Origin: Aceticella autotrophica
GTDB lineage: Bacteria > Bacillota > Thermoanaerobacteria > Thermoanaerobacterales > Thermoanaerobacteraceae
Assembly: GCF_017357865.1 (NCBI RefSeq)
Contig: NZ_CP060096.1
Location: 496,001-560,000, forward strand
DNA length: 64,000 nt
Direction of reading: 5' to 3'
Shown here: positions 1-64,000 of the stretch, piece by piece
Layout of the letters: each line of letters starts with the position of its first letter
Position numbering within the stretch: the first letter of the stretch is position 1
Notes under the pieces: generated by a model
Seen by the model: the letters and a program-made list of their open reading frames with translations, nothing else
Database searches by the model: none
Told to the model about the DNA's origin: nothing
Program-made: the position numbers and the translations under genes

Positions 1-300
1 CTGCAGGATAAAATAGCCTACATTAAGGAGGGCTGATTTAGAAGCGGTATCCCCTGTGAAAGTAAGCTTTTCATTAAAATTGATCTTTAAGCTCATGTCT
101 ATTTTGCCTTCTTTGTATCGCTTGTTATAATCTTCCACCTGTTTCTTGGCATAAGCAAGTGGATCGTCGGTGATAGCAAGTAATTCTGAGTATTTTCCGA
201 TCCTGACTACATTCTTTGTAGTGGTTTTATTGCCATTTCGAATTCCTATTTGAATAAAGTAAGTGGGATCTTTAGACTTTCTGTCATAATATAGCTTCAT
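1..300 (-). CDS. IS1634-type transposase, N-terminal part (runs off window)
   Basis: Reading leftward from ATG at 300, 100 codons stay open to the window edge. The protein begins MKLYYDRKSKDPTYFIQIG and continues with a region recognisable as the N-terminus of IS1634-family (IS4 superfamily, DDE) transposases, including KNVVRIGKYSELL and the phrase ITDDPLAYAKK. The catalytic DDE residues lie outside the window. A clear GGAGGTGCC ribosome-binding site precedes the ATG, and a promoter lies at 321-348. Whether the full gene is intact cannot be judged from here. Family assignment is from remembered N-terminal sequence, so a related IS4 subgroup is possible. Confidence 0.8.
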   Translation of the reverse strand, partial: MKLYYDRKSKDPTYFIQIGIRNGNKTTTKNVVRIGKYSELLAITDDPLAYAKKQVEDYNKRYKEGKIDMSLKINFNEKLTFTGDTASKSALLNVGYFILQ

Positions 301-320
301 GTTGGCACCTCCATAATTTT

Positions 321-348
321 ATTATATCATATAATACAACACATACAA
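321..348 (-). promoter_or_regulatory. Promoter of the IS transposase
   Basis: On the minus strand TTGTAT (348-343) is followed after 16 bases by TATAAT (326-321), about 20 bases before the ATG at 300. The -10 is perfect and the -35 is weak. Confidence 0.5.
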
Positions 349-370
349 CATATATTTTAAAAAAATTGAC

Positions 371-411
371 AATAAAAAAATCAGGAAATGCTTTATTAAA
401 GCGATTCCTGA
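371..411 (-). terminator. Leftward intrinsic terminator upstream of the IS transposase
   Basis: A 31-base near-perfect palindrome (381-411, 15 paired positions with one mismatch and one wobble) is followed on the minus strand by seven T residues (380-374). No leftward gene precedes it inside the window. It probably shields the transposase promoter from read-in and may mark the end of the IS, but terminal inverted repeats cannot be identified from one end. Confidence 0.6.
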
Positions 412-466
412 CGTTATTAGTTTGTGCTATCTTGTTTGCAAGTGTTGAAAACCCGGAAGGTATTTT

Positions 467-492
467 AAAAGGACAGGAAACTGTCCTTTTTT
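467..492 (+). terminator. Rightward intrinsic terminator
   Basis: AAAAGGACAG, a GAAA tetraloop and CTGTCCTTTT followed by more T residues form a textbook rho-independent terminator. It would end a rightward gene lying to the left, now separated from it by the IS. The pbp gene starts 100 bases downstream. Confidence 0.75.
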
Positions 493-594
493 GAAAAAAG
501 ATTTGCTATAAACTATACATAAAAATAGAAATATTTAATGATATAATAATATGGTATAATAGTCATATAATTTATCATTTTTGAGGGGATATGT

Positions 595-3156
595 ATGGAT
601 AACAACATTAATTTAAAAAGAAGTGAAAGATATAAAAAAAATAACGTAAATAATTCAGGGGGAAAAAACAAAAATAAAAAGGTTTTAAAGATAATATTAT
701 GGACATTTATAATAATTTTATTAGCGGGAATAGGTGTGATTGGAGGTAAGGTGCTTGCAATAATAAAAAACACTCCGCCGCTTACAAAAGATGTATTAAC
801 GGCACAGAAACAGTCATCAATAATATATGTTAAGGATGAAAGCGGGCAGTGGAAAAGTGCGGCGGTTCTCCACGGTACAGATAACAGATTATGGGTTTCA
901 ATAGATAAAATACCGAAGAACTTGCAGAATGCTGTTGTTGCTATAGAAGACCAAAGATTTTACAAAAACAATCTTGGTATTGATCCAAAGCGAATAATTG
1001 GTGCATTTATTGCGGATATTAAAGCAGGAGGCAAACCGGTGGAAGGTGCAAGCACGATTACTCAGCAGTTGGTAAAAAATATGATGCTGTCAGATGAAAA
1101 AACCTTAACAAGAAAAATACAAGAGGCTGTGCTTGCATGGGAGATTGAACAGAAATATTCAAAACAGCAGATATTGGAGGCATATCTTAATACGATATAT
1201 CTTGGCGGTCCCCATATAAACGCATATGGGGTTCAGGCAGCTGCTTTATCATATTTTGGAAAGGATGTAAGTCAGCTTGACCTCGCAGAATCTGCAATGA
1301 TAGCGGGTATTACAAATAATCCTTCAATGTATTCCCCCGATTCAAGTAAGGAAGGTGCTTTAAAACGCCAGCATCTTGTATTGAGTGAAATGCTTAAACA
1401 GGGTTATATTACAAAAGATGAATATGATAATGCAATTTCTGAAAAGCTTGTATATCAATTTAAAAAAATAGATTTAACCGGATATAATCATAAATATTTT
1501 ATTGAACAAGTTATAAGAGATGCAGCATCCAGTCTGTCAAAGGAACTTAACATATCTTACAGTGAGGCTACGAATAAAATATACAATGGTGGTTTGAGAA
1601 TTTATTCAACCATGGATACAAAAATTCAGACGGATATTGAACAGGCATTTGCAAATCCTAAGCTTTTTCCTGTTGACCCCAGCAGAAAAGATATGGTTCA
1701 GGGAGCTATGGTAATTATGGATTGGAGGACGGGGGAAGTAAAGGGTATAGTTGGTGGAAGAAATACGAATGACTCCTCAAGTAACGTCCTGATGGGGTTA
1801 AACCGGGCAACACAGTCATACAGGCAGCCCGGTTCCTCAATTAAGCCTTTAACAGTTTATGGACCCGCACTTGAGAGTGGACTTACCGCTGCAACGGTGG
1901 TCGATGATGTGCCGACGACTTTTGGCAGCTATACACCCCATAATTATGAAAGTAGTTATTATCATGGGCTTGTAACATTAAGGGAAGCAATAACAGATTC
2001 TTTAAATATACCTGCTGTAAAAGTAGTTAATACAATTGGTTTAAATACATCTGCAAATTATGGCAAAAAATTTGGGCTGAATATAACTAATAATGACATG
2101 TATCTTCCTGCATTAGCTTTAGGTGGGCTTTACAAGGGTATTACCCCATTGCAGGAAACGGCAGGATATGCTGCTATAGCAAATGGCGGGATGTATATAA
2201 ACCCAATAACTTTTACAGAAATCAAGGATTCACAAGGTAATGTAATAATTGACAAGAAGCCTGAAAAACATGTGGTTTTAAATGAGCAAAATGCATATAT
2301 ACTTGAGAATATGATGCAGGATGTAGTCGATCATGGTACAGGTACAAATGCACAATTACCCAATATGCCCGTAGCGGGAAAAACCGGCACGTCAGAAAAA
2401 TCAGGGAATGTTTGGTTTACAGGTTTTACGCCATATTATGTTGGTACTGTCTGGATGGGGTATGATGAGGGTAATAATATACCGGTAAAAAATTATGGGA
2501 CATCTGTTGTTGGAGGAACATTTCCTGCGAAATTATGGAGAACTGTTATGGAATCTGTACATGAGAATTTGGCTCCTCGGGAGTTTAAAAGACCACCTGG
2601 TATTGTATTTGTAACAGTGTGTAGGGATTCTGGATTGCTGCCGACGGATTTATGCAGGAATGATCCAAGGGGTGATCAGACTTACACTGAAATGTTTGCT
2701 GATGGGACACAACCAACAAGTTATTGTACGGTACATGTGGCAGCAAAAATTAATATTTTGACTGGGGAACTGGCATCTTCTTGGACATTGCCAATATTGG
2801 TCAAAGAACGGGTATTTATTGATCCACCCGGAAGAACAGCGGCACAAAATGCATATGCGGCAGATGGCAAATATGTTATTCCAACCGCAATAGATAGTGG
2901 GGATACAAAAGTACCACCTGACAATAAAAATAATGGTACGGCAAATAGTAATTCAGGAACATCTCCGGAAGGAACACCTCAAAGTGGAACACAACCATCT
3001 CCTTCTCAGGTTCCTGCTAATAATGGAGGAACTAATAGCAATGGAGCACCAAATAATGCTCCTTCCAATACACAGCCGCCTTCTCAAGATAATAGCAGTG
3101 GAACAAAGGACACTACAGGAACAACACCTTCTTCAAAGCCTTCTAAATCAAGATGA
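595..3156 (+). CDS. Class A penicillin-binding protein (PBP1A type)
   Basis: A bifunctional peptidoglycan glycosyltransferase/transpeptidase of 853 residues, acting outside the membrane. A short basic cytoplasmic N-terminus leads into one transmembrane anchor (about residues 31-50). The GT51 domain shows the catalytic EDQRF motif (Glu118) and GASTITQQLVKN (151-162). The penicillin-binding domain shows SSIK (Ser414, Lys417), SLN (469-471) and KTGT (596-599). From about residue 770 the tail is low complexity, rich in Asn, Ser, Thr, Pro and Gly, probably a wall-spanning linker. The start follows GAGGGGAT. An extended -10 (TGGTATAAT, 552-560) lies upstream. It is monocistronic, ending at the terminator at 3200-3228. 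Confidence 0.95.
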   Translation: MDNNINLKRSERYKKNNVNNSGGKNKNKKVLKIILWTFIIILLAGIGVIGGKVLAIIKNTPPLTKDVLTAQKQSSIIYVKDESGQWKSAAVLHGTDNRLWVSIDKIPKNLQNAVVAIEDQRFYKNNLGIDPKRIIGAFIADIKAGGKPVEGASTITQQLVKNMMLSDEKTLTRKIQEAVLAWEIEQKYSKQQILEAYLNTIYLGGPHINAYGVQAAALSYFGKDVSQLDLAESAMIAGITNNPSMYSPDSSKEGALKRQHLVLSEMLKQGYITKDEYDNAISEKLVYQFKKIDLTGYNHKYFIEQVIRDAASSLSKELNISYSEATNKIYNGGLRIYSTMDTKIQTDIEQAFANPKLFPVDPSRKDMVQGAMVIMDWRTGEVKGIVGGRNTNDSSSNVLMGLNRATQSYRQPGSSIKPLTVYGPALESGLTAATVVDDVPTTFGSYTPHNYESSYYHGLVTLREAITDSLNIPAVKVVNTIGLNTSANYGKKFGLNITNNDMYLPALALGGLYKGITPLQETAGYAAIANGGMYINPITFTEIKDSQGNVIIDKKPEKHVVLNEQNAYILENMMQDVVDHGTGTNAQLPNMPVAGKTGTSEKSGNVWFTGFTPYYVGTVWMGYDEGNNIPVKNYGTSVVGGTFPAKLWRTVMESVHENLAPREFKRPPGIVFVTVCRDSGLLPTDLCRNDPRGDQTYTEMFADGTQPTSYCTVHVAAKINILTGELASSWTLPILVKERVFIDPPGRTAAQNAYAADGKYVIPTAIDSGDTKVPPDNKNNGTANSNSGTSPEGTPQSGTQPSPSQVPANNGGTNSNGAPNNAPSNTQPPSQDNSSGTKDTTGTTPSSKPSKSR

Positions 3157-3199
3157 TCATTGAGAAGAAAGTGAGTATAGTGAAGTAATGAAAATATAG

Positions 3200-3228
3200 A
3201 ATAAAAGGCAGGATACCTGCCTTTTATT
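3200..3228. terminator. Bidirectional terminator between convergent genes
   Basis: AATAAAAGGCAGG, loop ATA, CCTGCCTTTTATT form a perfect 13-bp stem with A/T runs on both sides. It serves the PBP gene rightward and overlaps the stop codon of the leftward ECF gene. Confidence 0.75.
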
Positions 3229-3739
3229 CTTGCTTGGCTTTTGCAAAATAATTATTCATTAATGATATAAAAATCAAAGCAATAATTCCGCCTGTAAGTG
3301 CTGTAATCAGCTGTGGCAATGTGAAAGCCTGTACTATTTTTAATGGAACTTTTACATTGAACAAATTAAGAAGATATTTAACTGATATGGATAGCCATAA
3401 AAATTTTACGATTGAACCTATTATCATAGAAACAATCTTATTTTTGATTAAAGAGTAAAGCAGAACATATAAGGCATTTCCTATCATTATAAAAGGAATC
3501 ATAATAGGGAATCCCATGATGCCTACAGCAAAAGCGATGATTGGTGTTAAAAGACCGATAGTAATACCTGACCACATACCAACAAGCCCTGCGGCAATTA
3601 TAAGCATTGTATTGACCAGAGAGCCTGTAATAAGCTGCGGCATTTTAATAAATTGAATAATAATTGTAATTGCTAACAATACTGCTGTCCTTGTAATAAA
3701 TTGTGTGTTTGTTATGGGCTTTGAAGAATTTTTATCCAT
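3224..3739 (-). CDS. ECF transporter S component-like membrane protein
   Basis: A 171-residue, very hydrophobic protein with about five or six membrane segments. It resembles the substrate-binding (S) subunits of energy-coupling-factor vitamin importers, for example in the N-terminal segment with AVLLAITIIIQFIKMPQ and the glycine-rich helix AAGLVGMWSGITIGLLTPI. S components bind a vitamin or cofactor and use a shared EcfA/A'/T module encoded elsewhere. No ligand-specific motif or riboswitch is visible, so the substrate is unknown. AGGAGATGATAAC precedes the ATG. The gene stands alone and converges on pbp. Confidence 0.7.
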   Translation of the reverse strand: MDKNSSKPITNTQFITRTAVLLAITIIIQFIKMPQLITGSLVNTMLIIAAGLVGMWSGITIGLLTPIIAFAVGIMGFPIMIPFIMIGNALYVLLYSLIKNKIVSMIIGSIVKFLWLSISVKYLLNLFNVKVPLKIVQAFTLPQLITALTGGIIALIFISLMNNYFAKAKQE

Positions 3740-3894
3740 GTTATCATCTCCTTTCTTATTATTTATTTTACCACAATTTAGTATTTAATACAAGGCAAAA
3801 CTTATTCTAATCCCCTTTTCCATATCAGCGCTGTATGTTAATATGATAATAAACTTTTGTCTTATGGGGGTTCTTTTGAAACAAAATTAAAATA

Positions 3895-3923
3895 TTGCAT
3901 TTTCAATATTTTTGTAATAGAAT
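3895..3923 (+). promoter_or_regulatory. Promoter of the leuS T-box transcript
   Basis: TTGCAT, 17 bases, TAGAAT. It is the best-spaced hexamer pair upstream of the T-box and would start the leader near 3930. Confidence 0.45.
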
Positions 3924-3949
3924 ATTATATAAGTATATAGCCAAAATAC

Positions 3950-4166
3950 TACGATATGGAATAGTAGGCATAAAAGGTTTCAGAGAGCTTCTGGGCAGTG
4001 GGAAGAAGTACCAATAATGCTGAACTCGCCATGGAGTATATATACCGAATTGTTAAGTAGGTATATACGGTTTCTACCGTTATAGGTTTTAAGAGGGCTT
4101 TTGTCAACAAGAGTGGTACCACGGAAGCTACAGTCTTTCGTCTCTTGGATGAGGGCTTTTTTATTT
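3950..4166 (+). promoter_or_regulatory. T-box leader (tRNA-Leu responsive) controlling leuS
   Basis: The conserved T-box sequence AAGAGTGGTACCACGGAAG (about 4109-4127) is followed by a terminator stem CTTTCGTC/GATGAGGG and a T run (about 4135-4164). Upstream, a long stem I contains the specifier context GAACTCGCC (about 4021-4030), where CTC is a leucine codon, agreeing with the leuS gene 25 bases downstream. T-boxes bind uncharged tRNA, stabilise the antiterminator and allow transcription when the amino acid is scarce. Boundaries are approximate. Confidence 0.92.
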
Positions 4167-4190
4167 AAATATAAGTTTAGGAGGAAAATA

Positions 4191-6635
4191 ATGACGTATT
4201 CAATAGAGATTGATAGAAAGTGGCAGAAAAAATGGGAGGAAACGAAGCTGTACAAATTTCATCCTGAAAATGTTGATAAAAAATTATATTGTCTTGAGAT
4301 GTTCTCATATCCATCTGGTGCAAAGCTTCATGCAGGGCATTGGTATAATTATGGTCCTGCTGATTCATGGGCAAGGATGAAAAGGATGCAAGGCTATGAA
4401 GTATTTCATCCTATGGGTTTTGATGCCTTTGGGCTACCTGCTGAAAATTATGCAATTAAGACAGGTATACATCCTCTGGATTCCACAATGCACAATATTA
4501 AAACAATGGAAAAACAGCTTAAGGAAATTGGTGCAACCTTTGACTGGGATTATGAGGTAATAACGTGTCTTCCTGAATATTATAAATGGACTCAATGGAT
4601 TTTTTTACAGATGTATAAGGTCGGTTTAGCATATAGAAAGAAGGCACCAGTAAACTGGTGCCCCAGTTGTAAGACGGTTCTTGCAAATGAGCAGGTTGTT
4701 GAAGGAACATGTGAAAGATGCGGCAGTGAGGTTACAAAAAAAGACCTTACACAGTGGTTTTTAAAAATAACTGATTATGCTGAAGAACTTCTAAAAAACC
4801 TTGATGACATTGATTGGCCTGAAAAAACTAAAATGATGCAGCGTAACTGGATTGGTAAATCTGAGGGTGCTGAGATAGAATTTAAAGTAGAAGGAAAAGA
4901 TATAAACTTTAAAGTATTTACGACTCGTGCGGATACATTATATGGTGTGACATATGTGGTACTTGCCCCTGAAAATGAAATTGTGGATAAAATAACGACA
5001 GATAAATACAGACGAAATGTAGAAGATTATAAAGAATATGCCAAAAAACAAAGTGAAATAGAAAGGCTGTCTACAGAGAAAGAAAAAACAGGTGTATTTA
5101 CCGGTGCATATGCGATACATCCTATAACAGGTGAAAAAATCCCGATATGGATTGCAGATTATGTTTTAGCGACATATGGGACCGGTTGTGTTATGGCTGT
5201 TCCTGCCCATGATGAAAGAGACTTTATCTTTGCTGAGAAATATGACCTTCCTATAAGGCGTGTTATTAAAGGAAAAGGAGATATTGAGGACAGCCTTCCG
5301 TTCGTTGAATATGGTATATTGATTGATAGCGGTGAATTTGACGGTATGAAGTCTGAAGATGCCCGTATAAAGATAGTGGAAAAACTTGAAAAAGAAGGCA
5401 AAGGCAGTCTAAAGATTAATTATCGTCTTAGGGACTGGCTTGTATCAAGGCAGAGATACTGGGGGGCGCCGATTCCTGTAATACATTGCGAACATTGTGG
5501 ATTAGTTCCTGTTCCAGAGGAGGACCTGCCTGTAATTCTTCCATATGATGTTAAATTTACGCCTGATGGTGAATCACCTCTTAAGAAAAATGATGAATTT
5601 ATGAATACTATATGTCCGAAATGCGGTAGAAAGGCACAAAGAGACCCTGATACACTTGATACATTTGTAGATTCATCATGGTATTTTTTGAGGTATCCTG
5701 ATAACAAAAACGAAAAAGAGGCTTTTAATAAAGAATGGATAAATAAGATGCTGCCTGTCGATAAATATATAGGTGGAGCGGAGCATGCCTGTATGCATCT
5801 TTTATATGCGAGATTTGTGACAAAAGCCTTAAGGGACCTTGGCTATTTGAATTTTGATGAGCCGTTTAAATCCTTGATTCATCAGGGCATAATCCTTGGA
5901 CCTGATGGTAATAAAATGAGCAAATCAAAAGGAAATACAATATCCCCTGATGAATATATTGATGAATACGGTTCAGATGTATTTAGGATGTATTTAATGT
6001 TTGGTTTTGCATTTACTGAAGGAGGACCATGGAATGACGATGGTATAAAAGCTATACACAGATTTATATTAAGGGTTGAAAGACTTATTAACAGTTTCTT
6101 AGAAAGTAAAAATAATGAAAGCAAAGAGAAATTTGACAAAGATGAAAAGGAATTGAATTTTGCAAGGCATTTTGCTATAAAAGGTGTTACCGAAGATGCG
6201 GAAAAATTTCAGTTTAACACATCAATAGCAAGGCTTATGGAGCTTGTAAATGCACTATATAAATATGATACAAATGTAAAACTAAAAAATCTTAAATTAT
6301 ATGAAGATGTTATTAAGGATTTGATGAGGCTTTTATCACCATTTGCACCGCATTTTTCGGAAGAAATGTGGGAGAAACTTGGATATGAATATTCTGTATT
6401 TAATCAGAAATGGCCTCAATATGATGAAAAAGCTCTTTTAAGAGATGTTATTGAAATTGCGATACAAATAAACGGTAAGGTTAGAGGCAGGCTTGAAGTG
6501 ATGTCAAATGCTGATGAAAAAGAGATAGAAGCTACGGCACTTTCAAATGATAATGTTAAATCATATATTGAAGGCAAAAAAATAAAAAAAGTCATTGTAA
6601 TTAAAAACAGGCTTGTAAATATCGTGGTTAATTGA
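4191..6635 (+). CDS. leuS: Leucyl-tRNA synthetase
   Basis: Class I aminoacyl-tRNA synthetase charging tRNA-Leu, 814 residues from the chosen ATG. That ATG follows TTTAGGAGGAAAATA. The frame stays open further upstream but those codons lie inside the T-box. It shows the HIGH-type motif as HAGH in [15 protein letters not shown], the zinc-binding [22 protein letters not shown], the editing (CP1) domain with [17 protein letters not shown] and [15 protein letters not shown], a second Cys pair region, and KMSKS at 575-579. The C-terminal anticodon-binding domain is present. It is transcribed alone under T-box control. Confidence 0.97.
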
Positions 6636-6696
6636 TAATTCAAATTTGTATATTATAGCTTTAAAAGTATATAATTATTTCAGGGGGTGATTGATA

Positions 6697-7590
6697 TTGC
6701 TGAAAGTCTGTAAAAAAACAATAGCTTTGATTATTGTACTTCTATTATTTACTTCAATTGCTGCAACAGCTTTTGCTGATATTAAACCAGGGGACCAGTT
6801 TGTTACGTTTGGCAGTGATTTGACAAAAGGACAAAGGACACAGTTAATGGATGAATTTGGAATAAGAGATACAAGAAATATACACATCGTTGAGGTGACA
6901 AATCAAGAAGAATATAAATACTTAGGACATATTTTACCTAAAAGTGTTATAGGAACAAAAGCTATTTCATCTTCATTAATAACCTTTCAGGAAAAGGGTA
7001 AGGGATTAAATATAAAAACTAATAACATTACATGGGTAACAAATAGTATGTATAAGAATGCTTTGATAACAGCAGGTATTACGGATGCTTCAATAACGGT
7101 TTCAGCACCATATCCTGTTTCAGGTACAGCAGCTCTGACCGGTATAATGAAAGCTTTTGAAGTAGCAACTGGAAAACCGATTAGTGATAATGTTAAAAAG
7201 ATTGCTAATGAAGAAATGGTTCAGACAGGTCAGATTGGAGACAAAATAGGTGACAAGGAAAAAGCCGTAGAACTTATGAAAAGATTAAAGGAACAATTAT
7301 CAAAGCAATCTTCTAAGCTTTCTGATGAACAACTGCGCAATCTTATAGAAAATACAGCAAAAGATTTGGGTATAACCTTAACACCTGATGAAATTAATAG
7401 CCTTGTTTCATTGCTTCGGAAATTGCAAAATGCCAACATTGATTGGGATAAGGTAAGGAAAGGGCTGGATAATTTTAATACAACCTTTAAGAATTTTGTA
7501 AATAATAATCCTGAATCAAAATCACTGTTGTGGGATATATTTACTTTCTTTAAAAGTATAATCGATAAAATATTGAATATGCTTAAATAA
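6697..7590 (+). CDS. Exported DUF1002 (YpuA-like) protein
   Basis: A 297-residue protein with a signal peptide (MLKVCKKTIALIIVLLLF..., probable cleavage after AFA) and a DUF1002 domain with the conserved GHILPKSVIGTKAISSS and SAPYPVSGTAALTGI phrases. DUF1002 proteins such as Bacillus YpuA have no established function. The start is a TTG at 6697, 7 bases after GGGGGTGA; another TTG at 6691 is too close to the ribosome-binding site. It lies 60 bases after leuS and ends at the strong terminator at 7592-7632. Confidence 0.8.
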   Translation: MLKVCKKTIALIIVLLLFTSIAATAFADIKPGDQFVTFGSDLTKGQRTQLMDEFGIRDTRNIHIVEVTNQEEYKYLGHILPKSVIGTKAISSSLITFQEKGKGLNIKTNNITWVTNSMYKNALITAGITDASITVSAPYPVSGTAALTGIMKAFEVATGKPISDNVKKIANEEMVQTGQIGDKIGDKEKAVELMKRLKEQLSKQSSKLSDEQLRNLIENTAKDLGITLTPDEINSLVSLLRKLQNANIDWDKVRKGLDNFNTTFKNFVNNNPESKSLLWDIFTFFKSIIDKILNMLK

Positions 7591-7591
7591 A

Positions 7592-7632
7592 AAATATGCC
7601 GGGAATATAAGACTATTCCCGGCATATTTTTT
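7592..7632. terminator. Bidirectional terminator
   Basis: AAATATGCCGGGAATA and TATTCCCGGCATATTT form a stem of about 16 bp around a 6-base loop, with A and T runs on either side. It ends the DUF1002 gene rightward and overlaps the 3' end of ppsA leftward. Confidence 0.85.
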
Positions 7633-9982
7633 ATTTATTAAGCTTTCGGAGACTTTCTAGAATCATCTTTTGCTCTACACTGGCAACAAGGCGTCGTGTA
7701 TTAGCAACGGTATCAGGATTTACACTTACACTGGTTATACCACTATGAACCAAGAATTCAGTAAATTCCGGATATACTGAAGGACCTTGACCACATATAG
7801 AGATAGTTTTTCCGTATTTACGGGCAGTTTCTATTAGATGGGATATTGCAGCAATAACTGCTTCATTTCGTTCATCGAGGTATCCCATATTGCTTAATTT
7901 TTCCGAATCGCGGTCTGCACCAAGTATTAGCTGTGTCAAATCGTTAGAACCTATACTAAAGCCATCGACTAAGGTGCAGAATTGTTCTGCAAGGAAGACG
8001 ACTGAAGGAACCTCTGCCATGATCCAAACTTTAAAATTCAAGCTTGAGGAAAGACCCTCGTCAGCCATTATTTTCAAAACCTGACGGACTTCTGCAGTTG
8101 TTCTTACAAAAGGAAGCATAGCATAAACATTTGTAAGCTGAAATTCTTCTCTGACTTTTCTCATTGCTTTACATTCTAGGCGGAATCCTGCTTCATATTC
8201 AGGGGATATATACCGCGAAACACCACGCCATCCAATCATAGGATTATTTTCTATAGGCTCATTTTCTCCTCCCTTTAAACCACGAAATTCATTTGTTCTA
8301 AAATCACTAAAGCGTACAACAACCGGGCGTGGATAAATAGCCTCAGCTACTGTTGAGATACCCTCTGCCAGTTTGTCAATAAACATTTGTTCTTGATGAT
8401 TTTTCAAAAGATACATAGGATGTGCACCTATATGATCTGTAAATATGAACTCTGTTCTCATGAGACCTATTCCATCAAAAGGCAAATCTTTATAGCGGGC
8501 AATAGCTTCCGGCTCTCCAAGATTCATATATATCTTTGTAGCAGTAACAGGCGCAATCTCTTTCCACAGAGCTCCTTTAACCAATGGGGTTGTTCCAATG
8601 GTGGATTTTTCAGTATCCTCACTGCCGAGACTTATATGTCCTTCATAGACTACTCCTCTTGAAGCATCAACGGTTATTTCCATACCCTCTTTTAAAATTT
8701 CTGTGGCATTTTTAGTACCTACGATGCAGGGAATACCAAGCTCACGTGAAACAATAGCTGCATGGCATGTACGACCTCCCTCATCAGTGACAACAGCAAG
8801 AGACTTTTTCATGGCAGGAACCATATCTGGATTTGTCATTGTAGTTACAAGAATAGTATTTTTTTCTATTTTAGTCACATCATCGAAATTATTGACAAAA
8901 ACTACTTTACCTGTAGCAATTCCAGGTGATGCACCTAATCCTTTAACTAAGACCTTTTTTGTATTGGTTGCAGCGGTATCCTTTCCTTCTTTTTGTATTT
9001 TATTCAAGGTTGTTATAGGACGAGACTGAAGAATATAGAAGTTTCCATTTTCATATCCCCATTCAACATCCTGAGGTGTACCATAATGCTTTTCAATTTT
9101 TATAAGTTGTTGACATAATGATACAATCTGTTCATCTGAAAGAGATTGTTTTTTAACAAATTCTTCACCTAAATATTTTGAAACTTCTATTTCAATAGTG
9201 CCTCTTTCTGAGTTAGGGTCTGCAACAATCATGAGATTTTTGTCGGAAATAGTTTTTTCAATAATATTCAGGTTGCTTTTATCAACTATATATTCATCAG
9301 GTGTTACTTTACCTGAAACAACAGCTTCCCCAAGACCCCAGCTGGCGTTTATCATAATTTCCTGTCTATTTCCAGTCATTGGATTTACGGTAAAAGCTAC
9401 TCCGGAAATTTCTGATTGTATCATCTTTTGTACTACAGCACTTAAATATACAGAAAAGTGATCAAAGCCCTGTGCTTGACGATAAGCGGTAGCTCTTGCC
9501 GTCCAAAGGGAAGCCCAGCAGCGGCGTACATTAACAAGTAAATCTTTTTCTCCAAAAACATTCAGATATGTTTCTTGTTGCCCTGCAAAAGAAGCATCAG
9601 GCAAATCTTCCGCTGTTGCTGAACTTCTGACTGCAACTTTTACCGGATAGTCTTTGCCTCCGAGTTCTTTATATGCCTCTATAATTTCCTTTTCAATTTC
9701 AGGTGTCATAGGTGTATTTGTGATCATATTACGTATTTCTGAGGTGTTTTTCATTAACTCTTCCAGATTGTTAATGTCTGTTTTGCCAATAATATCTTTA
9801 ATTTTAGATGATAGACCTGTTTTTTCAATGAAATATTTGTAAGCCTCTGCAGTAACACAAAAACCTGGAGGGACTGAAATCTTCGCATTGGTAACTTCTC
9901 CAAGATTAGCACCTTTGCCTCCTACCAGTCCTACATCATTTTTCCCCAGTTCGTTGAACCATTTCACAAATTTATAAGTCAT
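7631..9982 (-). CDS. ppsA: Phosphoenolpyruvate synthase (pyruvate, water dikinase)
   Basis: Converts pyruvate, ATP and water to PEP, AMP and phosphate for gluconeogenesis; 783 residues, the family's usual length. The N-terminal ATP-grasp domain has GLVGGKGANLGE, VRSSATAEDLPDASFAGQQ and ILQSRPITT. The swivelling phosphohistidine domain has GGRTCHAAI with His407; the GRTCHAA form marks PEP synthase, where pyruvate phosphate dikinase has GMTSHAA. The C-terminal PEP/pyruvate barrel has GIGLMRTEF and the catalytic-cysteine motif CGQGPS. GGGAGGAG precedes the ATG. It is the second gene of the ppsR-ppsA operon. Confidence 0.93.
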   Translation of the reverse strand: MTYKFVKWFNELGKNDVGLVGGKGANLGEVTNAKISVPPGFCVTAEAYKYFIEKTGLSSKIKDIIGKTDINNLEELMKNTSEIRNMITNTPMTPEIEKEIIEAYKELGGKDYPVKVAVRSSATAEDLPDASFAGQQETYLNVFGEKDLLVNVRRCWASLWTARATAYRQAQGFDHFSVYLSAVVQKMIQSEISGVAFTVNPMTGNRQEIMINASWGLGEAVVSGKVTPDEYIVDKSNLNIIEKTISDKNLMIVADPNSERGTIEIEVSKYLGEEFVKKQSLSDEQIVSLCQQLIKIEKHYGTPQDVEWGYENGNFYILQSRPITTLNKIQKEGKDTAATNTKKVLVKGLGASPGIATGKVVFVNNFDDVTKIEKNTILVTTMTNPDMVPAMKKSLAVVTDEGGRTCHAAIVSRELGIPCIVGTKNATEILKEGMEITVDASRGVVYEGHISLGSEDTEKSTIGTTPLVKGALWKEIAPVTATKIYMNLGEPEAIARYKDLPFDGIGLMRTEFIFTDHIGAHPMYLLKNHQEQMFIDKLAEGISTVAEAIYPRPVVVRFSDFRTNEFRGLKGGENEPIENNPMIGWRGVSRYISPEYEAGFRLECKAMRKVREEFQLTNVYAMLPFVRTTAEVRQVLKIMADEGLSSSLNFKVWIMAEVPSVVFLAEQFCTLVDGFSIGSNDLTQLILGADRDSEKLSNMGYLDERNEAVIAAISHLIETARKYGKTISICGQGPSVYPEFTEFLVHSGITSVSVNPDTVANTRRLVASVEQKMILESLRKLNK

Positions 9983-10002
9983 AATTTTTCTCCTCCCTTT
10001 TT

Positions 10003-10827
10003 TTAATGGCTGCGTAATGTTTTATAGTAAATTTCTAAAACCTTGTTAGCGGTTTCTTCTACAGCTTTTCTTGTAACATCAATTATCGGACATCCAATTT
10101 TTTGCATTAACTCCTGAGCATATTCTAATTCTCTATATATGCGTTCGGGTTTAGCATATTGAGCATCTGCAGGCAATCCCAGACTAACAAGACGTTCTTG
10201 GCGGATATGTATAAGGTAGTCAGGCTGAATCATGAGACCTACAATATGTCTTGCAGGGACTGAAAATATTTCCTTTGGCACTTCGATTTCTGGTACAAGG
10301 GGAATATTAGCTGTTTTAATACCTTTGTGAGCAAGATACATACATAAAGGTGTTTTGCCTGTACGAGATACTCCCATAACTATGATATCCGCTTTTTTAA
10401 TACCTCTTGGGTCTTTTCCGTCATCATATTTTACTGCAAATTCTATAGCTTCTATTCTTTTAAAATATTCTTCATTCACTCTTCTTATAAGACCAGGTTC
10501 AAAATGTGGTTCTTTTCCTGTTAATTGTTTTAAAGCATCAAGAGCTGGTCCAAGTATGTCAACAACAATTACACTATATTTATTTGCTTCATGAAGAAGT
10601 ATTTCTTTAAGGTTTGGCATAACCAGCGTGAAAATTATTAAGCTCTTATCTTTCGCTGCTTGCTGTACAATATCGACAATTTCATCTGCATTATTAACAA
10701 ATGGGAAGCGTCGAATTTCAGCATTTCCAGAATTGAACTGACTTGTTGCCGCACGTGTAACCAATTCGGCTGTATCGCCGATAGAGTCAGATACAATATA
10801 AACAATTGGATGTTGGTTTTTTTGCAT
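10003..10827 (-). CDS. ppsR: PEP synthase regulatory protein (kinase/pyrophosphorylase, DUF299)
   Basis: A 274-residue protein of the PSRP family. Members inactivate PEP synthase or pyruvate phosphate dikinase by ADP-dependent threonine phosphorylation next to the catalytic histidine, and reactivate it by phosphate-dependent dephosphorylation. The nucleotide-binding P-loop is GVSRTGKTPLCMYLAHKG. The N-terminus IVYIVSDSIGDTAELVTRA is diagnostic. I chose the ATG at 10827, 9 bases after AAGGA; a TTG at 10836 with GGAG seven bases upstream is possible. It lies 20 bases before ppsA, so regulator and target are co-transcribed. Confidence 0.92.
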   Translation of the reverse strand: MQKNQHPIVYIVSDSIGDTAELVTRAATSQFNSGNAEIRRFPFVNNADEIVDIVQQAAKDKSLIIFTLVMPNLKEILLHEANKYSVIVVDILGPALDALKQLTGKEPHFEPGLIRRVNEEYFKRIEAIEFAVKYDDGKDPRGIKKADIIVMGVSRTGKTPLCMYLAHKGIKTANIPLVPEIEVPKEIFSVPARHIVGLMIQPDYLIHIRQERLVSLGLPADAQYAKPERIYRELEYAQELMQKIGCPIIDVTRKAVEETANKVLEIYYKTLRSH

Positions 10828-10877
10828 TGTTGTCAATCCTTATCTCCGCCTTCCATTATACACTTAAATACAAATAT

Positions 10878-10907
10878 ATTATAGCTTTATTTAGTTAAAA
10901 TTGTCAA
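10878..10907 (-). promoter_or_regulatory. Promoter of ppsR-ppsA
   Basis: On the minus strand TTGACA (10907-10902), 18 bases, TATAAT (10883-10878). Both hexamers match the sigma-A consensus perfectly, about 50 bases before the ppsR start. Confidence 0.8.
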
Positions 10908-11028
10908 GCATTATATCGTTTTCAAATGTGTCAGATGTAGAAAAAAATCACATATCCACATTGCAAATATTTTATGGTATAATATAGATAAGCTTTAAGC
11001 AGGTAGTTATTTTGAAAGAAGGGTAGTT

Positions 11029-11196
11029 ATGGAAACCATGAGAAAATTCCAATGTTTTAATTGCGGGAATATATGGGAGGTGCCTTATGGAACAGGAAGG
11101 CAGCTTACGTGTCCACGATGCGGTTCTTTTAATATAAAAAGAATGAATCCCTTAGGCGGAGGGAGATGTTTCAGGAGAGGTCGGTATGAAAGATAG
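11029..11196 (+). CDS. Small zinc-ribbon protein
   Basis: A 55-codon gene starting at ATG 11029 after GAAGGGTAGTT. The product has two knuckles, CFNCG and CPRCG, 18 residues apart, as in a rubredoxin-like zinc ribbon, then a basic, glycine-rich tail (GGGRCFRRGR). An extended -10 (TGGTATAAT, 10975-10983) lies upstream. Its last 11 bases overlap the start of the CDF transporter gene, which implies translational coupling and a shared role, perhaps in metal handling. No function is established for it; the metal role is inferred from context. Confidence 0.75.
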   Translation: METMRKFQCFNCGNIWEVPYGTGRQLTCPRCGSFNIKRMNPLGGGRCFRRGRYER

Positions 11197-12421
11197 AAAT
11201 GCGGTCAACAGAACCATGTACTTAGTTTCTTTATATTCTATAGTGCTTAATACGATGTTGGCTTTAATAAAATTCTTTTTAGGAAAATATTCAGGAAGTA
11301 CTGCTTTGACTGCTGATGCCATTCATTCCGGTATAGACGTATTTTCATCAATACTCGTTTTAACCGGTATGTTCTTTTCATACAGAAAAGCAAAGAATTA
11401 TCCTTTCGGGCTTTATAAGTTAGAAAATTTTATATCTGCCTTTGTATCTATCTTGATAATACTTACGGCTTTTGAGATAGGAAAGGGCATTTTTGAAAGA
11501 ACAGAATCCTTAAACACATCTTTAAATACCAAAATCATCACAATTATTATTCTTGCTCTTGTTGTTGAACTTGTTTTTTTGTACAGTAAATATGAAAAAA
11601 AAATTGGTATTAAATATGGTTCTCCGGGTATTATAGCAGATGCTGAACATATTAAATCAGATATGCTTTCATTATTTGTTTTAATGATTAATATATTACT
11701 GAGTATTTTCAAGGTAAATATAGACAAATATGTTGCTTTTTTAATAGTTGTATTTATTGCGTATTCAGGGTGGAGATTACTTAAAGAATCAGTAATGGTA
11801 TTATTGGATGTGAGTGTGGATTACAGTGTCATTGAAAACATAAGAAATATAATTTTGGCATTTCCTCAAGTTATTGAAATCACCGAAATAAAGGGTCGCA
11901 AAGCTGGAAGGTATATATTTATAGATATCAGTTTAAAATTCAATATAGTTACATTAGAAGAAGCCCACAGGCTTTCAAATATGATAGAGGAAGAGATATA
12001 TGACAATCAGCCTAACATTGATAAAGTAATGATACATTATGAACCTTATCAAAAGCAACAGGTAAGGATTGCTATTCCTCTTACAGCACCTGAGATTAAA
12101 GAGATATCAATGAAATTTGGAGAATCGCCTTTTTTTGCATTTATTACTTATGACCTTAAAGAAAAGCAAATAATATCAGAAGAAATAGAAGAAAACAAGA
12201 ATACCGATCTAACAAAGAAAAGAGGAATAAAGACGGCATTGTGGATATTAAACGGAAAAAAAGCAGATATTGTTATAGCAGCACCGGATATAAAAGATTC
12301 TGCCACGTATTTTGTGTTTAAAGCAAATAATAAAGAAATATATTTTACAGATGAAAAGGAGATATTGGACCTTGATAAATTTATAGAAAAAACATTATCC
12401 GAATCAAAATATTCACAATAG
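11186..12421 (+). CDS. Cation diffusion facilitator with C-terminal NifX/NifB-like domain
   Basis: A 411-residue CDF-family antiporter, predicted to move divalent metal cations out across the membrane. The transmembrane part carries the intramembrane metal motif ADAIHSGID (Asp44, His47, Asp51) and the matching second site DAEHIKSDMLS. A cytoplasmic ferredoxin-like domain follows (to about residue 290). The last 120 residues, starting QVRIAIPLTAPEIKEISMKFG, resemble the dinitrogenase iron-molybdenum cofactor-binding domain of NifX/NifB/NafY proteins, an unusual fusion for a CDF. The ribosome-binding site CAGGAGAGG lies inside the preceding zinc-ribbon gene. Confidence 0.88.
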   Translation: MKDRNAVNRTMYLVSLYSIVLNTMLALIKFFLGKYSGSTALTADAIHSGIDVFSSILVLTGMFFSYRKAKNYPFGLYKLENFISAFVSILIILTAFEIGKGIFERTESLNTSLNTKIITIIILALVVELVFLYSKYEKKIGIKYGSPGIIADAEHIKSDMLSLFVLMINILLSIFKVNIDKYVAFLIVVFIAYSGWRLLKESVMVLLDVSVDYSVIENIRNIILAFPQVIEITEIKGRKAGRYIFIDISLKFNIVTLEEAHRLSNMIEEEIYDNQPNIDKVMIHYEPYQKQQVRIAIPLTAPEIKEISMKFGESPFFAFITYDLKEKQIISEEIEENKNTDLTKKRGIKTALWILNGKKADIVIAAPDIKDSATYFVFKANNKEIYFTDEKEILDLDKFIEKTLSESKYSQ

Positions 12422-12555
12422 GAATTTTTGGAGGTTCTGACAGGGGATATAAAATTCTTTATCAGGATTTTTTATTTTTCGGGGTAAAATTTAATAGAAT
12501 TTTAATAATTTAATTGTATAATATAAAAAGTAATGTTTAAATATAAGGGAAGGGA

Positions 12556-13539
12556 ATGGCTTTTATCGTGGTAAAAAATGTTTCTTTAAAGCGGATAATA
12601 TTCTATTTGATATTTGAATTTATATTAGCTGTTATAGTAATGCCATTATTAATATTTTACGGTCCATATACTAATATAAGGGATACCTTAGTTACAACGG
12701 CAATGACAACATTAAGCCACAAATATCTTGTAACCTGGTTTTTGCCGAAATCTAAAATTGATGAAATTATGAAAGAAATGAATAATATCAAAACTGAAAA
12801 TAGCAATCAAGGTCTTTTAAATTTTAAGAATATTCATGATAGTACAATTGAATTAAATGATGTTTATAGTAAACATTTTAAAGGAAAAATTATTTTGATT
12901 CATGACCCTACAAGAATACAGGTAGGTATATCAAGTAAACTGCCTAAGGAAGGAGAAACAACAAGCGAAATTGCTAAAAATTATAATGCTGTTGCCGCGA
13001 TAAATGCCGGAGGATTTTTGGGATTTGTTAACGGTGCTTGGACAGGAAGCGGCGGAATAGCTGACGGCATTATAATTCATAATGGCAAGATGCTATATAA
13101 TAATGTTTCAAGTGCAGATGGAACTGTGGACCTTGTAGGATTCACATATGACGGGAAATTGCTTGTTGGCAAACATACTCCGCAAGAGATAAAGAGAATG
13201 TCAATAAAAGAGGCAGTTAGTTTTAGACCGCCATTGATAGTTAATGGTAAACCTATGATAAAAAACGGAGATGGAGGTTGGGGTATTGCTCCAAGAACAG
13301 CTATAGGTCAAAGAAGAGACGGAACGGTTATATTTTTAGTCATTGATGGAAGGGCAATAAGCAGTGTAGGAGCAACTTTAAAAGACGTACAAAATATAAT
13401 GCTCGATTATGGAGCATACAATGCTGCAAATCTTGATGGCGGGTCATCAACGACAATGTATTTTAAAGGCAAGGTTATAAACAATCCATCTAATCCGCTT
13501 GGAGAAAGAACCGTGCCAACAATATTTTTTGCGAAATGA
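12556..13539 (+). CDS. Exported phosphodiester glycosidase (NAGPA/DUF2233) family protein
   Basis: A 327-residue protein with one N-terminal membrane segment (about 14-38) followed by an extracytoplasmic NAGPA domain. Diagnostic phrases are AAINAGGFL, PRTAIGQRRDGTVIFLVIDGR and NLDGGSSTTMYFKG. The family includes the mammalian uncovering enzyme and bacterial exopolysaccharide-associated phosphodiester glycosidases; a role in cell-surface glycan processing is inferred. The ATG follows AAGGGAAGGGA; a GTG at 12568 is an alternative. It is first in a two-gene unit with the anchored protein at 13550. Confidence 0.85.
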   Translation: MAFIVVKNVSLKRIIFYLIFEFILAVIVMPLLIFYGPYTNIRDTLVTTAMTTLSHKYLVTWFLPKSKIDEIMKEMNNIKTENSNQGLLNFKNIHDSTIELNDVYSKHFKGKIILIHDPTRIQVGISSKLPKEGETTSEIAKNYNAVAAINAGGFLGFVNGAWTGSGGIADGIIIHNGKMLYNNVSSADGTVDLVGFTYDGKLLVGKHTPQEIKRMSIKEAVSFRPPLIVNGKPMIKNGDGGWGIAPRTAIGQRRDGTVIFLVIDGRAISSVGATLKDVQNIMLDYGAYNAANLDGGSSTTMYFKGKVINNPSNPLGERTVPTIFFAK

Positions 13540-13549
13540 AGTGATAACG

Positions 13550-14569
13550 ATGAGGAAACTTAAAAAAATTTTTATATGGTTTGTAATTCCTATTTTAATT
13601 CAAATGGGTATTTTGTATTATATCAACGATTATTTTTTATCATCAACAGATACGATACAGATGAAAAAAGTTGCTGATGAAGATATTTCATTAAAAAAAA
13701 AGATACAGCTTAATTTGCCATTTGATGCAAAAGATATTAAAGCATCATATGATGGAGGTTTTATTTCATATATCTTGAATAATGAGCTAATAATTGTTGA
13801 TACAAATACCTCTCGAATTAAAAAAACAATAAACATAAATGGTGAAACAATTGATTACTATACATGGCTGACCGACAGGAACAGATTGCTTTACTATTGC
13901 AAGGCAAATTATCATGGTAAGGAAGCCATACAAATTAAGGCATATGACCTTGATACTAATAATGATATTAAAGTTGATAAATTAATATATGTACCAAAAG
14001 GCAGTTGTATTAATAATGTAACATTATCTCCATTGACGAATATGATTTATATAAATATAGTGGACAAACAGGGAGATAGCATGTTATACCGTGTTGATAT
14101 AATGGGTAAAATTGTTGAATTAAGATTGCCTGTTAAGCGAATAGTCAGGATGTATGAGATGCAAAGAAATGACAACTTAGTATATGAATCATCAAATAAT
14201 GTAATTCGCGTAATAAAAAATGGCAGTGGATATACCCTTGTGAGTGGAGGTTACTATCTAATAGGCATAGACGGCAATGATTATGTTTATTTAGGAAAAC
14301 TAAAGAACAACAAAATAACAGAAATTTATTATGGTTCACTTGAGGAAAAAATGAAAAACTGGCGTCATTTAACCGTGAAAGAACCTGTAGATTGTCATAA
14401 TACTATTATAATGCTTAGAAGTGGCAATATATACAATATTATAGGTAATAAAGATTTAAAAGATGTTAAAACAGATAAAATTTTAAACGGCTACGGGAAG
14501 ATAATAGGAATTAATAAAAATTATATAATTTATAAAGAAAACAATAAGGTTATTTTGAGATTAGAATAA
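13550..14569 (+). CDS. Membrane-anchored extracytoplasmic protein of unknown function
   Basis: A 339-residue protein with a short basic start (MRKLKKIF), one transmembrane segment (about 5-28) and a beta-rich exterior domain with repeated strands that could form a propeller-like fold. I do not recognise the family. I chose the ATG at 13550, 6 bases after GAAGTGA; the open frame extends 17 codons upstream into the previous gene but has no better site. It begins 10 bases after the NAGPA gene and is probably co-transcribed with it, ending at the terminator at 14567-14603. Confidence 0.7.
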   Translation: MRKLKKIFIWFVIPILIQMGILYYINDYFLSSTDTIQMKKVADEDISLKKKIQLNLPFDAKDIKASYDGGFISYILNNELIIVDTNTSRIKKTININGETIDYYTWLTDRNRLLYYCKANYHGKEAIQIKAYDLDTNNDIKVDKLIYVPKGSCINNVTLSPLTNMIYINIVDKQGDSMLYRVDIMGKIVELRLPVKRIVRMYEMQRNDNLVYESSNNVIRVIKNGSGYTLVSGGYYLIGIDGNDYVYLGKLKNNKITEIYYGSLEEKMKNWRHLTVKEPVDCHNTIIMLRSGNIYNIIGNKDLKDVKTDKILNGYGKIIGINKNYIIYKENNKVILRLE

Positions 14570-14603
14570 AAACAGGGCTGGCAATATACCAGCCTTGTTT
14601 TTA
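14567..14603. terminator. Bidirectional terminator
   Basis: AAAACAGGGCTGG and CCAGCCTTGTTTT form a stem around a 7-base loop (CAATATA), flanked by A and T runs. It separates the rightward gene at 13550 from the leftward His-rich gene, whose stop it overlaps. Confidence 0.8.
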
Positions 14604-14801
14604 ATGTTCATGTTTATGTTCAGGATGTTCGTGTTCATGTTTTTCTACTTTTTCCGGCTCATGTGCGTGTTCATGGGTATGGGTTACAGCCGGATGGGTA
14701 TGTTCATGTTCGTGAATTGTATTATCATCATGTTTGTGGGGATGTGAATGATGAACCTCCGGGTGCGTATGTTCATGTTCGTGTTTTATTTTTTCTTCCA
14801 T
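14601..14801 (-). CDS. Histidine-rich metal-binding peptide
   Basis: A 66-residue protein with 23 histidines, mostly in HEHEH, HTHP and HSHPHKH strings separated by Glu, Pro and Lys. There is no signal peptide. Such His tracts bind nickel, zinc or cobalt in storage or buffering peptides (Hpn-like proteins, HypB and SlyD tails). Storage of a divalent metal is a plausible role but is inferred from composition only. A strong AATAGGAGGTG ribosome-binding site lies 8 bases before the ATG, which supports a real gene despite the simple sequence. Confidence 0.8.
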   Translation of the reverse strand: MEEKIKHEHEHTHPEVHHSHPHKHDDNTIHEHEHTHPAVTHTHEHAHEPEKVEKHEHEHPEHKHEH

Positions 14802-14913
14802 TTTAAATACACCTCCTATTATTTTTTCTTTTGTTCTATTTTTAAGTCATATCAAAATTATAACCTTATTTTAATAATTCGTCAATAATTTTTCCAATGC
14901 ATGGAATATTTTA

Positions 14914-14942
14914 TTGACAAAAGAATAAATAAAATGTATTAT
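14914..14942 (+). promoter_or_regulatory. Promoter of the SAM riboswitch-metH transcript
   Basis: TTGACA, 17 bases ending in TG, then TATTAT. It lies about 25 bases before the aptamer. Confidence 0.7.
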
Positions 14943-14966
14943 ATTATTTATTAAGTAAATATAACT

Positions 14967-15104
14967 ATCTCTTATCAAGAGTAGCTGAGGGACTGGCCCA
15001 ATGAAGCTCGGCAACCGGATTTTGCGGTGCTAATTCCAGCAGCATATCGCTGAAAGATGAGAGGAATATGGTATCTCTTCTTTTGGTGAAGAGATTTTTT
15101 ATTA
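14967..15104 (+). promoter_or_regulatory. SAM-I riboswitch (S-box) with terminator
   Basis: The aptamer (about 14967-15066) shows the S-box core: CTCTTATCAAGAG, then GCTGAGGGACTGGCCC, CGGCAACC, GGTGCTAATTCCAGCAG and a closing GATGAGAGG. It is followed by a terminator stem ATCTCTTC/GAAGAGAT with a T run (about 15073-15100). Binding of S-adenosylmethionine should favour the terminator, so metH is switched on when SAM is low. Confidence 0.95.
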
Positions 15105-15115
15105 GGAGGAAACAA

Positions 15116-17506
15116 ATGGATATATTTCAGAAGGCTTTAAATAACGTGGTTATTTTTGATGGAGCAATGGGAACACAGCTTCAGGAAAAGGGTATGAAAA
15201 CAGGTGAGTGTCCTGAATATTTAAACATATCACAACCGGAAATGATATATGATATACATCTTTCATATCTTGAAGCAGGTGCTGATATAATAGAAACAAA
15301 TACCTTTGGAGCAAACAGAATAAAGCTTAAAGCTTATAACATGTCGGAGGATGTATCCTTTATAATAGCGAAGGCAGTATCAATTGCCAAAAGAGCTTCT
15401 AATGGGAAGCCTGTTGCATTGTCAATAGGACCTATAGGGGAATTAATGAAACCCTATGGTAAATTAACATTTGAAGAAGCATACGATGTCTTTAAAGAAG
15501 TTGCAATTGCCGGTGAGATTTCAGGTGCTGATATTGCCCTTATAGAAACGATGTCAGATATACTTGAAGCAAAAGCAGCGATACTGGCAGTCAAAGAAAA
15601 TACCAATCTTAAAATTATATGTACAATGACATTTCAGGAGGATGGAAGGACATTAATGGGTTCAGACCCTGTAACTGCAATTATTAGCCTTCAAGGGCTT
15701 TCACTTGATGCTGTGGGTGTAAATTGTTCAACTGGTCCTGATAAAATGATTGATGTTGTAAGAAAAATGTCAAAGGTTGCCCATATACCGATAATTGCCC
15801 AGCCAAATGCGGGTATGCCTTATATAAAAGATGGAAAAACTGTTTATAATGTTTCTCCTGAGGAATTTGCTAAGTATTCGAAAAAACTCGTAGAAAATGG
15901 TGCATCTATAGTGGGTGGCTGCTGTGGAACCACTCCGGAGCATATAAAAAAATTAAAGGAATATGTAAAGGATATTAAGCTTTTAAGAAATACAAACATA
16001 TATACAGCCGTTTCGTCAAATACAAAAACGGTTTTTATAGGTGGCAGTAATCCTATATGTATTATAGGTGAGCGTATTAATCCAACAGGCAAGAAAAAAT
16101 TGAGTGCTGCTATAAAAGAAGGAGATATTAATTTAGTGATAGAAGAAGCCATGGCACAGCAAAAGGCAGGTTCTAATGTACTTGATGTTAATATAGGGGT
16201 TCCCGGTATAAATGAAGAAAAAATGATGCCTTTAATTGTTTCAGAGATACAAAATGTATCAGATCTTCCTCTGCAGATAGACAGCAATGATATAAAAGCA
16301 ATAGAAAAGGCTGTAAGGATTATAAGAGGTAAACCTATAATCAACTCTGTAAATGCACAGGAAAAAAGTTTAAGAGAAGTCTTGCCTATCGTGAAAAAAT
16401 ACGGAACATGTGTAATAGGATTGGCAATGGGTAATGAAGGGCTTCCCAAAAATGCTGAGGATAGGCTTGAAAATGCAAAGAAAATAATCAAGGCGGCTCT
16501 TAAGATTGGTATACCAAAAGAAGATATTATAATAGATTGTATTGCGTTAACGGTATCGTCTGAGCAAACTGCCGCAATGGAAACATTAAAAGCCATAAAA
16601 TTAATAAAAAGTGAATTACATGTAAATACAACCATTGGGCTTAGCAATGTTTCTTATGGACTGCCGGAGGGCAAATTTATAAATTCAGCTTTTTTAGCAA
16701 TGGCGGTATCCTACGGACTTGATGCTGTGATTTTAAATCCGAATAATGATTTGACAATGGATATATTACATGCATCAATGGTATTAACAGCAAAAGACAA
16801 AAGATGCGAAAATTATATAAAAAGATTCAAAAAAGAGGATAATTCTCATATATCTTCTCCTCATTATGATGATACAGACAAACCGCAGTTATTATATAAA
16901 AATATACTTGAAGGGAAAAAATCGGATATTGATAAGTTAGTCCTGGATATTTTATCAAAAGAAGCCGAACCATTAAATATTATTGATAATATTGTTATAC
17001 CTGCCTTAAAGGAGGTTGGAGACAGATATGACAAAGGGGTATATTTTTTACCGCAGCTTCTAAGCTCGGCTGAAGTGGTACAAAGGGCATTTAAAATTAT
17101 TAAGGATAAGCTGCCTCGTGGTACAGAATCCAGAGGAAAAATAATACTTGCGACAGTAGAAGGAGATATACATGATATAGGGAAAAATATTGTAAAGGTT
17201 CTTCTGGAAAGTTATGGGTATGAAGTAATTGACCTTGGTAAAGATGTTAAAGCAGAAGTAATTCTTGAAAAAGTGAAAGAAATAAATCCACTGCTTGTTG
17301 GCTTAAGTGCATTAATGACTACCACCTTATTTAATATGGAAAAAACGATTAAAATTTTAAGACAATCCTCCAAGGTAAAAATAATGGTAGGAGGAGCAGC
17401 CCTTACGGAGGAATATGCGTATAAAATCGGTGCAGATTTTTATGGCGCAAATGCGCAAGATGCAGTAAGGATTGCAGATGAGGTATTAAAGGCAAAATAT
17501 TTATGA
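15116..17506 (+). CDS. metH: Cobalamin-dependent methionine synthase, short form
   Basis: Transfers the methyl group of methyl-tetrahydrofolate through cobalamin to homocysteine. 796 residues in three modules: homocysteine methyltransferase (about 1-300, zinc cysteines in VNCSTGP and GGCCGTTPEH), a pterin-binding barrel (about 315-580, GERINPTGKKK, DVNIGVPG) and a cobalamin module (about 590-796) with the DxHxxG motif in EGDIHDIGKNIVK. The C-terminal SAM-dependent reactivation domain of E. coli MetH (1,227 residues) is absent, as in other short anaerobe enzymes. The start follows TTAGGAGGAAACAA; the upstream open frame runs through the riboswitch terminator. Confidence 0.93.
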   Translation: MDIFQKALNNVVIFDGAMGTQLQEKGMKTGECPEYLNISQPEMIYDIHLSYLEAGADIIETNTFGANRIKLKAYNMSEDVSFIIAKAVSIAKRASNGKPVALSIGPIGELMKPYGKLTFEEAYDVFKEVAIAGEISGADIALIETMSDILEAKAAILAVKENTNLKIICTMTFQEDGRTLMGSDPVTAIISLQGLSLDAVGVNCSTGPDKMIDVVRKMSKVAHIPIIAQPNAGMPYIKDGKTVYNVSPEEFAKYSKKLVENGASIVGGCCGTTPEHIKKLKEYVKDIKLLRNTNIYTAVSSNTKTVFIGGSNPICIIGERINPTGKKKLSAAIKEGDINLVIEEAMAQQKAGSNVLDVNIGVPGINEEKMMPLIVSEIQNVSDLPLQIDSNDIKAIEKAVRIIRGKPIINSVNAQEKSLREVLPIVKKYGTCVIGLAMGNEGLPKNAEDRLENAKKIIKAALKIGIPKEDIIIDCIALTVSSEQTAAMETLKAIKLIKSELHVNTTIGLSNVSYGLPEGKFINSAFLAMAVSYGLDAVILNPNNDLTMDILHASMVLTAKDKRCENYIKRFKKEDNSHISSPHYDDTDKPQLLYKNILEGKKSDIDKLVLDILSKEAEPLNIIDNIVIPALKEVGDRYDKGVYFLPQLLSSAEVVQRAFKIIKDKLPRGTESRGKIILATVEGDIHDIGKNIVKVLLESYGYEVIDLGKDVKAEVILEKVKEINPLLVGLSALMTTTLFNMEKTIKILRQSSKVKIMVGGAALTEEYAYKIGADFYGANAQDAVRIADEVLKAKYL

Positions 17507-17602
17507 AATAAGCTTGAAGGATATACTTCACAGATATGCAGGCTAATAAAGGTTAAATTCACCAACCCAAAAAATATAGTTTATTTGACAAAAGAAATAG
17601 TA

Positions 17603-17631
17603 TTGAAATAAAATCCACAAAAAACTATAAT
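17603..17631 (+). promoter_or_regulatory. Promoter of the FBP aldolase/phosphatase gene
   Basis: TTGAAA, 17 bases, TATAAT, giving a 5' leader of about 130 bases. A TTGACA at 17670 has no -10 at correct spacing. Confidence 0.55.
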
Positions 17632-17765
17632 ATATATGTAAATAGTATGTTTCGTTTTAAAATTTATATTTGACAGGTGGGAAAAATTTATGCCTGTTAA
17701 ATATAATTTAATCATACTATTATGTACTTACTGTTTAATAAAATATTTTTGGGGGAGGATTTATA

Positions 17766-18857
17766 ATGTCAAAATTAACTTTATCCGTTATTAAGGCTGA
17801 TATAGGAGGTTGTGTCGGGCACACAAATGTACATCCGGAACTCTCAAGGATTGCAAGAGAACATATAGAAAAAAACAAGGAAATGCTTATTGATTATTAC
17901 ATAACACATGTTGGCGATGATATACAGCTTATTGTGACACATAGAGGCGGAATTGACAATGAAGAAATTCATAAGCTTGCATGGGATATGTTTTATGCTT
18001 GCGCAGATAAAGCTAAGGAAATGAAATTATATGGGGCAGGTCAGGATTTGTTAGAGGATGCGTTTTCAGGCAATATAAAAGGAATGGGTCCCGGCATAGC
18101 AGAGATGGAATTTGAAGAAAGAAGAAGTGAGCCTGTGATAATTTTTATGGCTGACAAAACCGAACCTGGTGCATGGAATTTGCCTTTATACAAAATGTTT
18201 GCGGATCCTTTCAATACGATTGGGCTTGTAATAGATCCCAGCATGCATAAAGGATTTAAGTTTGAAGTATATGACATGATTGACCACAAATATGTCATAT
18301 TTGAAACACCTGAAGAAATGTATGATTTACTTGTTTTCATAGGAGCAACAGGCAGATATTGTATTAGAAAGGTATATACAAAAGACAATGAAATAGCTGC
18401 TGTTTCCTCAACACAGAGGATGAATCTTATGGCAGGAAAATATATAGGCAAAGATGATCCTGTTATGATTGTAAGATGTCAAAACGGATTACCTGCAGTT
18501 GGTGAAGTTCTTGAGCCATTCGCCAAGCCTCATCTTGTTGCGGGCTGGATGAGGGGATCTCATTTTGGACCGATGATTCCTGTATCCTTAAAAGAGGCTG
18601 TGCCTACAAGATTTGACGGACCACCGAGGGTAAGTGCTCTTGCATTTCAACTTGCCGAAGGAAAATTAATTGGTGCACAGGACCTTTTTGCAGATGTGGC
18701 ATTTAATAATGCAAGGCAAAAGGCACTGGATATAGCAGATTATATGAGAGAAATGGGACCCTTTGAGCCTCACAGATTACCACTGAATGAGCTTGAATAT
18801 ACGACAATGCCCGGTGTTATGGAAAAGCTTCAAGACAAGTGGATAGTAGAAGATTAA
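17766..18857 (+). CDS. Fructose-1,6-bisphosphate aldolase/phosphatase (type V)
   Basis: A bifunctional enzyme condensing triose phosphates and dephosphorylating the product to fructose 6-phosphate, making gluconeogenesis one-way; 363 residues. It matches the archaeal/thermophile family throughout: SVIKADIGGCVGHTNVHPEL with metal-ligand acids, the DKTEPGAWNLPLYKMFADPFNT segment, and YIGKDDP with Tyr226 and the probable Schiff-base Lys229. It is found mainly in thermophiles and fits the PEP synthase gene in the same window. GGGGGAGG precedes the ATG. It is a single-gene unit. Confidence 0.93.
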   Translation: MSKLTLSVIKADIGGCVGHTNVHPELSRIAREHIEKNKEMLIDYYITHVGDDIQLIVTHRGGIDNEEIHKLAWDMFYACADKAKEMKLYGAGQDLLEDAFSGNIKGMGPGIAEMEFEERRSEPVIIFMADKTEPGAWNLPLYKMFADPFNTIGLVIDPSMHKGFKFEVYDMIDHKYVIFETPEEMYDLLVFIGATGRYCIRKVYTKDNEIAAVSSTQRMNLMAGKYIGKDDPVMIVRCQNGLPAVGEVLEPFAKPHLVAGWMRGSHFGPMIPVSLKEAVPTRFDGPPRVSALAFQLAEGKLIGAQDLFADVAFNNARQKALDIADYMREMGPFEPHRLPLNELEYTTMPGVMEKLQDKWIVED

Positions 18858-18869
18858 GCCTGTAAAAAA

Positions 18870-18919
18870 CCTATTAAAGGTTATTGGCATTTGACAATAA
18901 CCTTTAATAGGTGTAATAT
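18870..18919. promoter_or_regulatory. 17-bp palindrome overlapping a promoter
   Basis: CCTATTAAAGGTTATTG (18870-18886) and its exact reverse complement (18895-18911) flank an 8-base loop. A good promoter, TTGACA (18891-18896), 17 bases, TAATAT (18914-18919), has its -35 across the loop and its spacer in the right arm. On the minus strand the stem is followed by six T residues, so it could be a leftward terminator; on the plus strand there is no T run. It may be an operator, a terminator, or both. Confidence 0.6.
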
Positions 18920-18946
18920 AAAAATAAGGTGTAGGGGATAATAAGC

Positions 18947-19420
18947 ATGATAGAATTTGATATACCCGGATATAAAATTATAGAAATAAAAAATGTGGTT
19001 TTTGACTTTAACGGTACACTTGCTGAAGACGGTATTTTAATTGAAGAAACAAAGGATAAAATAAGAGAGCTGTCAAATAAAAATATCAATCTTTATATTC
19101 TCACTTCTGATACATATGGCTCTGTGAAAAAACAATGCAGTAAATTACCTGTTAAAATAGAAATATTTGACAAAGAGAATGCTTCACAGGATAAAAAAAG
19201 AATAGTTGAAAAATTAGGGAGTGAAAACACCTTATCAATTGGCAACGGGAAAAATGATTTAGAAATGTTTAAAAGCAGCAGATTATCCATTGCGATAATT
19301 GGCAGGGAAGGATGTTTTTCGAAAGCATTATTTGAAGCAGATATTGTGGTAAACAATATAATTGATGCTATAGATTTATTATTAAAGCCCGATAGAATTA
19401 AAGCCACATTAAGAACATAA
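18947..19420 (+). CDS. HAD-superfamily hydrolase (soluble P-type ATPase-like)
   Basis: A 157-residue minimal HAD phosphatase of the soluble P-type ATPase-like group. Motif I is DFNGTLAED (nucleophile Asp20; the usual second Asp is Asn22), motif II is LTSDT and motif IV is GNGKNDLEMF. No cap domain is present. The substrate is unknown. GGGGAT precedes the ATG at 18947. It is probably expressed from the promoter inside the palindrome at 18870-18919, with the flavin reductase gene following after 69 bases. Confidence 0.8.
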   Translation: MIEFDIPGYKIIEIKNVVFDFNGTLAEDGILIEETKDKIRELSNKNINLYILTSDTYGSVKKQCSKLPVKIEIFDKENASQDKKRIVEKLGSENTLSIGNGKNDLEMFKSSRLSIAIIGREGCFSKALFEADIVVNNIIDAIDLLLKPDRIKATLRT

Positions 19421-19489
19421 GCTTGTAGTCAACATCACAGATATATTTTTCTGATGATGGCTAAAATAGATTATTAGGAGGAATTTTTC

Positions 19490-19981
19490 ATGGGAAAAAA
19501 ACAGGCAAATATGAAATCATGCCTTCAGCCTATGCCGAAGGTACTCGTATCCTGCAGAGGAACCGATGGCAAAAACAATGCACTGGCAGTGGCTTACTGC
19601 TGTAATTGCAGTTTTGATCCTCCAATGGTAATGGTAGGAATTGTCCCATCAAGGTATTCTTACAAATTAGTTAAAGAAACAGGTTGCTTTGTGGTGAATC
19701 TTGTTTCAAAACAACAAAAGGAAATGTTTGAATATCTTGGCAGTCATAGTGGCAAGGATGAGGATAAATTCTCAAAACTAAATCTCCGTGTTGAAGAAGG
19801 GGTAAAGGTTAATGCACCATTGTTATCGGATTGTCCCGTAAATATAGAGTGCAGGGTAGTTGATTCTATAGTTACTGGTTCTCACGAGATGTTTGTAGGA
19901 AAAGTTGAATTTGTCCATGCAGACGAAAAATTACTGAATGATAAAGGTGAAATTGATTTTTCCAAAATCGAGTTTCTATAA
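19490..19981 (+). CDS. Flavin reductase family protein
   Basis: A 163-residue FMN-binding split-barrel protein of the flavin reductase-like family (PVLVSCRG-type strand, NALAVAYCC, MVGIVPSRYSYKLV, TGCFVVNLVS, EIDFSKIEFL at the end). Members bind FMN and reduce flavins or act as flavoredoxins in anaerobes. Substrate and partner are unknown. It has a strong AGGAGG ribosome-binding site 7 bases before the ATG and may be co-transcribed with the HAD gene. Confidence 0.82.
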   Translation: MGKKQANMKSCLQPMPKVLVSCRGTDGKNNALAVAYCCNCSFDPPMVMVGIVPSRYSYKLVKETGCFVVNLVSKQQKEMFEYLGSHSGKDEDKFSKLNLRVEEGVKVNAPLLSDCPVNIECRVVDSIVTGSHEMFVGKVEFVHADEKLLNDKGEIDFSKIEFL

Positions 19982-19996
19982 AAACAAAAAAGATTA

Positions 19997-20026
19997 TTGA
20001 CATAATGATTAATAACTGAGTATAAT
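19997..20026 (+). promoter_or_regulatory. Promoter of the DUF134-DUF89 unit
   Basis: TTGACA, 18 bases, TATAAT: both hexamers perfect. Transcription would begin near 20033, leaving a leader of about 138 bases containing the structure at 20056-20113. Confidence 0.75.
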
Positions 20027-20055
20027 CATAAATATAATGGGCAAATGTTCAAATG

Positions 20056-20113
20056 AAGAGGCTGGTAATGCCACGAAAAAATAATAGGTTCCGGGATTGG
20101 CATTCCACCTCTT
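20056..20113 (+). promoter_or_regulatory. Structured 5' leader, unassigned
   Basis: A long imperfect hairpin in the DUF134 leader. AAGAGG (20056-20061) pairs with CCTCTT (20108-20113), GG (20064-65) with CC (20105-06) and AATGCCA (20067-73) with TGGCATT (20098-104), with small bulges and a 24-base purine-rich apical loop. No T run follows, so it is not a simple terminator. I do not recognise a known riboswitch class. Confidence 0.45.
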
Positions 20114-20170
20114 ATTTATTAATTTGATATATGTACTTAAATTTAAAAGATATTGAAGGTGAGATATATA

Positions 20171-20551
20171 ATGGCAAGACCAAGAAAATGGAGAAGAGTC
20201 TGTATTTTACCGGAAATAAATACATTTGGACCAATTGACGTTTTGGAAAATCCAAATGAATGTATTTATATGACCGTAGAGGAATATCAGACAATAAAAT
20301 TAATGGACCTTGAGGGTTTAACTCAGGAAGAATGTGCAGATTTAATGGGGGTTGCCCGTTCAACGGTTCAGCGGATTTACAATGATGCACGGAGAAAATT
20401 AGCAGATAGTTTGATAAACGGTAAAGTATTGAAGATAGAAGGCGGAAATTATAAACTTTGCAGTGAATTTGAAGATATGAAACCATGTGATAGCTGTCTA
20501 TGTCACAGGCATAGGCATGGCAGAAACATGAAGTTTGGTGGTCAATTTTGA
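20171..20551 (+). CDS. DUF134 putative DNA-binding protein
   Basis: A 126-residue protein beginning MARPRKWRRVC, the usual start of DUF134 (COG1342) proteins. A sigma-70 region 4-like helix-turn-helix (LTQEECADLMGVARSTVQRIY, about residues 55-75) supports DNA binding. The C-terminal end has a Cys/His cluster (CDSCLCHRHRHGR) that could bind a metal. I chose the ATG at 20171, 7 bases after AAGGTGA; the frame is open six codons upstream. The stop overlaps the start of the DUF89 gene (TTGA). The target is unknown; regulating its own structured leader is a guess. Confidence 0.85.
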   Translation: MARPRKWRRVCILPEINTFGPIDVLENPNECIYMTVEEYQTIKLMDLEGLTQEECADLMGVARSTVQRIYNDARRKLADSLINGKVLKIEGGNYKLCSEFEDMKPCDSCLCHRHRHGRNMKFGGQF

Positions 20552-21435
20552 ATATTAATTTAGATTGTATATATTGTATTATAAAAAAATCAGATTCATT
20601 GTTTACCCTCTTTGAAAAAGATGAGAGGAAGAAATTAAGGTTCATGAAAGAAGTATTTTTAGTTATTGGAAAATCCAATGAAAGAGATACATCACCCTAC
20701 TTAAGCGCTGTAATAATGAGGCTTTTAAAAAGTGAATTAAACCTTGGAGATATATATTTTGATATAAAAAATAAATACAATAAACTTTTGCTTTCTATGG
20801 AAGAGGATATTTTAAAGCATATTTATAATTCAGAGGATAAAATGCTTACGGCGTTAAAATATGCCATGATTGGCAACTTTATTGATTTTGGGGCTATGGA
20901 TAAGGTTGATATTTCCCAATTGGAAAGATTAATTGAAAATGCGCCAAATCAAACAATTGACATGAAAAAATATGAAGAATTTATAAATCAACTAAAAAAC
21001 GCAAAACGACTGGCATATCTTGCTGACAATGCCGGTGAAATTGTTTTAGACAAAATATTCATTAAAATACTGAAGGAGTTTTATCCGGCGATAGATATAA
21101 TTGTAATTGTAAGGGGCAAACCTATCTATAATGATGCGACAATTGCGGATGCAGAAGAGATAGGTTTGTGTGATTTAGTCAATGTAATAGGAAATGGAAC
21201 AGACATACCCGGTACACAGCTAAATGAATTGAATACAGAGTCAAGAGAAATAATAAACAATGCAGACCTAATAATTGCAAAAGGGCAGGGGAATTTTGAA
21301 ACTCTTTTTCCTTGCGGTAAAAATATTTATTATATATTTTTGTGTAAGTGTGATTTATTTCTAAGACGGTTTAACATAGAAAAGTTTAAAGGTGTATTTG
21401 CTAATGAAAAGGATATTAAGGTTATGATGAAATAA
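20548..21435 (+). CDS. DUF89/ARMT1-like damage-control phosphatase
   Basis: A 295-residue protein of the DUF89 family, metal-dependent phosphatases thought to remove damaged phosphometabolites. The N-terminal CIYC (Cys7, Cys10) and the conserved YLADNAGEIVLDK near residue 158, plus the C-terminal AKGQGNFE and FLCKCD, match the bacterial/archaeal subgroup. The start is TTG at 20548, overlapping the DUF134 stop by 4 bases, with GGTGG upstream; this is translational coupling. The substrate is unknown. Confidence 0.82.
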   Translation: MNINLDCIYCIIKKSDSLFTLFEKDERKKLRFMKEVFLVIGKSNERDTSPYLSAVIMRLLKSELNLGDIYFDIKNKYNKLLLSMEEDILKHIYNSEDKMLTALKYAMIGNFIDFGAMDKVDISQLERLIENAPNQTIDMKKYEEFINQLKNAKRLAYLADNAGEIVLDKIFIKILKEFYPAIDIIVIVRGKPIYNDATIADAEEIGLCDLVNVIGNGTDIPGTQLNELNTESREIINNADLIIAKGQGNFETLFPCGKNIYYIFLCKCDLFLRRFNIEKFKGVFANEKDIKVMMK

Positions 21436-21473
21436 ATTTAATATAAAAAATTTTTTTTGTTTATATACATATA

Positions 21474-21502
21474 TTGCATGTATTTTTTAATTATAGTATA
21501 AT
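21474..21502 (+). promoter_or_regulatory. Promoter of the dihydrolipoyl dehydrogenase gene
   Basis: TTGCAT, 17 bases, TATAAT, 33 bases before the ATG. Confidence 0.6.
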
Positions 21503-21534
21503 TAATTTAAAATTTCACAAAGAAGGGTGATAAT

Positions 21535-22935
21535 ATGACAAACATTGAAAAATATGATATAGCTATTATCGGCTCTGGTTCTGCCGGATATGTTGCGGCT
21601 ATAAGAGGCGCTGACCTTGGGAAAAAAGTTTTGATAATAGAAAAAGGGGAATTGGGTGGAACCTGCCTAAACAGAGGATGCATACCAACTAAAGCGCTGC
21701 TCCATTCAGCGGAGATTTATTCCCATTTTAATAACTCAGAAGAAATAGGAATAAAGGCTGAAAATATTTCTTACGATTTGAATGTGATTCAAAAAAGGAA
21801 AAATGACATAATAAATAAGCTTGTTACAGGGATAGATCTCTTGCTGAAATCCAGAAAGATAGTTTTAAAAAAAGGCTGCGGCAAGATAGTAGATGAGCAT
21901 ACCATAGAGATTAATCATGAAGGTAATATTGAAAGGATTAATGCGGAAAATATTATAATAGCAACAGGTTCCGAACCTTTAATGCCTCCATGTTTTAAAT
22001 TTGACGGAAAAAATATTATAACAAGTAAAGAGGCGTTAGAAGTCAAAGAAATTCCAAAAGATATTCTTATCATAGGTTCTGGGGCAATCGGCGTAGAGTT
22101 TGCCATATTCTTTTCTTCATTCGGTGCTAAGGTTACTTTGGTAGAGATGATGCCACAGATTATACCTGCTTTAAGGGATAAAAAGATGGCTAAATTAATT
22201 CAGAGGATACTTAATAAAAAGGGTATAGATGTAATCACAGGGACTAAGGTAGAAAATATCGAAATAAAAGAAGACGGCAGGGTATTTTCCACACTAAGCA
22301 ATGGTAAAACGATTCAAAATGAGAAGGTATTGGTATCAATAGGGAGAAAGTTGAATTCAGAAGGTATTGGACTCGAAGACGTTGGAGTCAAAGTTGAAAA
22401 TGGAAGGATAATAGTAAATGAAGAGATGCGGACGAATATACCAAATATTTTTGCCGTTGGTGATGTCATAGGAGGTTTATTGCTTGCACACAAAGCTCAG
22501 AGGGAAGGAATCGTTGTAGCAGAAGTTATATCAGGATTAAATACTAAAATGGATTACAGGGTAGTACCATCCGCAATATTTTCCTCTCCGGAGATTTCGG
22601 CTGTAGGATTGACCGAAGAAGAAGCTAAAGAGAAGGGCATCGAAATAATTACAGGGGAAATTCCATTTGCATCTAATGGGAAAGCACTTACAATGAACGA
22701 AACAGAAGGCTTGGTAAAAGTAGTAGCTAAAAAAGATACAAAAGAAATTATAGGCGCACAGATAGTCGGACCGGATGCCAGCGTGCTTATTGCCGAGCTT
22801 GCTCTATCTGTTGAGAAAAACCTTACCCTTATGGATGTTGCAAATACAATACATACACATCCCACTCTTCCGGAAGTAATAATGGAAGCTGCAAAGGCTG
22901 CTTTAGGAGAGGCAATACATAAAGCAAAGAGATAA
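21535..22935 (+). CDS. lpdA: Dihydrolipoyl dehydrogenase
   Basis: An FAD-dependent disulfide oxidoreductase of 466 residues that reoxidises dihydrolipoyl groups with NAD. It has the FAD-binding IIGSGSAGYVAAIRGADLG, the redox disulfide GGTCLNRGC (Cys44, Cys49), the NAD-binding IIGSGAIGVEFA, the second FAD motif NIFAVGDVIGG and the dimer-interface HTHPTLPE with the catalytic His-Glu pair. No E1, E2 or glycine-cleavage gene is nearby, so its partner complex is not shown. AGAAGGGTGAT precedes the ATG. Confidence 0.93.
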   Translation: MTNIEKYDIAIIGSGSAGYVAAIRGADLGKKVLIIEKGELGGTCLNRGCIPTKALLHSAEIYSHFNNSEEIGIKAENISYDLNVIQKRKNDIINKLVTGIDLLLKSRKIVLKKGCGKIVDEHTIEINHEGNIERINAENIIIATGSEPLMPPCFKFDGKNIITSKEALEVKEIPKDILIIGSGAIGVEFAIFFSSFGAKVTLVEMMPQIIPALRDKKMAKLIQRILNKKGIDVITGTKVENIEIKEDGRVFSTLSNGKTIQNEKVLVSIGRKLNSEGIGLEDVGVKVENGRIIVNEEMRTNIPNIFAVGDVIGGLLLAHKAQREGIVVAEVISGLNTKMDYRVVPSAIFSSPEISAVGLTEEEAKEKGIEIITGEIPFASNGKALTMNETEGLVKVVAKKDTKEIIGAQIVGPDASVLIAELALSVEKNLTLMDVANTIHTHPTLPEVIMEAAKAALGEAIHKAKR

Positions 22936-22994
22936 AAGGCAGCAGGAATAGAAAATCTTAAATTATGCTTTAATATTTTTGTTTTGAAAGAGAG

Positions 22995-23921
22995 ATGGAG
23001 GAAATGTATGTTTTTGGTCCGGTACCTTCAAGGAGGCTTGGTATATCATTAGGGTTGGATATTATCCCATATAAGACATGCAATCAAGACTGCCTGTATT
23101 GTCAACTGGGCAGGACGACCGTTAAAACAAATGAAAGAAGAACTTATGTAAGTGTATCTGATTTATTAAATGAGCTGAAAAGTGTTCTATCAAAAAACGA
23201 TAGTATAGACTATATAACATTTGCAGGCTCAGGAGAACCTACATTAAATTCCGATCTTGGGAAGATAATAAAGAAAATAAAGGAAATAAGCTCCATACCC
23301 GTTGCGGTAATTACTAACAGTCTTAAAATGACAGATGAAGACGTACGTAAAGAATTATCCGCGGCAGATTTGATAGTACCTTCTCTTGATAGTGCTGTTC
23401 AGGATACCTTCGAGAGATTAAACAGACCCTGCGAAAATATAAAAATACGTGATGTTATAGATTCTCTGGTAAAATTCAGGCAAAATTTTTCCACTACGAT
23501 GTGGTTAGAAGTGATGCTTATAAAGGGAATCAATAATGATAAGGAAAATATAGAAAATTTAAGGTCAGCAATAGAAGAGATTAAGCCTGACGAAGTTCAA
23601 TTAAATACAGCAGTAAGACCTTCAAATTCTGGAGAAGCAAAGCCTTTAAATATGGAGGAGCTTCAAGATATTGCAGGTTATTTAGGAAGAAGTTGCAGAG
23701 TCATAGCTTCTTTTGACAGAAAATCAAACAAAGTTTATAATTTAAATATAGAAGATGAGGTACTGTCATTATTAAAAAGAAGACCCTGTACCTTAAAAGA
23801 AATGTCGGAGGTATTATCTATACATCCTAATGAATTGTCAAAATATCTTGGAGCTTTGGAAAAGGATGGGAAAGTCAAGGAAAGGGTATTTAATTCAGAA
23901 AAATTTTTTCAATCGTGTTAA
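22995..23921 (+). CDS. Radical SAM protein (COG0731-type)
   Basis: A 308-residue radical SAM enzyme with the [4Fe-4S] cysteines Cys29, Cys33 and Cys36 in CNQDCLYCQ, the N-terminal VFGPVPSRRLGISLGLD typical of the COG0731 group, and the SAM-binding ITFAGSGEPTLN. The last 70 residues (LSLLKRRPCTLKEMSEVLSI...) look like a winged helix. COG0731 members include wyosine-synthesis relatives, but many bacterial copies have no known substrate, and I do not assign one. The ATG at 22995 has AAAGAGAG upstream; an ATG at 23004 is possible. Confidence 0.8.
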   Translation: MEEMYVFGPVPSRRLGISLGLDIIPYKTCNQDCLYCQLGRTTVKTNERRTYVSVSDLLNELKSVLSKNDSIDYITFAGSGEPTLNSDLGKIIKKIKEISSIPVAVITNSLKMTDEDVRKELSAADLIVPSLDSAVQDTFERLNRPCENIKIRDVIDSLVKFRQNFSTTMWLEVMLIKGINNDKENIENLRSAIEEIKPDEVQLNTAVRPSNSGEAKPLNMEELQDIAGYLGRSCRVIASFDRKSNKVYNLNIEDEVLSLLKRRPCTLKEMSEVLSIHPNELSKYLGALEKDGKVKERVFNSEKFFQSC

Positions 23922-24041
23922 GCCTTAAATCTGCATTGAAGAAAGGTATTAATTGTAAACATTATCAGAAAAACTTATAAATTATTTATAAAAACAGTTT
24001 CTTTTTTGTTAAATAATGATAAAATAAAAATAGAGAATTAT

Positions 24042-24069
24042 TTGCTTAAAAAATATTTTGTGTTATAAT
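24042..24069 (+). promoter_or_regulatory. Probable original tig promoter, now 2.1 kb from its gene
   Basis: TTGCTT, 16 bases, then an extended TGTTATAAT. It lies 38 bases before the IS607 insertion point. Removing the element places it about 45 bases before the tig ATG with AGGAGG between, an ordinary promoter-leader layout. Confidence 0.6.
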
Positions 24070-24172
24070 ATGAAGAAGTATTTTCGTTTAAACATATGAA
24101 TAGGAGGTAAATAACAGCTGCCTTATTTCTGACAAACCTTGACAAAACAAACAAATATAATACAATAAGCTT

Positions 24173-24253
24173 ATGGAATTATTAACTAAAGGTTTCCGGG
24201 AACTGATAACAGAGGTGAAGTTAGTTGAAGAAAAGAAAAAAGAACAGCGGTGA
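24173..24253 (+). pseudogene. tnpA: IS607 tnpA remnant with in-frame internal deletion
   Basis: ATG at 24173 opens MELLTK, identical to the start of the intact TnpA for five residues, then jumps to GFRELITEVK, the intact protein's C-terminal end, and stops at 24253 after 26 codons. The helix-turn-helix and recombinase domain (about 193 codons) are missing, so it cannot transpose itself. The promoter-like TTGACA (24139) with TACAAT (24161) is kept. Confidence 0.85.
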
Positions 24254-24329
24254 AACAAGCTGCACCGTCTGCGTTGAATTTTTTCCGGAGGTTTACCCTA
24301 CCTTCCGCTTAAAAAAGTAGAGCCGCGGG

Positions 24330-25910
24330 ATGGAGGACCCGCTGAACACCGAGATGAGATTGTTTTGCTCTTGTACTCGCTGGGCGTTCAACCGGCTGCA
24401 GGAAGATAAATCACGTGAAGAGCTAAAAAAAGAATGTCAGCAGGTATTTGGCTTGAATTCACGATGCTGTGATGATGCCATACTGAAAGGTAGAGCCATA
24501 ATCGAATCACAAAAAGAGCTTTTAAAAATGGAAATAGAAGAAACAAAAACAAAACTATCCCGCACAGAGAAAAAACTCAGTTGGACAGAAAGAACCTTAA
24601 ATAAAGCTGTTGAAAAGAACGATTCAGAAAAAATCAAAAAATTAAAGCGCACTGTACACGGTCGCAAAGCCAGGGTGAAAAAACTATCTGACAAGCTCGA
24701 TGAGCTAAAGGTTCACCAAGACAACGGCACCATACCGACAGTAGTTTTCGGAGGTCATTCTTTGTGGAAGAAAGTTTGCAAAGGCAGTGTTTCGGCAGAA
24801 GAATGGCATAAGGCACGTCAAGACAGGTTATATTCCCGCGGAGACAAGACCAAAGGCGGCAACCCGAACATCAAGATAAGCGAGCATGACGGAGAATTCT
24901 TCTTATCAGTAACCATTTCTCACCTGTCAGAGCAAAAAGGTACGGATAAAAAAGATAGACCAATAATGACCAGAGCACCCCATGTAGAAGGAAGGCTGTG
25001 GCTGCCGGACAAATACCGTTCAAAGGTGTATGAATTACTTTCATCCGGTGCGCCTTATACGGTAGAACTAATCAAAAGCAAGGATGACAGGTACAGGGCA
25101 CATATCAGTTTCGACTTAACACCACCTGATTTAATAACCAATCCCGACTACGGATATTTAGGCATGGATACCAACCCTGACGGTATAGCACTTGCCAATG
25201 TCAGTTATACCGGTCAGCCAGAACCATGGGCAAAGAATTTTAACGTACCATACCCAAAAGCCCTGCACAAATTTGACGGTGAATTTCAAGTAAAAATACA
25301 TCCGAATGGTTTTCTTTACATCAAGATACCCGAACTATCTTACAGTTGTGGATATCGGCGTACTTACTTAGTCGGTGTGTTAGCCAAGATAGTAGTAGAC
25401 ATTGCTAAAGCCTTGGGTAAACCCATAGCCTTAGAAAAGCTGGACTTCGGGAAAGACCATCTAAATACCAACAAAAAATTCAACCGCATGGCAGCCAATT
25501 TCCCTTTTAGAAAGATAGTTGAAGCTGTCATACGCAGGGCATTCAAGGAAGGTGTAGGCATAAAGCAGGTATGGCCGATACACACATCAACCATAGGCTA
25601 CTGGAAGTACAAAAAGAAGTACGGCATAACTGTCCACCATGCCGCAGCATTGGTGATAGCCCGTCGTGCGATAGGTTTTAAAGAGCGTATTACCAATGAA
25701 TTAAAACAGAAAATCCAAGTCCTTAAAGAAAAGCTGAATCAAAAGGCAAATTCCTTACCTGGGGAAGGAAGAGGGATGACCCGAAAGGTGAAGCAGCTCT
25801 TCAAGAAACTGGACGGAAGGATTCTTAAGTTTAACGGTCTGACTCGTAAACAGGAATCATTTTATTCCGTCTGGCATGACTTGAAGCAGCTTGCTTTATC
25901 AAGTAGGTGA
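24330..25910 (+). CDS. tnpB: IS607-associated TnpB-like protein, copy 1, N-terminally shortened
   Basis: 526 residues from the ATG at 24330, very similar to the copy at 49010. The homologous frame begins upstream at TTG 24225 but meets TAG at 24318-24320 where copy 2 has TGG (Trp), so the first 40 or so residues are lost unless translation restarts. The RuvC-I aspartate is kept in LGMDTNPDG and the RuvC-II glutamate in LEKLDFGK. The RuvC-III position reads HHAAALVIARR with no Asp, and no C-terminal zinc-finger cysteines are present. A central Lys/Glu-rich region is a predicted coiled coil. Known TnpB proteins are RNA-guided nucleases; whether this subgroup cuts DNA is unclear. Confidence 0.8.
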   Translation: MEDPLNTEMRLFCSCTRWAFNRLQEDKSREELKKECQQVFGLNSRCCDDAILKGRAIIESQKELLKMEIEETKTKLSRTEKKLSWTERTLNKAVEKNDSEKIKKLKRTVHGRKARVKKLSDKLDELKVHQDNGTIPTVVFGGHSLWKKVCKGSVSAEEWHKARQDRLYSRGDKTKGGNPNIKISEHDGEFFLSVTISHLSEQKGTDKKDRPIMTRAPHVEGRLWLPDKYRSKVYELLSSGAPYTVELIKSKDDRYRAHISFDLTPPDLITNPDYGYLGMDTNPDGIALANVSYTGQPEPWAKNFNVPYPKALHKFDGEFQVKIHPNGFLYIKIPELSYSCGYRRTYLVGVLAKIVVDIAKALGKPIALEKLDFGKDHLNTNKKFNRMAANFPFRKIVEAVIRRAFKEGVGIKQVWPIHTSTIGYWKYKKKYGITVHHAAALVIARRAIGFKERITNELKQKIQVLKEKLNQKANSLPGEGRGMTRKVKQLFKKLDGRILKFNGLTRKQESFYSVWHDLKQLALSSR

Positions 25911-25914
25911 CCCC

Positions 25915-26170
25915 GTTTAGCCGGAGTACGGGAACAACCGGTAAGTCTAATCTAACAGATTGCGGGAGGCAAAGCAGCAGCTTTCGCTTAACGGTCAACG
26001 CAAGTTGCGCCCGTAAAGCGCCGTTCTCCCGTCCGGGTGGGACTCCCGGGACTAAGGTCTCCCTGTCGCCCCAGAAAAAATTTATCATGGAGGTGTAAAG
26101 CCTGGTCATGGGGAGGCCGGGTTTACAAAAATTAATTATTGTTATGTATTGTAAACTTTTTTGAACCAGG
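25915..26170 (+). ncRNA. Candidate guide-RNA (omega/reRNA) region of IS607 copy 1
   Basis: 256 noncoding bases after tnpB, much more GC-rich than the surroundings and strongly conserved with copy 2. They contain strong stems such as GTCCGGG with CCCGGGAC. In characterised TnpB systems the guide RNA is made from this end and its guide is the flanking DNA, here ATTTACTTAATGGGTAGT over the tig start. The RNA itself is inferred. Confidence 0.45.
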
Positions 26171-26179
26171 ATTTACTTA

Positions 26180-27478
26180 ATGGGTAGTAATCTTAAAAAA
26201 ATAGAAAAAAGTGTAGCAATAATTGAACTTAATATTCCAAAGGAAACATTTGAAAACAGCATGAATTTTGCATACAAGAAAAATGCCGATAAATTTAATA
26301 TTCCCGGTTTTAGGCGCGGCAAAGCACCGATGGCAATTGTAGAAAGGTATTACGGCGAGGGAATACTGTATGAAGATGCTATAGAGCATGCTTTTCCGGT
26401 AGCATATAAGGAAGCGATTGAATCGCTTAAAATAGATCCGGTTGACACTCCGAATATTGATGTCTTACAAATAGGCAAGGGCAAAGACTTGATTATTGAA
26501 GTAAGGGTTCCTGTAATGCCGGAGGTTGAACTTGGAGAATATAAGGATATAGAGGTAGAAAAAATAGAATATGATGTTACAGAAGAAGAAATCATGAACC
26601 GCCTTCAGGAAATGAGACAAAAGAGTGCCAGAATTATTCCGGTAGAAGATAGACCTGCACAAACGGGGGATATTGTAATAATAGATTTTGAAGGATTTAT
26701 TGACGGCGAGCCTTTTGAAAAAGGCAAGGCGGAAAATTACGAACTTGAGCTGGGTTCCAATACGTTTATACCGGGCTTTGAAGAACAGATTGTTGGACAC
26801 AATATAAATGATGAATTTGATGTTGATGTTACTTTCCCTGAAAATTACAGGGTTGACGATTTAAAAAGCAAGCCGGTAGTATTTAAAGTAAAATTAAAAG
26901 CCATAAAACAAAAAGAACTTCCCGATTTAAGTGATGACTTTGCAAAAGATGTAAGCGAACATGATACACTTGATGAGCTAAAGGAGTCAATAAAAAAGGA
27001 AATTCAGGAAGAGAAAAGACATTATGCAGAGGAAGAAATGAAAGAAAATGCTGCCAAGAAGGTAGTACAGAATTCAAAGGTTGAAATTCCCGACGTAATG
27101 ATTGAGAGGCAAATAGATATATCATTGAAAGAACTTGATTACAATTTAAGATATCAAGGGTTATATCTTGATAAGTACCTTGAAATTACAGGCAAAAGCA
27201 AAGATGATTTAAGAGCCGAAATGAGAAATGCTGCTGAATCAAGGGTTAAGATGCAGTTGGTAATAGATAAGATAGGCAAATTAGAAAATATAGAAGCAAC
27301 AGATGAAGAAATTGAGGAAAAGATTGCTGAAATTGCAAAAGAATACAACATAACAGCGGAAAAATTAAAAGAAGAGCTTAATGAAAACCAAATAAACAAT
27401 ATTAAAGATGATATAATATATTTTAAGACAATTGACTTTATTTTTAACAATAGTAAAATAGTAAATAAAGAGGAGTGA
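26180..27478 (+). CDS. tig: Trigger factor
   Basis: The ribosome-bound chaperone and peptidyl-prolyl isomerase, 432 residues. It has the ribosome-binding N-domain (signature FRRGKAP, with the preceding GF, about residue 38), an FKBP-type isomerase domain (about 155-240, [20 protein letters not shown]) and a helical C-domain. The ATG at 26180 is the only sensible start. Its natural ribosome-binding site, AGGAGG 9 bases before the ATG, has been split off by IS607 copy 1, leaving ACCAGG from the element's right end. It is first in the tig-clpP-clpX-lon operon. Confidence 0.95.
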
Positions 27479-27482
27479 TGTT

Positions 27483-28067
27483 ATGAGTTTAGTACCTATC
27501 GTTGTTGAACAAACCAATAGAGGCGAGCGTTCATACGATATATTTTCGAGACTTTTAAAAGACAGGATAATTTTCCTTGGAGATGAAATCAATGATGTAA
27601 CTGCAAGCTTAGTGGTTGCACAGATGCTTTTTCTTGAAGCGGAGGATCCTGATAAAGATATATGGATTTATATAAATAGTCCAGGAGGTTCCATAACGGC
27701 AGGTTTTGCCATATATGATACAATGCAGTACATCAAACCGGATGTTGTAACAATGTGCGTTGGAATGGCTGCATCAATGGCTGCATTTTTGCTTGCTGCC
27801 GGTGCAAAAGGGAAGAGATTTGCGCTTCCAAACAGCGAAATAATGATACATCAGCCCCTGGGGGGAACACAAGGTCAAGCCACAGACATAAAGATACATG
27901 CGGAACGAATTATTAAGACAAGAGAAAAATTAAATAGAATTTTAGCTGAAAGAACAGGGCAGCCTCTGGAAAAAATCCAAATAGATACAGAAAGAGATTT
28001 CTTTATGGATCCGGAAGAGGCAAAAGCATACGGAATTATTGACGATATTCTATTAAAAAGAAAGTAA
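27483..28067 (+). CDS. clpP: ClpP protease subunit
   Basis: Serine protease of the ClpXP complex, 194 residues, forming a tetradecameric barrel. The triad is Ser98 (GMAASMAA), His123 (MIHQPLGG) and Asp172. It starts 4 bases after tig with AGAGGAGTG upstream and is followed by clpX, its ATPase partner. Confidence 0.98.
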
Positions 28068-28087
28068 ATCCCGAAAGAGGTGAAAAA

Positions 28088-29362
28088 ATGGCAAAATATG
28101 ATAATCAAAAGCAATTAAAATGTTCATTTTGTGGTAAATCACAGGATCAGGTAAAAAGACTTGTTGCAGGTCCTGGAGTGTATATATGTGATGAATGTAT
28201 AGAACTCTGTCAGGAGATTATTGATGAGGAATTTGAAGAAAACATTGATATTGAAATTGGAGAACTTCCAAAACCAAAAGAAATAAAAGATTTTCTTGAT
28301 CAATATGTAATAGGACAGGATAATGCCAAAAAAGCACTCTCAGTTGCTGTTTATAGTCACTACAAAAGGATAAATAGCAGAGTCAAATCAGATGATGTTG
28401 AGTTACAAAAAAGCAATATTCTTATGCTGGGACCTACAGGATCAGGCAAGACATTACTTGCACAGACCCTGGCAAAGATGCTTAATGTACCTTTTGCAAT
28501 CGCTGATGCAACATCACTTACAGAGGCAGGTTATGTGGGTGAGGATGTTGAAAACATTCTTTTAAAGTTGATTCAGGCAGCAGACTATGATGTAGAAAAA
28601 GCAGAAAAAGGTATTGTATATATCGACGAGGTTGATAAAATAGCAAGAAAATCAGAAAATCCTTCAATTACAAGGGATGTATCCGGTGAAGGAGTTCAAC
28701 AGGCATTATTAAAAATACTTGAGGGAACAGTAGCAAATGTTCCCCCGCAGGGTGGAAGGAAGCATCCGCATCAAGAGTTTATACAGATTGACACCACAAA
28801 TATTTTATTTATTGTCGGTGGTGCATTTGACGGAATTGAAAAGATAATAGAATCAAGAACCGGCAAAAAAACGTTGGGATTTGGTTCTGAAATAGTAAGC
28901 AAGCAAGAAAAGAAAATAGGGGAAATATTAAAAAATATTATGCCAGAAGACCTTCTTAAATTCGGTCTTATTCCCGAATTTATCGGAAGGCTGCCGGTCG
29001 TTGTTACATTAGATTCTCTTGATAAGGAATCACTCGTACGTATTTTGACAGAACCTAAAAATGCTCTTACAAAACAGTATGAGAAATTATTCGAGCTTGA
29101 CGGTGTTAAGCTTGAATTTGATAAAAAGGCTCTCAATGTAATTGCACAAAAAGCTATCGAGAGAAAAACGGGTGCACGTGGTTTAAGGTCAATTCTTGAA
29201 GAGCTGATGCTGGATGTTATGTATGAAATACCATCAAGCGAAAATATTGAAAAATGCATAATTACAGAAGAAACGGTACTGCACAATGCACAGCCGACAT
29301 TAGTATATTCAGATGTGCAGAAAACTAAAAAGAGGATAAAAAAATCGGAATCTGTATCATGA
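28088..29362 (+). CDS. clpX: ClpX ATPase subunit
   Basis: Unfoldase of ClpXP, 424 residues. The N-terminal zinc domain has Cys12, Cys15, Cys34 and Cys37. The AAA+ module has Walker A GPTGSGKT, the pore-loop segment [14 protein letters not shown], Walker [12 protein letters not shown], and the sensor-2 arginine region GARGLRSI. The IGF loop that docks on ClpP appears as LGFGSE. It lies 20 bases after clpP with CGAAAGAGGTG upstream. Confidence 0.97.
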
Positions 29363-29365
29363 TTT

Positions 29366-29416
29366 AATATGAAACCTCCTTCCTACATATAATATGTACA
29401 GGATAGGAGGTTTCAT
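29366..29416 (+). promoter_or_regulatory. Hairpin sequestering the ribosome-binding site of the LonB-like gene
   Basis: ATGAAACCTCCT (29369-29380) pairs perfectly over 12 bp with AGGAGGTTTCAT (29405-29416), and the interior continues with TCCT/AGGA and ACATAT/ATATGT. The AGGAGG in the 3' arm is the Shine-Dalgarno of the gene starting at 29422. There is no T run after it, so it looks translational rather than a standard terminator. Confidence 0.6.
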
Positions 29417-29421
29417 TAATC

Positions 29422-30303
29422 ATGGAACATAATTTAACCACAGATAAATTTCAGTATCTGCAAAAAATCAGACAGGAGAGGTTAAGTGAACCATTTTTAG
29501 AGAAGATAAGACCTCAAACAATAGATGATATTATAGGGCAGGAGGAAGCCTGTATATCAATAGAGAATGCTTTAAGCAGTGATAGACCAAAAAATATTAT
29601 ACTCTTAGGACCGGATGGAGTTGGAAAAAAAGATGCTGCTATGGTAATATTTAAAAAAATAATATCAAAAGACAGCAGTATTTTTTTTAATTCAAAATCA
29701 AAATTCATTGAATATGTACCGGGTGTGAAATATGAGGAGGATTATATAGGAGACCCGCTTTTTGGCGCTGTGTATATTCCGAAAAAGGATGGAGCATTTA
29801 AAATACCAAGACTAAAAATAGGAGCTGTGTCACATGCAAACAAAGGAATCCTTTTCATAAATAAATTATGCAAATTAGATATAAACCTTTTAAATAAGCT
29901 TGCGGATGTTATGGAACAAAAGAAGGTATACATAGATATTAAATATAAAGACAAGAAAATTCCTTGGCATATATACAACATTTTCAAGAATGGCTTTCCT
30001 GCGGATTTTTGTCTTGTAGCGGCAATAAATGACGAAAATAAAATACCTGTAAAATTAAGACGTATGTGCGATTTTATAAATTTTAGAGAACTAACGATTG
30101 AAGAAATTATGAAAATTTCTCAAAATGCAGCTAAAAAAGCCCTTTTCAATCTTGATTTTGATGCAGGACTTACAATTGCAAAAAATGCAAAAAGTGGAAG
30201 TGATGCAGTAAAGCTTATTCAGCGTGGGGCTATAATGGCACTTAAAGCCGGAAGGATTAATATTACTATAGAAGATATTGAAATAATAAAAAATAAATTA
30301 TAA
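29422..30303 (+). CDS. LonB-like AAA protein with degenerate ATPase motifs and no protease domain
   Basis: 293 residues resembling the ATPase half of LonB (PFLEKIRPQTIDDIIGQEEACISIENAL is a typical opening; LonB is usually about 550 residues with a C-terminal Ser-Lys protease). Here Walker A reads GPDGVGKKDAA, with Lys in place of Ser/Thr, and the Walker B region reads GILFINKLCKL in place of the usual GILFIDEI. The chain stops after the AAA lid. It is probably inactive as an ATPase, but the frame is intact and it sits between clpX and lon, so a structural or adaptor role is possible. The name rests on family resemblance. Confidence 0.75.
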   Translation: MEHNLTTDKFQYLQKIRQERLSEPFLEKIRPQTIDDIIGQEEACISIENALSSDRPKNIILLGPDGVGKKDAAMVIFKKIISKDSSIFFNSKSKFIEYVPGVKYEEDYIGDPLFGAVYIPKKDGAFKIPRLKIGAVSHANKGILFINKLCKLDINLLNKLADVMEQKKVYIDIKYKDKKIPWHIYNIFKNGFPADFCLVAAINDENKIPVKLRRMCDFINFRELTIEEIMKISQNAAKKALFNLDFDAGLTIAKNAKSGSDAVKLIQRGAIMALKAGRINITIEDIEIIKNKL

Positions 30304-30347
30304 GATTATTAGAAGACTAAAATACAAATGCGAAAGAGGTGATATTC

Positions 30348-32690
30348 ATGGAAAAAAAATATATACTTCCCATGATACCTTTAAGAGGTCTTACTGTATT
30401 TCCATATACGGTGCTGCATTTTGACGTAGAAAGGGAGAAATCGGTAAAAGCTCTTGAAGAAGCAATGATGCGTAATCAGCTTGTGTTTTTAACAACTCAG
30501 AAACAACCTGAAGTTGATGACCCTTCAATTGAGGATATATATAAAGTAGGAACAATAACAAAAATTAAACAGATGTTAAAGCTTCCCGGAAATATAATAA
30601 GGGTGCTTGTAGAGGGAATAAATCGTGCAGAAATAAAAGAGATAATAAATTCAGAAAGTTTTTATGAGGTAGAAGTAATAGAAAAACAGACGGAGGAAGA
30701 AATTAAAAAGGATGCAGAGATAGAGGCACTGATGAGAAGTGTAATATCTGCATTTGAAGAGTATGCGGAATTTGCTCCAAAGTTTCCAATCGATAATTTA
30801 TATAATGTGACTTCAATAGAAGAGCCCGGAAGGCTTTCCGATGTCATAACAGCCCATATAAATTTAAGCCCTAATCAAAATCATGAGCTGATGGAGTGCT
30901 TTGATGTAAAAAAAAGACTTGAGAAATTACTTGGTTTTTTATTTAAAGAAATTGAAATACTTAATATAGCAAGGGATATAAACATAAAAGTTCGCAAAAA
31001 AATAGATAAGGCTCAGAAGGAATATTTCTTAAAAGAGCAACTTAAAGTGATAAAAGCTGAGCTTGGGGAGACAGATGAGGCAGATCAAGAAGTTGAGGAG
31101 TACAGAAAAAAAATAGAAAAAGCAGATGCTCCACAAGAGGTTAAAGAAAAGGCTTATCATGAACTTGAAAGGCTTCGCAAAATGAGTCCGGGGACAGCAG
31201 AGAGCTCTATTATAAGAACATACCTTGACTGGCTTATAGAATTACCTTGGAATTACGAAACAAAAGATATGCTGGATTTAAAAAGAGCGGAGAAAATACT
31301 AAATGAGGACCATTACGGACTTCAAAAAGTGAAGGAAAGAATTCTCGAATTTCTTGCTGTGAGAAGCTATTATGAAAAAATGAAAAGCCCTATTCTTTGT
31401 CTTGTAGGACCACCCGGTGTTGGAAAGACATCCTTTGGAAGGTCTATTGCAAGGGCTATGGATAGAAAATTTGTAAGAATGTCTCTTGGAGGGGTAAGGG
31501 ATGAAGCTGAAATAAGGGGACATCGGCGTACGTATGTTGGCGCAATCCCTGGTGGAATTATCAATTCTATAAAAACAGCAGGCTCAAAAAATCCTGTATT
31601 TTTATTTGATGAAATAGATAAGATAAGCTCTGATTTTAGAGGTGACCCTGCATCTGCAATGTTAGAAGTACTTGACCCGGAGCAGAATAATACCTTCCGC
31701 GATCATTATTTAGATCTGCCTTTTGATTTATCAAAAGTGCTTTTTATAACTACAGCTAATACGCTTGACACAATACCGCTTCCGCTAATTGACAGAATGG
31801 AAGTGATATACATTTCAGGGTATACAGAAGCAGAAAAAATACATATTGCAAAAGATTATCTTATACCAAGGATATTAAAAGATCATGGTGTTGATGAAAA
31901 CAAAATAAAGATACAGGATTCAGCAATTATAGGGATTATTACAGAGTATACCAGAGAAGCAGGAGTAAGACTGCTTGAACAGAATCTTTCAAAGATTGTG
32001 AGAAAGGCAATAAAAAAAATCGTAGAAGATGATTTGCGAACCATTAAAATTGGAAAGAAAAATTTACAAACCTATTTAGGAAAACCAATATACAGATTTG
32101 ATAAGGCAAACTTAGACAATAAAATCGGTATGGTTACAGGACTTGCATGGACAAGGGTTGGCGGTGATACCTTGACAATAGAAGCTTCAACAATGAGCGG
32201 AAGTGGAAAGCTTACATTAACAGGGCAGTTAGGTGATATCATGAAGGAATCTGCAGAGGCAGGATTAAGCTACATCAGGGCAAATGCAGAGAAATACGGA
32301 ATTGATAAGGATTTTTATAAAAAACTGGATATACATGTACATGTTCCTGAAGGCGCAACGCCGAAAGATGGTCCGTCGGCAGGTATTACAATTGTAACGG
32401 CGATGGTTTCAGCACTTAAAAAAATACCGGTTAGAGGTGATACTGCAATGACAGGTGAGATTACATTGACGGGAAAGGTATTGCCAATAGGAGGACTAAA
32501 AGAAAAAATATTAGCAGCCCACAGGGCGGGAATTAAAAAGGTTGTAATTCCTGTTGAGAACAAAAGAGACCTTGATGAAATACCGCAATCTATAAAAAGA
32601 AGGATAGATTTTAAATTTGTTTCAAATATAGATGAGGTTCTCAAATCAGTATTGGTTGGAGATGATGAACATGATGATAAAATCAGTTGA
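30348..32690 (+). CDS. lon: ATP-dependent protease Lon
   Basis: LonA-type protease of 780 residues that degrades misfolded and regulatory proteins. It has the N-terminal substrate domain ([20 protein letters not shown]), AAA+ module with Walker [13 protein letters not shown] and Walker [13 protein letters not shown], and the proteolytic domain with Ser677 in PKDGPSAG and Lys720 in GGLKEKI. I chose ATG 30348, 7 bases after AGAGGTGAT; a GTG at 30339 lies inside that ribosome-binding site. It overlaps ysxC by 20 bases. Confidence 0.97.
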
Positions 32691-33267
32691 ACTTGTTGTA
32701 ACGGCTTTTGACAAAGAGCAGTATCCGTCAGATAATCTTTTGCAGATAGCTGTTGTTGGAAGGTCTAATGTTGGTAAATCATCTTTTATAAACGCAATCC
32801 TAAACAGAAGAAATTATGCGAGGGTGAGTTCAAAACCGGGAAAAACAAGAGGAATAAATTTTTATAAAATAAACAATATGTTTTATCTTGTTGACCTTCC
32901 CGGCTATGGTTATGCAGCGGTTTCAAAAGAGATGAAAAAACAGTGGGGATTAAACATCGAAACATATTTTAAGATATCAGATAAGCTCAAGTATGTTTTA
33001 ATGTTGGTAGATATAAGGCATCTACCAACAGAAGACGATATTATCATGGTAAATTATCTTAAAAATATGGAAATTCCCTTTACAATTATTGCTACAAAAT
33101 CAGATAAATTAAGCAAAACAGCCGTACAAAAATCCATAAGGGAGATTGCCATGGAATTTAAAATAAGCCCTGATATTATTGTTCCATTTTCATCTTCAAA
33201 AAAGCAGGGTGTTGATGAAGTTCTTAAGATAATAAAGAAAAATATTAAGAATCAGGAGCTTATTTAA
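32671..33267 (+). CDS. ysxC: Ribosome biogenesis GTP-binding protein YsxC/EngB
   Basis: A 198-residue GTPase needed for 50S subunit assembly. It shows G1 GRSNVGKSS, the switch region [10 protein letters not shown]3 DLPGYGYA and G4 TKSDK. Several Met codons lie in the lon overlap (32662, 32665, 32671, 32674); I chose 32671, 9 bases after GGAG and giving the usual N-terminus. It follows lon as in many Firmicutes and ends 13 bases from the convergent nadE, with no obvious terminator between. Confidence 0.95.
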
Positions 33268-33280
33268 AGTATGGATATTT

Positions 33281-34918
33281 TCAAAGCTTAAACCTATGAG
33301 CAATGGGCATTCTTCTGCCAACTCCAAAAGCCTTTGTGGTAACTTTAAGACCGGGGGCAGCCTGTCTCCTTTTATATTCGGCATTATTTACTTTCCTTAT
33401 TATTTCTTTTACAAGGTTTTCGTCAAATCCCTCCGATACAATTTGCCGCAGGGATTTTTCCTCTTCTATATATGCCTTTAATATCGCATCAAGAACCTCA
33501 TATGGCGGTAGTGAGTCAATGTCTCTTTGGTTAGGTTTTAATTCTGCTGATGGCGGCTTTCTAATCGTAGACAAGGGTATTATCTCACCGTTTCTATTAA
33601 TATATCTTGCTAGTTCATATACCATTGTTTTTGGTACGTCTGATATTACAGCAAGTCCACCGCTCATATCTCCATAAAGTGTGCAGTAACCAACAGCGAT
33701 TTCGGATTTGTTGCCTGTTGTAAGCACCATATAACCTTCCCTGTTTGATATAAACATGAGGTAATTTCCCCTGATTCTTGCCTGAATATTTTCCTCTGCG
33801 AGGTCACCTTTTGGGGTTTTATCTTCATTAAATACCGAGATGTAACTTTGAAAAACATTTTCAATAGGCAGTATCCTGAATTTTATATGTAAGTTTTGTG
33901 CAAGAGTATATGCATCATCCCTGCTTTCGCAAGATGTATAACGGGAAGGCATTGAAACACCGAGGATATTTTCTCTTCCCAGTGCTTTAGAAGCCAAGGC
34001 ACATGTTACTGCAGAGTCAATACCTCCGCTTAAACCGATAACAGCTTTTTTAAAACCGGTTTTTTTAAAATAATCCTTGATACCTAAGATTAATGCATCA
34101 TGTATCCAGGATATATCTTCCTTAATTTCTGGAAGTGGTGATTTTTTATTTAGATTATCGGTATCAAAGATTGATAGGTCTTCTTCAAAAGACTTTAACT
34201 GCATAACTTTTTCACCGTCAGAATTTATGACAAAGCTTGAACCATCAAATATAAGTTCATCATTTCCACCGATTTGGTTTACATATATAAGGGGAAGATG
34301 GTATTTTTTTGATATTTCTTTAACCATTTTTACCCTTAACTCATGTTTTCCTGCATTATATGGCGATGCGGATATATTTATAAAAATATCAGGATTTAGC
34401 TTGTACTGTTCTTCAAGTACATCGGTATCATATTTTGGTCTTTCCCAAAAATCCTTGTCATTCCATATATCTTCACATATATTTATGGCAAGCCTCATTC
34501 CTTTAAAATCAAAACATTTTATTTCCTGCGCCGGTTTAAAATACCTGTTTTCATCAAATACATCATAATTTGGCAGGAGCGTTTTATCTGATTTCCCAAT
34601 GATTTCTCCATTATTTAGAAGTAGTGCTGAATTATGCAGGATATAATCCTTCATTTCATCCCTCGTGACAGTTCCGATAATAACACCAATCTCATGAACC
34701 TCGGGTAGGATTATATTTTTCAAACATTCGTCAGCCAAGTCGAGGAAATCAGGATTGTATAAAAGGTCTTTTGGAGGATAGCCTATAATTGAAAGCTCAG
34801 GGAAAACAATCAAGTCAACATATTGTTTCTTGGCATCGTTTATATATTCAACTATTTTATTGCAGTTATTTTTTATATCACCAATCGTAGGATTTAATTG
34901 CGCTAAGGCTATTTTCAC
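33281..34918 (-). CDS. nadE: Glutamine-dependent NAD+ synthetase
   Basis: Final step of NAD synthesis: amidates nicotinate adenine dinucleotide using glutamine and ATP. 545 residues. The N-terminal nitrilase-type glutaminase has its triad at Glu41, Lys112 and Cys148 (INICEDIWND). The C-terminal synthetase has the pyrophosphatase loop LSGGIDSAVTCALA. The start is GTG at 34918 after AGAGGTGAAACCAC. It is transcribed alone, leftward. Confidence 0.95.
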   Translation of the reverse strand: MKIALAQLNPTIGDIKNNCNKIVEYINDAKKQYVDLIVFPELSIIGYPPKDLLYNPDFLDLADECLKNIILPEVHEIGVIIGTVTRDEMKDYILHNSALLLNNGEIIGKSDKTLLPNYDVFDENRYFKPAQEIKCFDFKGMRLAINICEDIWNDKDFWERPKYDTDVLEEQYKLNPDIFINISASPYNAGKHELRVKMVKEISKKYHLPLIYVNQIGGNDELIFDGSSFVINSDGEKVMQLKSFEEDLSIFDTDNLNKKSPLPEIKEDISWIHDALILGIKDYFKKTGFKKAVIGLSGGIDSAVTCALASKALGRENILGVSMPSRYTSCESRDDAYTLAQNLHIKFRILPIENVFQSYISVFNEDKTPKGDLAEENIQARIRGNYLMFISNREGYMVLTTGNKSEIAVGYCTLYGDMSGGLAVISDVPKTMVYELARYINRNGEIIPLSTIRKPPSAELKPNQRDIDSLPPYEVLDAILKAYIEEEKSLRQIVSEGFDENLVKEIIRKVNNAEYKRRQAAPGLKVTTKAFGVGRRMPIAHRFKL

Positions 34919-35257
34919 GTGGTTTCACCTCTCTTATTTTTATAAAAATATTTTAACATATAAATAAAACAAAATATATATGCAATTTTTATAATTATTC
35001 AAGCCATTATTTAGAAAATTGCATTTTTAAAATAAAAAACTTGCAAAAAATGAAGTATTTAAGAGGTAAAGTGAAGGAATATCGTTTTCAATGAGATTTT
35101 TTGTGAATATTTGAATTTAAATAGCGTCATATATATTTTGTAAAATTACATAATTTATATTAAACTTATAATATTGAGATTAAATAAGGTATAATACTAT
35201 CATAACGTATATTTTATTAGTTTTGTTCGGAAATTAAAAAATATTGGAGGAAGAATA
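34919..35257. other. Divergent intergenic region between nadE and the carboxyltransferase gene
   Basis: 339 AT-rich bases holding no gene I can support. A 10-bp inverted repeat, ATGCAATTTT (34980-34989) and AAAATTGCAT (35015-35024), is separated by 25 bases and followed by TTTTAAAA; it may be a weak terminator or an operator. A TATAAT lies at 35190-35195 about 60 bases before the rightward gene but lacks a good -35. Confidence 0.4.
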
Positions 35258-37063
35258 ATGGGAAAGGTAAAGATTACTGATACAACCTTAAGGGATGCCC
35301 ATCAGAGCTTGTGGGCAACAAGAATGAGAACAGAAGACATGCTCCCTATTGCGGAAAAACTTGATAGTGTAGGTTATTATTCACTTGAAGTTTGGGGAGG
35401 AGCAACATTTGATGTCTGTTTAAGATACCTTAATGAAGACCCATGGGAAAGGCTTAAGCTTTTGAGGGATAAAATTAAAAAGACAAAACTTCAAATGCTT
35501 TTAAGGGGACAAAATCTTGTGGGATATCAGCATTATCCCGATGATGTTGTTGAAAGATTTGTTGCAAAAACCGCCGAGTATGGAATAGATATCTTTAGAA
35601 TATTTGATGCCTTAAATGATATAAGGAATATTGAAAAACCTTTAAAAGCAGTCAAAAAAGAAGGGAAACTTGCTCAGGCAACCGTAGTTTATACAATAAG
35701 TCCTGTGCACACGGTGGAACATTATGTTGAAACAGCTTTAAAACTTCAGGATATGGGTGCGGACTCAATATGTGTAAAAGATATGGCAGGACTTCTGAAG
35801 CCTTATGTTGCTTATGATTTAATAAGCATTTTAAAAGAAAAACTTTCCATACCTGTTCAACTGCACAGTCATTATGTTGGAGGTATGGCTGTAACGACAT
35901 ATATAAAAGCAATTGAAGCAGGTGTTGATGCAATAGATACCGCTTCTGCACCACTGGCATATGGCACATCACAGCCTCCAATTGAAGTAATAACGGGAAT
36001 GCTTAAGGATACAAAATATGACAATGGGCTTGATATGGAGAAATTGTTTGAAATAGCTGAATACTTTGAAGGGATAAGGGTTAAAAGAGGTTTTGAGAGA
36101 GGCATGACACGTCTTTCGGATGTAAAGGTATATATGCACCAGGTTCCGGGCGGCATGATTTCTAATCTGGTTAGTCAGTTAAAACAGCAGAAAGCAGAAA
36201 AACGCCTTAATGAAGTTCTTGAAGAAATACCTAAGGTACGAGAGGATTTGGGATATCCGCCTCTTGTAACACCTACAAGCCAAATTGTTGGAACACAGGC
36301 AGTATTAAATGTTCTGCTTAAGGAAAGATATAAAATAATACCAAATGAAGTTAAGCAGTATATCTTGGGTTATTATGGAAAACCTCCCGCACCAATTAAA
36401 GATGAAATAAAAAAACGTGTATTAAATGGTAATGAACCTATAACTGTAAGACCAGCCGATAAGCTGGAACCAATTATGGATAAGATGAAGAAAGACCTTA
36501 AGGGAGTAACGGAGAAGGAAGAAGACATAATAAGTTATGCAATGTTTCCACAGGTAGCTTTAAAATTTTTTGAAAATAGGAAAAATGGTATTGTTTTAAA
36601 TAATGAAGATGCTAATATTTCAGAAAGGGGAAAAAATATGAATTTGAAAGAAATTTCAGAACTTATAAAGATTATTGATGAAACCAAAATAAATGAAATC
36701 AATCTCGAAAGCGAAGGTTTAAAAATTTCTATTAAAAAAGGAGGAACAGCCGAAGTTCATCATTGTAATGTCGAGGAGAACAAATTGACGGTTATTTCAA
36801 CAGATAGTAACAGTGCAAGGAACATAAAAATAATAACATCACCAATGGTAGGGACATTTTATGCGACACCGGCTCCTGATGCCGAACCCTTTGTAAAGGT
36901 TGGGGATATTGTAAAGGAAGGTCAGGTTTTATGTATTGTAGAGGCTATGAAGCTAATGAATGAGGTGCATTCTGATGTAAATGGCAAAATCGCTAAAATT
37001 CTTGTGAAAAATGGTGAAATGGTGGAATATGACCAACCGCTTTTTGAAATAGAGGAGGTATGA
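35258..37063 (+). CDS. Carboxyltransferase (5S/PycB/OadA type) fused to a biotin carrier domain
   Basis: 601 residues. The N-terminal HMG-CoA lyase-like barrel (ITDTTLRDAHQSLWATRMRTE at the start, QLHSHYVGGMA, the carboxyl-transfer lysine in VKDMAGLL) is the carboxyltransferase of pyruvate carboxylase B, oxaloacetate decarboxylase alpha and transcarboxylase 5S. The last 140 residues resemble a complete AccB biotin carrier, starting MNLKEISELIKIID (Met461) and ending in a biotinyl domain with EAMKLMNEV, Lys565. The adjacent biotin carboxylase gene makes a two-subunit pyruvate carboxylase most likely; no membrane oxaloacetate decarboxylase beta or gamma gene is present. TTGGAGGAAGAATA precedes the ATG. 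Confidence 0.88.
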   Translation: MGKVKITDTTLRDAHQSLWATRMRTEDMLPIAEKLDSVGYYSLEVWGGATFDVCLRYLNEDPWERLKLLRDKIKKTKLQMLLRGQNLVGYQHYPDDVVERFVAKTAEYGIDIFRIFDALNDIRNIEKPLKAVKKEGKLAQATVVYTISPVHTVEHYVETALKLQDMGADSICVKDMAGLLKPYVAYDLISILKEKLSIPVQLHSHYVGGMAVTTYIKAIEAGVDAIDTASAPLAYGTSQPPIEVITGMLKDTKYDNGLDMEKLFEIAEYFEGIRVKRGFERGMTRLSDVKVYMHQVPGGMISNLVSQLKQQKAEKRLNEVLEEIPKVREDLGYPPLVTPTSQIVGTQAVLNVLLKERYKIIPNEVKQYILGYYGKPPAPIKDEIKKRVLNGNEPITVRPADKLEPIMDKMKKDLKGVTEKEEDIISYAMFPQVALKFFENRKNGIVLNNEDANISERGKNMNLKEISELIKIIDETKINEINLESEGLKISIKKGGTAEVHHCNVEENKLTVISTDSNSARNIKIITSPMVGTFYATPAPDAEPFVKVGDIVKEGQVLCIVEAMKLMNEVHSDVNGKIAKILVKNGEMVEYDQPLFEIEEV

Positions 37064-37064
37064 C

Positions 37065-38408
37065 ATGAAAAAAATACTTATTGCAAATAGAGGTGAAATT
37101 GCCTTAAGGGTAATCAGGGCATGTAAGGAATTAGGAATTGAAACGGTTGCTGTTTATTCTAAGGCAGACAAAAATTCTCTTCATGTACAATACGCAGATG
37201 AGGCATATTGCATAGGACCCAATGAAAGCACCCTTAGCTATTTAAACATGCAGGCTATTATAAGTACCGCCATGGTATCCGGCGCTGATGCCATACATCC
37301 AGGTTATGGATTTTTGTCCGAGAATCCTTTTTTTGCTAAGTTATGTGAAACCCATAAAATAAAATTTATAGGACCATCTGCAAAAATTATAGAATGTATG
37401 GGCAATAAAGCGAAAGCTAAGGAATTAATGATAAAAAACAATATACCGGTTATACCTGGTTCTCACGGTGCTGTTGAGAATGTCAATAAAGCTATAAAAA
37501 TTGCCAGAGAGATTGGTTATCCTGTCATTATAAAGGCATCAGCAGGTGGTGGCGGTCGTGGTATGAGGATTACCCACAGCGATGAGGACTTGAAAAAAGC
37601 CCTGGAGCTGGCACAAAAAGAAGCACAAAATGCTTTTGGGAATAGTGAAGTTTATATCGAAAAATACATTGAAGAACCTAAGCATATCGAATTTCAGATA
37701 TTAGCCGATGAACATGGCAATATTATACATCTTGGCGAAAGGGATTGCTCGATACAGCGTAGACATCAGAAAATATTGGAAGAAGCTCCTTCACCCTTTC
37801 TTGAAAAACATCCTGAGCTTAGAAAAGAGATAGGTGAAAAAGCAATAATAGCTGCTAAAGCCGCAGGATATCAAGGAGCCGGCACTATTGAATTTTTACT
37901 TGACAGCAGTGGAAATTATTATTTTATTGAAATGAATACAAGAGTCCAAGTAGAACATGGGATAACAGAACTTGTTACAGGAATTGATATCATAAAAGAG
38001 CAGATAAAGATAGCATCAAATGAGAAGCTTTTGTTAAATCAGGAAGATGTGAAGATTAGTGGGCATGCTTTAGAATGCAGGATAAATGCTGAAGACCCGG
38101 ATAATGATTTCAGACCAAGCCCCGGAAGGATAAATACGCTTATTCTGCCGGGCGGACCCAAAGTAAGAATTGACACACATATTTATCAAGGTTTTGAAAT
38201 CCTGCCTTACTACGATTCTCTAATAGCAAAGCTTATGTCTTACGGCAAGGATAGAAATGAAGCAATAAGCGTAATGGAGCGGGCTCTTGATGAGTTTAAA
38301 ATTGAAGGTATTAAAACAACAATACCCTTCCATAAAAAAATCCTTCAAAATGCCTTTTTTAAAAAAGGCGAAATCTATACAAATTTTATACAAAGGAGAA
38401 TGGAATAG
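37065..38408 (+). CDS. accC: Biotin carboxylase (AccC/PycA type)
   Basis: 447-residue ATP-grasp enzyme carboxylating the biotin of the preceding gene's product. It has the start KILIANRGEIALRVIRACKELGI, the glycine-rich ASAGGGGRGMR, ERDCSIQRRHQKILEEAPSP and EMNTRVQVEHGITELVTG. It begins one base after the carboxyltransferase stop with GAGGAGG inside it, so the two are coupled. It could also serve acetyl-CoA carboxylase; the other accABD genes are not here. A hairpin GGAATAGCA/TGCTATTCC at 38402-38425 follows the stop but has no T run. Confidence 0.92.
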   Translation: MKKILIANRGEIALRVIRACKELGIETVAVYSKADKNSLHVQYADEAYCIGPNESTLSYLNMQAIISTAMVSGADAIHPGYGFLSENPFFAKLCETHKIKFIGPSAKIIECMGNKAKAKELMIKNNIPVIPGSHGAVENVNKAIKIAREIGYPVIIKASAGGGGRGMRITHSDEDLKKALELAQKEAQNAFGNSEVYIEKYIEEPKHIEFQILADEHGNIIHLGERDCSIQRRHQKILEEAPSPFLEKHPELRKEIGEKAIIAAKAAGYQGAGTIEFLLDSSGNYYFIEMNTRVQVEHGITELVTGIDIIKEQIKIASNEKLLLNQEDVKISGHALECRINAEDPDNDFRPSPGRINTLILPGGPKVRIDTHIYQGFEILPYYDSLIAKLMSYGKDRNEAISVMERALDEFKIEGIKTTIPFHKKILQNAFFKKGEIYTNFIQRRME

Positions 38409-38427
38409 CAGCTTGATGCTATTCCTA

Positions 38428-39246
38428 CTAATTCCAATTAACTATCTTTTTTTCCATATAAACTATTAATAGATACATAGCTGCTGATAATAGAGACAAA
38501 ATAAGGACACTTGACATAACGATGTCGAGCTTAAATATCTGACCTCCGTATACAATAAGGTATCCAAGTCCAGCCTTTGATACAAGAAATTCTCCTGTTA
38601 TAACACCTACCCATGATAGACCCATATTGATTTTAATAGCCGACATGATGGTTGGAATACTTGCGGGAAGTATACATTTTGTGAGAATTTGCGTTTTTGT
38701 TGCACCGAAGGTTTTTAAAAGTTTTATCTTTTCTTCATCAACTTGAGAAAAACCATTCTCTAAGCTTATTATTGTTACAATCAATGATATTGCCAGTGCC
38801 ATTACTATAATTGGGGCTTTGCCATTTCCCATCCACACAATAAATATCGGACCCAGTGCAATTTTAGGCAGGCTGTTTAGTACAATCAGATAGGGTTCAG
38901 AAACCCTTGATATAAAATCAGACCACCATAAGATTACAGCTATTACAATACCCAATAATGTACCAGAGGCAAATCCTATTATTGTTTCACTTAAAGTTAC
39001 CCATATATGCATAAAAAGAGAGCCATTTTCTGTAAGAGCAAATATTGTTTTCAGCATTCTTGAGGGCTGACTGAAAAGGAATGCATCTATAATTCCAAAT
39101 CTTGCTGCAAGTTCCCATACTCCAAAAAAAACAATCAGTATGACTATTTGAGTAATTCTGATAAGCAGAGCTTGTTTTTTCACCTTTTTTAAATATTCCT
39201 TATGCTCTGTTGATACTTGTTTTAAAGAGATTTCACACATGTACAT
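38428..39246 (-). CDS. ABC importer permease (SsuC/TauC/ThiX type)
   Basis: A 272-residue membrane protein with about six transmembrane helices and the BPD_transp_1 EAA-type loop (ENGFSQVDEEKIKLLKTFGATKTQILTKC in the consensus position). It belongs to the nitrate/sulfonate/taurine/thiamine-precursor permease group. I chose ATG 39246 (MYMCEISLKQ), 4 bases after GGAG; ATG 39240 is possible. It overlaps the 3' end of the ATPase gene by 14 bases and is the last gene of a leftward three-gene operon. Confidence 0.87.
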   Translation of the reverse strand: MYMCEISLKQVSTEHKEYLKKVKKQALLIRITQIVILIVFFGVWELAARFGIIDAFLFSQPSRMLKTIFALTENGSLFMHIWVTLSETIIGFASGTLLGIVIAVILWWSDFISRVSEPYLIVLNSLPKIALGPIFIVWMGNGKAPIIVMALAISLIVTIISLENGFSQVDEEKIKLLKTFGATKTQILTKCILPASIPTIMSAIKINMGLSWVGVITGEFLVSKAGLGYLIVYGGQIFKLDIVMSSVLILSLLSAAMYLLIVYMEKKIVNWN

Positions 39247-39979
39247 CCAGCTCCTTCCATATGGAATTAAAGTATTGCCTGAATTCGGGGGCTTCTCTGC
39301 ATCTGATGGGGGAAGGGTCATCGCATGTAAGTTTAATTTCGTATATGCTTTTAACTACAGCAGGTCTTATGGATAAAACAACAATTTTATCACACATAGC
39401 AATGGCTTCTGAAATATCATGTGTAACTATTACAGCTGTTTTTCTCTCATTTTTAAGTATTTTCCAAACCTCATCAGATATGGCAAGCCGTGTCTGATAA
39501 TCAAGGGCTGAAAAAGCCTCATCTAAAAGCATTATATCAGGTTTTAATGCAAGTGTCCTGATAAGTGCAGCCCTTTGTCTCATTCCTCCGGAAAGCTGAT
39601 GTGGATAATAATTCTTAAAATCTTCAAGACCGTATTTTTTAAGGAGTTCATTTACATATTTCTTTGAATTTTCATCAATAGAATTTTGTATTTCAAGACC
39701 CAACAAAACATTTTGCCATATATTTCTCCATTCAAAAAGATGGTCCTTCTGAAGCATATATCCTATTTTACCATTTACTTTAAGCTGACCTTTTGATGGT
39801 TTTAAAAGACCGGATATTACAGACAAAAGGGTTGATTTTCCGCTTCCGGAAGGACCTATTACTCCGACAAATTCACTTTCATATACATTAAATGTTATAT
39901 TTTTCAGGGCTTCAGTTTCACCATCCAGTGTGTGATAGTTGAGGGCAATATCTTTAAGGCTGATCATTATCTTATTCAT
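39233..39979 (-). CDS. ABC importer ATP-binding protein (SsuB/TauB/ThiZ type)
   Basis: A 248-residue ATPase with Walker A GPSGSGKST, signature LSGGMRQR, Walker B IMLLDEAFSALD and the switch histidine in VTHDISEA. The ATG at 39979 is 6 bases after GGAGGTG; a longer frame from TTG 39994 starts before that site and is rejected. It energises the neighbouring permease. Confidence 0.9.
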   Translation of the reverse strand: MNKIMISLKDIALNYHTLDGETEALKNITFNVYESEFVGVIGPSGSGKSTLLSVISGLLKPSKGQLKVNGKIGYMLQKDHLFEWRNIWQNVLLGLEIQNSIDENSKKYVNELLKKYGLEDFKNYYPHQLSGGMRQRAALIRTLALKPDIMLLDEAFSALDYQTRLAISDEVWKILKNERKTAVIVTHDISEAIAMCDKIVVLSIRPAVVKSIYEIKLTCDDPSPIRCREAPEFRQYFNSIWKELDVHV

Positions 39980-40005
39980 CAATTGCACCTCCAATTTTTA
40001 TCTGC

Positions 40006-41025
40006 TTATTTTTTTATCGTATTTAATGCTTTATCGGCAAATGTGTTATTAATAAGCTGTTTTGAGTCAACTTTATGCTTGATTTCTCCGGCATTCACCA
40101 GTATATCCTGAAGAAAATCGAAATCCTCCGTTTTCATTTGCAGTGTTTTACCCCAAGTATTTTGCTTTTTATATCGTTCTATAACAGTTGTCATCAAATC
40201 AATATCTGCATCTGGAAAGAAGGATTTGATGCTTTCCGCCACATCACGTGATGAATGTGATTCCACATAAAGCATTCCTTTATAAACGGCATTAGTAAAA
40301 TGCTGTATTATGTCCGGATGTTTCATTATATAGCTTTTTTTCGCATTGAATGTAGTGTATGGGACTTCATGGGCAGATGCACCAACAGATGCGACAATAT
40401 ATCCGCCTTTGGCTTTTTCTACCAATGACGCTGTGGGTTCAAATAATTGTACATAATCTGCATCTGACGACATGAAGGCACCGGCATTGGCTGTGAATTG
40501 AAGATTTGTCACTAAATTGACATCTTTCTTAGGGTCTATACCGTGTTCTTTAAGTACATATTCGAGGGTCATTTCAGGCATTCCCCCCGGTCTGCCGCCT
40601 ATAACCTTTTTACCTTTCACATTTTCCCATTTAAAATCTTTTTCAGGTTTTTTCCCCAGAAGAAATGAACCGTCTTTTCTTGTAAGCTGTCCGAAATTAA
40701 TCAGATAATCTTCCCTGCCCTCTTTAAATACATAGACGGTTGTTTCAGGTCCCTGCAGACCGATATCTGCTGTTCCTGACAATACGGCTGTGGCTGCCTT
40801 GTCAGACCCTTGTGCTGTTGTGATATTAAGCTCAATTCCTTCATCTTTAAAAAAGCCTTTATTTACAGCAACATAATAGGGGGCATAGAAAATAGAGTGT
40901 ACCGTTTCAACAAAATTAATTTTGCTGACTTCTTGTTTCTCTGCTTTGCAGCCGGGAAGTGTAATTGACGTTAAAAGAACAGCAAAAGCAAGCGTAAAGA
41001 GAAAAAATCCTTTGAAGCTTTTCAT
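40006..41025 (-). CDS. ABC importer substrate-binding lipoprotein (NMT1/THI5-like fold)
   Basis: 339 residues with a lipoprotein signal peptide ending in the lipobox LPGC (Cys25) and a type-2 periplasmic-binding domain (INFVETVHSIFYAPYYVAVNKGFF, the GSDKAATAVLSGTADIGLQGPE loop). This family binds nitrate, sulfonates, taurine or pyrimidine precursors of thiamine. No riboswitch or biosynthetic gene points to the ligand, so it remains unknown. I chose the ATG at 41025, 9 bases after GGAGG; it begins the basic stretch of the signal peptide. Confidence 0.88.
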   Translation of the reverse strand: MKSFKGFFLFTLAFAVLLTSITLPGCKAEKQEVSKINFVETVHSIFYAPYYVAVNKGFFKDEGIELNITTAQGSDKAATAVLSGTADIGLQGPETTVYVFKEGREDYLINFGQLTRKDGSFLLGKKPEKDFKWENVKGKKVIGGRPGGMPEMTLEYVLKEHGIDPKKDVNLVTNLQFTANAGAFMSSDADYVQLFEPTASLVEKAKGGYIVASVGASAHEVPYTTFNAKKSYIMKHPDIIQHFTNAVYKGMLYVESHSSRDVAESIKSFFPDADIDLMTTVIERYKKQNTWGKTLQMKTEDFDFLQDILVNAGEIKHKVDSKQLINNTFADKALNTIKK

Positions 41026-41198
41026 AAAAACATACCTCCATTTCTTTAATTTCAATTTATTATATTCTATCAATTGCAAATGGTGAGGGATTAAGTTAAA
41101 ATAAGATGTATAGAAATTCTTTTATAAAAAGGGAATCAAGAGGGATTGTCGAATAAATATAAATATATCTGAATTTTGTTTATAAAGGAGAATAAAGA

Positions 41199-43736
41199 AT
41201 GGGACAAAAAGTGATAAGCAAAAAAAATAAGAAAAAAATAAAAATAGGGAAAGCAAGCAGCAGACAATTTAATACATCTATTTTAAGAATAATATTTTAT
41301 GTTTGTTTGCTTGCACTCTTAGCATACCCGCCATTTTTCAGAGGAATGTACTTTGAAAATGAGATGCTGCCGAATATAGTAGCAACATCCCTTGTATTTA
41401 TTTTATGGGTTATCATAAAACTTGTTAAGAATGAGCCTGTTATCATAGGGAAATTAGATTATGGAATATTGTCATTGGCTGGCGCATATTTCATATCGAC
41501 ATTATTTGCCGTCAATGTAAGGACAAGCATATATGAGGTATTAAAATATCTTGATTTTGCTTTTATTTATCTTATGGTAAGCAGGATTGTGAAAACAAAA
41601 AAAGAGGTTTGGATACTTTTAAATATTCTGGTACTAAGCTCAGTTGGAGTTGCATTAATAGGGCTTGGTTCTGCTGCCGGCATTATAAATTACAATGGCT
41701 CATGGGTTGGCGGAAGGATTAATTCAACATTTCAATATCCCAATACGACAGCATCTTTTTTAATGGCGTTTTTATTTGTTAATTTAGCATTGTTGTCAGA
41801 TGCAAAAAACAGGTATTTAAAGGCATTTTATGGTGTATTGGCATTTACACAATTTTATGCATTTATATTTACATTATCTCGCGGTGCATGGGTTATGTTT
41901 TTCATTTTTGGAATGCTTTTAATGTTACTTATGCCTAAGGGGAAAAAGTTTGAGGTGGCATTATATTTTACAGGTATAGTTATTGCATCTATACTTCCTA
42001 TTGTTAAATTTAATTCGACAGTAAACGGACAAATGCCATCAAAGCTTGTAATATGGTACATTGTCGGGACTGTATTATCGTTAATATTAACATATTTGAT
42101 AAGCTTTATCATAAAGGCAATAAATGAAATAAAGATAAAAACCAGTATTATGATAACAGCGGCAGTTATTGCTATAGCTATTATATTCATTGCGGGGGAT
42201 ATAGTATTTACAGCTCAGGTTCCTCTTAGCTTGAACCACGGAGCAAATGAGGCTGACAGCGGCAAGACTGTTACACGGTTTATAAACAACATAGACCCTG
42301 GCAGACAGTATGTTTTAAAGTATACTGTTAAAGCTCAAAATACGGGGAATAAAGATTGGGCATATGGAATTATTATTGATAGCCGTAATGAAAATGACCA
42401 ATCTCAAAAATTAAAAGAATTTTATGACAAGAATTCTTTTTCAGGTGAAAAAACAATAGAATTCAAAACATTAAGTGATACAAAACGTCTTGCAATATCC
42501 TTTACAAATAATTTTAAGGATACATCTGTTACATTTGATAAAGCCGAGATTTACCCTAAAAATAATCCACAGGATGTACAGAATATCATACTTAAATACA
42601 AATACCTGCCTGAAAATATTGCATCACGTATTCAGGATATAAATTTTACGACCCAAAGCAGTTCACAGCGTATGCAGTTTTATAAAGACGGGTTAAAGAT
42701 ATTTAAGGCATATCCTTTATTTGGAGCCGGTGGTGGCGCATGGACAACATTATATTTTAAATACCAGTCATATTTATATTGGACAACGCAAACACACAGC
42801 TATTTTATGCAGGTGCTTCTTGACACAGGCTTGATAGGTTTTGCTGCTTTAATTTTTCTTTTAATAGCATTATTAATGACAATCATTAGGGTATACAAGT
42901 CTGACCTTGACATAAATGAGAGGGTGTATTTTGCAGCGGTTGTTACTGCTATAGTAAGTATATTTGCACATGCAGCTATGGATTTCGATTTGTCATTGGC
43001 TGCCGTTTCCATATCATTATGGGCACTGATAGGTTTGATAAGGGCGATGGATTTAGAAAAGTGCGAAAAGGCAGATATTTTGAGCACAAAACGTATTAAT
43101 AATGCATTAACTAAGAATAACTATATAAATTATGGAATACTAAGTATTGCTATAATAGTCATGTTTTTATCCGCATCCTTTTCTACTGCTTTAAGCTATG
43201 CACAAAATGGTGATAGTGATATTAAAGCTAAGAATATTGCAAAAGCTGAAGCAGATTTTAAAAATGCTGTATCCTATGACCCGTGGAATGCAAAATACAG
43301 GATGGCATACGGACAAATACTGTTAAATATAGGTAATCAAACAAGGGATTTTGAAAAAATAAAAAAAGCAGAGGATGAAATAAAGAAAGCTGCGGACTTA
43401 GAACCCTATAATTTCCAGATAAATGCACAAGTTGGAGCTTTTTATCTATCACATGGTCAGATTGACAAAGGGATACAATATGTTAAAAAAGCTGTAGACG
43501 TACAGCCTTTAAGACCTGAGAATTATCAACAGCTTGCAGATGCGTATAATAAGGTCGGTATGTTCTATCTGCAAAAGGGTGATAAAGAAAGAGCTAAAGA
43601 ATATCTGAAGAAGGCTGTAGATGTAGGCAAGATGTACAATAAGGTTAATTCGAAATCATTGGAGCCAAACCCAATGATGGATCAGACTAAAAAGATAATT
43701 GAGGATTCAAATAAAGCACTTGAAGGAATACACTGA
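41199..43736 (+). CDS. O-antigen polymerase/ligase-like membrane protein with C-terminal TPRs
   Basis: 845 residues. About 12 or more hydrophobic segments are interrupted by a soluble beta-rich insert (about 345-480) before the Wzy_C region with the conserved phrase YPLFGAGGGAWTTLYFKYQS and TQTHSYFMQVLLDTGLIG. After a last membrane segment (about 645-668) come at least three tetratricopeptide repeats (about 675-835, e.g. AKAEADFKNAVSYDPWNAKYR). Wzy/WaaL-like proteins polymerise or transfer lipid-linked glycans. Here the product may glycosylate S-layer or wall polymers, which fits the glycan cluster at 52-64 kb; that link is inferred. AAAGGAG precedes the ATG. Confidence 0.85.
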   Translation: MGQKVISKKNKKKIKIGKASSRQFNTSILRIIFYVCLLALLAYPPFFRGMYFENEMLPNIVATSLVFILWVIIKLVKNEPVIIGKLDYGILSLAGAYFISTLFAVNVRTSIYEVLKYLDFAFIYLMVSRIVKTKKEVWILLNILVLSSVGVALIGLGSAAGIINYNGSWVGGRINSTFQYPNTTASFLMAFLFVNLALLSDAKNRYLKAFYGVLAFTQFYAFIFTLSRGAWVMFFIFGMLLMLLMPKGKKFEVALYFTGIVIASILPIVKFNSTVNGQMPSKLVIWYIVGTVLSLILTYLISFIIKAINEIKIKTSIMITAAVIAIAIIFIAGDIVFTAQVPLSLNHGANEADSGKTVTRFINNIDPGRQYVLKYTVKAQNTGNKDWAYGIIIDSRNENDQSQKLKEFYDKNSFSGEKTIEFKTLSDTKRLAISFTNNFKDTSVTFDKAEIYPKNNPQDVQNIILKYKYLPENIASRIQDINFTTQSSSQRMQFYKDGLKIFKAYPLFGAGGGAWTTLYFKYQSYLYWTTQTHSYFMQVLLDTGLIGFAALIFLLIALLMTIIRVYKSDLDINERVYFAAVVTAIVSIFAHAAMDFDLSLAAVSISLWALIGLIRAMDLEKCEKADILSTKRINNALTKNNYINYGILSIAIIVMFLSASFSTALSYAQNGDSDIKAKNIAKAEADFKNAVSYDPWNAKYRMAYGQILLNIGNQTRDFEKIKKAEDEIKKAADLEPYNFQINAQVGAFYLSHGQIDKGIQYVKKAVDVQPLRPENYQQLADAYNKVGMFYLQKGDKERAKEYLKKAVDVGKMYNKVNSKSLEPNPMMDQTKKIIEDSNKALEGIH

Positions 43737-43810
43737 TTCTTCTTTCTACGAATACAAGTTCACGCAGAAAGGTCCAGCAGTTTTGAAAAAGACAGGATAA
43801 AATTTTGCTG

Positions 43811-45580
43811 AAAAGAAGGGAGTGAAACCATGAAAATACCATATGGGATGTCCAACTTCAAAGCCATGAGAGAAGAAGGATACCTCTATGTAGACAAGAC
43901 AATGTACATAGAGAAGCTCGAGCGATTAAACAGCAAATATATATTTTTCATAAGACCGAGACGGTTCGGGAAGAGCTTATTTTTGTCAACACTTGAACAC
44001 TATTATGACATAAATGCACAAAAAGACTTTGACAAGCTGTATGGAGATTTGTATATAGGGAAAAATCCGACAAAACTAAAAAACGGCTATATGGTATTAG
44101 AACTTAATTTTTCCGGGTTAAATACAGATAATAAAGAAAGGTTACAAGAATCATTTTTATTAAGTGTAAAGAATTCAATAATTTCCTTACTCAATAAATA
44201 TGATAATATAATAAATAACACAGAAGAAATAAAAAACAAAATAGATGGAATAAATGATATAAATGCTGTTATTTCAATATTGATAAATGAAGTAGAAAAA
44301 GCAGGCAAGAAGATATACCTCATAATAGACGAATACGACCATTTTGCAAATGACATCATAGCGATGGGAGATAATGTTTTTTATAAAGATATAGTAAGAG
44401 CATCAGGCTTTGTAAGGGACTTCTATGAAACAGTAAAAATAGGAACAAAAAATGTAATAGACAGGATATTCATAACAGGCATATCGCCAATAATGCTGGA
44501 TGATTTGACGAGCGGATTCAACATAGCATCAAATGTGACAATGGATTTAGGTCTAAATGAGATGCTGGGATTTACAGAAGAAGAGGTAGTAAAAGTAATA
44601 GAAGAAATAGGAATAGGTAAAAAAGGTGGATTAATAGACAACCTAAGAGAACTATACAATGGATATCTGTTTAATAAAAATGCAGGAACGAGAATATACA
44701 ATCCTGATATGGTACTATACTATTTTGACAGTTATACAAGATATAGAAAGCCGCCGGAATATTTAATAGATGACAATGTAAAAACGGACTACGGCAGGCT
44801 AAACAGGCTTGCAATGAACGAAGAAAATAGAGAAACATTAGAGAAAATAATAAAAGAAGAAAGCATAGTATCGGATATAGTAACCAAATTCTCCTTTGAC
44901 AGGATGTATGACCAGGAATACTTTGTATCCCTTTTATTCTACATGGGATTATTAACGATAGGCAGGCAAGAAAAAACAAGGCTGCTACTGCAGATACCCA
45001 ACTACGTAATCAAGACAATAATGTGGGAATATATAGAATTAAGCATAAAGAAAAAATATAATATTAAACTTGATTTAAATACATTAAGAAAATCAATAGA
45101 AGATATGGCGTATGAAGGCAAAATAGAACCATATATAGATTATATAAGCCAGAATGTGCTAAAAATGCTGTCAAATAGAGACATGATAAACTTTGACGAA
45201 AAATATATAAAAATAATTTTATTTTCATACATTGTAAACAGCATGGCATATAGACCCATAAGCGAAAGAGAAACAGAGAACGGATATATAGACATATACT
45301 TAGAAAAAGACATAAGGATGCCGGACGTAAAATACGAATGGCTGATAGAACTGAAATATATAAAAAAGAGTGACGAAAAAAATATTGATGCGGTAATAAA
45401 AGAAGGAGAAGAGCAGCTAAAGAAATATGCTGAGAGTCAACAATACAAGGGGAAACAAAACATAAAAAAAGCCCTTATTATATTCATAGGCAAAGGTGAA
45501 TATAGAATCATATTAAATGATTGAAAGAAGAAACTTATATTTCTAAGTCAATACTGAAACTTTTACAAAAGAATTTCAAA
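43811..45580 (+). repeat. Tandem duplication, unit 1 (1,770 bases)
   Basis: The unit runs from AAAAGAAGG before the first AAA-ATPase gene to the base before the same AAAAGAAGG at 45581. Units 1 and 2 are exactly equal in length, and nearly identical except for 44961-45248 in this unit. Confidence 0.9.
43830..45524 (+). CDS. AAA-ATPase-like / PD-(D/E)XK nuclease protein, copy A
   Basis: 564 residues. The N-terminal AAA-ATPase-like domain (PF09820 type) opens MKIPYGMSNFKAMREEGYLYVDKT and has Walker A RRFGKSLFLS (GKS 47-49) and Walker B YLIIDEYDHF. The C-terminal DUF1703-type domain carries PD-(D/E)XK residues Asp488 and Glu507-x-Lys509 (ELK). The family is widespread, often multicopy, and of unsettled function; roles in recombination or selfish spread have been suggested. 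It is nearly identical to copy B except at residues 378-473. GAAGGGAGTG precedes the ATG. Confidence 0.88.
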   Translation: MKIPYGMSNFKAMREEGYLYVDKTMYIEKLERLNSKYIFFIRPRRFGKSLFLSTLEHYYDINAQKDFDKLYGDLYIGKNPTKLKNGYMVLELNFSGLNTDNKERLQESFLLSVKNSIISLLNKYDNIINNTEEIKNKIDGINDINAVISILINEVEKAGKKIYLIIDEYDHFANDIIAMGDNVFYKDIVRASGFVRDFYETVKIGTKNVIDRIFITGISPIMLDDLTSGFNIASNVTMDLGLNEMLGFTEEEVVKVIEEIGIGKKGGLIDNLRELYNGYLFNKNAGTRIYNPDMVLYYFDSYTRYRKPPEYLIDDNVKTDYGRLNRLAMNEENRETLEKIIKEESIVSDIVTKFSFDRMYDQEYFVSLLFYMGLLTIGRQEKTRLLLQIPNYVIKTIMWEYIELSIKKKYNIKLDLNTLRKSIEDMAYEGKIEPYIDYISQNVLKMLSNRDMINFDEKYIKIILFSYIVNSMAYRPISERETENGYIDIYLEKDIRMPDVKYEWLIELKYIKKSDEKNIDAVIKEGEEQLKKYAESQQYKGKQNIKKALIIFIGKGEYRIILND

Positions 45581-47350
45581 AAAAGAAGGGAGTGAAACCA
45601 TGAAAATACCATATGGGATGTCCAACTTCAAAGCCATGAGAGAAGAAGGATACCTCTATGTAGACAAGACAATGTACATAGAGAAGCTCGAGCGATTAAA
45701 CAGCAAATATATATTTTTCATAAGACCGAGGCGGTTCGGGAAGAGCTTATTTTTGTCAACACTTGAACACTATTATGACATAAATGCACAAAAAGACTTT
45801 GACAAGCTGTATGGAGATTTGTATATAGGGAAAAATCCGACAAAACTAAAAAACGGCTATATGGTATTAGAACTTAATTTTTCCGGGTTAAATACAGATA
45901 ATAAAGAAAGGTTACAAGAATCATTTTTATTAAGTGTAAAGAATTCAATAATTTCCTTACTCAATAAATATGATAATATAATAAATAACGCAGAAGAAAT
46001 AAAAAACAAAATAGATGAAATAAATGATATAAATGCTGTTATTTCAATATTGATAAATGAAGTAGAAAAAGCAGGCAAGAAGATATACCTCATAATAGAC
46101 GAATACGACCATTTTGCAAATGACATCATAGCGATGGGAGATAATGTTTTTTACAAAGATATAGTAAGAGCATCAGGCTTTGTAAGGGACTTCTATGAAA
46201 CAGTAAAAATAGGTACAAAAAATGTAATAGACAGGATATTCATAACAGGCATATCGCCAATAATGCTGGATGATTTGACGAGCGGATTCAACATAGCATC
46301 AAATGTGACAATGGATTTAGGTCTAAATGAGATGCTGGGATTTACAGAAGAAGAGGTAGTAAAGATAATAGAAGAAATAGGAATAGGTAAAAAAGGTGGA
46401 TTAATAGACAACTTAAGAGAACTATACAATGGATATCTTTTTAATAAAAATGCAGGAACGAGAATATACAATCCTGATATGGTACTATACTATTTTGACA
46501 GCTATACAAGATATAGAAAGCCGCCGGAATATTTAATAGATGACAATGTAAAAACGGACTATGGAAGGCTAAACAGGCTTGCAATGAACGAAGAAAATAG
46601 AGAAACATTAGAAAAGATAATAAAAGAAGAAAGCATAGTATCGGATATAGTAACCAAATTCTCCTTTGACAGGATGTATGACCAGGAATACTTTGTATCA
46701 CTTTTATTCTACATGGGATTATTAACGATAAAAGATAACATGTATAACATAACAAAGCTTATTATACCCAACTATGTAATAAAGACTATATTTTGGGAGT
46801 ATTTCGAAAAAAAACTGAAAGAAGAAAACAACATAAAATACGAAACTGAAGAAATGGCAAAAGCCATATGGGATATGGCTTTTGAGGGGAAGATAGAACA
46901 ATTTATAGAATTTATAAGTCAGAACATACTGATTAAACTATCAAATAGAGACATAATAAAATTTGACGAAAAATATATTAAAGTGATATTATTCACATAT
47001 TTAACGATGACTAATGTATATAGACCCATAAGCGAAAGAGAAACAGAGAACGGATATATAGACATATACTTAGAAAAAGACATAAGGATGCCGGACGTAA
47101 AATACGAATGGTTGATAGAACTGAAATATGTAAAAAAGAGTGACGAAAAAAATATTGATGTGGTAATAAAAGAAGGAGAAGAGCAGCTAAAGAAATATGC
47201 TGAGAGTCACCAATACAAAAGGAAACAAAACATAAAAAAAGCCCTTATTATATTCATAGGCAAAGGTGAATATAGAATCATATTAAATGATTGAAAGGAG
47301 AAACTTATATTTCTAAGTTAATACTTAAATTTTATAAAAAAAATTTCAAA
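45581..47350 (+). repeat. Tandem duplication, unit 2 (1,770 bases)
   Basis: Matches unit 1 including its 3' spacer. A third AAAAGAAGG at 47351-47359 follows, as expected if unequal crossing-over at this 9-mer made the tandem. The diverged segment is 46731-47018. Confidence 0.9.
45600..47294 (+). CDS. AAA-ATPase-like / PD-(D/E)XK nuclease protein, copy B
   Basis: 564 residues with the same Walker A, Walker B, Asp488 and ELK residues as copy A. I see only three substitutions in the first 377 residues and about five in the last 91. Residues 378-473 are only about half identical (GRQEKTRLLLQ in A against KDNMYNITKLI in B at its start), with no length change. The segment joins the ATPase to the nuclease core. 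The same GAAGGGAGTG ribosome-binding site is used. Confidence 0.88.
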   Translation: MKIPYGMSNFKAMREEGYLYVDKTMYIEKLERLNSKYIFFIRPRRFGKSLFLSTLEHYYDINAQKDFDKLYGDLYIGKNPTKLKNGYMVLELNFSGLNTDNKERLQESFLLSVKNSIISLLNKYDNIINNAEEIKNKIDEINDINAVISILINEVEKAGKKIYLIIDEYDHFANDIIAMGDNVFYKDIVRASGFVRDFYETVKIGTKNVIDRIFITGISPIMLDDLTSGFNIASNVTMDLGLNEMLGFTEEEVVKIIEEIGIGKKGGLIDNLRELYNGYLFNKNAGTRIYNPDMVLYYFDSYTRYRKPPEYLIDDNVKTDYGRLNRLAMNEENRETLEKIIKEESIVSDIVTKFSFDRMYDQEYFVSLLFYMGLLTIKDNMYNITKLIIPNYVIKTIFWEYFEKKLKEENNIKYETEEMAKAIWDMAFEGKIEQFIEFISQNILIKLSNRDIIKFDEKYIKVILFTYLTMTNVYRPISERETENGYIDIYLEKDIRMPDVKYEWLIELKYVKKSDEKNIDVVIKEGEEQLKKYAESHQYKRKQNIKKALIIFIGKGEYRIILND

Positions 47351-47558
47351 AAAAGAAGGAAAATATAAATTTTTGTCGAATATATAAATAATAGCATGTG
47401 ATCCGATAAAATTTATGAGGTTGTTTCGGCACCCTTAAGTATTTATTGGTGGTAATATAAGCTTCAATAGCGGAGGTAGTATTTTTAATCATCTACGACC
47501 GTATGGCGGAGCATTGCCTTTTTTAAATACAAATAAAGTGATATAATATAGGTGTGAT

Positions 47559-48350
47559 ATGATAAACAATAAAAGTGAAAAAATTATTAATAATAAGTAT
47601 GATAAAGGATATAAATATTTGTTATCATATAAAAAAGTGTTTATTGAGTTTTTAAGAAGCTTTGTTAAGAAAGACTGGGTAAATCAAATAGAAGAATCAA
47701 AAATAATAAGGATAAATAAATCATTTATACTACAGGATTTCAAAAATAAAGAAGCTGATTTGGTTTACCAAGTAAAATTAAGGGATAAAGAAGTTTTTTT
47801 CTACGTATTAATGGAATTACAATCAAAGGTTGATTTCCAAATGCCATACAGATTGTTGCTGTATATAATTGAAGTATGGAGGGAAATCCTAAAAGATTCC
47901 TCATTAAAGCAGCAGAAGAGGAAAGGATATAAATTACCCGCAGTTGTTCCTATTGTATTGTATAATGGTGCTAACAACTGGACTGCATCTTTGAATTTTA
48001 AAGAAACAATAGATTCATATGAGTTATTTGGAGAAAACATAATAGATTTTAAATATATTTTAATTGATGTAAATAGATACAGTGAAGAAGAACTTCTGCA
48101 ATTATCAAATCTCATAGGAAGTATATTTTTACTTGACAGAAAAACAGATAGAGAAAAATTACTGGAAAGATTAAGGAAATTAACGAATGTGTTAAAGAAC
48201 CTGTCAGAAGATGAATTTGTATTACTGAGAAACTGGGTTACATCAATAATTTCGAGGTCATTACCCGAAGAAAAGAAAAAAGAAGTAAAAGAAATATTAG
48301 AAAGTAGTAAGGAGGTAAGCAACAGCTACCTTATTTCCAACAAATCTTGA
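47559..48350 (+). pseudogene. Rpn-type PD-(D/E)XK nuclease/transposase gene, 5' part, split by IS607
   Basis: Encodes the first 252 residues of an Rpn-family protein (YDKGYKYLLSYKKVFIEFLRSF; nuclease residues Asp67 in EADLVY and Glu86-Leu-Gln88 in MELQSK). The genuine sequence ends at ILESSKE; after 48315 the frame reads into the IS607 left end and adds VSNSYLISNKS before a stop. The continuation is at 51009-51310. Removing the element gives one frame of 352 codons. The truncated protein keeps its whole nuclease core and might still act. A TATAAT (about 47541) lies upstream. Confidence 0.9.
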
Positions 48351-48375
48351 CAAAACATGATAAATATAATATAAT
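48347..48375 (+). promoter_or_regulatory. tnpA promoter, predicting a leaderless mRNA
   Basis: TTGACA, 17 bases, TATAAT, both perfect. The -10 ends 6 bases before the tnpA ATG at 48382, so transcription should begin at or next to the start codon. No Shine-Dalgarno lies between. Confidence 0.65.
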
Positions 48376-48381
48376 AAAAAT

Positions 48382-49032
48382 ATGGAATTATTAACTATAA
48401 GCAAAGCAGCAAAGAAGCTAGGTGTTCATCCCAACAGCCTGCGCAACTGGGAAAAGCAAGGTTTAATCAAGCCTGTCCGTTTGCCCAGTGGTCAGTGCCG
48501 ATACTCCATAGACGAACTCAATAAGCTTTTGCAATCCGGACAGATAAACACTGGGCAGGAAGACGTTGTTTTATATGCCCGGGTATCCACTAAAAAGCAG
48601 GCAGATGCCGGCAATTTAAACAGACAATTGGAAAGGCTGAGGCAATATGCCGATGAATCAAATTACCATGTTGTTGCAGAGTTCACCGACGTAGCCAGTG
48701 GCTTAAATCAGAAACGCCGTGGTTTGACGAATGTGCTCAAGTTAGCTGAACGTGGTGAATACAAGAAACTTATAATCGAGTATCCTGACCGGCTGGCTCG
48801 GTTCGGGTATTTGTATATTGAGCGACACTTGCACTACTGTGGGGTGGAGATAATCGCTATAGCCGAGAAAGAGCCTGAAGATACACAATCCGAGCTGGTC
48901 AGGGACTTATTGGCGATAATCACGTCTTTTTCAGCCAGGCTGTATGGCACCAGAGGAGGTAAAAAGATAAGGCAGGGTTTTCGGGAACTGATAACAGAGG
49001 TGAAGTCAGATGGAGAAAAGGAAAAAGAATAA
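48382..49032 (+). CDS. tnpA: IS607-family transposase TnpA (serine recombinase)
   Basis: 216 residues. The N-terminal MerR-like helix-turn-helix (ISKAAKKLGVHPNSLRNWEKQG, with the wing LPSGQCRYS) precedes a small serine-recombinase catalytic domain with Ser69 in LYARVSTKKQ, plus the arginine-containing EYPDRLARFG. The order DNA-binding then catalytic is the reverse of ordinary resolvases and is diagnostic of IS607. The 3' end overlaps tnpB by 23 bases. Confidence 0.95.
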   Translation: MELLTISKAAKKLGVHPNSLRNWEKQGLIKPVRLPSGQCRYSIDELNKLLQSGQINTGQEDVVLYARVSTKKQADAGNLNRQLERLRQYADESNYHVVAEFTDVASGLNQKRRGLTNVLKLAERGEYKKLIIEYPDRLARFGYLYIERHLHYCGVEIIAIAEKEPEDTQSELVRDLLAIITSFSARLYGTRGGKKIRQGFRELITEVKSDGEKEKE

Positions 49033-50713
49033 ATCGTACAGCCCTGACGGTGAAACAAGCAGCGCCGTCTGCGGTGAATTTTTCCCGGAAATCTACCCTG
49101 CCTTACGTTCAAAAAAGTGGAGCCGTGGGATGGAGGACCCGCTAAACACTGAAATGCGTCTTTTCTGTTCCTGTACACGCTGGGCTTTTAACCGGCTGCA
49201 AGAAGATAAATCACGTGAAGAACTAAAAAAAGAAGGTCAGCAGGTATTTGGCTTGAATTCACGATACTGTGATGATGCCATACTGAAAGCCAAAGCCATA
49301 ATCGAATCTCAAAAAGAGCTTTTAAAAATGGAAAAAGAAGAAACAAAAACAAAACTGACCCGTGCGAAGAAGAAACTCAGTTGGGCAGAAAAAACCTTAG
49401 ATAAATCTGTTGAAAAAAACGATTTGGAAAAAATCAAAAATCTTAAACGCACTGTACATGGTCGCAAAGCCAAGGTGAAAAAACTATCTGACAAGCTGGA
49501 TGAGCTAAAGGTTCACCAAGACAATGGCACCATACCAACAGTAGTTTTCGGAGGTCATTCTTTGTGGAAGAAAGTTTGCAAAGGCAGAATTCCGATAGAA
49601 GAATGGCGTAAGGCGCGTCAAGACAGGTTATATTCCCGCGGCGACAAAACCAAAGGCGGTAACCCGAACATAAAGATAAGCGAACATGACGGTGAGTTTT
49701 TCTTATCAGTGACCATTTCTCACCTGTCCGAGCAAAAAGGCACGGATAAAAAAGATAGACCAATAATGACCAGAGCGCCCCATGTAGAAGGCAGGCTGTG
49801 GCTGCCGGATAAATACCGTTCAAAGGTGTATGAATTACTTTTGTCTGGTGCACCTTATACAGTAGAACTTATCAAAGGCAAGGATGACAGGTACAGGGGA
49901 CATATCAGTTTCGACTTAACACCACCTGATTTAATAACTAATCCCGACTATGGATATTTAGGTATGGATACCAACCCTGACGGAGTAGCGCTTGCCAATG
50001 TCGGTTATACCGGTCAGCCGGAACCATGGGCAGAGAATTTTAACGTATCATACCCAAAAGCCCTGCACAAATTTGACGGTGAATTTCAGATAAAGATACA
50101 TCCAAATGGTTTTCTTTACATCAAGATACCAGAACTATCTTACAGTTCTGGATACCGGCGTACTTACTTAGTCGGTGTGTTAGCCAAGATAGTAGTAGAC
50201 ATTGCTAAAGCCTTGGGTAAACCCATAGCCTTAGAAAAGCTGGACTTCGGGAAAGACCATCTAAATACCAACAAAAAATTCAACCGCATGGCAGCCAATT
50301 TCCCTTTTAAAAAGATGGTCGAAGCTGTCATACGCAGGGCTTTCAAAGAAGGAGTAGGTGTAAAGCAGGTATGGCCAGCGCACACGTCAACCATAGGTTA
50401 CTGGAAGTACAAAAAGAAGTACGGCATAATAATACACCATGCCGCAGCATTGGTCATAGCACGTCGTGCGATAGGTTTCAAAGAGCGTATTACCGATGAA
50501 TTAAAACAGAAAATCCAAGTTCTTAAAGAAAAGCTGAATCAAAAGGCAAATTCCTTGCCTGGGGAAGGAAGAGGGATGACCCGAAAGGTAAAGCAGCTCT
50601 TCAAGAAACTGGACGGAAAGATTCTTAAGTTTAATGGTCTGACCCGTTTCAAACAAGAATCATTTTATTCTGTCTGGCATGAATTGAAGCATCTTGCTTT
50701 ATCAAGTAGGTGA
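49010..50713 (+). CDS. tnpB: IS607-associated TnpB-like protein, copy 2, full length
   Basis: 567 residues, longer than the common TnpB of about 400. A Lys/Glu-rich coiled coil (about 95-175) precedes the RuvC parts: motif I Asp320 in LGMDTNPDG, motif II Glu409 in ALEKLDFGK. The motif III region reads IIHHAAALVIARRAIG (His476-His477) with no acidic residue, and there are no cysteines for the usual zinc finger between II and III. The start ATG 49010 has GAGGTGAAG upstream inside tnpA. Classic TnpB is an RNA-guided DNA nuclease; this one may use another catalytic residue or be a binding protein. Confidence 0.85.
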   Translation: MEKRKKNKSYSPDGETSSAVCGEFFPEIYPALRSKKWSRGMEDPLNTEMRLFCSCTRWAFNRLQEDKSREELKKEGQQVFGLNSRYCDDAILKAKAIIESQKELLKMEKEETKTKLTRAKKKLSWAEKTLDKSVEKNDLEKIKNLKRTVHGRKAKVKKLSDKLDELKVHQDNGTIPTVVFGGHSLWKKVCKGRIPIEEWRKARQDRLYSRGDKTKGGNPNIKISEHDGEFFLSVTISHLSEQKGTDKKDRPIMTRAPHVEGRLWLPDKYRSKVYELLLSGAPYTVELIKGKDDRYRGHISFDLTPPDLITNPDYGYLGMDTNPDGVALANVGYTGQPEPWAENFNVSYPKALHKFDGEFQIKIHPNGFLYIKIPELSYSSGYRRTYLVGVLAKIVVDIAKALGKPIALEKLDFGKDHLNTNKKFNRMAANFPFKKMVEAVIRRAFKEGVGVKQVWPAHTSTIGYWKYKKKYGIIIHHAAALVIARRAIGFKERITDELKQKIQVLKEKLNQKANSLPGEGRGMTRKVKQLFKKLDGKILKFNGLTRFKQESFYSVWHELKHLALSSR

Positions 50714-50717
50714 CCCC

Positions 50718-51008
50718 GTTTAGCCGGAGTTCGGAAACAACCGGTAAGTCTAATCTAACAGATTGCGGGAGGCAGAGCAATAGCCTCGCTTAACGGTCAA
50801 CGCAAGACGAAAACCCTTATAGTTTTCCATATGACCGTGTTTTGCGCCCGTAAAGCGCCGTTCTCCCGTCCGGGTGGAACTCCCGGGACTAAGATCTCCC
50901 TGTCGCCCCAGAAAAAATTATTTCAAGGAGGTGTAAAGCCTGGTCATGGGGAGGTCGGGTTTACAAAAATTAATTATTGTTAAGTATTGTAAACTTTTTT
51001 GAACCAGG
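50718..51008 (+). ncRNA. Candidate guide-RNA (omega/reRNA) region of IS607 copy 2
   Basis: About 290 noncoding, GC-rich bases conserved with copy 1 over stems such as CCGGTAAGTC..., GTCCGGG and CCCGGGAC. Relative to copy 1 there is an extra segment of about 37 bases after CGCAAG (about 50807-50842), placed like an added hairpin. By analogy with TnpB systems the guide would be the right flank, beginning CGGAAGAAATG in the Rpn gene. Not demonstrated. Confidence 0.45.
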
Positions 51009-51310
51009 CGGAAGAAATGATTTCCAATTTAGAACGTTCTTTGAAGCATGAATTTAAAAAAAGTAAAATAGAAGGCAAAAGAGAGGGCAAAATAGAAGGC
51101 AAAATAGAAGGCAAAATAGAAGGCAAAATAGAAGGCAAAATAGAAGGAATACTTGCGGTTTTGATAGAGCAATTAAGAGAAAAATTTACAAATGTACCAT
51201 CTGAATTTGTAGATGAACTTAAAAAATTAGACGAAAAAAAATTGCTTCTTATAGCGAAAGATATCTTTAAAATAGAAAAAATAGATGATTTAAAAAAATA
51301 TATAAATTGA
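50999..51310 (+). pseudogene. Rpn-type gene, 3' part after the IS607 insertion
   Basis: The open frame starts at TTG 50999 within the element end (MNQ) and joins host codons from 51009: AEEMISNLERSLKHEFKKSK, a KIEG repeat, then ILAVLIEQLREKFTNVP and a helical tail, the usual C-terminus of Rpn-family proteins. It lacks a convincing ribosome-binding site. With residues 1-251 of the upstream part it forms the original protein of about 352 residues. Confidence 0.9.
51065..51148 (+). repeat. 12-base tandem repeat encoding (KIEG)7
   Basis: Seven in-frame units of AAAATAGAAGGC; unit 2 differs (AAAAGAGAGGGC, giving KREG) and the last base of unit 7 differs. It encodes a highly charged, probably helical linker, likely to vary in copy number by slippage. 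Confidence 0.95.
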
Positions 51311-51317
51311 TTTTTAA

Positions 51318-51422
51318 GGCTCTGCCTTTTATTTTTTAGCAGAGAAAATGGTTAAAGACATTGTGCAGGTTTATATTCCAGAACTAAGAAAATTATATGA
51401 AAAGTTAAGTAAGGAGCTTTAA
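51318..51422 (+). pseudogene. Remnant of a HEPN (NTase substrate-binding type) gene
   Basis: An open stretch without a proper start encodes LAEKMVKDIVQVYIPELRKL followed by YEKLSKEL and TAA, resembling the C-terminal helix of HI0074-like HEPN proteins. These normally sit immediately 5' of an MNT nucleotidyltransferase, as here: the next ATG follows 2 bases later. The catalytic part is gone, presumably lost with the rearrangements to its left. Confidence 0.55.
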
Positions 51423-51424
51423 AA

Positions 51425-51778
51425 ATGAGCGGATTATTGGAAAGAGATTTAAAGTTTATAGAAGAAGCCGCAAACAAATATTCAGAAATAGAAGAAATCA
51501 TTATTTTTGGCAGCAGGGCTATGGGGAATTACAAAAAAGGTTCTGATGTTGATTTGGCACTAAAAGGACCAAATGTTAATAGAAAAACAGTAATCAGACT
51601 GAGTGATGATTTAAATGAAGAGTATCCCTTGCCATATTTTTTCGATGTGGTAAATTATAATGATATTTCAAATCAAGAACTCAAACAGCATATAGATCAT
51701 GTGGGAAAAACGATTTATAAAAAGAAAAGACTCAACATTTCTTCATCAAATATGAGTGATGAAGTACAAAAATTTTAA
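51425..51778 (+). CDS. MNT-type minimal nucleotidyltransferase
   Basis: 117 residues with the nucleotidyltransferase signature GSRAMGNYKKGSDVDLAL (GS plus DxD, about residues 30-47). MNT proteins act as antitoxins that modify HEPN RNases by adding AMP. Its HEPN partner is reduced to the fragment at 51318-51422, so it is an orphan. AAGGAGC precedes the ATG inside the remnant. Confidence 0.85.
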   Translation: MSGLLERDLKFIEEAANKYSEIEEIIIFGSRAMGNYKKGSDVDLALKGPNVNRKTVIRLSDDLNEEYPLPYFFDVVNYNDISNQELKQHIDHVGKTIYKKKRLNISSSNMSDEVQKF

Positions 51779-51887
51779 AAATAGAAATAAGAAATAATTA
51801 TACGAAATCATAATTTCGGATAATTAGAAAGCTTTCAATATCTACAATTCATTCTCAACTTAAATTTGACAAAGTGAGGTTTCAGAT

Positions 51888-52661
51888 ATGACAACATTGA
51901 GAGAACTGTACGAATACAGAGAAATGCTTTTTAGTATGGTTAAGAAAGATTTAAGGACAAGATACAGAGGATCTTTTTTAGGATTTTTATGGACATTTGT
52001 AAATCCTCTTTTGCAGCTCATAGTTTATTCAATAGTTTTTTCTACAATTATGCGTATGAATATATATAACTTTGCTATGTTTTTATTTGTAGCACTTTTG
52101 CCATGGATATTTTTTTCAACCTCAATTACGCAGAGTACAACTATAATGATGGCAAATAGCAACCTTGTCAAAAAAATATATTTTCCAAGGATTATACTGC
52201 CGATTTCCGTTGCATTAACGGGATTTATGAATATGATATTTGGTTTTGTAATTGTTTTTATAGCACTTATTATTTTTAAGATTCAGCTTTCAGCTTCAAT
52301 AATACTACTGCCTATAGTGATGATAAATGAATTACTGTTTGTAATAGGATTGAATATTGTTTTTTCGGCTTTGAATATATTTTTCAGGGACCTTGAACAT
52401 ATACTGGGTATAATAACAATGGCTTGGTTTTATTTAACACCAATTATTTTCCCTGTAACGATGATACCTGATAAATACTTAAAATTGTTTTTTTTAAATC
52501 CTATGACATCTATTATTTTGCCATATAGAGATATTCTTTATTATGGACTGTGGCCAAGCAAAAAGTCTTTGCTATTAGTCTTTTTGATGTCATTATGCTT
52601 TGATATTTTTGCCTTTATATTTTTTGACAGACTACAAAGAAGATTTGCGGAGGAAATATAA
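51888..52661 (+). CDS. Polysaccharide ABC exporter permease (Wzm/TagG type)
   Basis: A 257-residue ABC-2 permease with six predicted membrane helices and the typical start LRELYEYREMLFSMVKKDLRTRYRGSFLGFLWTFVNPLL. With the next gene it forms a Wzm/Wzt-like exporter moving lipid-linked glycan across the membrane. GTGAGG precedes the ATG; the ATPase gene begins 2 bases after the stop. Confidence 0.92.
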   Translation: MTTLRELYEYREMLFSMVKKDLRTRYRGSFLGFLWTFVNPLLQLIVYSIVFSTIMRMNIYNFAMFLFVALLPWIFFSTSITQSTTIMMANSNLVKKIYFPRIILPISVALTGFMNMIFGFVIVFIALIIFKIQLSASIILLPIVMINELLFVIGLNIVFSALNIFFRDLEHILGIITMAWFYLTPIIFPVTMIPDKYLKLFFLNPMTSIILPYRDILYYGLWPSKKSLLLVFLMSLCFDIFAFIFFDRLQRRFAEEI

Positions 52662-52663
52662 CC

Positions 52664-53878
52664 ATGTATGCTATTGAAGTAAACAATGTAACAAAAATTT
52701 TTAAGATTCATAGAGGCAAGCCAACCACACTAAAAGACAGGCTTATTTTAAGAAATAGAAACTTAGTAGATGAATTTATACCTTTAAACAATGTCTCTTT
52801 AAAAGTAAAAAAAGGAGAATCGATTGGAATAATTGGTGAAAATGGTTCTGGTAAAAGTACCCTTCTTAAACTGATTTCTAAGATTATATATCCTGATAAA
52901 GGTGAAATCATAACAAGAGGTAAGGTGTCAAGTCTTATTGAACTTGGAGCGGGTTTTCATCCTGACTTTACAGGGAGAGAAAACATATATGTAAATGCCT
53001 CAATTTTTGGATTTAAAAAAAGGGAAATTGATAAAAAGATTGATGACATCATTTCCTTTTCTGAATTAGAGGAATTTATTGATGTGCCAGTAAGGACATA
53101 TTCCTCAGGAATGTATATGAGGCTTGCATTTTCGGTTGCTATAAATATTGATCCTGATATACTTTTAATTGATGAAATACTGGCGGTTGGAGATGAACAT
53201 TTTCAAAAAAAATGCTTTAATAAGATGAGTGAATTTAAAAAAAGAGATATTACCATTGTTATTGTATCACATGATTTAGGTTCAATTGAAAGGTTATGTG
53301 ATAAGGCTGTTTGGATAGATAAAGGTATTGTAAAAGAAGTAGGGACACCCCGGGATGTTATAAGGTCATATCTTGACTTTCTTGCAGAAAGAGATAATAA
53401 AAAAGCTTTAAATGATAAAGAAAAAAGCATTAAAGCCGATATAATAGAGGAACATACAATTGGAACAGGAGAAATCAGAATTACAGATGTTAAACTTTTG
53501 GATGCAACCGGAGAAGAAAAAAATACATTTGTAACAGGTGATGAAGCTTCGATTAAGATATTATACAAACGTAATGCAGAGGTTGGGAATGATGTGGTTT
53601 TTGGTATGGCTATATACAATAATAACGGGTTAAACTGCTATGGTACAAATACCCACCTTGACAATATAAATATCAAGGCTTTAAAAGATAAAGGAGAGGT
53701 AATATTTCGAATGAGAAATCTAAATCTGCTTGATGGCGAATACTTTCTTGATGTTTCATGCCATAGAGTAAGTGGTGAACTTTATGACTATAAAAAATCA
53801 GTATTAACCTTCAATATGTACTCACTTATAAAAGAAGTTGGGATATTCAGATTAGACCATGAATGGCAAATATTATAG
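52664..53878 (+). CDS. Polysaccharide ABC exporter ATPase with Wzt C-terminal domain
   Basis: 404 residues. The ATPase domain (about 1-240) has GENGSGKSTLLKLISK, signature YSSGMYMRLAFS and Walker B DILLIDEILAVGD. The C-terminal domain (about 260-404, with VTFVTGDEASIKILYKRN-like strands) resembles the Wzt carbohydrate-binding domain that recognises the terminal modification of the exported glycan. It pairs with the upstream permease; GCGGAGG precedes the ATG. Confidence 0.92.
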   Translation: MYAIEVNNVTKIFKIHRGKPTTLKDRLILRNRNLVDEFIPLNNVSLKVKKGESIGIIGENGSGKSTLLKLISKIIYPDKGEIITRGKVSSLIELGAGFHPDFTGRENIYVNASIFGFKKREIDKKIDDIISFSELEEFIDVPVRTYSSGMYMRLAFSVAINIDPDILLIDEILAVGDEHFQKKCFNKMSEFKKRDITIVIVSHDLGSIERLCDKAVWIDKGIVKEVGTPRDVIRSYLDFLAERDNKKALNDKEKSIKADIIEEHTIGTGEIRITDVKLLDATGEEKNTFVTGDEASIKILYKRNAEVGNDVVFGMAIYNNNGLNCYGTNTHLDNINIKALKDKGEVIFRMRNLNLLDGEYFLDVSCHRVSGELYDYKKSVLTFNMYSLIKEVGIFRLDHEWQIL

Positions 53879-53890
53879 TAGGTGATGAAT

Positions 53891-54364
53891 TTGGCTGAAA
53901 ATAAAAAAACATTCATATCAATATTTTTTCTTATGTTATCGATATTATTTTTACTTGCTAATGTACATATATCAAGCGGATTTTATGCAAGATTTACTGA
54001 TGAAGTACCTGTAAAGTATAAGGCAGATATTATAAATAAGGTGGATAATTTAAAATTTTCACCGGGGCAAAACGCAATCTTTAAGTTAAGACTTGTAAAT
54101 GAAGGTTCGTATATATGGAATAGTTCTAAACCTCAGCCCGTAATGCTGTCTTATAATATTTTGGACAGCAATTTAAAACCTGTTAAATTGGATTGTGGAA
54201 ATATAGTCATTCCGGGTGAAATTTATTATAAATATTTTGCAGATGTAGATGTACCGGTATTTGCTCCAAATGAAAAGGGAACTTATTATATCCAATTTAA
54301 TTTAAAAAAAGGAAATGAAGTTGTGTATACATCGGATGGAAAGATAAAAATGGAAGTCAGATAG
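53891..54364 (+). CDS. Membrane-anchored Ig-like extracytoplasmic protein
   Basis: 157 residues: one N-terminal membrane segment (about 9-28), then a beta-sandwich-like domain (FKLRLVNEGSYIWNSSK..., NIVIPGEIYYKYFADVDVPVFAP). It is similar in outline to domains on glycan-modifying proteins, but I do not recognise a family. I chose TTG 53891, 5 bases after AGGTGA; ATG 53885 and GTG 53882 overlap that site. Its place between the exporter and glycosyltransferase genes suggests a surface-glycan role. Confidence 0.6.
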   Translation: MAENKKTFISIFFLMLSILFLLANVHISSGFYARFTDEVPVKYKADIINKVDNLKFSPGQNAIFKLRLVNEGSYIWNSSKPQPVMLSYNILDSNLKPVKLDCGNIVIPGEIYYKYFADVDVPVFAPNEKGTYYIQFNLKKGNEVVYTSDGKIKMEVR

Positions 54365-54375
54365 GAGGAAGTAAC

Positions 54376-55455
54376 TTGAATCTTGGAAATGCAGAAGAAA
54401 ACAGACTGTTTGTGATAAATAATGAGAAAAGATATTTTGCGACCGCAGATGATATAAATCCTAATGATAAAAACAGTTCGCTACCTTATATTATAAATGC
54501 TATATCTGAAAATTCTGTTGTACTTGATGTTGGCTGTTCATATGGTTACTTAGGAGAATGGCTAACAAAGAATAAAAACTGTCAAGTATATGGAATAGAT
54601 ATAGATGAAGAAGCTTTAGAGTATGTGAAAGAAAGAGGATACTACAAAGATGTATTTCATTTGGACCTTGATTACCCAGAAAATACAAAAGATGAATTTG
54701 AGAGATTTGCAAAGCTACAAGATATTTTTGATTTTGCAATATGTGCAGATGTTTTAGAGCACCTAAAGAATCCTACAAATGCATTGGATTTTATTTCTTC
54801 AAAGCTTAAATTAGGCGGACAAGTTTTAATTAGCATACCTAATATTGCACATATGGACATAATTTTAAACTTATTAGAAAGTAAATTTAATTATTCTGAA
54901 TTTGGCATATTAGACAATACTCATTTAAGATTTTTTACGAAAAAATCATTTGCTGAATGGATAAATAGTGCCAATGAATTTTACAAAAACAAAGGGTTTA
55001 AATTTGATGCTAAATATCTGGGCGGTACTACGTATATTTCAGAATTTTTGGTAGATGTCAAAAATAATCATGCTGAATTATATAATAAAATATTAGGGAT
55101 TAATAATGAACTTGAAATATTGCAGCATATTTTTGTATTAACTAAGGTTAATAGTTTTGCTAACACTTATGGTTTAAATAAAATAATAAACACAGCAAAC
55201 TACCCCAATGCTTTTTCAGTTATTGCTTCAAGCATATCATCTTTAGAAAATGAATTAACATCAAAAGAGACTGAGATTAACATTCTTAACAATGAGATTG
55301 CAAGCAAAGATCAATCTATCCAGGAACTAAATTCCAAAGTAGTCTCTTTAGAAAATGAGTTAATTTCTGTTTTGCTTAGCAGGAGCTGGCGTTACACAAG
55401 ACCAATAAGAAAACTACTGCATAAATTAAACCTGAACAAAAAGCAAAGGGGATAG
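54376..55455 (+). CDS. SAM-dependent methyltransferase with coiled-coil tail
   Basis: 359 residues. A class I methyltransferase domain (about 35-200) shows VLDVGCSYGYLGEWL (SAM-binding), YGIDIDEEAL and CADVLEHLKNP. A coiled coil (about 290-335) and a basic end with SRSWRYTRPIRKLL follow, typical of glycan-cluster enzymes. It could add the terminal methyl recognised by the Wzt domain, which is how some ABC-dependent glycans are capped; that is inference. The start is TTG 54376, 6 bases after GGAGG. Confidence 0.82.
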   Translation: MNLGNAEENRLFVINNEKRYFATADDINPNDKNSSLPYIINAISENSVVLDVGCSYGYLGEWLTKNKNCQVYGIDIDEEALEYVKERGYYKDVFHLDLDYPENTKDEFERFAKLQDIFDFAICADVLEHLKNPTNALDFISSKLKLGGQVLISIPNIAHMDIILNLLESKFNYSEFGILDNTHLRFFTKKSFAEWINSANEFYKNKGFKFDAKYLGGTTYISEFLVDVKNNHAELYNKILGINNELEILQHIFVLTKVNSFANTYGLNKIINTANYPNAFSVIASSISSLENELTSKETEINILNNEIASKDQSIQELNSKVVSLENELISVLLSRSWRYTRPIRKLLHKLNLNKKQRG

Positions 55456-55460
55456 GGGAT

Positions 55461-57932
55461 ATGTTTAAAATTTTCAGATTGTTTGGTTTATATAAACAAA
55501 GATATGTTATAAAAAAGAGCGGCTTATTTGATGAGATATACTATTTAAAGTCATATCCTGATGTAAGAGCTGCCGACGTAGATCCAATAAAACACTATAT
55601 TTTGTTTGGTGCAAAAGAAAAAAGAAACTATAGTCCATATTTTAATACAGAGTTTTATCTAGATAAATATCCAGATGTGGCTCAAAGCGGCGTAAATCCA
55701 CTTTTGCATTATATTTTGTTTGGTGCAAAAGAAGGAAGGTTGCCAAATTCTGACTTTGATTCAGAATATTACTTATTAGCAAATCCAGATGTTAAAAAGG
55801 CAGGATTAAATCCACTTCTTATAATACGACGCAATTATAAAGTCAGGAGGAATTTGAATTTGATTCGAAACTCCAATTTATTCGACCGAAATTGGTATTT
55901 AGAGCAAAATCCCGATGTATCTCAAAGCAAAATTAAACCAGCATATCACTATTTGCTTTATGGGGGTTTCGAAGGGCGCGATCCAAGTCCACATTTCTCC
56001 AGTAAATGGTATCTTGAAACTTATAGAGATGTACAACAGGCTGGAATGAACCCTCTGGTGCATTATTTAAAATACGGCAAAAAGGAGGGGCGATCTGCAA
56101 AACATGATGAGATGACTTTTTTGAATGATGATTCGGAGGTGGAAGATATGAACCAACAAAGTCAACTTATTTATTACCTAAAGCGATTCCTTAATGTATG
56201 GCGGCAAGAGGGGGCTAGATCTGTATGGAATAAAGGACTTCACAAAATAAGAATGTTTAATGAACTTACATCTAATGAAGATGAAGAGGTTCATTTCAAG
56301 GTTAGTATAATTATTCCGGTTTATAACGCATTATCGATGACGAAGGCTTGTCTTCGTAGTATTTATAACGAAACCAGAGATCTTGAATTTGAAATCATAA
56401 TTGTTGATAATGCTTCAGATGATGATACTTACAAATGGTTGATGGAAGAAAAAAGTAAACATTCTAATCTCAAAATATTTAGGATAGATAGAAACATTGG
56501 ATTTGGGCCAGCTGTTAATTTTGGTATACAACGTTGTAAAGGAGAATTTGTAGTTATTTTAAACAACGATACCATTGTTTCTCCTGGTTGGTTGGACAAC
56601 CTTTTGGCAGTGGCTAAGGCTGATCCTTCTGTGGGAATTGTAAGCCCAGTAACAAATTATGTAGGTGAAGGCCCACAAATTGACGTACAAGCTCAAAATT
56701 TGTCTCCTGATCCTATAGCAATTGCTCAATATGCTAAAAGTATTGTTAATCGTACAGATATTTTTTATGAGCCAAATCGACTAGTTTTTTTCTGTGTCCT
56801 TATTCGACGCGAACTTATTGATTTGATCGGATATCTCGACGAAGGTTATGAAAAAGGAAATTTCGAAGATGATGATTATTGTTTACGAGCTAGAATGGCA
56901 GGATATCGTCTTGCAATTGCTAAGAATTCTTTTGTTTATCACCACGGAAGTGTTACTTTTAAGGCAAATCGAATATTTCATAGTAAATGGATGCAAGTTA
57001 ATAGAGAACGTTTTTATGCAAAGGCTGGTAGGATTGCGGTTTCGTCATTACCAAGGTTATCATCACCTTTAAAAGTAGATAAAACTGTAAGTGTGATTCT
57101 ACGGACAAAAGATCGTCCTAAACTACTTTTAAATGCCTTGAATAGCCTGAAAAATCAGACATATCAAGATTTCGCTGTAGTTCTGGTTAATGATGGTGGA
57201 GAAGATGTTTCATCATTAGTTGCGTTTTTTAAAATATATTTTCCTATAAAATATGTTTATCATGACGTTTCTAGAGGCCGAACTGCTGCGATTAACACGG
57301 GGTTGCAAAATGCAAATGGCAAGTGGATTGCTTATCTGGATGATGATGACATTTTTTATCCTTGGCACTTTGAGTCTTTGATGCAAGCGGCAGAAAATAA
57401 TAGTGCAAAAGTAATTTACGGTGATTATAATCGTGTATTATTTGAAAATTGTGATAGTTTGTTTCCGATACGTTTGAATGGTGCACCGCCATGGAATTAT
57501 AATCGTCAGGAACTTTTGATTCAGAATTACTTACCGATTCACTCTTATATACATTCGCGCGAATGTGTGGATAAAGTAGGTTTATGGAATGAAAGTCTAG
57601 ATAGGTTGGAAGATTATGAATTTTTATTGCGTTTGAGTGCTTCATTCGATTTTTATCATGTGAAGAAAGTAACATCTGAATACCGTTATTATTTGGATAG
57701 CGAAAACTCTATAACTTCTCAAGGACGAGAAATATATTTGACAGCGCTACAGGAAATTTATCAAAAATTTCCTGTAGATACTCCTGATTTAATTCATTCA
57801 AGACAAATGATCGAAGACGGTATTCGAAGACAAATCGAACAAATTTCGGAAATTATGAAAAGCTCACAAGGAACAAATATTGGTGATGTTGATGTGAGAA
57901 GGAAAATTATTCAGTTAGTGGCTGGAATATAA
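55461..57932 (+). CDS. Chimeric double-GT2 glycosyltransferase with N-terminal repeats
   Basis: 823 residues. The N-terminus has units of about 37 residues (FDEIYYLKSYPDVRAADVDP then KHYILFGAKEKR). The third unit breaks off after NPLL at residue 120 and a new N-terminus-like stretch (RRNYKVRRNLNLIRNSNLFD) begins, followed by two more units. Two GT2 domains follow: VSIIIPVYNALSMTKACLRSI with NNDT, and VSVILRTKDRPKLLLNALNSL with DDDD. The break coincides with a change from AGA/AGG to CGT/CGA/CGC arginine codons. It is probably a fusion of a resident and an acquired glycosyltransferase. The substrates are unknown. Confidence 0.85.
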   Translation: MFKIFRLFGLYKQRYVIKKSGLFDEIYYLKSYPDVRAADVDPIKHYILFGAKEKRNYSPYFNTEFYLDKYPDVAQSGVNPLLHYILFGAKEGRLPNSDFDSEYYLLANPDVKKAGLNPLLIIRRNYKVRRNLNLIRNSNLFDRNWYLEQNPDVSQSKIKPAYHYLLYGGFEGRDPSPHFSSKWYLETYRDVQQAGMNPLVHYLKYGKKEGRSAKHDEMTFLNDDSEVEDMNQQSQLIYYLKRFLNVWRQEGARSVWNKGLHKIRMFNELTSNEDEEVHFKVSIIIPVYNALSMTKACLRSIYNETRDLEFEIIIVDNASDDDTYKWLMEEKSKHSNLKIFRIDRNIGFGPAVNFGIQRCKGEFVVILNNDTIVSPGWLDNLLAVAKADPSVGIVSPVTNYVGEGPQIDVQAQNLSPDPIAIAQYAKSIVNRTDIFYEPNRLVFFCVLIRRELIDLIGYLDEGYEKGNFEDDDYCLRARMAGYRLAIAKNSFVYHHGSVTFKANRIFHSKWMQVNRERFYAKAGRIAVSSLPRLSSPLKVDKTVSVILRTKDRPKLLLNALNSLKNQTYQDFAVVLVNDGGEDVSSLVAFFKIYFPIKYVYHDVSRGRTAAINTGLQNANGKWIAYLDDDDIFYPWHFESLMQAAENNSAKVIYGDYNRVLFENCDSLFPIRLNGAPPWNYNRQELLIQNYLPIHSYIHSRECVDKVGLWNESLDRLEDYEFLLRLSASFDFYHVKKVTSEYRYYLDSENSITSQGREIYLTALQEIYQKFPVDTPDLIHSRQMIEDGIRRQIEQISEIMKSSQGTNIGDVDVRRKIIQLVAGI

Positions 57933-57995
57933 CCTGAATATAAATACTATACTAAAGCCATTATCTGGGTAATTTGAAGAGGAGGTTATTAATTA

Positions 57996-59498
57996 GTGAA
58001 GTCAAAAAATTTAAGACTAAACTTTTGTGTACAAAAAATTTTTAGAAAAGACAATATCAGTTCTATTTTTGCTAAAGCATTAGCTTTGATTGCGATTTCT
58101 CTTTTGATTATTCGTAGTATATCTGTTGCAGATATATCATGGGATTCTTTATCTTATCATTTACCTTTTGCAGCCATGCGGGTTGGCTTGTTGTCGCCAC
58201 ATAATTTTGTTTTGCCAGAGTATCTTATTGCTTCCTATAATGGATTTCCAAGTGCAATCTATTATTTAAAAGGATTGTTATGGTTAATTACTGGGCGCCC
58301 TGAGGCGGTACAGTTAGTGAGTATCTTATCTATAATTTTGTTCGCATTATTTACAAAAAAAACATTGAATGTATCTGCTGAGTGGATAGTAATTGGTATA
58401 TTGAGTATACCTCTTATTCAAATTGGTGCATCGGCTAATATGGTAGATGTACCAGCGAATATGGGCATGGCCATGGTGGCTCTTAGTTTATATAAGCTGT
58501 TAATAAAGACAAACGAGATTACGAAACAGGATTTCATTTGGTTACTAGTTGCGTGTTTAATTGCGAGTGGTTCTAAACCACAAAGTATAATAGTAGGTAA
58601 TGTTATTTTTGGTAGCTATGTGGTTGTGTTTTTGTTACTAAGGAAGAAATTTCGTCTTGAGTATAGTAATTTGAAAGCACTAAAATCCGCTATTTTTTGG
58701 TTAATATTGTGTGGATTTGCTATTTCATACCCAGCATTATTGAATACCTATAGATATGGAAATCCGATATATCCAATGGCTCTTAATATTGGTAGCTTAC
58801 ATTTACAAGGGGTGTATACTGCAACTAATTGGCAAGAACCTGCGTATCTTAATTCATTACCTCAAGTAATCAGATGGTTGTTATCGGTTTTAGAATTTCA
58901 TGCCTATGATCTAAGACCAATTCCGTACTCAATAGATCAGGGCAATGTTCCTTTATCATCCAAAAGTTTTAGAATGGGGGGGTATTTTTTACCACTCATT
59001 TTGATGAGCTTATTTGTGATAATGCTGTCGACAAAACGCATGAGGCGTGACTACGCGAGAAGAGGATTGTTGTTCTTGTTTTGCATTACAATCTTTGTTT
59101 CGTCTCTTCCTGGGTCAAATGAACTACGTTATTATTCTTTTTGGGCAGTACTATTAGTTGTAATAGCGATTGCACAGTTAGAATGGAATAAAAATAACCA
59201 AGCTTTAGGTGAAATCTTTCTATTTTATAAAGCTTTTCTTGTTATTTCTTTTTTATTCATTATATTTATTACGGGAGCTGAATATTTTAAATGGACTGGT
59301 CCACGGTACTCAGATTTAGTTAGTAGTTTTGAAAGAAATAGAAAAGTATTTCATTCTAATGAGAAAACGGTCTTTTTTTACGACGTGAATGATTTTCGTG
59401 GTGCAATCTTCGATTCGGCAATTTTTTCAGATCCCAACAATATAGTGCTGATTCGGCCTAAAAATAACTATGAAGAAAATGGCATTAATATAAAATAA
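57996..59498 (+). CDS. GT-C-like polytopic membrane protein
   Basis: 500 residues with about ten to twelve hydrophobic helices. A first-loop DISWDSLSYHLPFA contains acidic and His residues in the position where lipid-dependent GT-C glycosyltransferases (GT39/GT83-like) have catalytic Asp. It may move a sugar from a polyprenyl-phosphate carrier, probably supplied by the DPM1-like enzyme two genes on. The start is GTG 57996 with GAGGAGG 10 bases upstream. Codon use is foreign to the window. Confidence 0.65.
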   Translation: MKSKNLRLNFCVQKIFRKDNISSIFAKALALIAISLLIIRSISVADISWDSLSYHLPFAAMRVGLLSPHNFVLPEYLIASYNGFPSAIYYLKGLLWLITGRPEAVQLVSILSIILFALFTKKTLNVSAEWIVIGILSIPLIQIGASANMVDVPANMGMAMVALSLYKLLIKTNEITKQDFIWLLVACLIASGSKPQSIIVGNVIFGSYVVVFLLLRKKFRLEYSNLKALKSAIFWLILCGFAISYPALLNTYRYGNPIYPMALNIGSLHLQGVYTATNWQEPAYLNSLPQVIRWLLSVLEFHAYDLRPIPYSIDQGNVPLSSKSFRMGGYFLPLILMSLFVIMLSTKRMRRDYARRGLLFLFCITIFVSSLPGSNELRYYSFWAVLLVVIAIAQLEWNKNNQALGEIFLFYKAFLVISFLFIIFITGAEYFKWTGPRYSDLVSSFERNRKVFHSNEKTVFFYDVNDFRGAIFDSAIFSDPNNIVLIRPKNNYEENGINIK

Positions 59499-59578
59499 GT
59501 AAAAAATAACATATTACAAATAGTGAGTATTGAATAAAAAGTAAAAAACAAAATAGCGATAGAATGGAGGGCAGTAAG

Positions 59579-60580
59579 ATGGAGGTTAAGATAAAAACAG
59601 ATGTTAAGATTGCAGTAGTTATTCCTTGCTATCGTGTAACCAAGCATATTTTGGGTGTAATTGAGGGGATTGGGTCTGAAGTGTGGCGTATCTATGTAGT
59701 TGACGATAAGTGTCCTGAACAATCTGGAAACTATGTAGAGGCCAATTGTAGAGATCTGCGTGTTGTTATATTGCGGCATGAGATTAATCAAGGTGTTGGA
59801 GGAGCTGTTATGACTGCTTATCAGGCTGCGATAGCAGATGGTGCACATGTGATTGTTAAGCTTGATGGAGATGGGCAGATGGATCCAGCATTGATCCCTA
59901 CATTAGTTGCTCCTATTCTTAATGGAGAGGCTGATTATGCTAAAGGTAATCGCTTTTTTGATTTAGAGAGGATCAGGTCGATGCCTACAGTGCGTTTATT
60001 TGGCAATGCGGTGTTGTCGCTCATGACAAAGCTTTCTTCAGGGTATTGGGACTTGTTTGACCCTACCAATGGATATACGGCGATTCATGCAGACGTTGCT
60101 AAAAACTTACCGTTTAGCAAGATTAGCAAACGTTACTTTTTTGAAACAGATATGCTCTTCCGTCTTAATATTTTACGAGCTGTAGTAGTCGATGTGCCAA
60201 TGAATGCAAAATATGGCGAGGAAAAAAGCAATCTAAAAATTTCAAAAATTATTGGTGAATTTATTGTAAAACATTTTCGAAACTTTGCAAAGAGGATTTT
60301 TTACAATTATTATTTACGTGATATGTCTTTGGCTTCCATTGAACTTCCTATAGGTATTTTTCTTCTCATTGGTGGAAGTGTCTTTGGAATTTATCATTGG
60401 ATAAAATCTATGCATGAAGGAGTTATAACGCCTGCAGGCACTGTTATGCTTTCTGTACTTCCTATCTTGATTGGATTACAGTTGGTACTTTCATTTTTGG
60501 CGTATGATATTTCATCTGTACCACAACGACCAATACATAAAAAAATTGGAAATCATAAACATAAAGAAGTGGAAAATTAA
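59579..60580 (+). CDS. DPM1-like polyprenyl-phosphate glycosyltransferase
   Basis: 333 residues. A GT2 domain (IAVVIPCYRVTKHILGVIEGI, VVDDKCPEQSG, the DxD-containing LDGDGQMDP, TNGYTAIHADV) is followed by two C-terminal membrane helices (about 260-315). Members make dolichol- or undecaprenyl-phosphate sugars. I chose ATG 59579, 7 bases after GGAGGG; an ATG at 59564 lies before that site. Confidence 0.85.
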   Translation: MEVKIKTDVKIAVVIPCYRVTKHILGVIEGIGSEVWRIYVVDDKCPEQSGNYVEANCRDLRVVILRHEINQGVGGAVMTAYQAAIADGAHVIVKLDGDGQMDPALIPTLVAPILNGEADYAKGNRFFDLERIRSMPTVRLFGNAVLSLMTKLSSGYWDLFDPTNGYTAIHADVAKNLPFSKISKRYFFETDMLFRLNILRAVVVDVPMNAKYGEEKSNLKISKIIGEFIVKHFRNFAKRIFYNYYLRDMSLASIELPIGIFLLIGGSVFGIYHWIKSMHEGVITPAGTVMLSVLPILIGLQLVLSFLAYDISSVPQRPIHKKIGNHKHKEVEN

Positions 60581-60623
60581 TAGTAAAATTTATATAAACA
60601 AAACTAGTTGGAGGAAAAAAATA

Positions 60624-60974
60624 ATGACTTTAACTCAAACATTATTTGCTTTGATTTGTGTTATAGCAATTTCTGTTGGACAATTGCTTTTTAAAAAGGC
60701 AGGAATTGTAATTCAAGAATCAGGTAGCTGGATATCTTGGCGCGCATTAATTGTTGTTGTTGTAGCCATAACAATATACGGACTAACAACGTTGTTGTGG
60801 ATTAATCTTTTAAGACAAGTTGACCTGCATAAAGCTCAAATTTTTATGGCATTAAGCTTTGTATTGGTTCCTATTGGTAGCTATTTTTTCTTTCGAGAAC
60901 ATATTACAACTGGTTATTTAATAGGTACAACTATTGTTATTATTGGTTTAATAATAGCAACTAAATTTGGTTAA
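60624..60974 (+). CDS. Small four-helix EamA/SMR-type membrane protein
   Basis: 116 residues with four membrane helices, similar to small multidrug-resistance/EamA half-transporters such as ArnE/ArnF-like flippase subunits (ISVGQLLFKKAG near the start, VPIGSYFFFREHI in the third helix). Next to the DPM1-like gene it may flip a polyprenyl-phosphate sugar. I chose ATG 60624, after TTGGAGGAAAAAAATA; the open frame upstream lacks support. The 218 bases after the stop hold nothing I recognise. Confidence 0.75.
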   Translation: MTLTQTLFALICVIAISVGQLLFKKAGIVIQESGSWISWRALIVVVVAITIYGLTTLLWINLLRQVDLHKAQIFMALSFVLVPIGSYFFFREHITTGYLIGTTIVIIGLIIATKFG

Positions 60975-61192
60975 TATGTTATAATATTTTTTTAAAATTA
61001 CTTGTAAGCCGGAGGTAGGATATTTGTCTGTTTATGGGGTAGGGCTTCAATAGTGAACATGGATTTATCTAAGCAAATTAAATGAAAAACATTTCATGTA
61101 ATTGAGATTACTAATTGATAAGTATATAATTATTTTGATATATATACGAGTTTAAAAGCAAAATTAATCATTTATAAAGAGGACATGTTATT

Positions 61193-62179
61193 ATGATAGA
61201 TATACTTATATCAGCATACAATGGAGAAGAGTATATAAGAGAACAAATAGACTCCATTTTAAATCAGACTTATACAGATTGGAGATTATTAATACGTGAT
61301 GATGGTTCAAAAGATAGAACGTTAGAAATAATCGAGGGGTATGTTGGAAAGTTTAATAAAAAAATATATTTTATTAATGATAAAGACAAACATCTTGGTG
61401 CATCAATGAGTTTCTTTAAGTTATTAAATTATTCTACTGCTGATTATATTATGTTCTGCGATCAAGATGATGTTTGGATAGCTGATAAAATAGAAATTAC
61501 TCTAAATAAAATGCATGATTTGGAAAAACTTTATCCTGATAAGCCTATATTGATTCATTCTAATTTAAAAGTTGTAAATGGTGGTTTAAAAATAATAGAT
61601 GAGTTTTTTTGGAAATATCAAAAGTTAAATCCAAATTTAAAAAGATTAAATAATCTTTTAATACAAAACAATGTTACAGGCTGTACTGTTATGATAAACA
61701 GAAAACTTAAGGATTTATTAGAAACAGTTCCAGGCAATTTAATAATGCATGATTGGTGGTTTGCTCTTGTAGCATCAGCATTTGGCGTTATTGATTATAT
61801 AGATGAACCACTTATACTTTATAGGCAACATGGAGCTAATGATACAGGTGCAAAAAAATATAGAATTTCTTATTTTATAAATAGATCTTTAAAATATGAT
61901 GAAGCAGTTAAAACAATTAATAAAATTATTAATCAAGGCAAAGAGTTTTATTCAATATACAGGAACATGCTTACGAAAGAGCAAAAAGACATTGTTTATA
62001 ATTTTATTACACTTTTTGAAGTTGGCAGATTCAAAAGGATTTATCGCATATTTAAGTATAAATTTTTTAAATATGGCTTTTTGCGAAATCTCGGGTTTAT
62101 AATTGTGATGCTAATACCCAGTAAAAGAAAAGGTGCTTATAATGAAGATTTCTATAATAATTCCAACTCTAAATTGTGA
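61193..62179 (+). CDS. GT2 glycosyltransferase (rhamnosyltransferase-like)
   Basis: 328 residues: N-terminal GT2 domain with IDILISAYNGEEYIREQIDSILNQ (first 20 or so residues), IRDDGSKDRT and the DxD-type CDQDDVW, then a C-terminal helical part. The opening and the CDQDDVW motif are typical of RfbF/WbbL-like alpha-L-rhamnosyltransferases, which would fit the rfbB gene nearby. Codon use returns to the window's norm. AAAGAGGAC precedes the ATG. Confidence 0.87.
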   Translation: MIDILISAYNGEEYIREQIDSILNQTYTDWRLLIRDDGSKDRTLEIIEGYVGKFNKKIYFINDKDKHLGASMSFFKLLNYSTADYIMFCDQDDVWIADKIEITLNKMHDLEKLYPDKPILIHSNLKVVNGGLKIIDEFFWKYQKLNPNLKRLNNLLIQNNVTGCTVMINRKLKDLLETVPGNLIMHDWWFALVASAFGVIDYIDEPLILYRQHGANDTGAKKYRISYFINRSLKYDEAVKTINKIINQGKEFYSIYRNMLTKEQKDIVYNFITLFEVGRFKRIYRIFKYKFFKYGFLRNLGFIIVMLIPSKRKGAYNEDFYNNSNSKL

Positions 62180-63044
62180 AAAAACTATTGGGGAACTTTT
62201 AAAAAGGTTAAAGAATCAGACACAAAAAGCCGATGAAATAATAGTGGTGGACTCAGAATCTAATGATAAAACTGCAGAAATTGCAGAAAAAGAAGGGGCA
62301 AAAGTAATAAAAATAGAACGACGGGATTTTGACCATGGTGGTACAAGAAATCTTGCTGCAGAAAATTCTACAGGCGATATTATTATTTTTTTAACACAGG
62401 ATGCACTACCATATGACGAATATTTTATCGAAAACATCATTACACCATTAAAAAATAGTGATATTGCTGCAGCATATGGAAGACAAATAGCAGATGAAAA
62501 AGCTATACCGACTGAGAAGTTTGCGAGACTTTTTAATTATCCGGAAAAAGGATTTATAAAAAGCAAAGAAAATATTAATGAATTAAAGATTAAAGCATTT
62601 TTCTTCTCAAATGTGTGTTCTGCAATAAGGAGAAAAGAATTTGAGCAGGTTGGGAAATTTCCGGATAATACCATTATGAATGAAGATATGATTATCGCAT
62701 CTAAGCTTATACTAAATGGATATAAAATAGCTTATGTGCCAAACGCCATAGTTATACATTATCATAATTACAGCCCAATAAAGCAGTTTAAGAGAAATTT
62801 CGATATTGGTGTATTCTTTTCAGAAAATAGCTGGATTTTGCAGTATGGGAAATCGGAAGGGGAAGGTATTAAGTTTTTAAAAGATGAGATTAAGTATTTA
62901 TGGCAAAATGATAAGATATGGACTTTATATGCTATATTAGAAAATGCTTTCAGATTTTTTGGCTATAGGCTTGGATTGAAACATAAATATCTTCCATTAT
63001 TTTTAAAGAAAAGAATAAGCATGAATAATAATTATTGGAAATAA
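62142..63044 (+). CDS. GT2 glycosyltransferase (rhamnosyltransferase-like)
   Basis: 300 residues with ISIIIPTLNCEKTIGELLKRL, VVDSESNDKTAE, and FDHGGTRNLAAE, the last typical of rhamnosyltransferase-type GT2 enzymes; TQDALP is the DxD equivalent. The C-terminal half has the MNEDMIIASKLILNGYKIAY acceptor region. ATG 62142 lies 6 bases after AAAGGTG; a GTG at 62133 overlaps that site. It overlaps the previous gene by 38 bases. Confidence 0.87.
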   Translation: MKISIIIPTLNCEKTIGELLKRLKNQTQKADEIIVVDSESNDKTAEIAEKEGAKVIKIERRDFDHGGTRNLAAENSTGDIIIFLTQDALPYDEYFIENIITPLKNSDIAAAYGRQIADEKAIPTEKFARLFNYPEKGFIKSKENINELKIKAFFFSNVCSAIRRKEFEQVGKFPDNTIMNEDMIIASKLILNGYKIAYVPNAIVIHYHNYSPIKQFKRNFDIGVFFSENSWILQYGKSEGEGIKFLKDEIKYLWQNDKIWTLYAILENAFRFFGYRLGLKHKYLPLFLKKRISMNNNYWK

Positions 63045-63079
63045 TAATATTTTTTAAATGTGATTTGTGAGGTGGCAAA

Positions 63080-64000
63080 ATGAATTTATTAGTAACAGGT
63101 GGAGCAGGATTTATAGGATCTAACTTTATCTACTATATGCTGAATAGATATAAAGACATAAAAATAATAAATTTGGACAAGCTTACTTATGCTGGCAACC
63201 TTGAAAATTTAAAGGCTGTAGAAAATAACACAAATTATGCATTTATTCAAGCAGATATATGTGACAAAGAAATTATTGAAAATTTATTTCAAGAGTATGA
63301 TATAGATTATGTAGTTAATTTTGCGGCAGAATCCCATGTAGACAGAAGCATAGTAGAACCGGAGATTTTTGTAAAGACCAATGTACTTGGAACAGTAACA
63401 TTACTTAATGCGGCGAAAAATGCTTGGCAAGATGGCGACGGTTTTAAGGAAGGCAAAAAATTTCTTCAGGTATCAACAGATGAGGTATATGGTTCACTTG
63501 GTAAAGAAGGATATTTTACAGAAAAGACACCGCTTGACCCCCATAGCCCGTATTCATCAAGTAAGGCATCGGCAGATTTAATAGTAAAGGCATATTATGA
63601 TACATATAAAATGTCTGTAAATATCACAAGATGTTCAAATAACTATGGACCATATCAATTTCCCGAAAAGTTAATACCTCTTATGATAAATAATTGTTTG
63701 AACAAAAAACCGCTTCCGGTATACGGTGATGGAATGAATATAAGGGACTGGCTTTATGTGGAGGACCACTGCAAGGCAATAGATATGGTACTGCATAATG
63801 GCAGAATAGGTGAAGTATATAACATCGGCGGACATAATGAAAGAACGAATATACATATTGTAAAAACCATTATTTCATACATTCATGATAATGTAGATTC
63901 AAGTGTAGATGAAAATTTGATAAAATATGTAGAGGATAGGAAAGGTCATGACAGGAGATATGGAATAGATCCGACAAAAATCAAGGAAGAGTTGGGCTGG
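63080..64000 (+). CDS. rfbB: dTDP-glucose 4,6-dehydratase, 3' end outside window
   Basis: 307 codons from ATG 63080 remain open to the window edge; the family is about 330-350 residues. It has the NAD-binding TGGAGFIGSNF, LDKLTYAGNLENL, ESHVDRSI, the catalytic STDEVYG (Thr-Asp-Glu) and YSSSKAS (Tyr, Lys). Makes dTDP-4-keto-6-deoxyglucose for dTDP-rhamnose or related sugars; rfbA/C/D probably follow. GAGGTGG precedes the ATG. Confidence 0.95.
   Translation, partial: MNLLVTGGAGFIGSNFIYYMLNRYKDIKIINLDKLTYAGNLENLKAVENNTNYAFIQADICDKEIIENLFQEYDIDYVVNFAAESHVDRSIVEPEIFVKTNVLGTVTLLNAAKNAWQDGDGFKEGKKFLQVSTDEVYGSLGKEGYFTEKTPLDPHSPYSSSKASADLIVKAYYDTYKMSVNITRCSNNYGPYQFPEKLIPLMINNCLNKKPLPVYGDGMNIRDWLYVEDHCKAIDMVLHNGRIGEVYNIGGHNERTNIHIVKTIISYIHDNVDSSVDENLIKYVEDRKGHDRRYGIDPTKIKEELGW

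Follow-up and report, generated by a model that had tools for sequence, protein, structure and literature searches.

The closest described relatives of the element analyzed here belong to the IS607 family. According to the accessible part of the published account (PMC6188088), IS607 of Helicobacter pylori encodes a serine recombinase, TnpA, with a MerR-like N-terminal domain, crosses over at GG and leaves no target duplication. The present element group shares these features but has GGAGG as its target, whereas the sites of H. pylori IS607 are (G)GG and show no sequence relationship beyond that. The RAGATH-18 group (ISFba1 group), as presented in the available part of PMC11061315, combines IS607 organisation and a TnpB with a downstream structured RNA, and its target-adjacent motif (TAM) AGGAG was found in 18 of 22 strains. 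It resembles the present group in all these respects, and also in having junctions at Shine-Dalgarno sites, which is a result of our own count (see below). It differs in its RNA: the RAGATH-18 model (RF03064) had no match in our element, in this genome or at seven related loci. A literature search yielded no paper tying the AGGAG TAM to Shine-Dalgarno sites, and the accessible part of PMC11061315 does not mention ribosomes.

An IS607-type element in the Shine-Dalgarno sequence of tig

The window analyzed is a 64,000-nucleotide stretch of the Aceticella autotrophica genome, and the features discussed are collected in Table 1. Reading of the sequence confirmed the boundaries of an element, proposed in the original prediction, that lies exactly after AGGAGG and is followed by the spacer ATTTACTTA (26171-26179) and the ATG of tig. 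Sequence comparison confirmed that it is of the IS607 type. The gene behind the element keeps all its codons, as had been claimed, and its product has the domains Trigger_N, FKBP_C and Trigger_C; the arrangement of clpP and clpX after tig was likewise found in the ORF list.

Table 1. Coordinates of features at the tig locus (positions within the window)
Feature	Position	Strand	Evidence
tig promoter candidate: TTGCTT, 16 nt, TGtTATAAT (extended -10)	24042..24069	+	sequence reading
AGGAGG: original tig Shine-Dalgarno sequence, insertion target, presumed TAM	24102..24107	+	sequence, own copies, relatives
IS607-family element, tnpA-less copy, one of nine in the genome	24108..26170	+	sequence and copy comparison
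Left end (TAAATAACAGCTGCC...)	24108..24188	+	84-85% identity to left ends of seven other copies
tnpB	24225..25910	+	ORF list, copy comparison
Presumed scaffold of the reRNA/omegaRNA: a conserved structured RNA that continues into the right end GAACCAGG	25899..26170	+	covariation
tig spacer plus start codon, presumed to form the guide of the reRNA	26171..26190	+	inferred
tig, trigger factor, 432 aa, intact	26180..27478	+	ORF list, domain search
clpP, start 4 nt past the tig stop	27483..28067	+	ORF and domain search
clpX, after clpP	28088..29362	+	assigned by ORF and sequence

What tig loses is its ribosome landing signal. The predicted pairing with the anti-Shine-Dalgarno sequence weakens from -11.8 kcal/mol at the empty site to -4.7 kcal/mol at the occupied one, in agreement with the expected loss of the site, and the same computation shows clpP and clpX retaining Shine-Dalgarno-like pairing of their own. 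Insertion may alter the level of Tig and the chaperone:protease balance. The element genes are co-oriented with tig, and no terminator-like site was found on the + strand in 23900-26300; thus, read-through into tig is plausible, as had been suggested. The promoter proposed 38 bases before the insertion fared less evenly. A TATAAT (24064-24069) with an upstream TG does lie 38 nt before the junction, and relatives have a similar TATAAT upstream of tig, but the -35 sequence TTGCTT is poor and a consensus promoter scan did not list the site; the candidate is now about 2.1 kb from tig. The left end of the element has a promoter-like TTGACA-16-TACAAT at 24139-24166. Overall, the original observation on the tig insertion is confirmed, and its interpretation is partly supported.

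Two further readings of this locus were considered. First, the insertion might be adaptive, acting as a regulatory switch that sets trigger factor relative to ClpXP and that excision could perhaps reverse. The intact tig frame and the pairing retained at clpP and clpX would suit such a switch, but tnpA is missing from the window copy, its tnpB is damaged at the 5' end, and equal insertions precede unrelated genes (MctB-like, CbiZ, NurA, SpoVAC/AEB, PRC-barrel, HIT and SPFH), so that nothing singles out tig; we regard this reading as very unlikely. Second, the element could be an intron-like IStron, spliced from the mRNA to restore AGGAGG-ATG. IStrons of the IS607 type that carry group I introns have been described, and the junction would be seamless. 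However, an Rfam search of 23900-26400 at E values up to 5 returned three chance-level matches (E 0.36-3.2) and no intron, and seven related loci had no Rfam match at the gathering score. We rejected the IStron reading as extremely unlikely.

Sister copies and the TnpB protein

All nine copies in this genome follow AGGAGG on the left, and in all nine a start codon (ATG in seven, TTG in one, GTG in one) is located 6-9 nt past the right end; chance does not account for an arrangement shared by every copy. One sister copy (L009) interrupts an rpn-like gene, but its insertion point there is an internal AGGAGG-N8-ATG. The same copy encodes an IS607 transposase (NF033518, E 1e-57) with Resolvase and MerR domains, and six more copies have a similar, tnpA-like ORF of about 220 aa, whereas no tnpA ORF was found in the window copy or in L010. 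The window tnpB starts with TTG, in place of the ATG of L009 and L010, and is interrupted by an in-frame TAG (24318-24320), with reading resumed from ATG 24330 (526 aa). With no tnpA and a tnpB damaged at its 5' end, the window copy has probably lost the ability to transpose on its own.

The protein resembles TnpB and Cas12f-type nucleases (NF040570) in its RuvC-I aspartate and RuvC-II glutamate motifs and in the structured RNA downstream, but matches the family below threshold (50.7 bits in the window copy and 54.6 in L009; cut-off 100). For TIGR01766, L009 is just over the cut-off of 32 (32.4) and the window copy below it (27.3). The N-terminal domain matches the T. tengcongensis-type transposase (TIGR01765) at 35.7 bits in the window copy and 41.9 in L009, below the curated cut-off of 47.25. 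For a related type (L078), searched with Pfam alone, the TNB domain scored 18.3, below the cut-off of 26.3. In a profile search of the PDB the single match, to Cas12f1 (9i8y, E 7.5e-5), was weak, and the predicted structure (mean pLDDT 54.6) was too poor for use. Unlike those nucleases, the window type has no zinc-ribbon cysteines in the motif region and departs from the D-E-D triad of RuvC: all 13 window-type sequences with a recognisable motif, a decayed relative among them, have His as the third residue, and 68 of 68 related-type sequences (duplicates kept) have Asp. The two types are 32-34% identical. As histidine replaces the RuvC-III aspartate in the window-type TnpB, TAM-dependent guided cleavage by this protein is at most putative; the dN/dS values of 0.07-0.22 indicate purifying selection on TnpB.

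As in TnpB systems, a structured RNA ends at the element border. An alignment of 13 copies supports 73 pairs, 19 of them changed on both sides, a count reached in 0 of 500 shuffles, with the structure derived from the same alignment used for counting. The window RNA lacks about 35 nt of one arm that is present in L009, L012, L014 and L015. That the tig spacer and start codon serve as guide segment is suggested by their position and by IS607 TnpB biology, as described in the accessible parts of PMC11061315 and PMC10711439.

Empty alleles in relatives

The predicted empty site was present in relatives of the family: 16 of 19 tig 5' regions have AGGAGG (15) or GGGAGG (1), a 9-nt spacer and ATG. 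One more (L033) has AGGAGG with a 10-nt spacer, and two (L020 and L027) were left unresolved by the script. One relative (G009) matches the window at every one of the 23 nt that precede the junction. For this genome's copies, tig is the one site at which the empty allele was compared. In sister genomes, empty alleles span five further junctions (L079, L089, L092, L097 and L111), with identities of 96-99% for the best matches. Comparison of occupied and empty alleles places the crossover at the dinucleotide GG, with no target duplication, as expected for IS607.

These alleles bear on the possibility that the element targets GG almost anywhere, with (A)GGAGG belonging to its own left end and the nearby start codons being coincidental. 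The preference of H. pylori IS607 for only (G)GG, reported in the accessible part of PMC6188088, would agree with this. Against it, the empty alleles of relatives already carry GGAGG directly before the right flank, which contradicts GGAGG as part of the element; at L092 and L097, GGAGG is present in the empty alleles and lost from the occupied flank; and correctly spaced start codons are much more frequent than in the background (see below). We consider indiscriminate GG targeting extremely unlikely. At one other site (L083), the junction is without GGAGG in 1 of 10 aligned relatives (L254). L092 and L096 have the right flank alone in common.

Junctions of related elements

The survey comprised 125 loci, which gave 80 distinct junctions after removal of 27 without a usable right end (including L108, L144, L153, L180 and L185, which were judged unreliable and excluded manually) and of 18 right-flank duplicates. 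A start codon with an open frame lies 4-10 nt downstream at 65 of the 80. Background RGGAGG sites pass the same rule in 17-33% of cases: 12/43 in the window, 114/370 in G014 and G006 and 125/747 in the fetched contigs or, recounted with fuller flanks, 13/40, 50/172 and 57/180. The excess has a binomial p of 2e-20 at a background of 0.31. The rule is failed by 15 junctions, some plainly without a start (L086, L107, L170). On the left, GGAGG occurs within 7 nt at 62 of 70 junctions (0.5% of random 7-mers), the register having been chosen, over a range of 4 nt, so as to favour RGGAGG; of the eight without it, just L092 and L097 were shown to have had GGAGG. Insertion at a Shine-Dalgarno site, described in the original prediction as a rare case, is instead the usual position of this element group. 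A search of viral contigs found no relative of the element.

Possibly, the elements target GGAGG without favouring Shine-Dalgarno sequences as such, and selection alone purges coding insertions. In low-GC hosts an ORF crosses 5 of 40 insertions, none of the five without a start codon, vs 195 of 392 background sites, 177 of these without one; as purging predicts, 0/40 insertions vs 177/392 background sites fall in an ORF lacking a downstream start. Some junctions in higher-GC hosts lack a start codon (L130, L149, L170, L192). Among the 70 two-ended junctions, an ORF of at least 120 codons crosses 12, which counts against the model set out below; at L189 it has 200 codons on each side, at L192 it lies on the other strand, and the rpn-like gene at L009 is a further case. 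We find selection alone somewhat more likely than not, and nothing observed speaks directly against it. It is compatible with our preferred explanation, the sole difference being where the bias comes from; standing insertions do not allow preference to be told apart from survivorship.

A model for integration at translation starts

We consider it highly probable that the window holds an IS607-family TnpB copy whose integration target, (A/G)GGAGG, is a Shine-Dalgarno sequence. Most likely, (A/G)GGAGG is the target and TAM of these elements, and coding-sequence insertions are removed by selection. The serine recombinase joins element and target at GG, so that AGGAGG stays in the left flank and the host gene acquires ...ACCAGG from the right end. 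GGAGG would serve as both recombinase target and TAM, TnpB with the right-end RNA may recognise the empty site, and the host gene's spacer and start codon would form the guide. Coding-sequence insertions would mostly be lost and Shine-Dalgarno ones remain. The tig transcript would have to start at the original promoter or at the one in the left end, reach tig by read-through and carry a weak initiation site, and RNA maturation into guide and translation of tig may compete for one stretch of transcript.

If true, a group of mobile elements has come to use a short motif found at many gene starts, so that codons are left intact while translation changes. Three questions become testable: how genes survive loss of the Shine-Dalgarno sequence, whether damage to the host influences the choice of TAM, and whether guide maturation competes with host translation on one transcript. 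Gene starts in these genomes would also be flagged at which expression has probably changed though every gene looks intact.

Elements with RAGATH-18 RNA

A broader possibility, for which we see about even chances, is a guild of IS607/TnpB elements of at least three types with different guide RNAs, for which the Shine-Dalgarno sequence is both target and TAM. The guides would read host start-codon regions, making conserved translation starts homing sites for persistence and spread, and host genes would be translated from a weakened start supplied by the element. A pattern built from a published k-turn oligo matched unrelated phage stretches and was rejected; RAGATH-18 elements were reached through phage IS607 records. 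Of 35 examined, one (L260) had no right end and was dropped, its second RNA match being omitted, and six further RNA matches without a locus stayed outside the count. The start-codon rule held at 22 of 34 RAGATH-18 junctions vs 20 of 98 background sites, a count that keeps duplicates, includes L275 although it is below the Rfam cut-off, and scores L274, whose right end was miscalled, as a miss.

Insertion between the Shine-Dalgarno sequence and start codon of tig

The element upstream of the trigger factor gene (tig) was found to lie between AGGAGG and the tig start codon, with exactly the boundaries predicted from the sequence. The gene is intact and encodes a 432 aa product with three trigger-factor domains, and the open reading frames agreed with the expectation that clpP begins 4 nt past the tig stop and is followed by clpX. 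The predicted empty site was present in 16 of 19 family relatives (AGGAGG in 15, GGGAGG in one), in each case with a 9-nt spacer to the tig ATG; no site was called at L020 or L027 in this count. One more empty tig site (L033) had a 10-nt spacer. The 23 nt preceding the junction in the relative genome G009 were identical to those in the window. The promoter proposed 38 bases before the insertion was supported in part: an extended -10 sequence (TATAAT) ends 38 nt upstream of the left junction, and a similar TATAAT occurs upstream of tig in relatives, but the candidate has a poor -35 and was not among the sites reported by a consensus promoter scan.

Coordinates of the features discussed
Feature	Location	Remark
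Shine-Dalgarno sequence	24102-24107	AGGAGG
IS607-family element	24108-26170	window copy
In-frame TAG in tnpB	24318-24320	window copy
Right-end RNA	25899-26170	downstream of tnpB
Spacer		ATTTACTTA
tig start codon	26180	ATG
Sister copy L009 and the gene it splits	C1:543800-547500; L009:1-516 + 3210-3508	rpn/YhgA-like

With the element in place, predicted pairing of the tig leader to a 12-nt anti-Shine-Dalgarno sequence (a generic sequence, not this genome's own) weakened from -11.8 to -4.7 kcal/mol; the mean over 22 chosen junctions changed from -11.8 to -5.3. Because predicted pairing weakens at tig while clpP (-9.5) and clpX (-13.0) keep theirs, it is plausible that Tig is lowered relative to ClpXP. 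The left end of the element contains a promoter-like TTGACA-16-TACAAT, and a scan of the tig locus found no terminator-like sites on the + strand; therefore, read-through can reach tig.

Recurrence of the arrangement

The original prediction regarded tig as a rare case. However, in all nine copies of the element in this genome AGGAGG stands immediately to the left, and on the right a start codon follows in frame after 6-9 nt. The genome contains 1317 AGGAGG sequences, 534 of them followed by a start-codon triplet after 6-9 nt (180 for the reversed pattern); at this rate of 0.405, nine of nine has p of about 3e-4, taken alone. A like arrangement was seen for related-type elements (TnpB 32-34% identical) in Thermoanaerobacter and Caldanaerobacter genomes. 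A genome scan placed close relatives in Desulfofundulus, Desulfovirgula and Desulfotomaculum; elements of the related type turned up in Fervidicola, Caldicoprobacter, Thermovorax, Ammonifex, Sulfurihydrogenibium, Aquificaceae and Caldisericum. From 125 loci, 80 distinct right junctions were retained; with gene starts assigned mechanically, 65 were followed at 4-10 nt by a start codon that opens a reading frame (window type, 18/19; related type, 47/61). Background RGGAGG sites with this feature numbered 12/43 in the window, 114/370 in G014 and G006 together and 125/747 in contigs (13/40 in the window, 50/172 in G014 and 57/180 in G006 on recount). GGAGG was present at 62 of 70 left junctions.

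Eight low-GC junctions failed the start-codon rule, five of them with ATG at 2-11 nt: in L088, L090, L099 and L112 the frame was short or broken, and L101 had a long frame (288 aa), yet a spacing of just 2 nt. None of 40 low-GC insertions was inside an ORF without a downstream start codon, compared with 177 of 392 background sites. This difference fits both target preference and purging of insertions in genes, and standing insertions cannot separate the two. ORFs of at least 120 codons crossed 12 of the 70 junctions with both ends (including L189 and L192). Copy L009 splits an rpn/YhgA-like gene, with PF04754 upstream and DUF4351 downstream, at an internal AGGAGG-N8-ATG that may be where a nested gene begins.

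Empty alleles and persistence

We searched the joined flanks of ten insertions in 20 family genomes and fetched 30 loci. Junction-spanning alleles were found for L079, L089, L092, L097 and L111 (best 96-99% identity, weakest 81%), and all of them carried GGAGG at that point. At L083, the empty alleles were 75-81% identical and GGAGG was present in nine of ten, with a slightly different spacer. None of the 30 loci spanned the junctions of L078, L080, L084 or L087. The occupied left flanks of L092 (GAAGG) and L097 (AAGAGG) are best explained by later mutation, since their close empty alleles carry GGAGG. Two insertions are common to sister species, L093/L095 (98.5% over nearly 4 kb, both flanks alike) and L090/L115 (100/100 on each side); therefore, such insertions, with the Shine-Dalgarno sequence lost, can persist.

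In two genera, unlike element types are inserted into the Shine-Dalgarno sequence of an MctB-like gene (L010, identified by Pfam MctB; L083, by similar sequence). L092 and L096, from two genomes, match at 99/100 positions on the right flank and 29/100 on the left, a pattern that recombination between copies or rearrangement of the site could produce. In four sister genomes (G010, G012, G016 and G019), the flanks of the L087 site are about 1.05 kb apart; a shorter insert seems to be present, perhaps a deletion derivative.

Element proteins, right-end RNA and a possible mechanism

Compared with the window copy, the other eight copies in this 2.27-Mb, one-contig genome show 87-90% identity. A tnpA ORF is present in seven of the nine and absent from the window copy and L010; the one tested, from L009, matched IS607 serine recombinase (NF033518). 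The large ORF encodes a divergent TnpB, with sub-threshold matches to both NF040570 and TIGR01765 and no Pfam match at 0.001. As tnpB of the window copy has a TTG start codon and an in-frame TAG, this copy is unlikely to be active on its own. Among sequences giving a motif match (other window-type loci gave none), the third RuvC residue was His in 12 window-type sequences and the decayed G009 relative, and Asp in 68 of 68 related-type sequences, duplicates included. The dN/dS values among seven intact copies (0.07-0.22) argue that the His-type TnpB is under selection; DNA cutting by it does not follow from these values. The clade with His for the RuvC-III aspartate, under purifying selection, comprises L009-L017, L117, L132, L134 and L138; its motif is His-His-Ala-Ala-Ala, with His-Glu in the decayed copy L117.

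Downstream of tnpB we detected a conserved RNA with 73 pairs in an alignment of 13 copies (A3). Nineteen pairs changed on both sides, a number reached in 0 of 500 shuffles, a contrast partly expected because this alignment was also RNAalifold's input for the structure; the signal was lost when the pairing was slid. Rfam gave no match at gathering score, and only three chance-level matches at E up to 5. This RNA, covarying and a few hundred nt long, also occurs in contigs of Desulfofundulus, Desulfovirgula and other Clostridia.

Two published accounts describe recombination at GG by IS607 enzymes (PMC6188088) and a fixed right-flanking nucleotide that belongs to the RNA scaffold of IS607 TnpB (PMC10711439). 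A GG crossover and this scaffold nucleotide, combined with a GGAGG target, would give the observed junctions. In that case the start of the right flank would serve as the guide, which at tig means the spacer and start codon.

RAGATH-18 elements

In a literature search that covered few subscription papers, no listing mentioned IS607/TnpB or other insertion sequences targeting Shine-Dalgarno or start sites; PMC6188088 and PMC13418256 contain ribosome-site or start-codon words in other senses. For enzymes of the RAGATH-18 type, another IS607 group, PMC11061315 gives the target-adjacent motif (TAM) as AGGAG for 18 of the 22 strains and as GAGGG for the other 4; neither "ribosom" nor "start codon" occurs in its main text. 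RAGATH-18 RNA was present in five of six phage IS607 records, and a search of 299 genomes of the phylum with RF03064 gave matches in 13, above cut-off in 12. Of the 34 junctions whose right end could be recognised, 22 were followed at 4-11 nt by a start codon and frame, compared with 20 of 98 AGGAG sites drawn from those right flanks (p 3e-8).

Follow-up and report, generated by a model that had tools for sequence, protein, structure and literature searches.

In type I restriction systems, the HsdS subunit has a conserved frame that carries exchangeable target-recognition domains, and recombination occurs within the conserved parts. STAND/AAA+ proteins and PD-(D/E)XK nucleases commonly act as oligomers. 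Rpn nucleases are multi-copy PD-(D/E)XK proteins which combine a conserved catalytic part with a variable part and have a reported anti-phage action (PMC10327210). For DUF1703 proteins, paralog expansion and intragenic recombination were already reported in Cardinium cCpun (Siozios 2019; PMC6387759). In the portions of the DUF1703 literature searched, no mention was found of fixed module edges, pre-genus allele classes or their reassortment, or of tandem copies that are nearly the same apart from one module.

Here I describe two tandem DUF1703 genes, A and B, in a 64,000-nucleotide stretch of Aceticella autotrophica DNA (hereafter the window). The A/B family resembles HsdS in that discrete variable modules lie between conserved blocks and are reassorted by recombination. 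Unlike HsdS, it belongs to another protein family and has no methylase or HsdR partners, and a role in specificity would be comparable by analogy only. Like the Rpn nucleases, A and B are multi-copy PD-(D/E)XK proteins with conserved catalytic and variable parts, and an Rpn-type gene adjoins the array. Rpn proteins vary in a C-terminal tail with repeats, whereas DUF1703 proteins vary in four internal modules. The modules recombine, and A and B are paralogs of this mosaic family, which quite probably consists of ATPase-gated nucleases whose specificity would be set by these modules.

Two tandem genes that differ in one island

The two repeat units (Table 1) are each 1,770 bases long and align without gaps. 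They differ at 137 of the 1,770 positions. Of these mismatches, 108 lie in a 288-base island and 21 elsewhere in the genes, while the 56-base 3′ spacer accounts for the other 8. Thus, the sequence-only reading of two near-identical units with a 288-base island and a closing 9-mer was confirmed. Both genes encode proteins of 564 amino acids with an N-terminal ATPase domain (PF09820, 182-183 bits; gathering cut-off 26.1) and a C-terminal PD-(D/E)XK nuclease domain (PF08011, 61-64 bits; cut-off 25.5). They are the sole DUF1703 copies detectable genome-wide at an E-value of 0.001. The DUF1703 signature is present in both, with an atypical Walker A (RPRRFGKS), a Walker B (DEYD) and the nuclease D...ExK; the domain architecture and these motifs are the same as in the DUF1703 proteins described earlier (PMC1913061; PMC6387759).

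Table 1. Positions of the DUF1703 array features in the window
Feature	Position	Strand	Basis or remark
Repeat unit 1	43811..45580	+	19-base leader, gene A, spacer
Repeat unit 2	45581..47350	+	leader, gene B, spacer copy
Third AAAAGAAGG 9-mer, end of array	47351..47359	+	direct reading
Gene A, DUF1703 ATPase-nuclease, V3 class I	43830..45524	+	PF09820 E=1e-53, PF08011 E=9e-17; V3 tree
Gene B, DUF1703 ATPase-nuclease, V3 class II	45600..47294	+	PF09820 E=6e-54, PF08011 E=1e-17; V3 tree
Walker A end F46-G47-K48-S49 of A, conserved block C1	43965..43976	+	invariant in 67 homologues
V1 of A, residues about 89-158	44094..44303	+	helices between strand 87-93 and Walker B strand
V1 of B	45864..46073		near-identical to that of A; variable in other genomes
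Walker B D167-E168-Y169-D170 of A, conserved block C2	44328..44339	+	invariant in 67 homologues
V2 of A, residues about 260-313	44607..44768	+
V2 of B	46377..46538		protein sequence same as that of A; variable in other genomes
V3 of A (the 288-base island, residues 378-473), a wing hairpin with a helical bundle ahead of the nuclease core	44961..45248	+
V3 of B, residues 378-473	46731..47018	+
Nuclease catalytic region D488 to E507-x-K509 of A	45291..45356	+	invariant in 67 homologues; model strands 485-493, 503-511
V4 of A, residues about 505-564, C-terminal part of the nuclease	45342..45521	+
V4 of B	47112..47291		variable in other genomes
Rpn/YhgA-like nuclease gene (PF04754), conserved Thermoanaerobacter neighbor, interrupted in the window	47559..48350	+

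Outside residues 378-473, the proteins differ at seven residues (T131A, G140E, V256I, I511V, A521V, Q537H, and G541R), while the identity inside is 53%, as anticipated from the letters (a few changes outside, about half of the residues matching inside). The edges of the island are sharp. The first and last mismatches in gene A are at 44961 and 45247; the 80 bases preceding the former contain a single mismatch, and the 80 bases following the latter contain none. The dS/dN values are 1.66/0.40 in the island, 0.056/0.003 upstream, and 0.043/0.018 downstream, and this contrast indicates that the island and its flanks are of different age. Chance or uneven constraint cannot yield the A/B pattern; uneven constraint without recombination was ruled out by the silent divergence, which likewise rises abruptly at these borders. 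The earlier reading was right to exclude a simple fresh duplication and to call for recombination with sharp breakpoints, and the silent-site comparison that it proposed gave 1.66 inside against about 0.05 outside. The dN/dS of V3 is 0.24, which gives no signal of positive selection at such depth. Silent divergence in the flanks is uneven, with changes at 3 of 138 silent sites in residues 1-235 versus 9 of 85 in residues 236-377 (Fisher p=0.012), as expected of several conversion tracts but not of one duplication.

Four variable modules and the structure models

The island is real but is not unique, since V3 is one of four variable modules. In the DUF1703 genes, conserved blocks (Walker A, Walker B/sensor, linker, and nuclease catalytic strands) alternate with V1 (residues about 89-158), V2 (267-311), V3 (378-473), and V4 (511-564); the V2 and V4 of A in Table 1 are drawn slightly wider. 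Residues R42-P43-R44, F46-G47-K48-S49, D167-E168-Y169-D170, D488, E507, and K509 are invariant among 67 homologues.

The predicted models have pLDDT values of 86.3 for A and 87.3 for B; no solved structure was found by sequence search. Residues 1-411 of the model match Walker-type/STAND ATPases (2qen, Z 15.9; RPP1, 14.9; CED-4, 13.9), and ORC/Cdc6 AAA+ proteins come near these scores, with Z up to 13.0 against the ATPase part. The likeness to STAND NTPases, namely the archaeal Walker-type ATPase 2qen, CED-4, and the plant NLR RPP1, covers the ATPase half (Z 13.8-15.9 over 285-310 residues). Unlike these proteins, A and B have a nuclease fused C-terminally and no repeat sensor domain was seen in them, and switching is putative. 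Residues about 394-564, which include most of V3, match the PD-(D/E)XK nuclease domains of Wolbachia CidB/CinB (Z 10-13, rmsd 2.4-2.8). A and B differ from CinB/CidB in having an N-terminal ATPase fusion, a single nuclease domain, and no adjoining cifA-like partner; the neighbors of the array are a wzy-like gene and the PF04754 gene.

In the models, V1 is a helical stretch preceding the Walker B strand, and V3 is a wing hairpin followed by a helical bundle which stops just before the first nuclease strand (474). The V3 modules of A and B are predicted to form the same helices at 53% identity. V3 corresponds to the small alpha-helical region that Knizewski 2007 (PMC1913061) placed between the ATPase and the nuclease. 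Thus, the models depict a STAND/AAA+-like ATPase, a helical V3, and then a nuclease resembling CinB/CidB, and the suggestion that the island links the ATPase to the nuclease core was borne out by them.

The V modules are mostly AT-richer than the conserved blocks (GC 0.21 in V1 and 0.26-0.28 in V3 versus 0.33-0.37). GC3 is lower in V1 and V2 than in the conserved blocks in both Thermoanaerobacteraceae and Bacteroidia, and GC3 also drops in several V modules. Perhaps this composition of the modules reflects GC-biased conversion in the conserved blocks. A foreign origin of V3 was considered from base composition and set aside, because the AT-rich pattern is common to the lineages and indicates no origin.

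Age of the V3 classes

In the V3 tree, A belongs to class I with Caldicoprobacter, G023, and the upstream copies of the neighboring genus Thermoanaerobacter/Caldanaerobacter (support 100/99). B belongs to class II with a Thermoanaerobacterales MAG and the downstream copies of that genus. For V3, the data reject a clade of A and B (lnL drop 70.6, p-AU 1.35e-5), and both flank trees join A with B (support 99/99 and 95/89). Class I is the first copy and class II is the last copy in 6/6 genomes with at least two complete copies, although these genomes (five two-copy and one three-copy) are not independent since five come from one genus. The V3 tree and the order in the arrays show that V3 marks two paralogous positions which predate the split of the genera. 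With V3 classes this old and their order kept, the flanks were homogenized in A. autotrophica while V3 stayed distinct. On the evidence of these trees and silent sites, recombination homogenized all of the gene but V3, the predicted helical joint between ATPase and nuclease.

A recent tandem duplication in A. autotrophica followed by import of one V3, whether from another species or from a third member of the family, would also fit the low overall divergence of the flanks, and exchange of foreign modules is documented in relatives (see below). However, the uneven silent divergence of the flanks is unlike one duplication, the V3 classes are in the same order as in Thermoanaerobacter, and no third copy is detectable in the genome. 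I regard this history as unlikely. The sequence-only reading had offered a choice between conversion and import. A history in which the flanks were converted and the island was kept is the better fit in view of the class age, the array order, and the uneven silent divergence.

The same locus in Thermoanaerobacter

In Thermoanaerobacter/Caldanaerobacter, the array has one to three complete DUF1703 copies and is flanked by a wzy/TPR gene on one side and a PF04754 Rpn-like gene on the other, an arrangement also found in the A. autotrophica window. The DNA identity between copies switches between about 90-100% and 52-65% at recurring places, and adjoining modules in Thermoanaerobacter show either 52-65% or 98-100% identity. 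Breaks at the same positions were found in other family members, rather than gradual divergence, which would have spoken against sharp breakpoints. Allele typing of V1-V4 gave seven combinations among 13 complete genes, with all four V2xV3 combinations present; two further genes are cut by contig ends. Four of these genomes are single contigs (G006, G010, G012, and G014). In G006, at 97-100% DNA identity, copies 1 and 3 have a common V2, copies 2 and 3 a common V1, and copies 1 and 2 a common V3 and V4. The module trees reject one another's clades in most comparisons with likelihood drops of up to 130, where the p-values are indicative only because the clades were picked after viewing the alignment. 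As judged from the alignments and the module trees, the V1-V4 alleles are old and discrete, and have been reassorted between copies and species via recombination inside the conserved blocks. In Thermoanaerobacter wiegelii (L030/L042; L030:8070-10919), the two copies are separated by about 4.2 kb containing reverse-strand genes, which may be a mobile element.

The modules might not serve external targeting but be interfaces for self-assembly, which block mixed oligomers or bind class I and class II into an obligate partnership. Class I always occurs with class II in the five two-copy genomes and the three-copy genome, and oligomers are common for STAND/AAA+ and PD-(D/E)XK proteins in general. 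Nevertheless, single-copy genomes are known for each V3 class (G014 and G016), and different lineages diverge in different modules. This explanation seems improbable. The single-copy genomes also imply that carrying several specificities is not obligatory.

Exchange between species

Between G004 and G006, the upstream genes wzy and ssuA have dS values of 0.75 and 1.42. In contrast, the second DUF1703 copy of G004 and the third of G006 have a dS of 0-0.08 from C1 to V2, then 2.8 in V3, and the Rpn-like gene adjoining the array has a dS of 0.017. These low values indicate a recent passage of modules and the neighboring gene between species. For the Rpn-like gene (47559-48350 in the window; L028:12315-13382), dS between G006 and G014 is 1.36 versus 0.088 for wzy; this gene seems to have swapped alleles likewise, to judge from its silent divergence. 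Its tail has short repeats in variable number. In the window, an IS607-type element (48382-51007) splits the Rpn-like gene, whose C-terminal part resumes at 51008-51307; the element comprises a MerR/serine-resolvase TnpA gene (48382-49032) and a TnpB-like gene (49010-50713).

A selfish nuclease family could spread by promoting gene conversion around the breaks that it makes, in paralogous or in foreign copies. The nuclease domain, the frequent recombination, the spread between species, and the similar exchange of the adjacent Rpn-like gene are in line with this. However, self-targeting is hypothetical, the locus is conserved and syntenic, and the V3 classes are vertically inherited. Such a behavior is very unlikely.

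Modules in other lineages

Similar module edges were found in further lineages of two phyla, including termite-gut Bacteroidota and other Clostridia, although chimeras are possible there, since MAGs and draft assemblies make up many of the genomes. Termite-gut Bacteroidota, a Clostridiales MAG, and others have many tandem or close paralogs that are 90-100% identical except in V1 (about 25-60%). The right edge of V1 lies at residues 150-164 wherever V1 differs, in all such lineages, and the edges of V2, V3, and V4 recur in several. The distinct module varies by lineage, being V3 in A. autotrophica and V1 in Bacteroidia. In one tandem pair from Bacteroidia, L092, the two genes are almost the same over their whole length. 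Termite-gut Bacteroidia genomes G061-G064 (L060, L062, L079, and L056) have 24-53 DUF1703-related matches each. Carriage by phages or plasmids was rejected, as the matches there (25 phage and 50 plasmid records) are distant, all below 60% identity.

A serious competitor, which I hold to be possible but not the probable one, is neutral concerted evolution among old paralogs. Conversion would proceed where DNA identity is high and halt at diverged segments, so that neither selection for diversity nor a role in specificity would be needed for the islands to persist. The edges fall exactly where the identity drops, a dN/dS of about 0.24 shows purifying constraint on the V modules, the catalytic motifs sit in the conserved blocks, and plain conversion between old paralogs can also make module mosaics. 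On the other hand, both V3 classes are present in the same order in all six multi-copy genomes from two genera, the distinct module differs by lineage (V3 vs V1), and modules pass between species too, though none of these observations is strictly exclusive.

Neighboring genes

Neither A nor B matched a PADLOC family at an E-value of 0.01. In relatives, 115 neighbor genes match 70 PADLOC families versus 139 for 115 control genes, so that this crude count of families, not genes, shows no defense enrichment. A defense-island setting was dropped since the neighbors are no richer than the controls. No repeated or conserved partner family was seen among the neighbor genes outside Thermoanaerobacteraceae.

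Discussion

Most likely, A and B are ATP-gated nucleases whose variable modules provide target or partner specificity, a role predicted from the domains, the models, and the module pattern. Binding of a cue would lead the ATPase to turn the nuclease on, and the modules would decide which target, partner, or sister subunit is recognized by each copy. The array would thereby carry several specificities on one chassis. The arena may be an intracellular conflict with foreign DNA or phage, which is favored by the fold, the copy-number variation, and the exchange. The PADLOC results for A, B, and the neighbor genes count against it, and I give this somewhat less than an even chance.

More tentatively, DUF1703 may be a combinatorial receptor repertoire, in which four modules, each having old allele classes, are reshuffled over a constant catalytic chassis in tandem arrays, in at least two phyla. 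If so, many specificities would arise from few parts, as in the shuffling of restriction target-recognition domains or NLR domains.

Members of DUF1703 are widespread, and some gut symbionts have dozens of them; the fixed layout of four modules offers a way to approach the family. The modules indicate the probable seat of specificity, and pairs such as A and B are domain swaps already made by nature. Should targets or partners be determined by the modules, the family would be a prokaryotic repertoire system, in which an NLR-like ATPase is fused to a nuclease.
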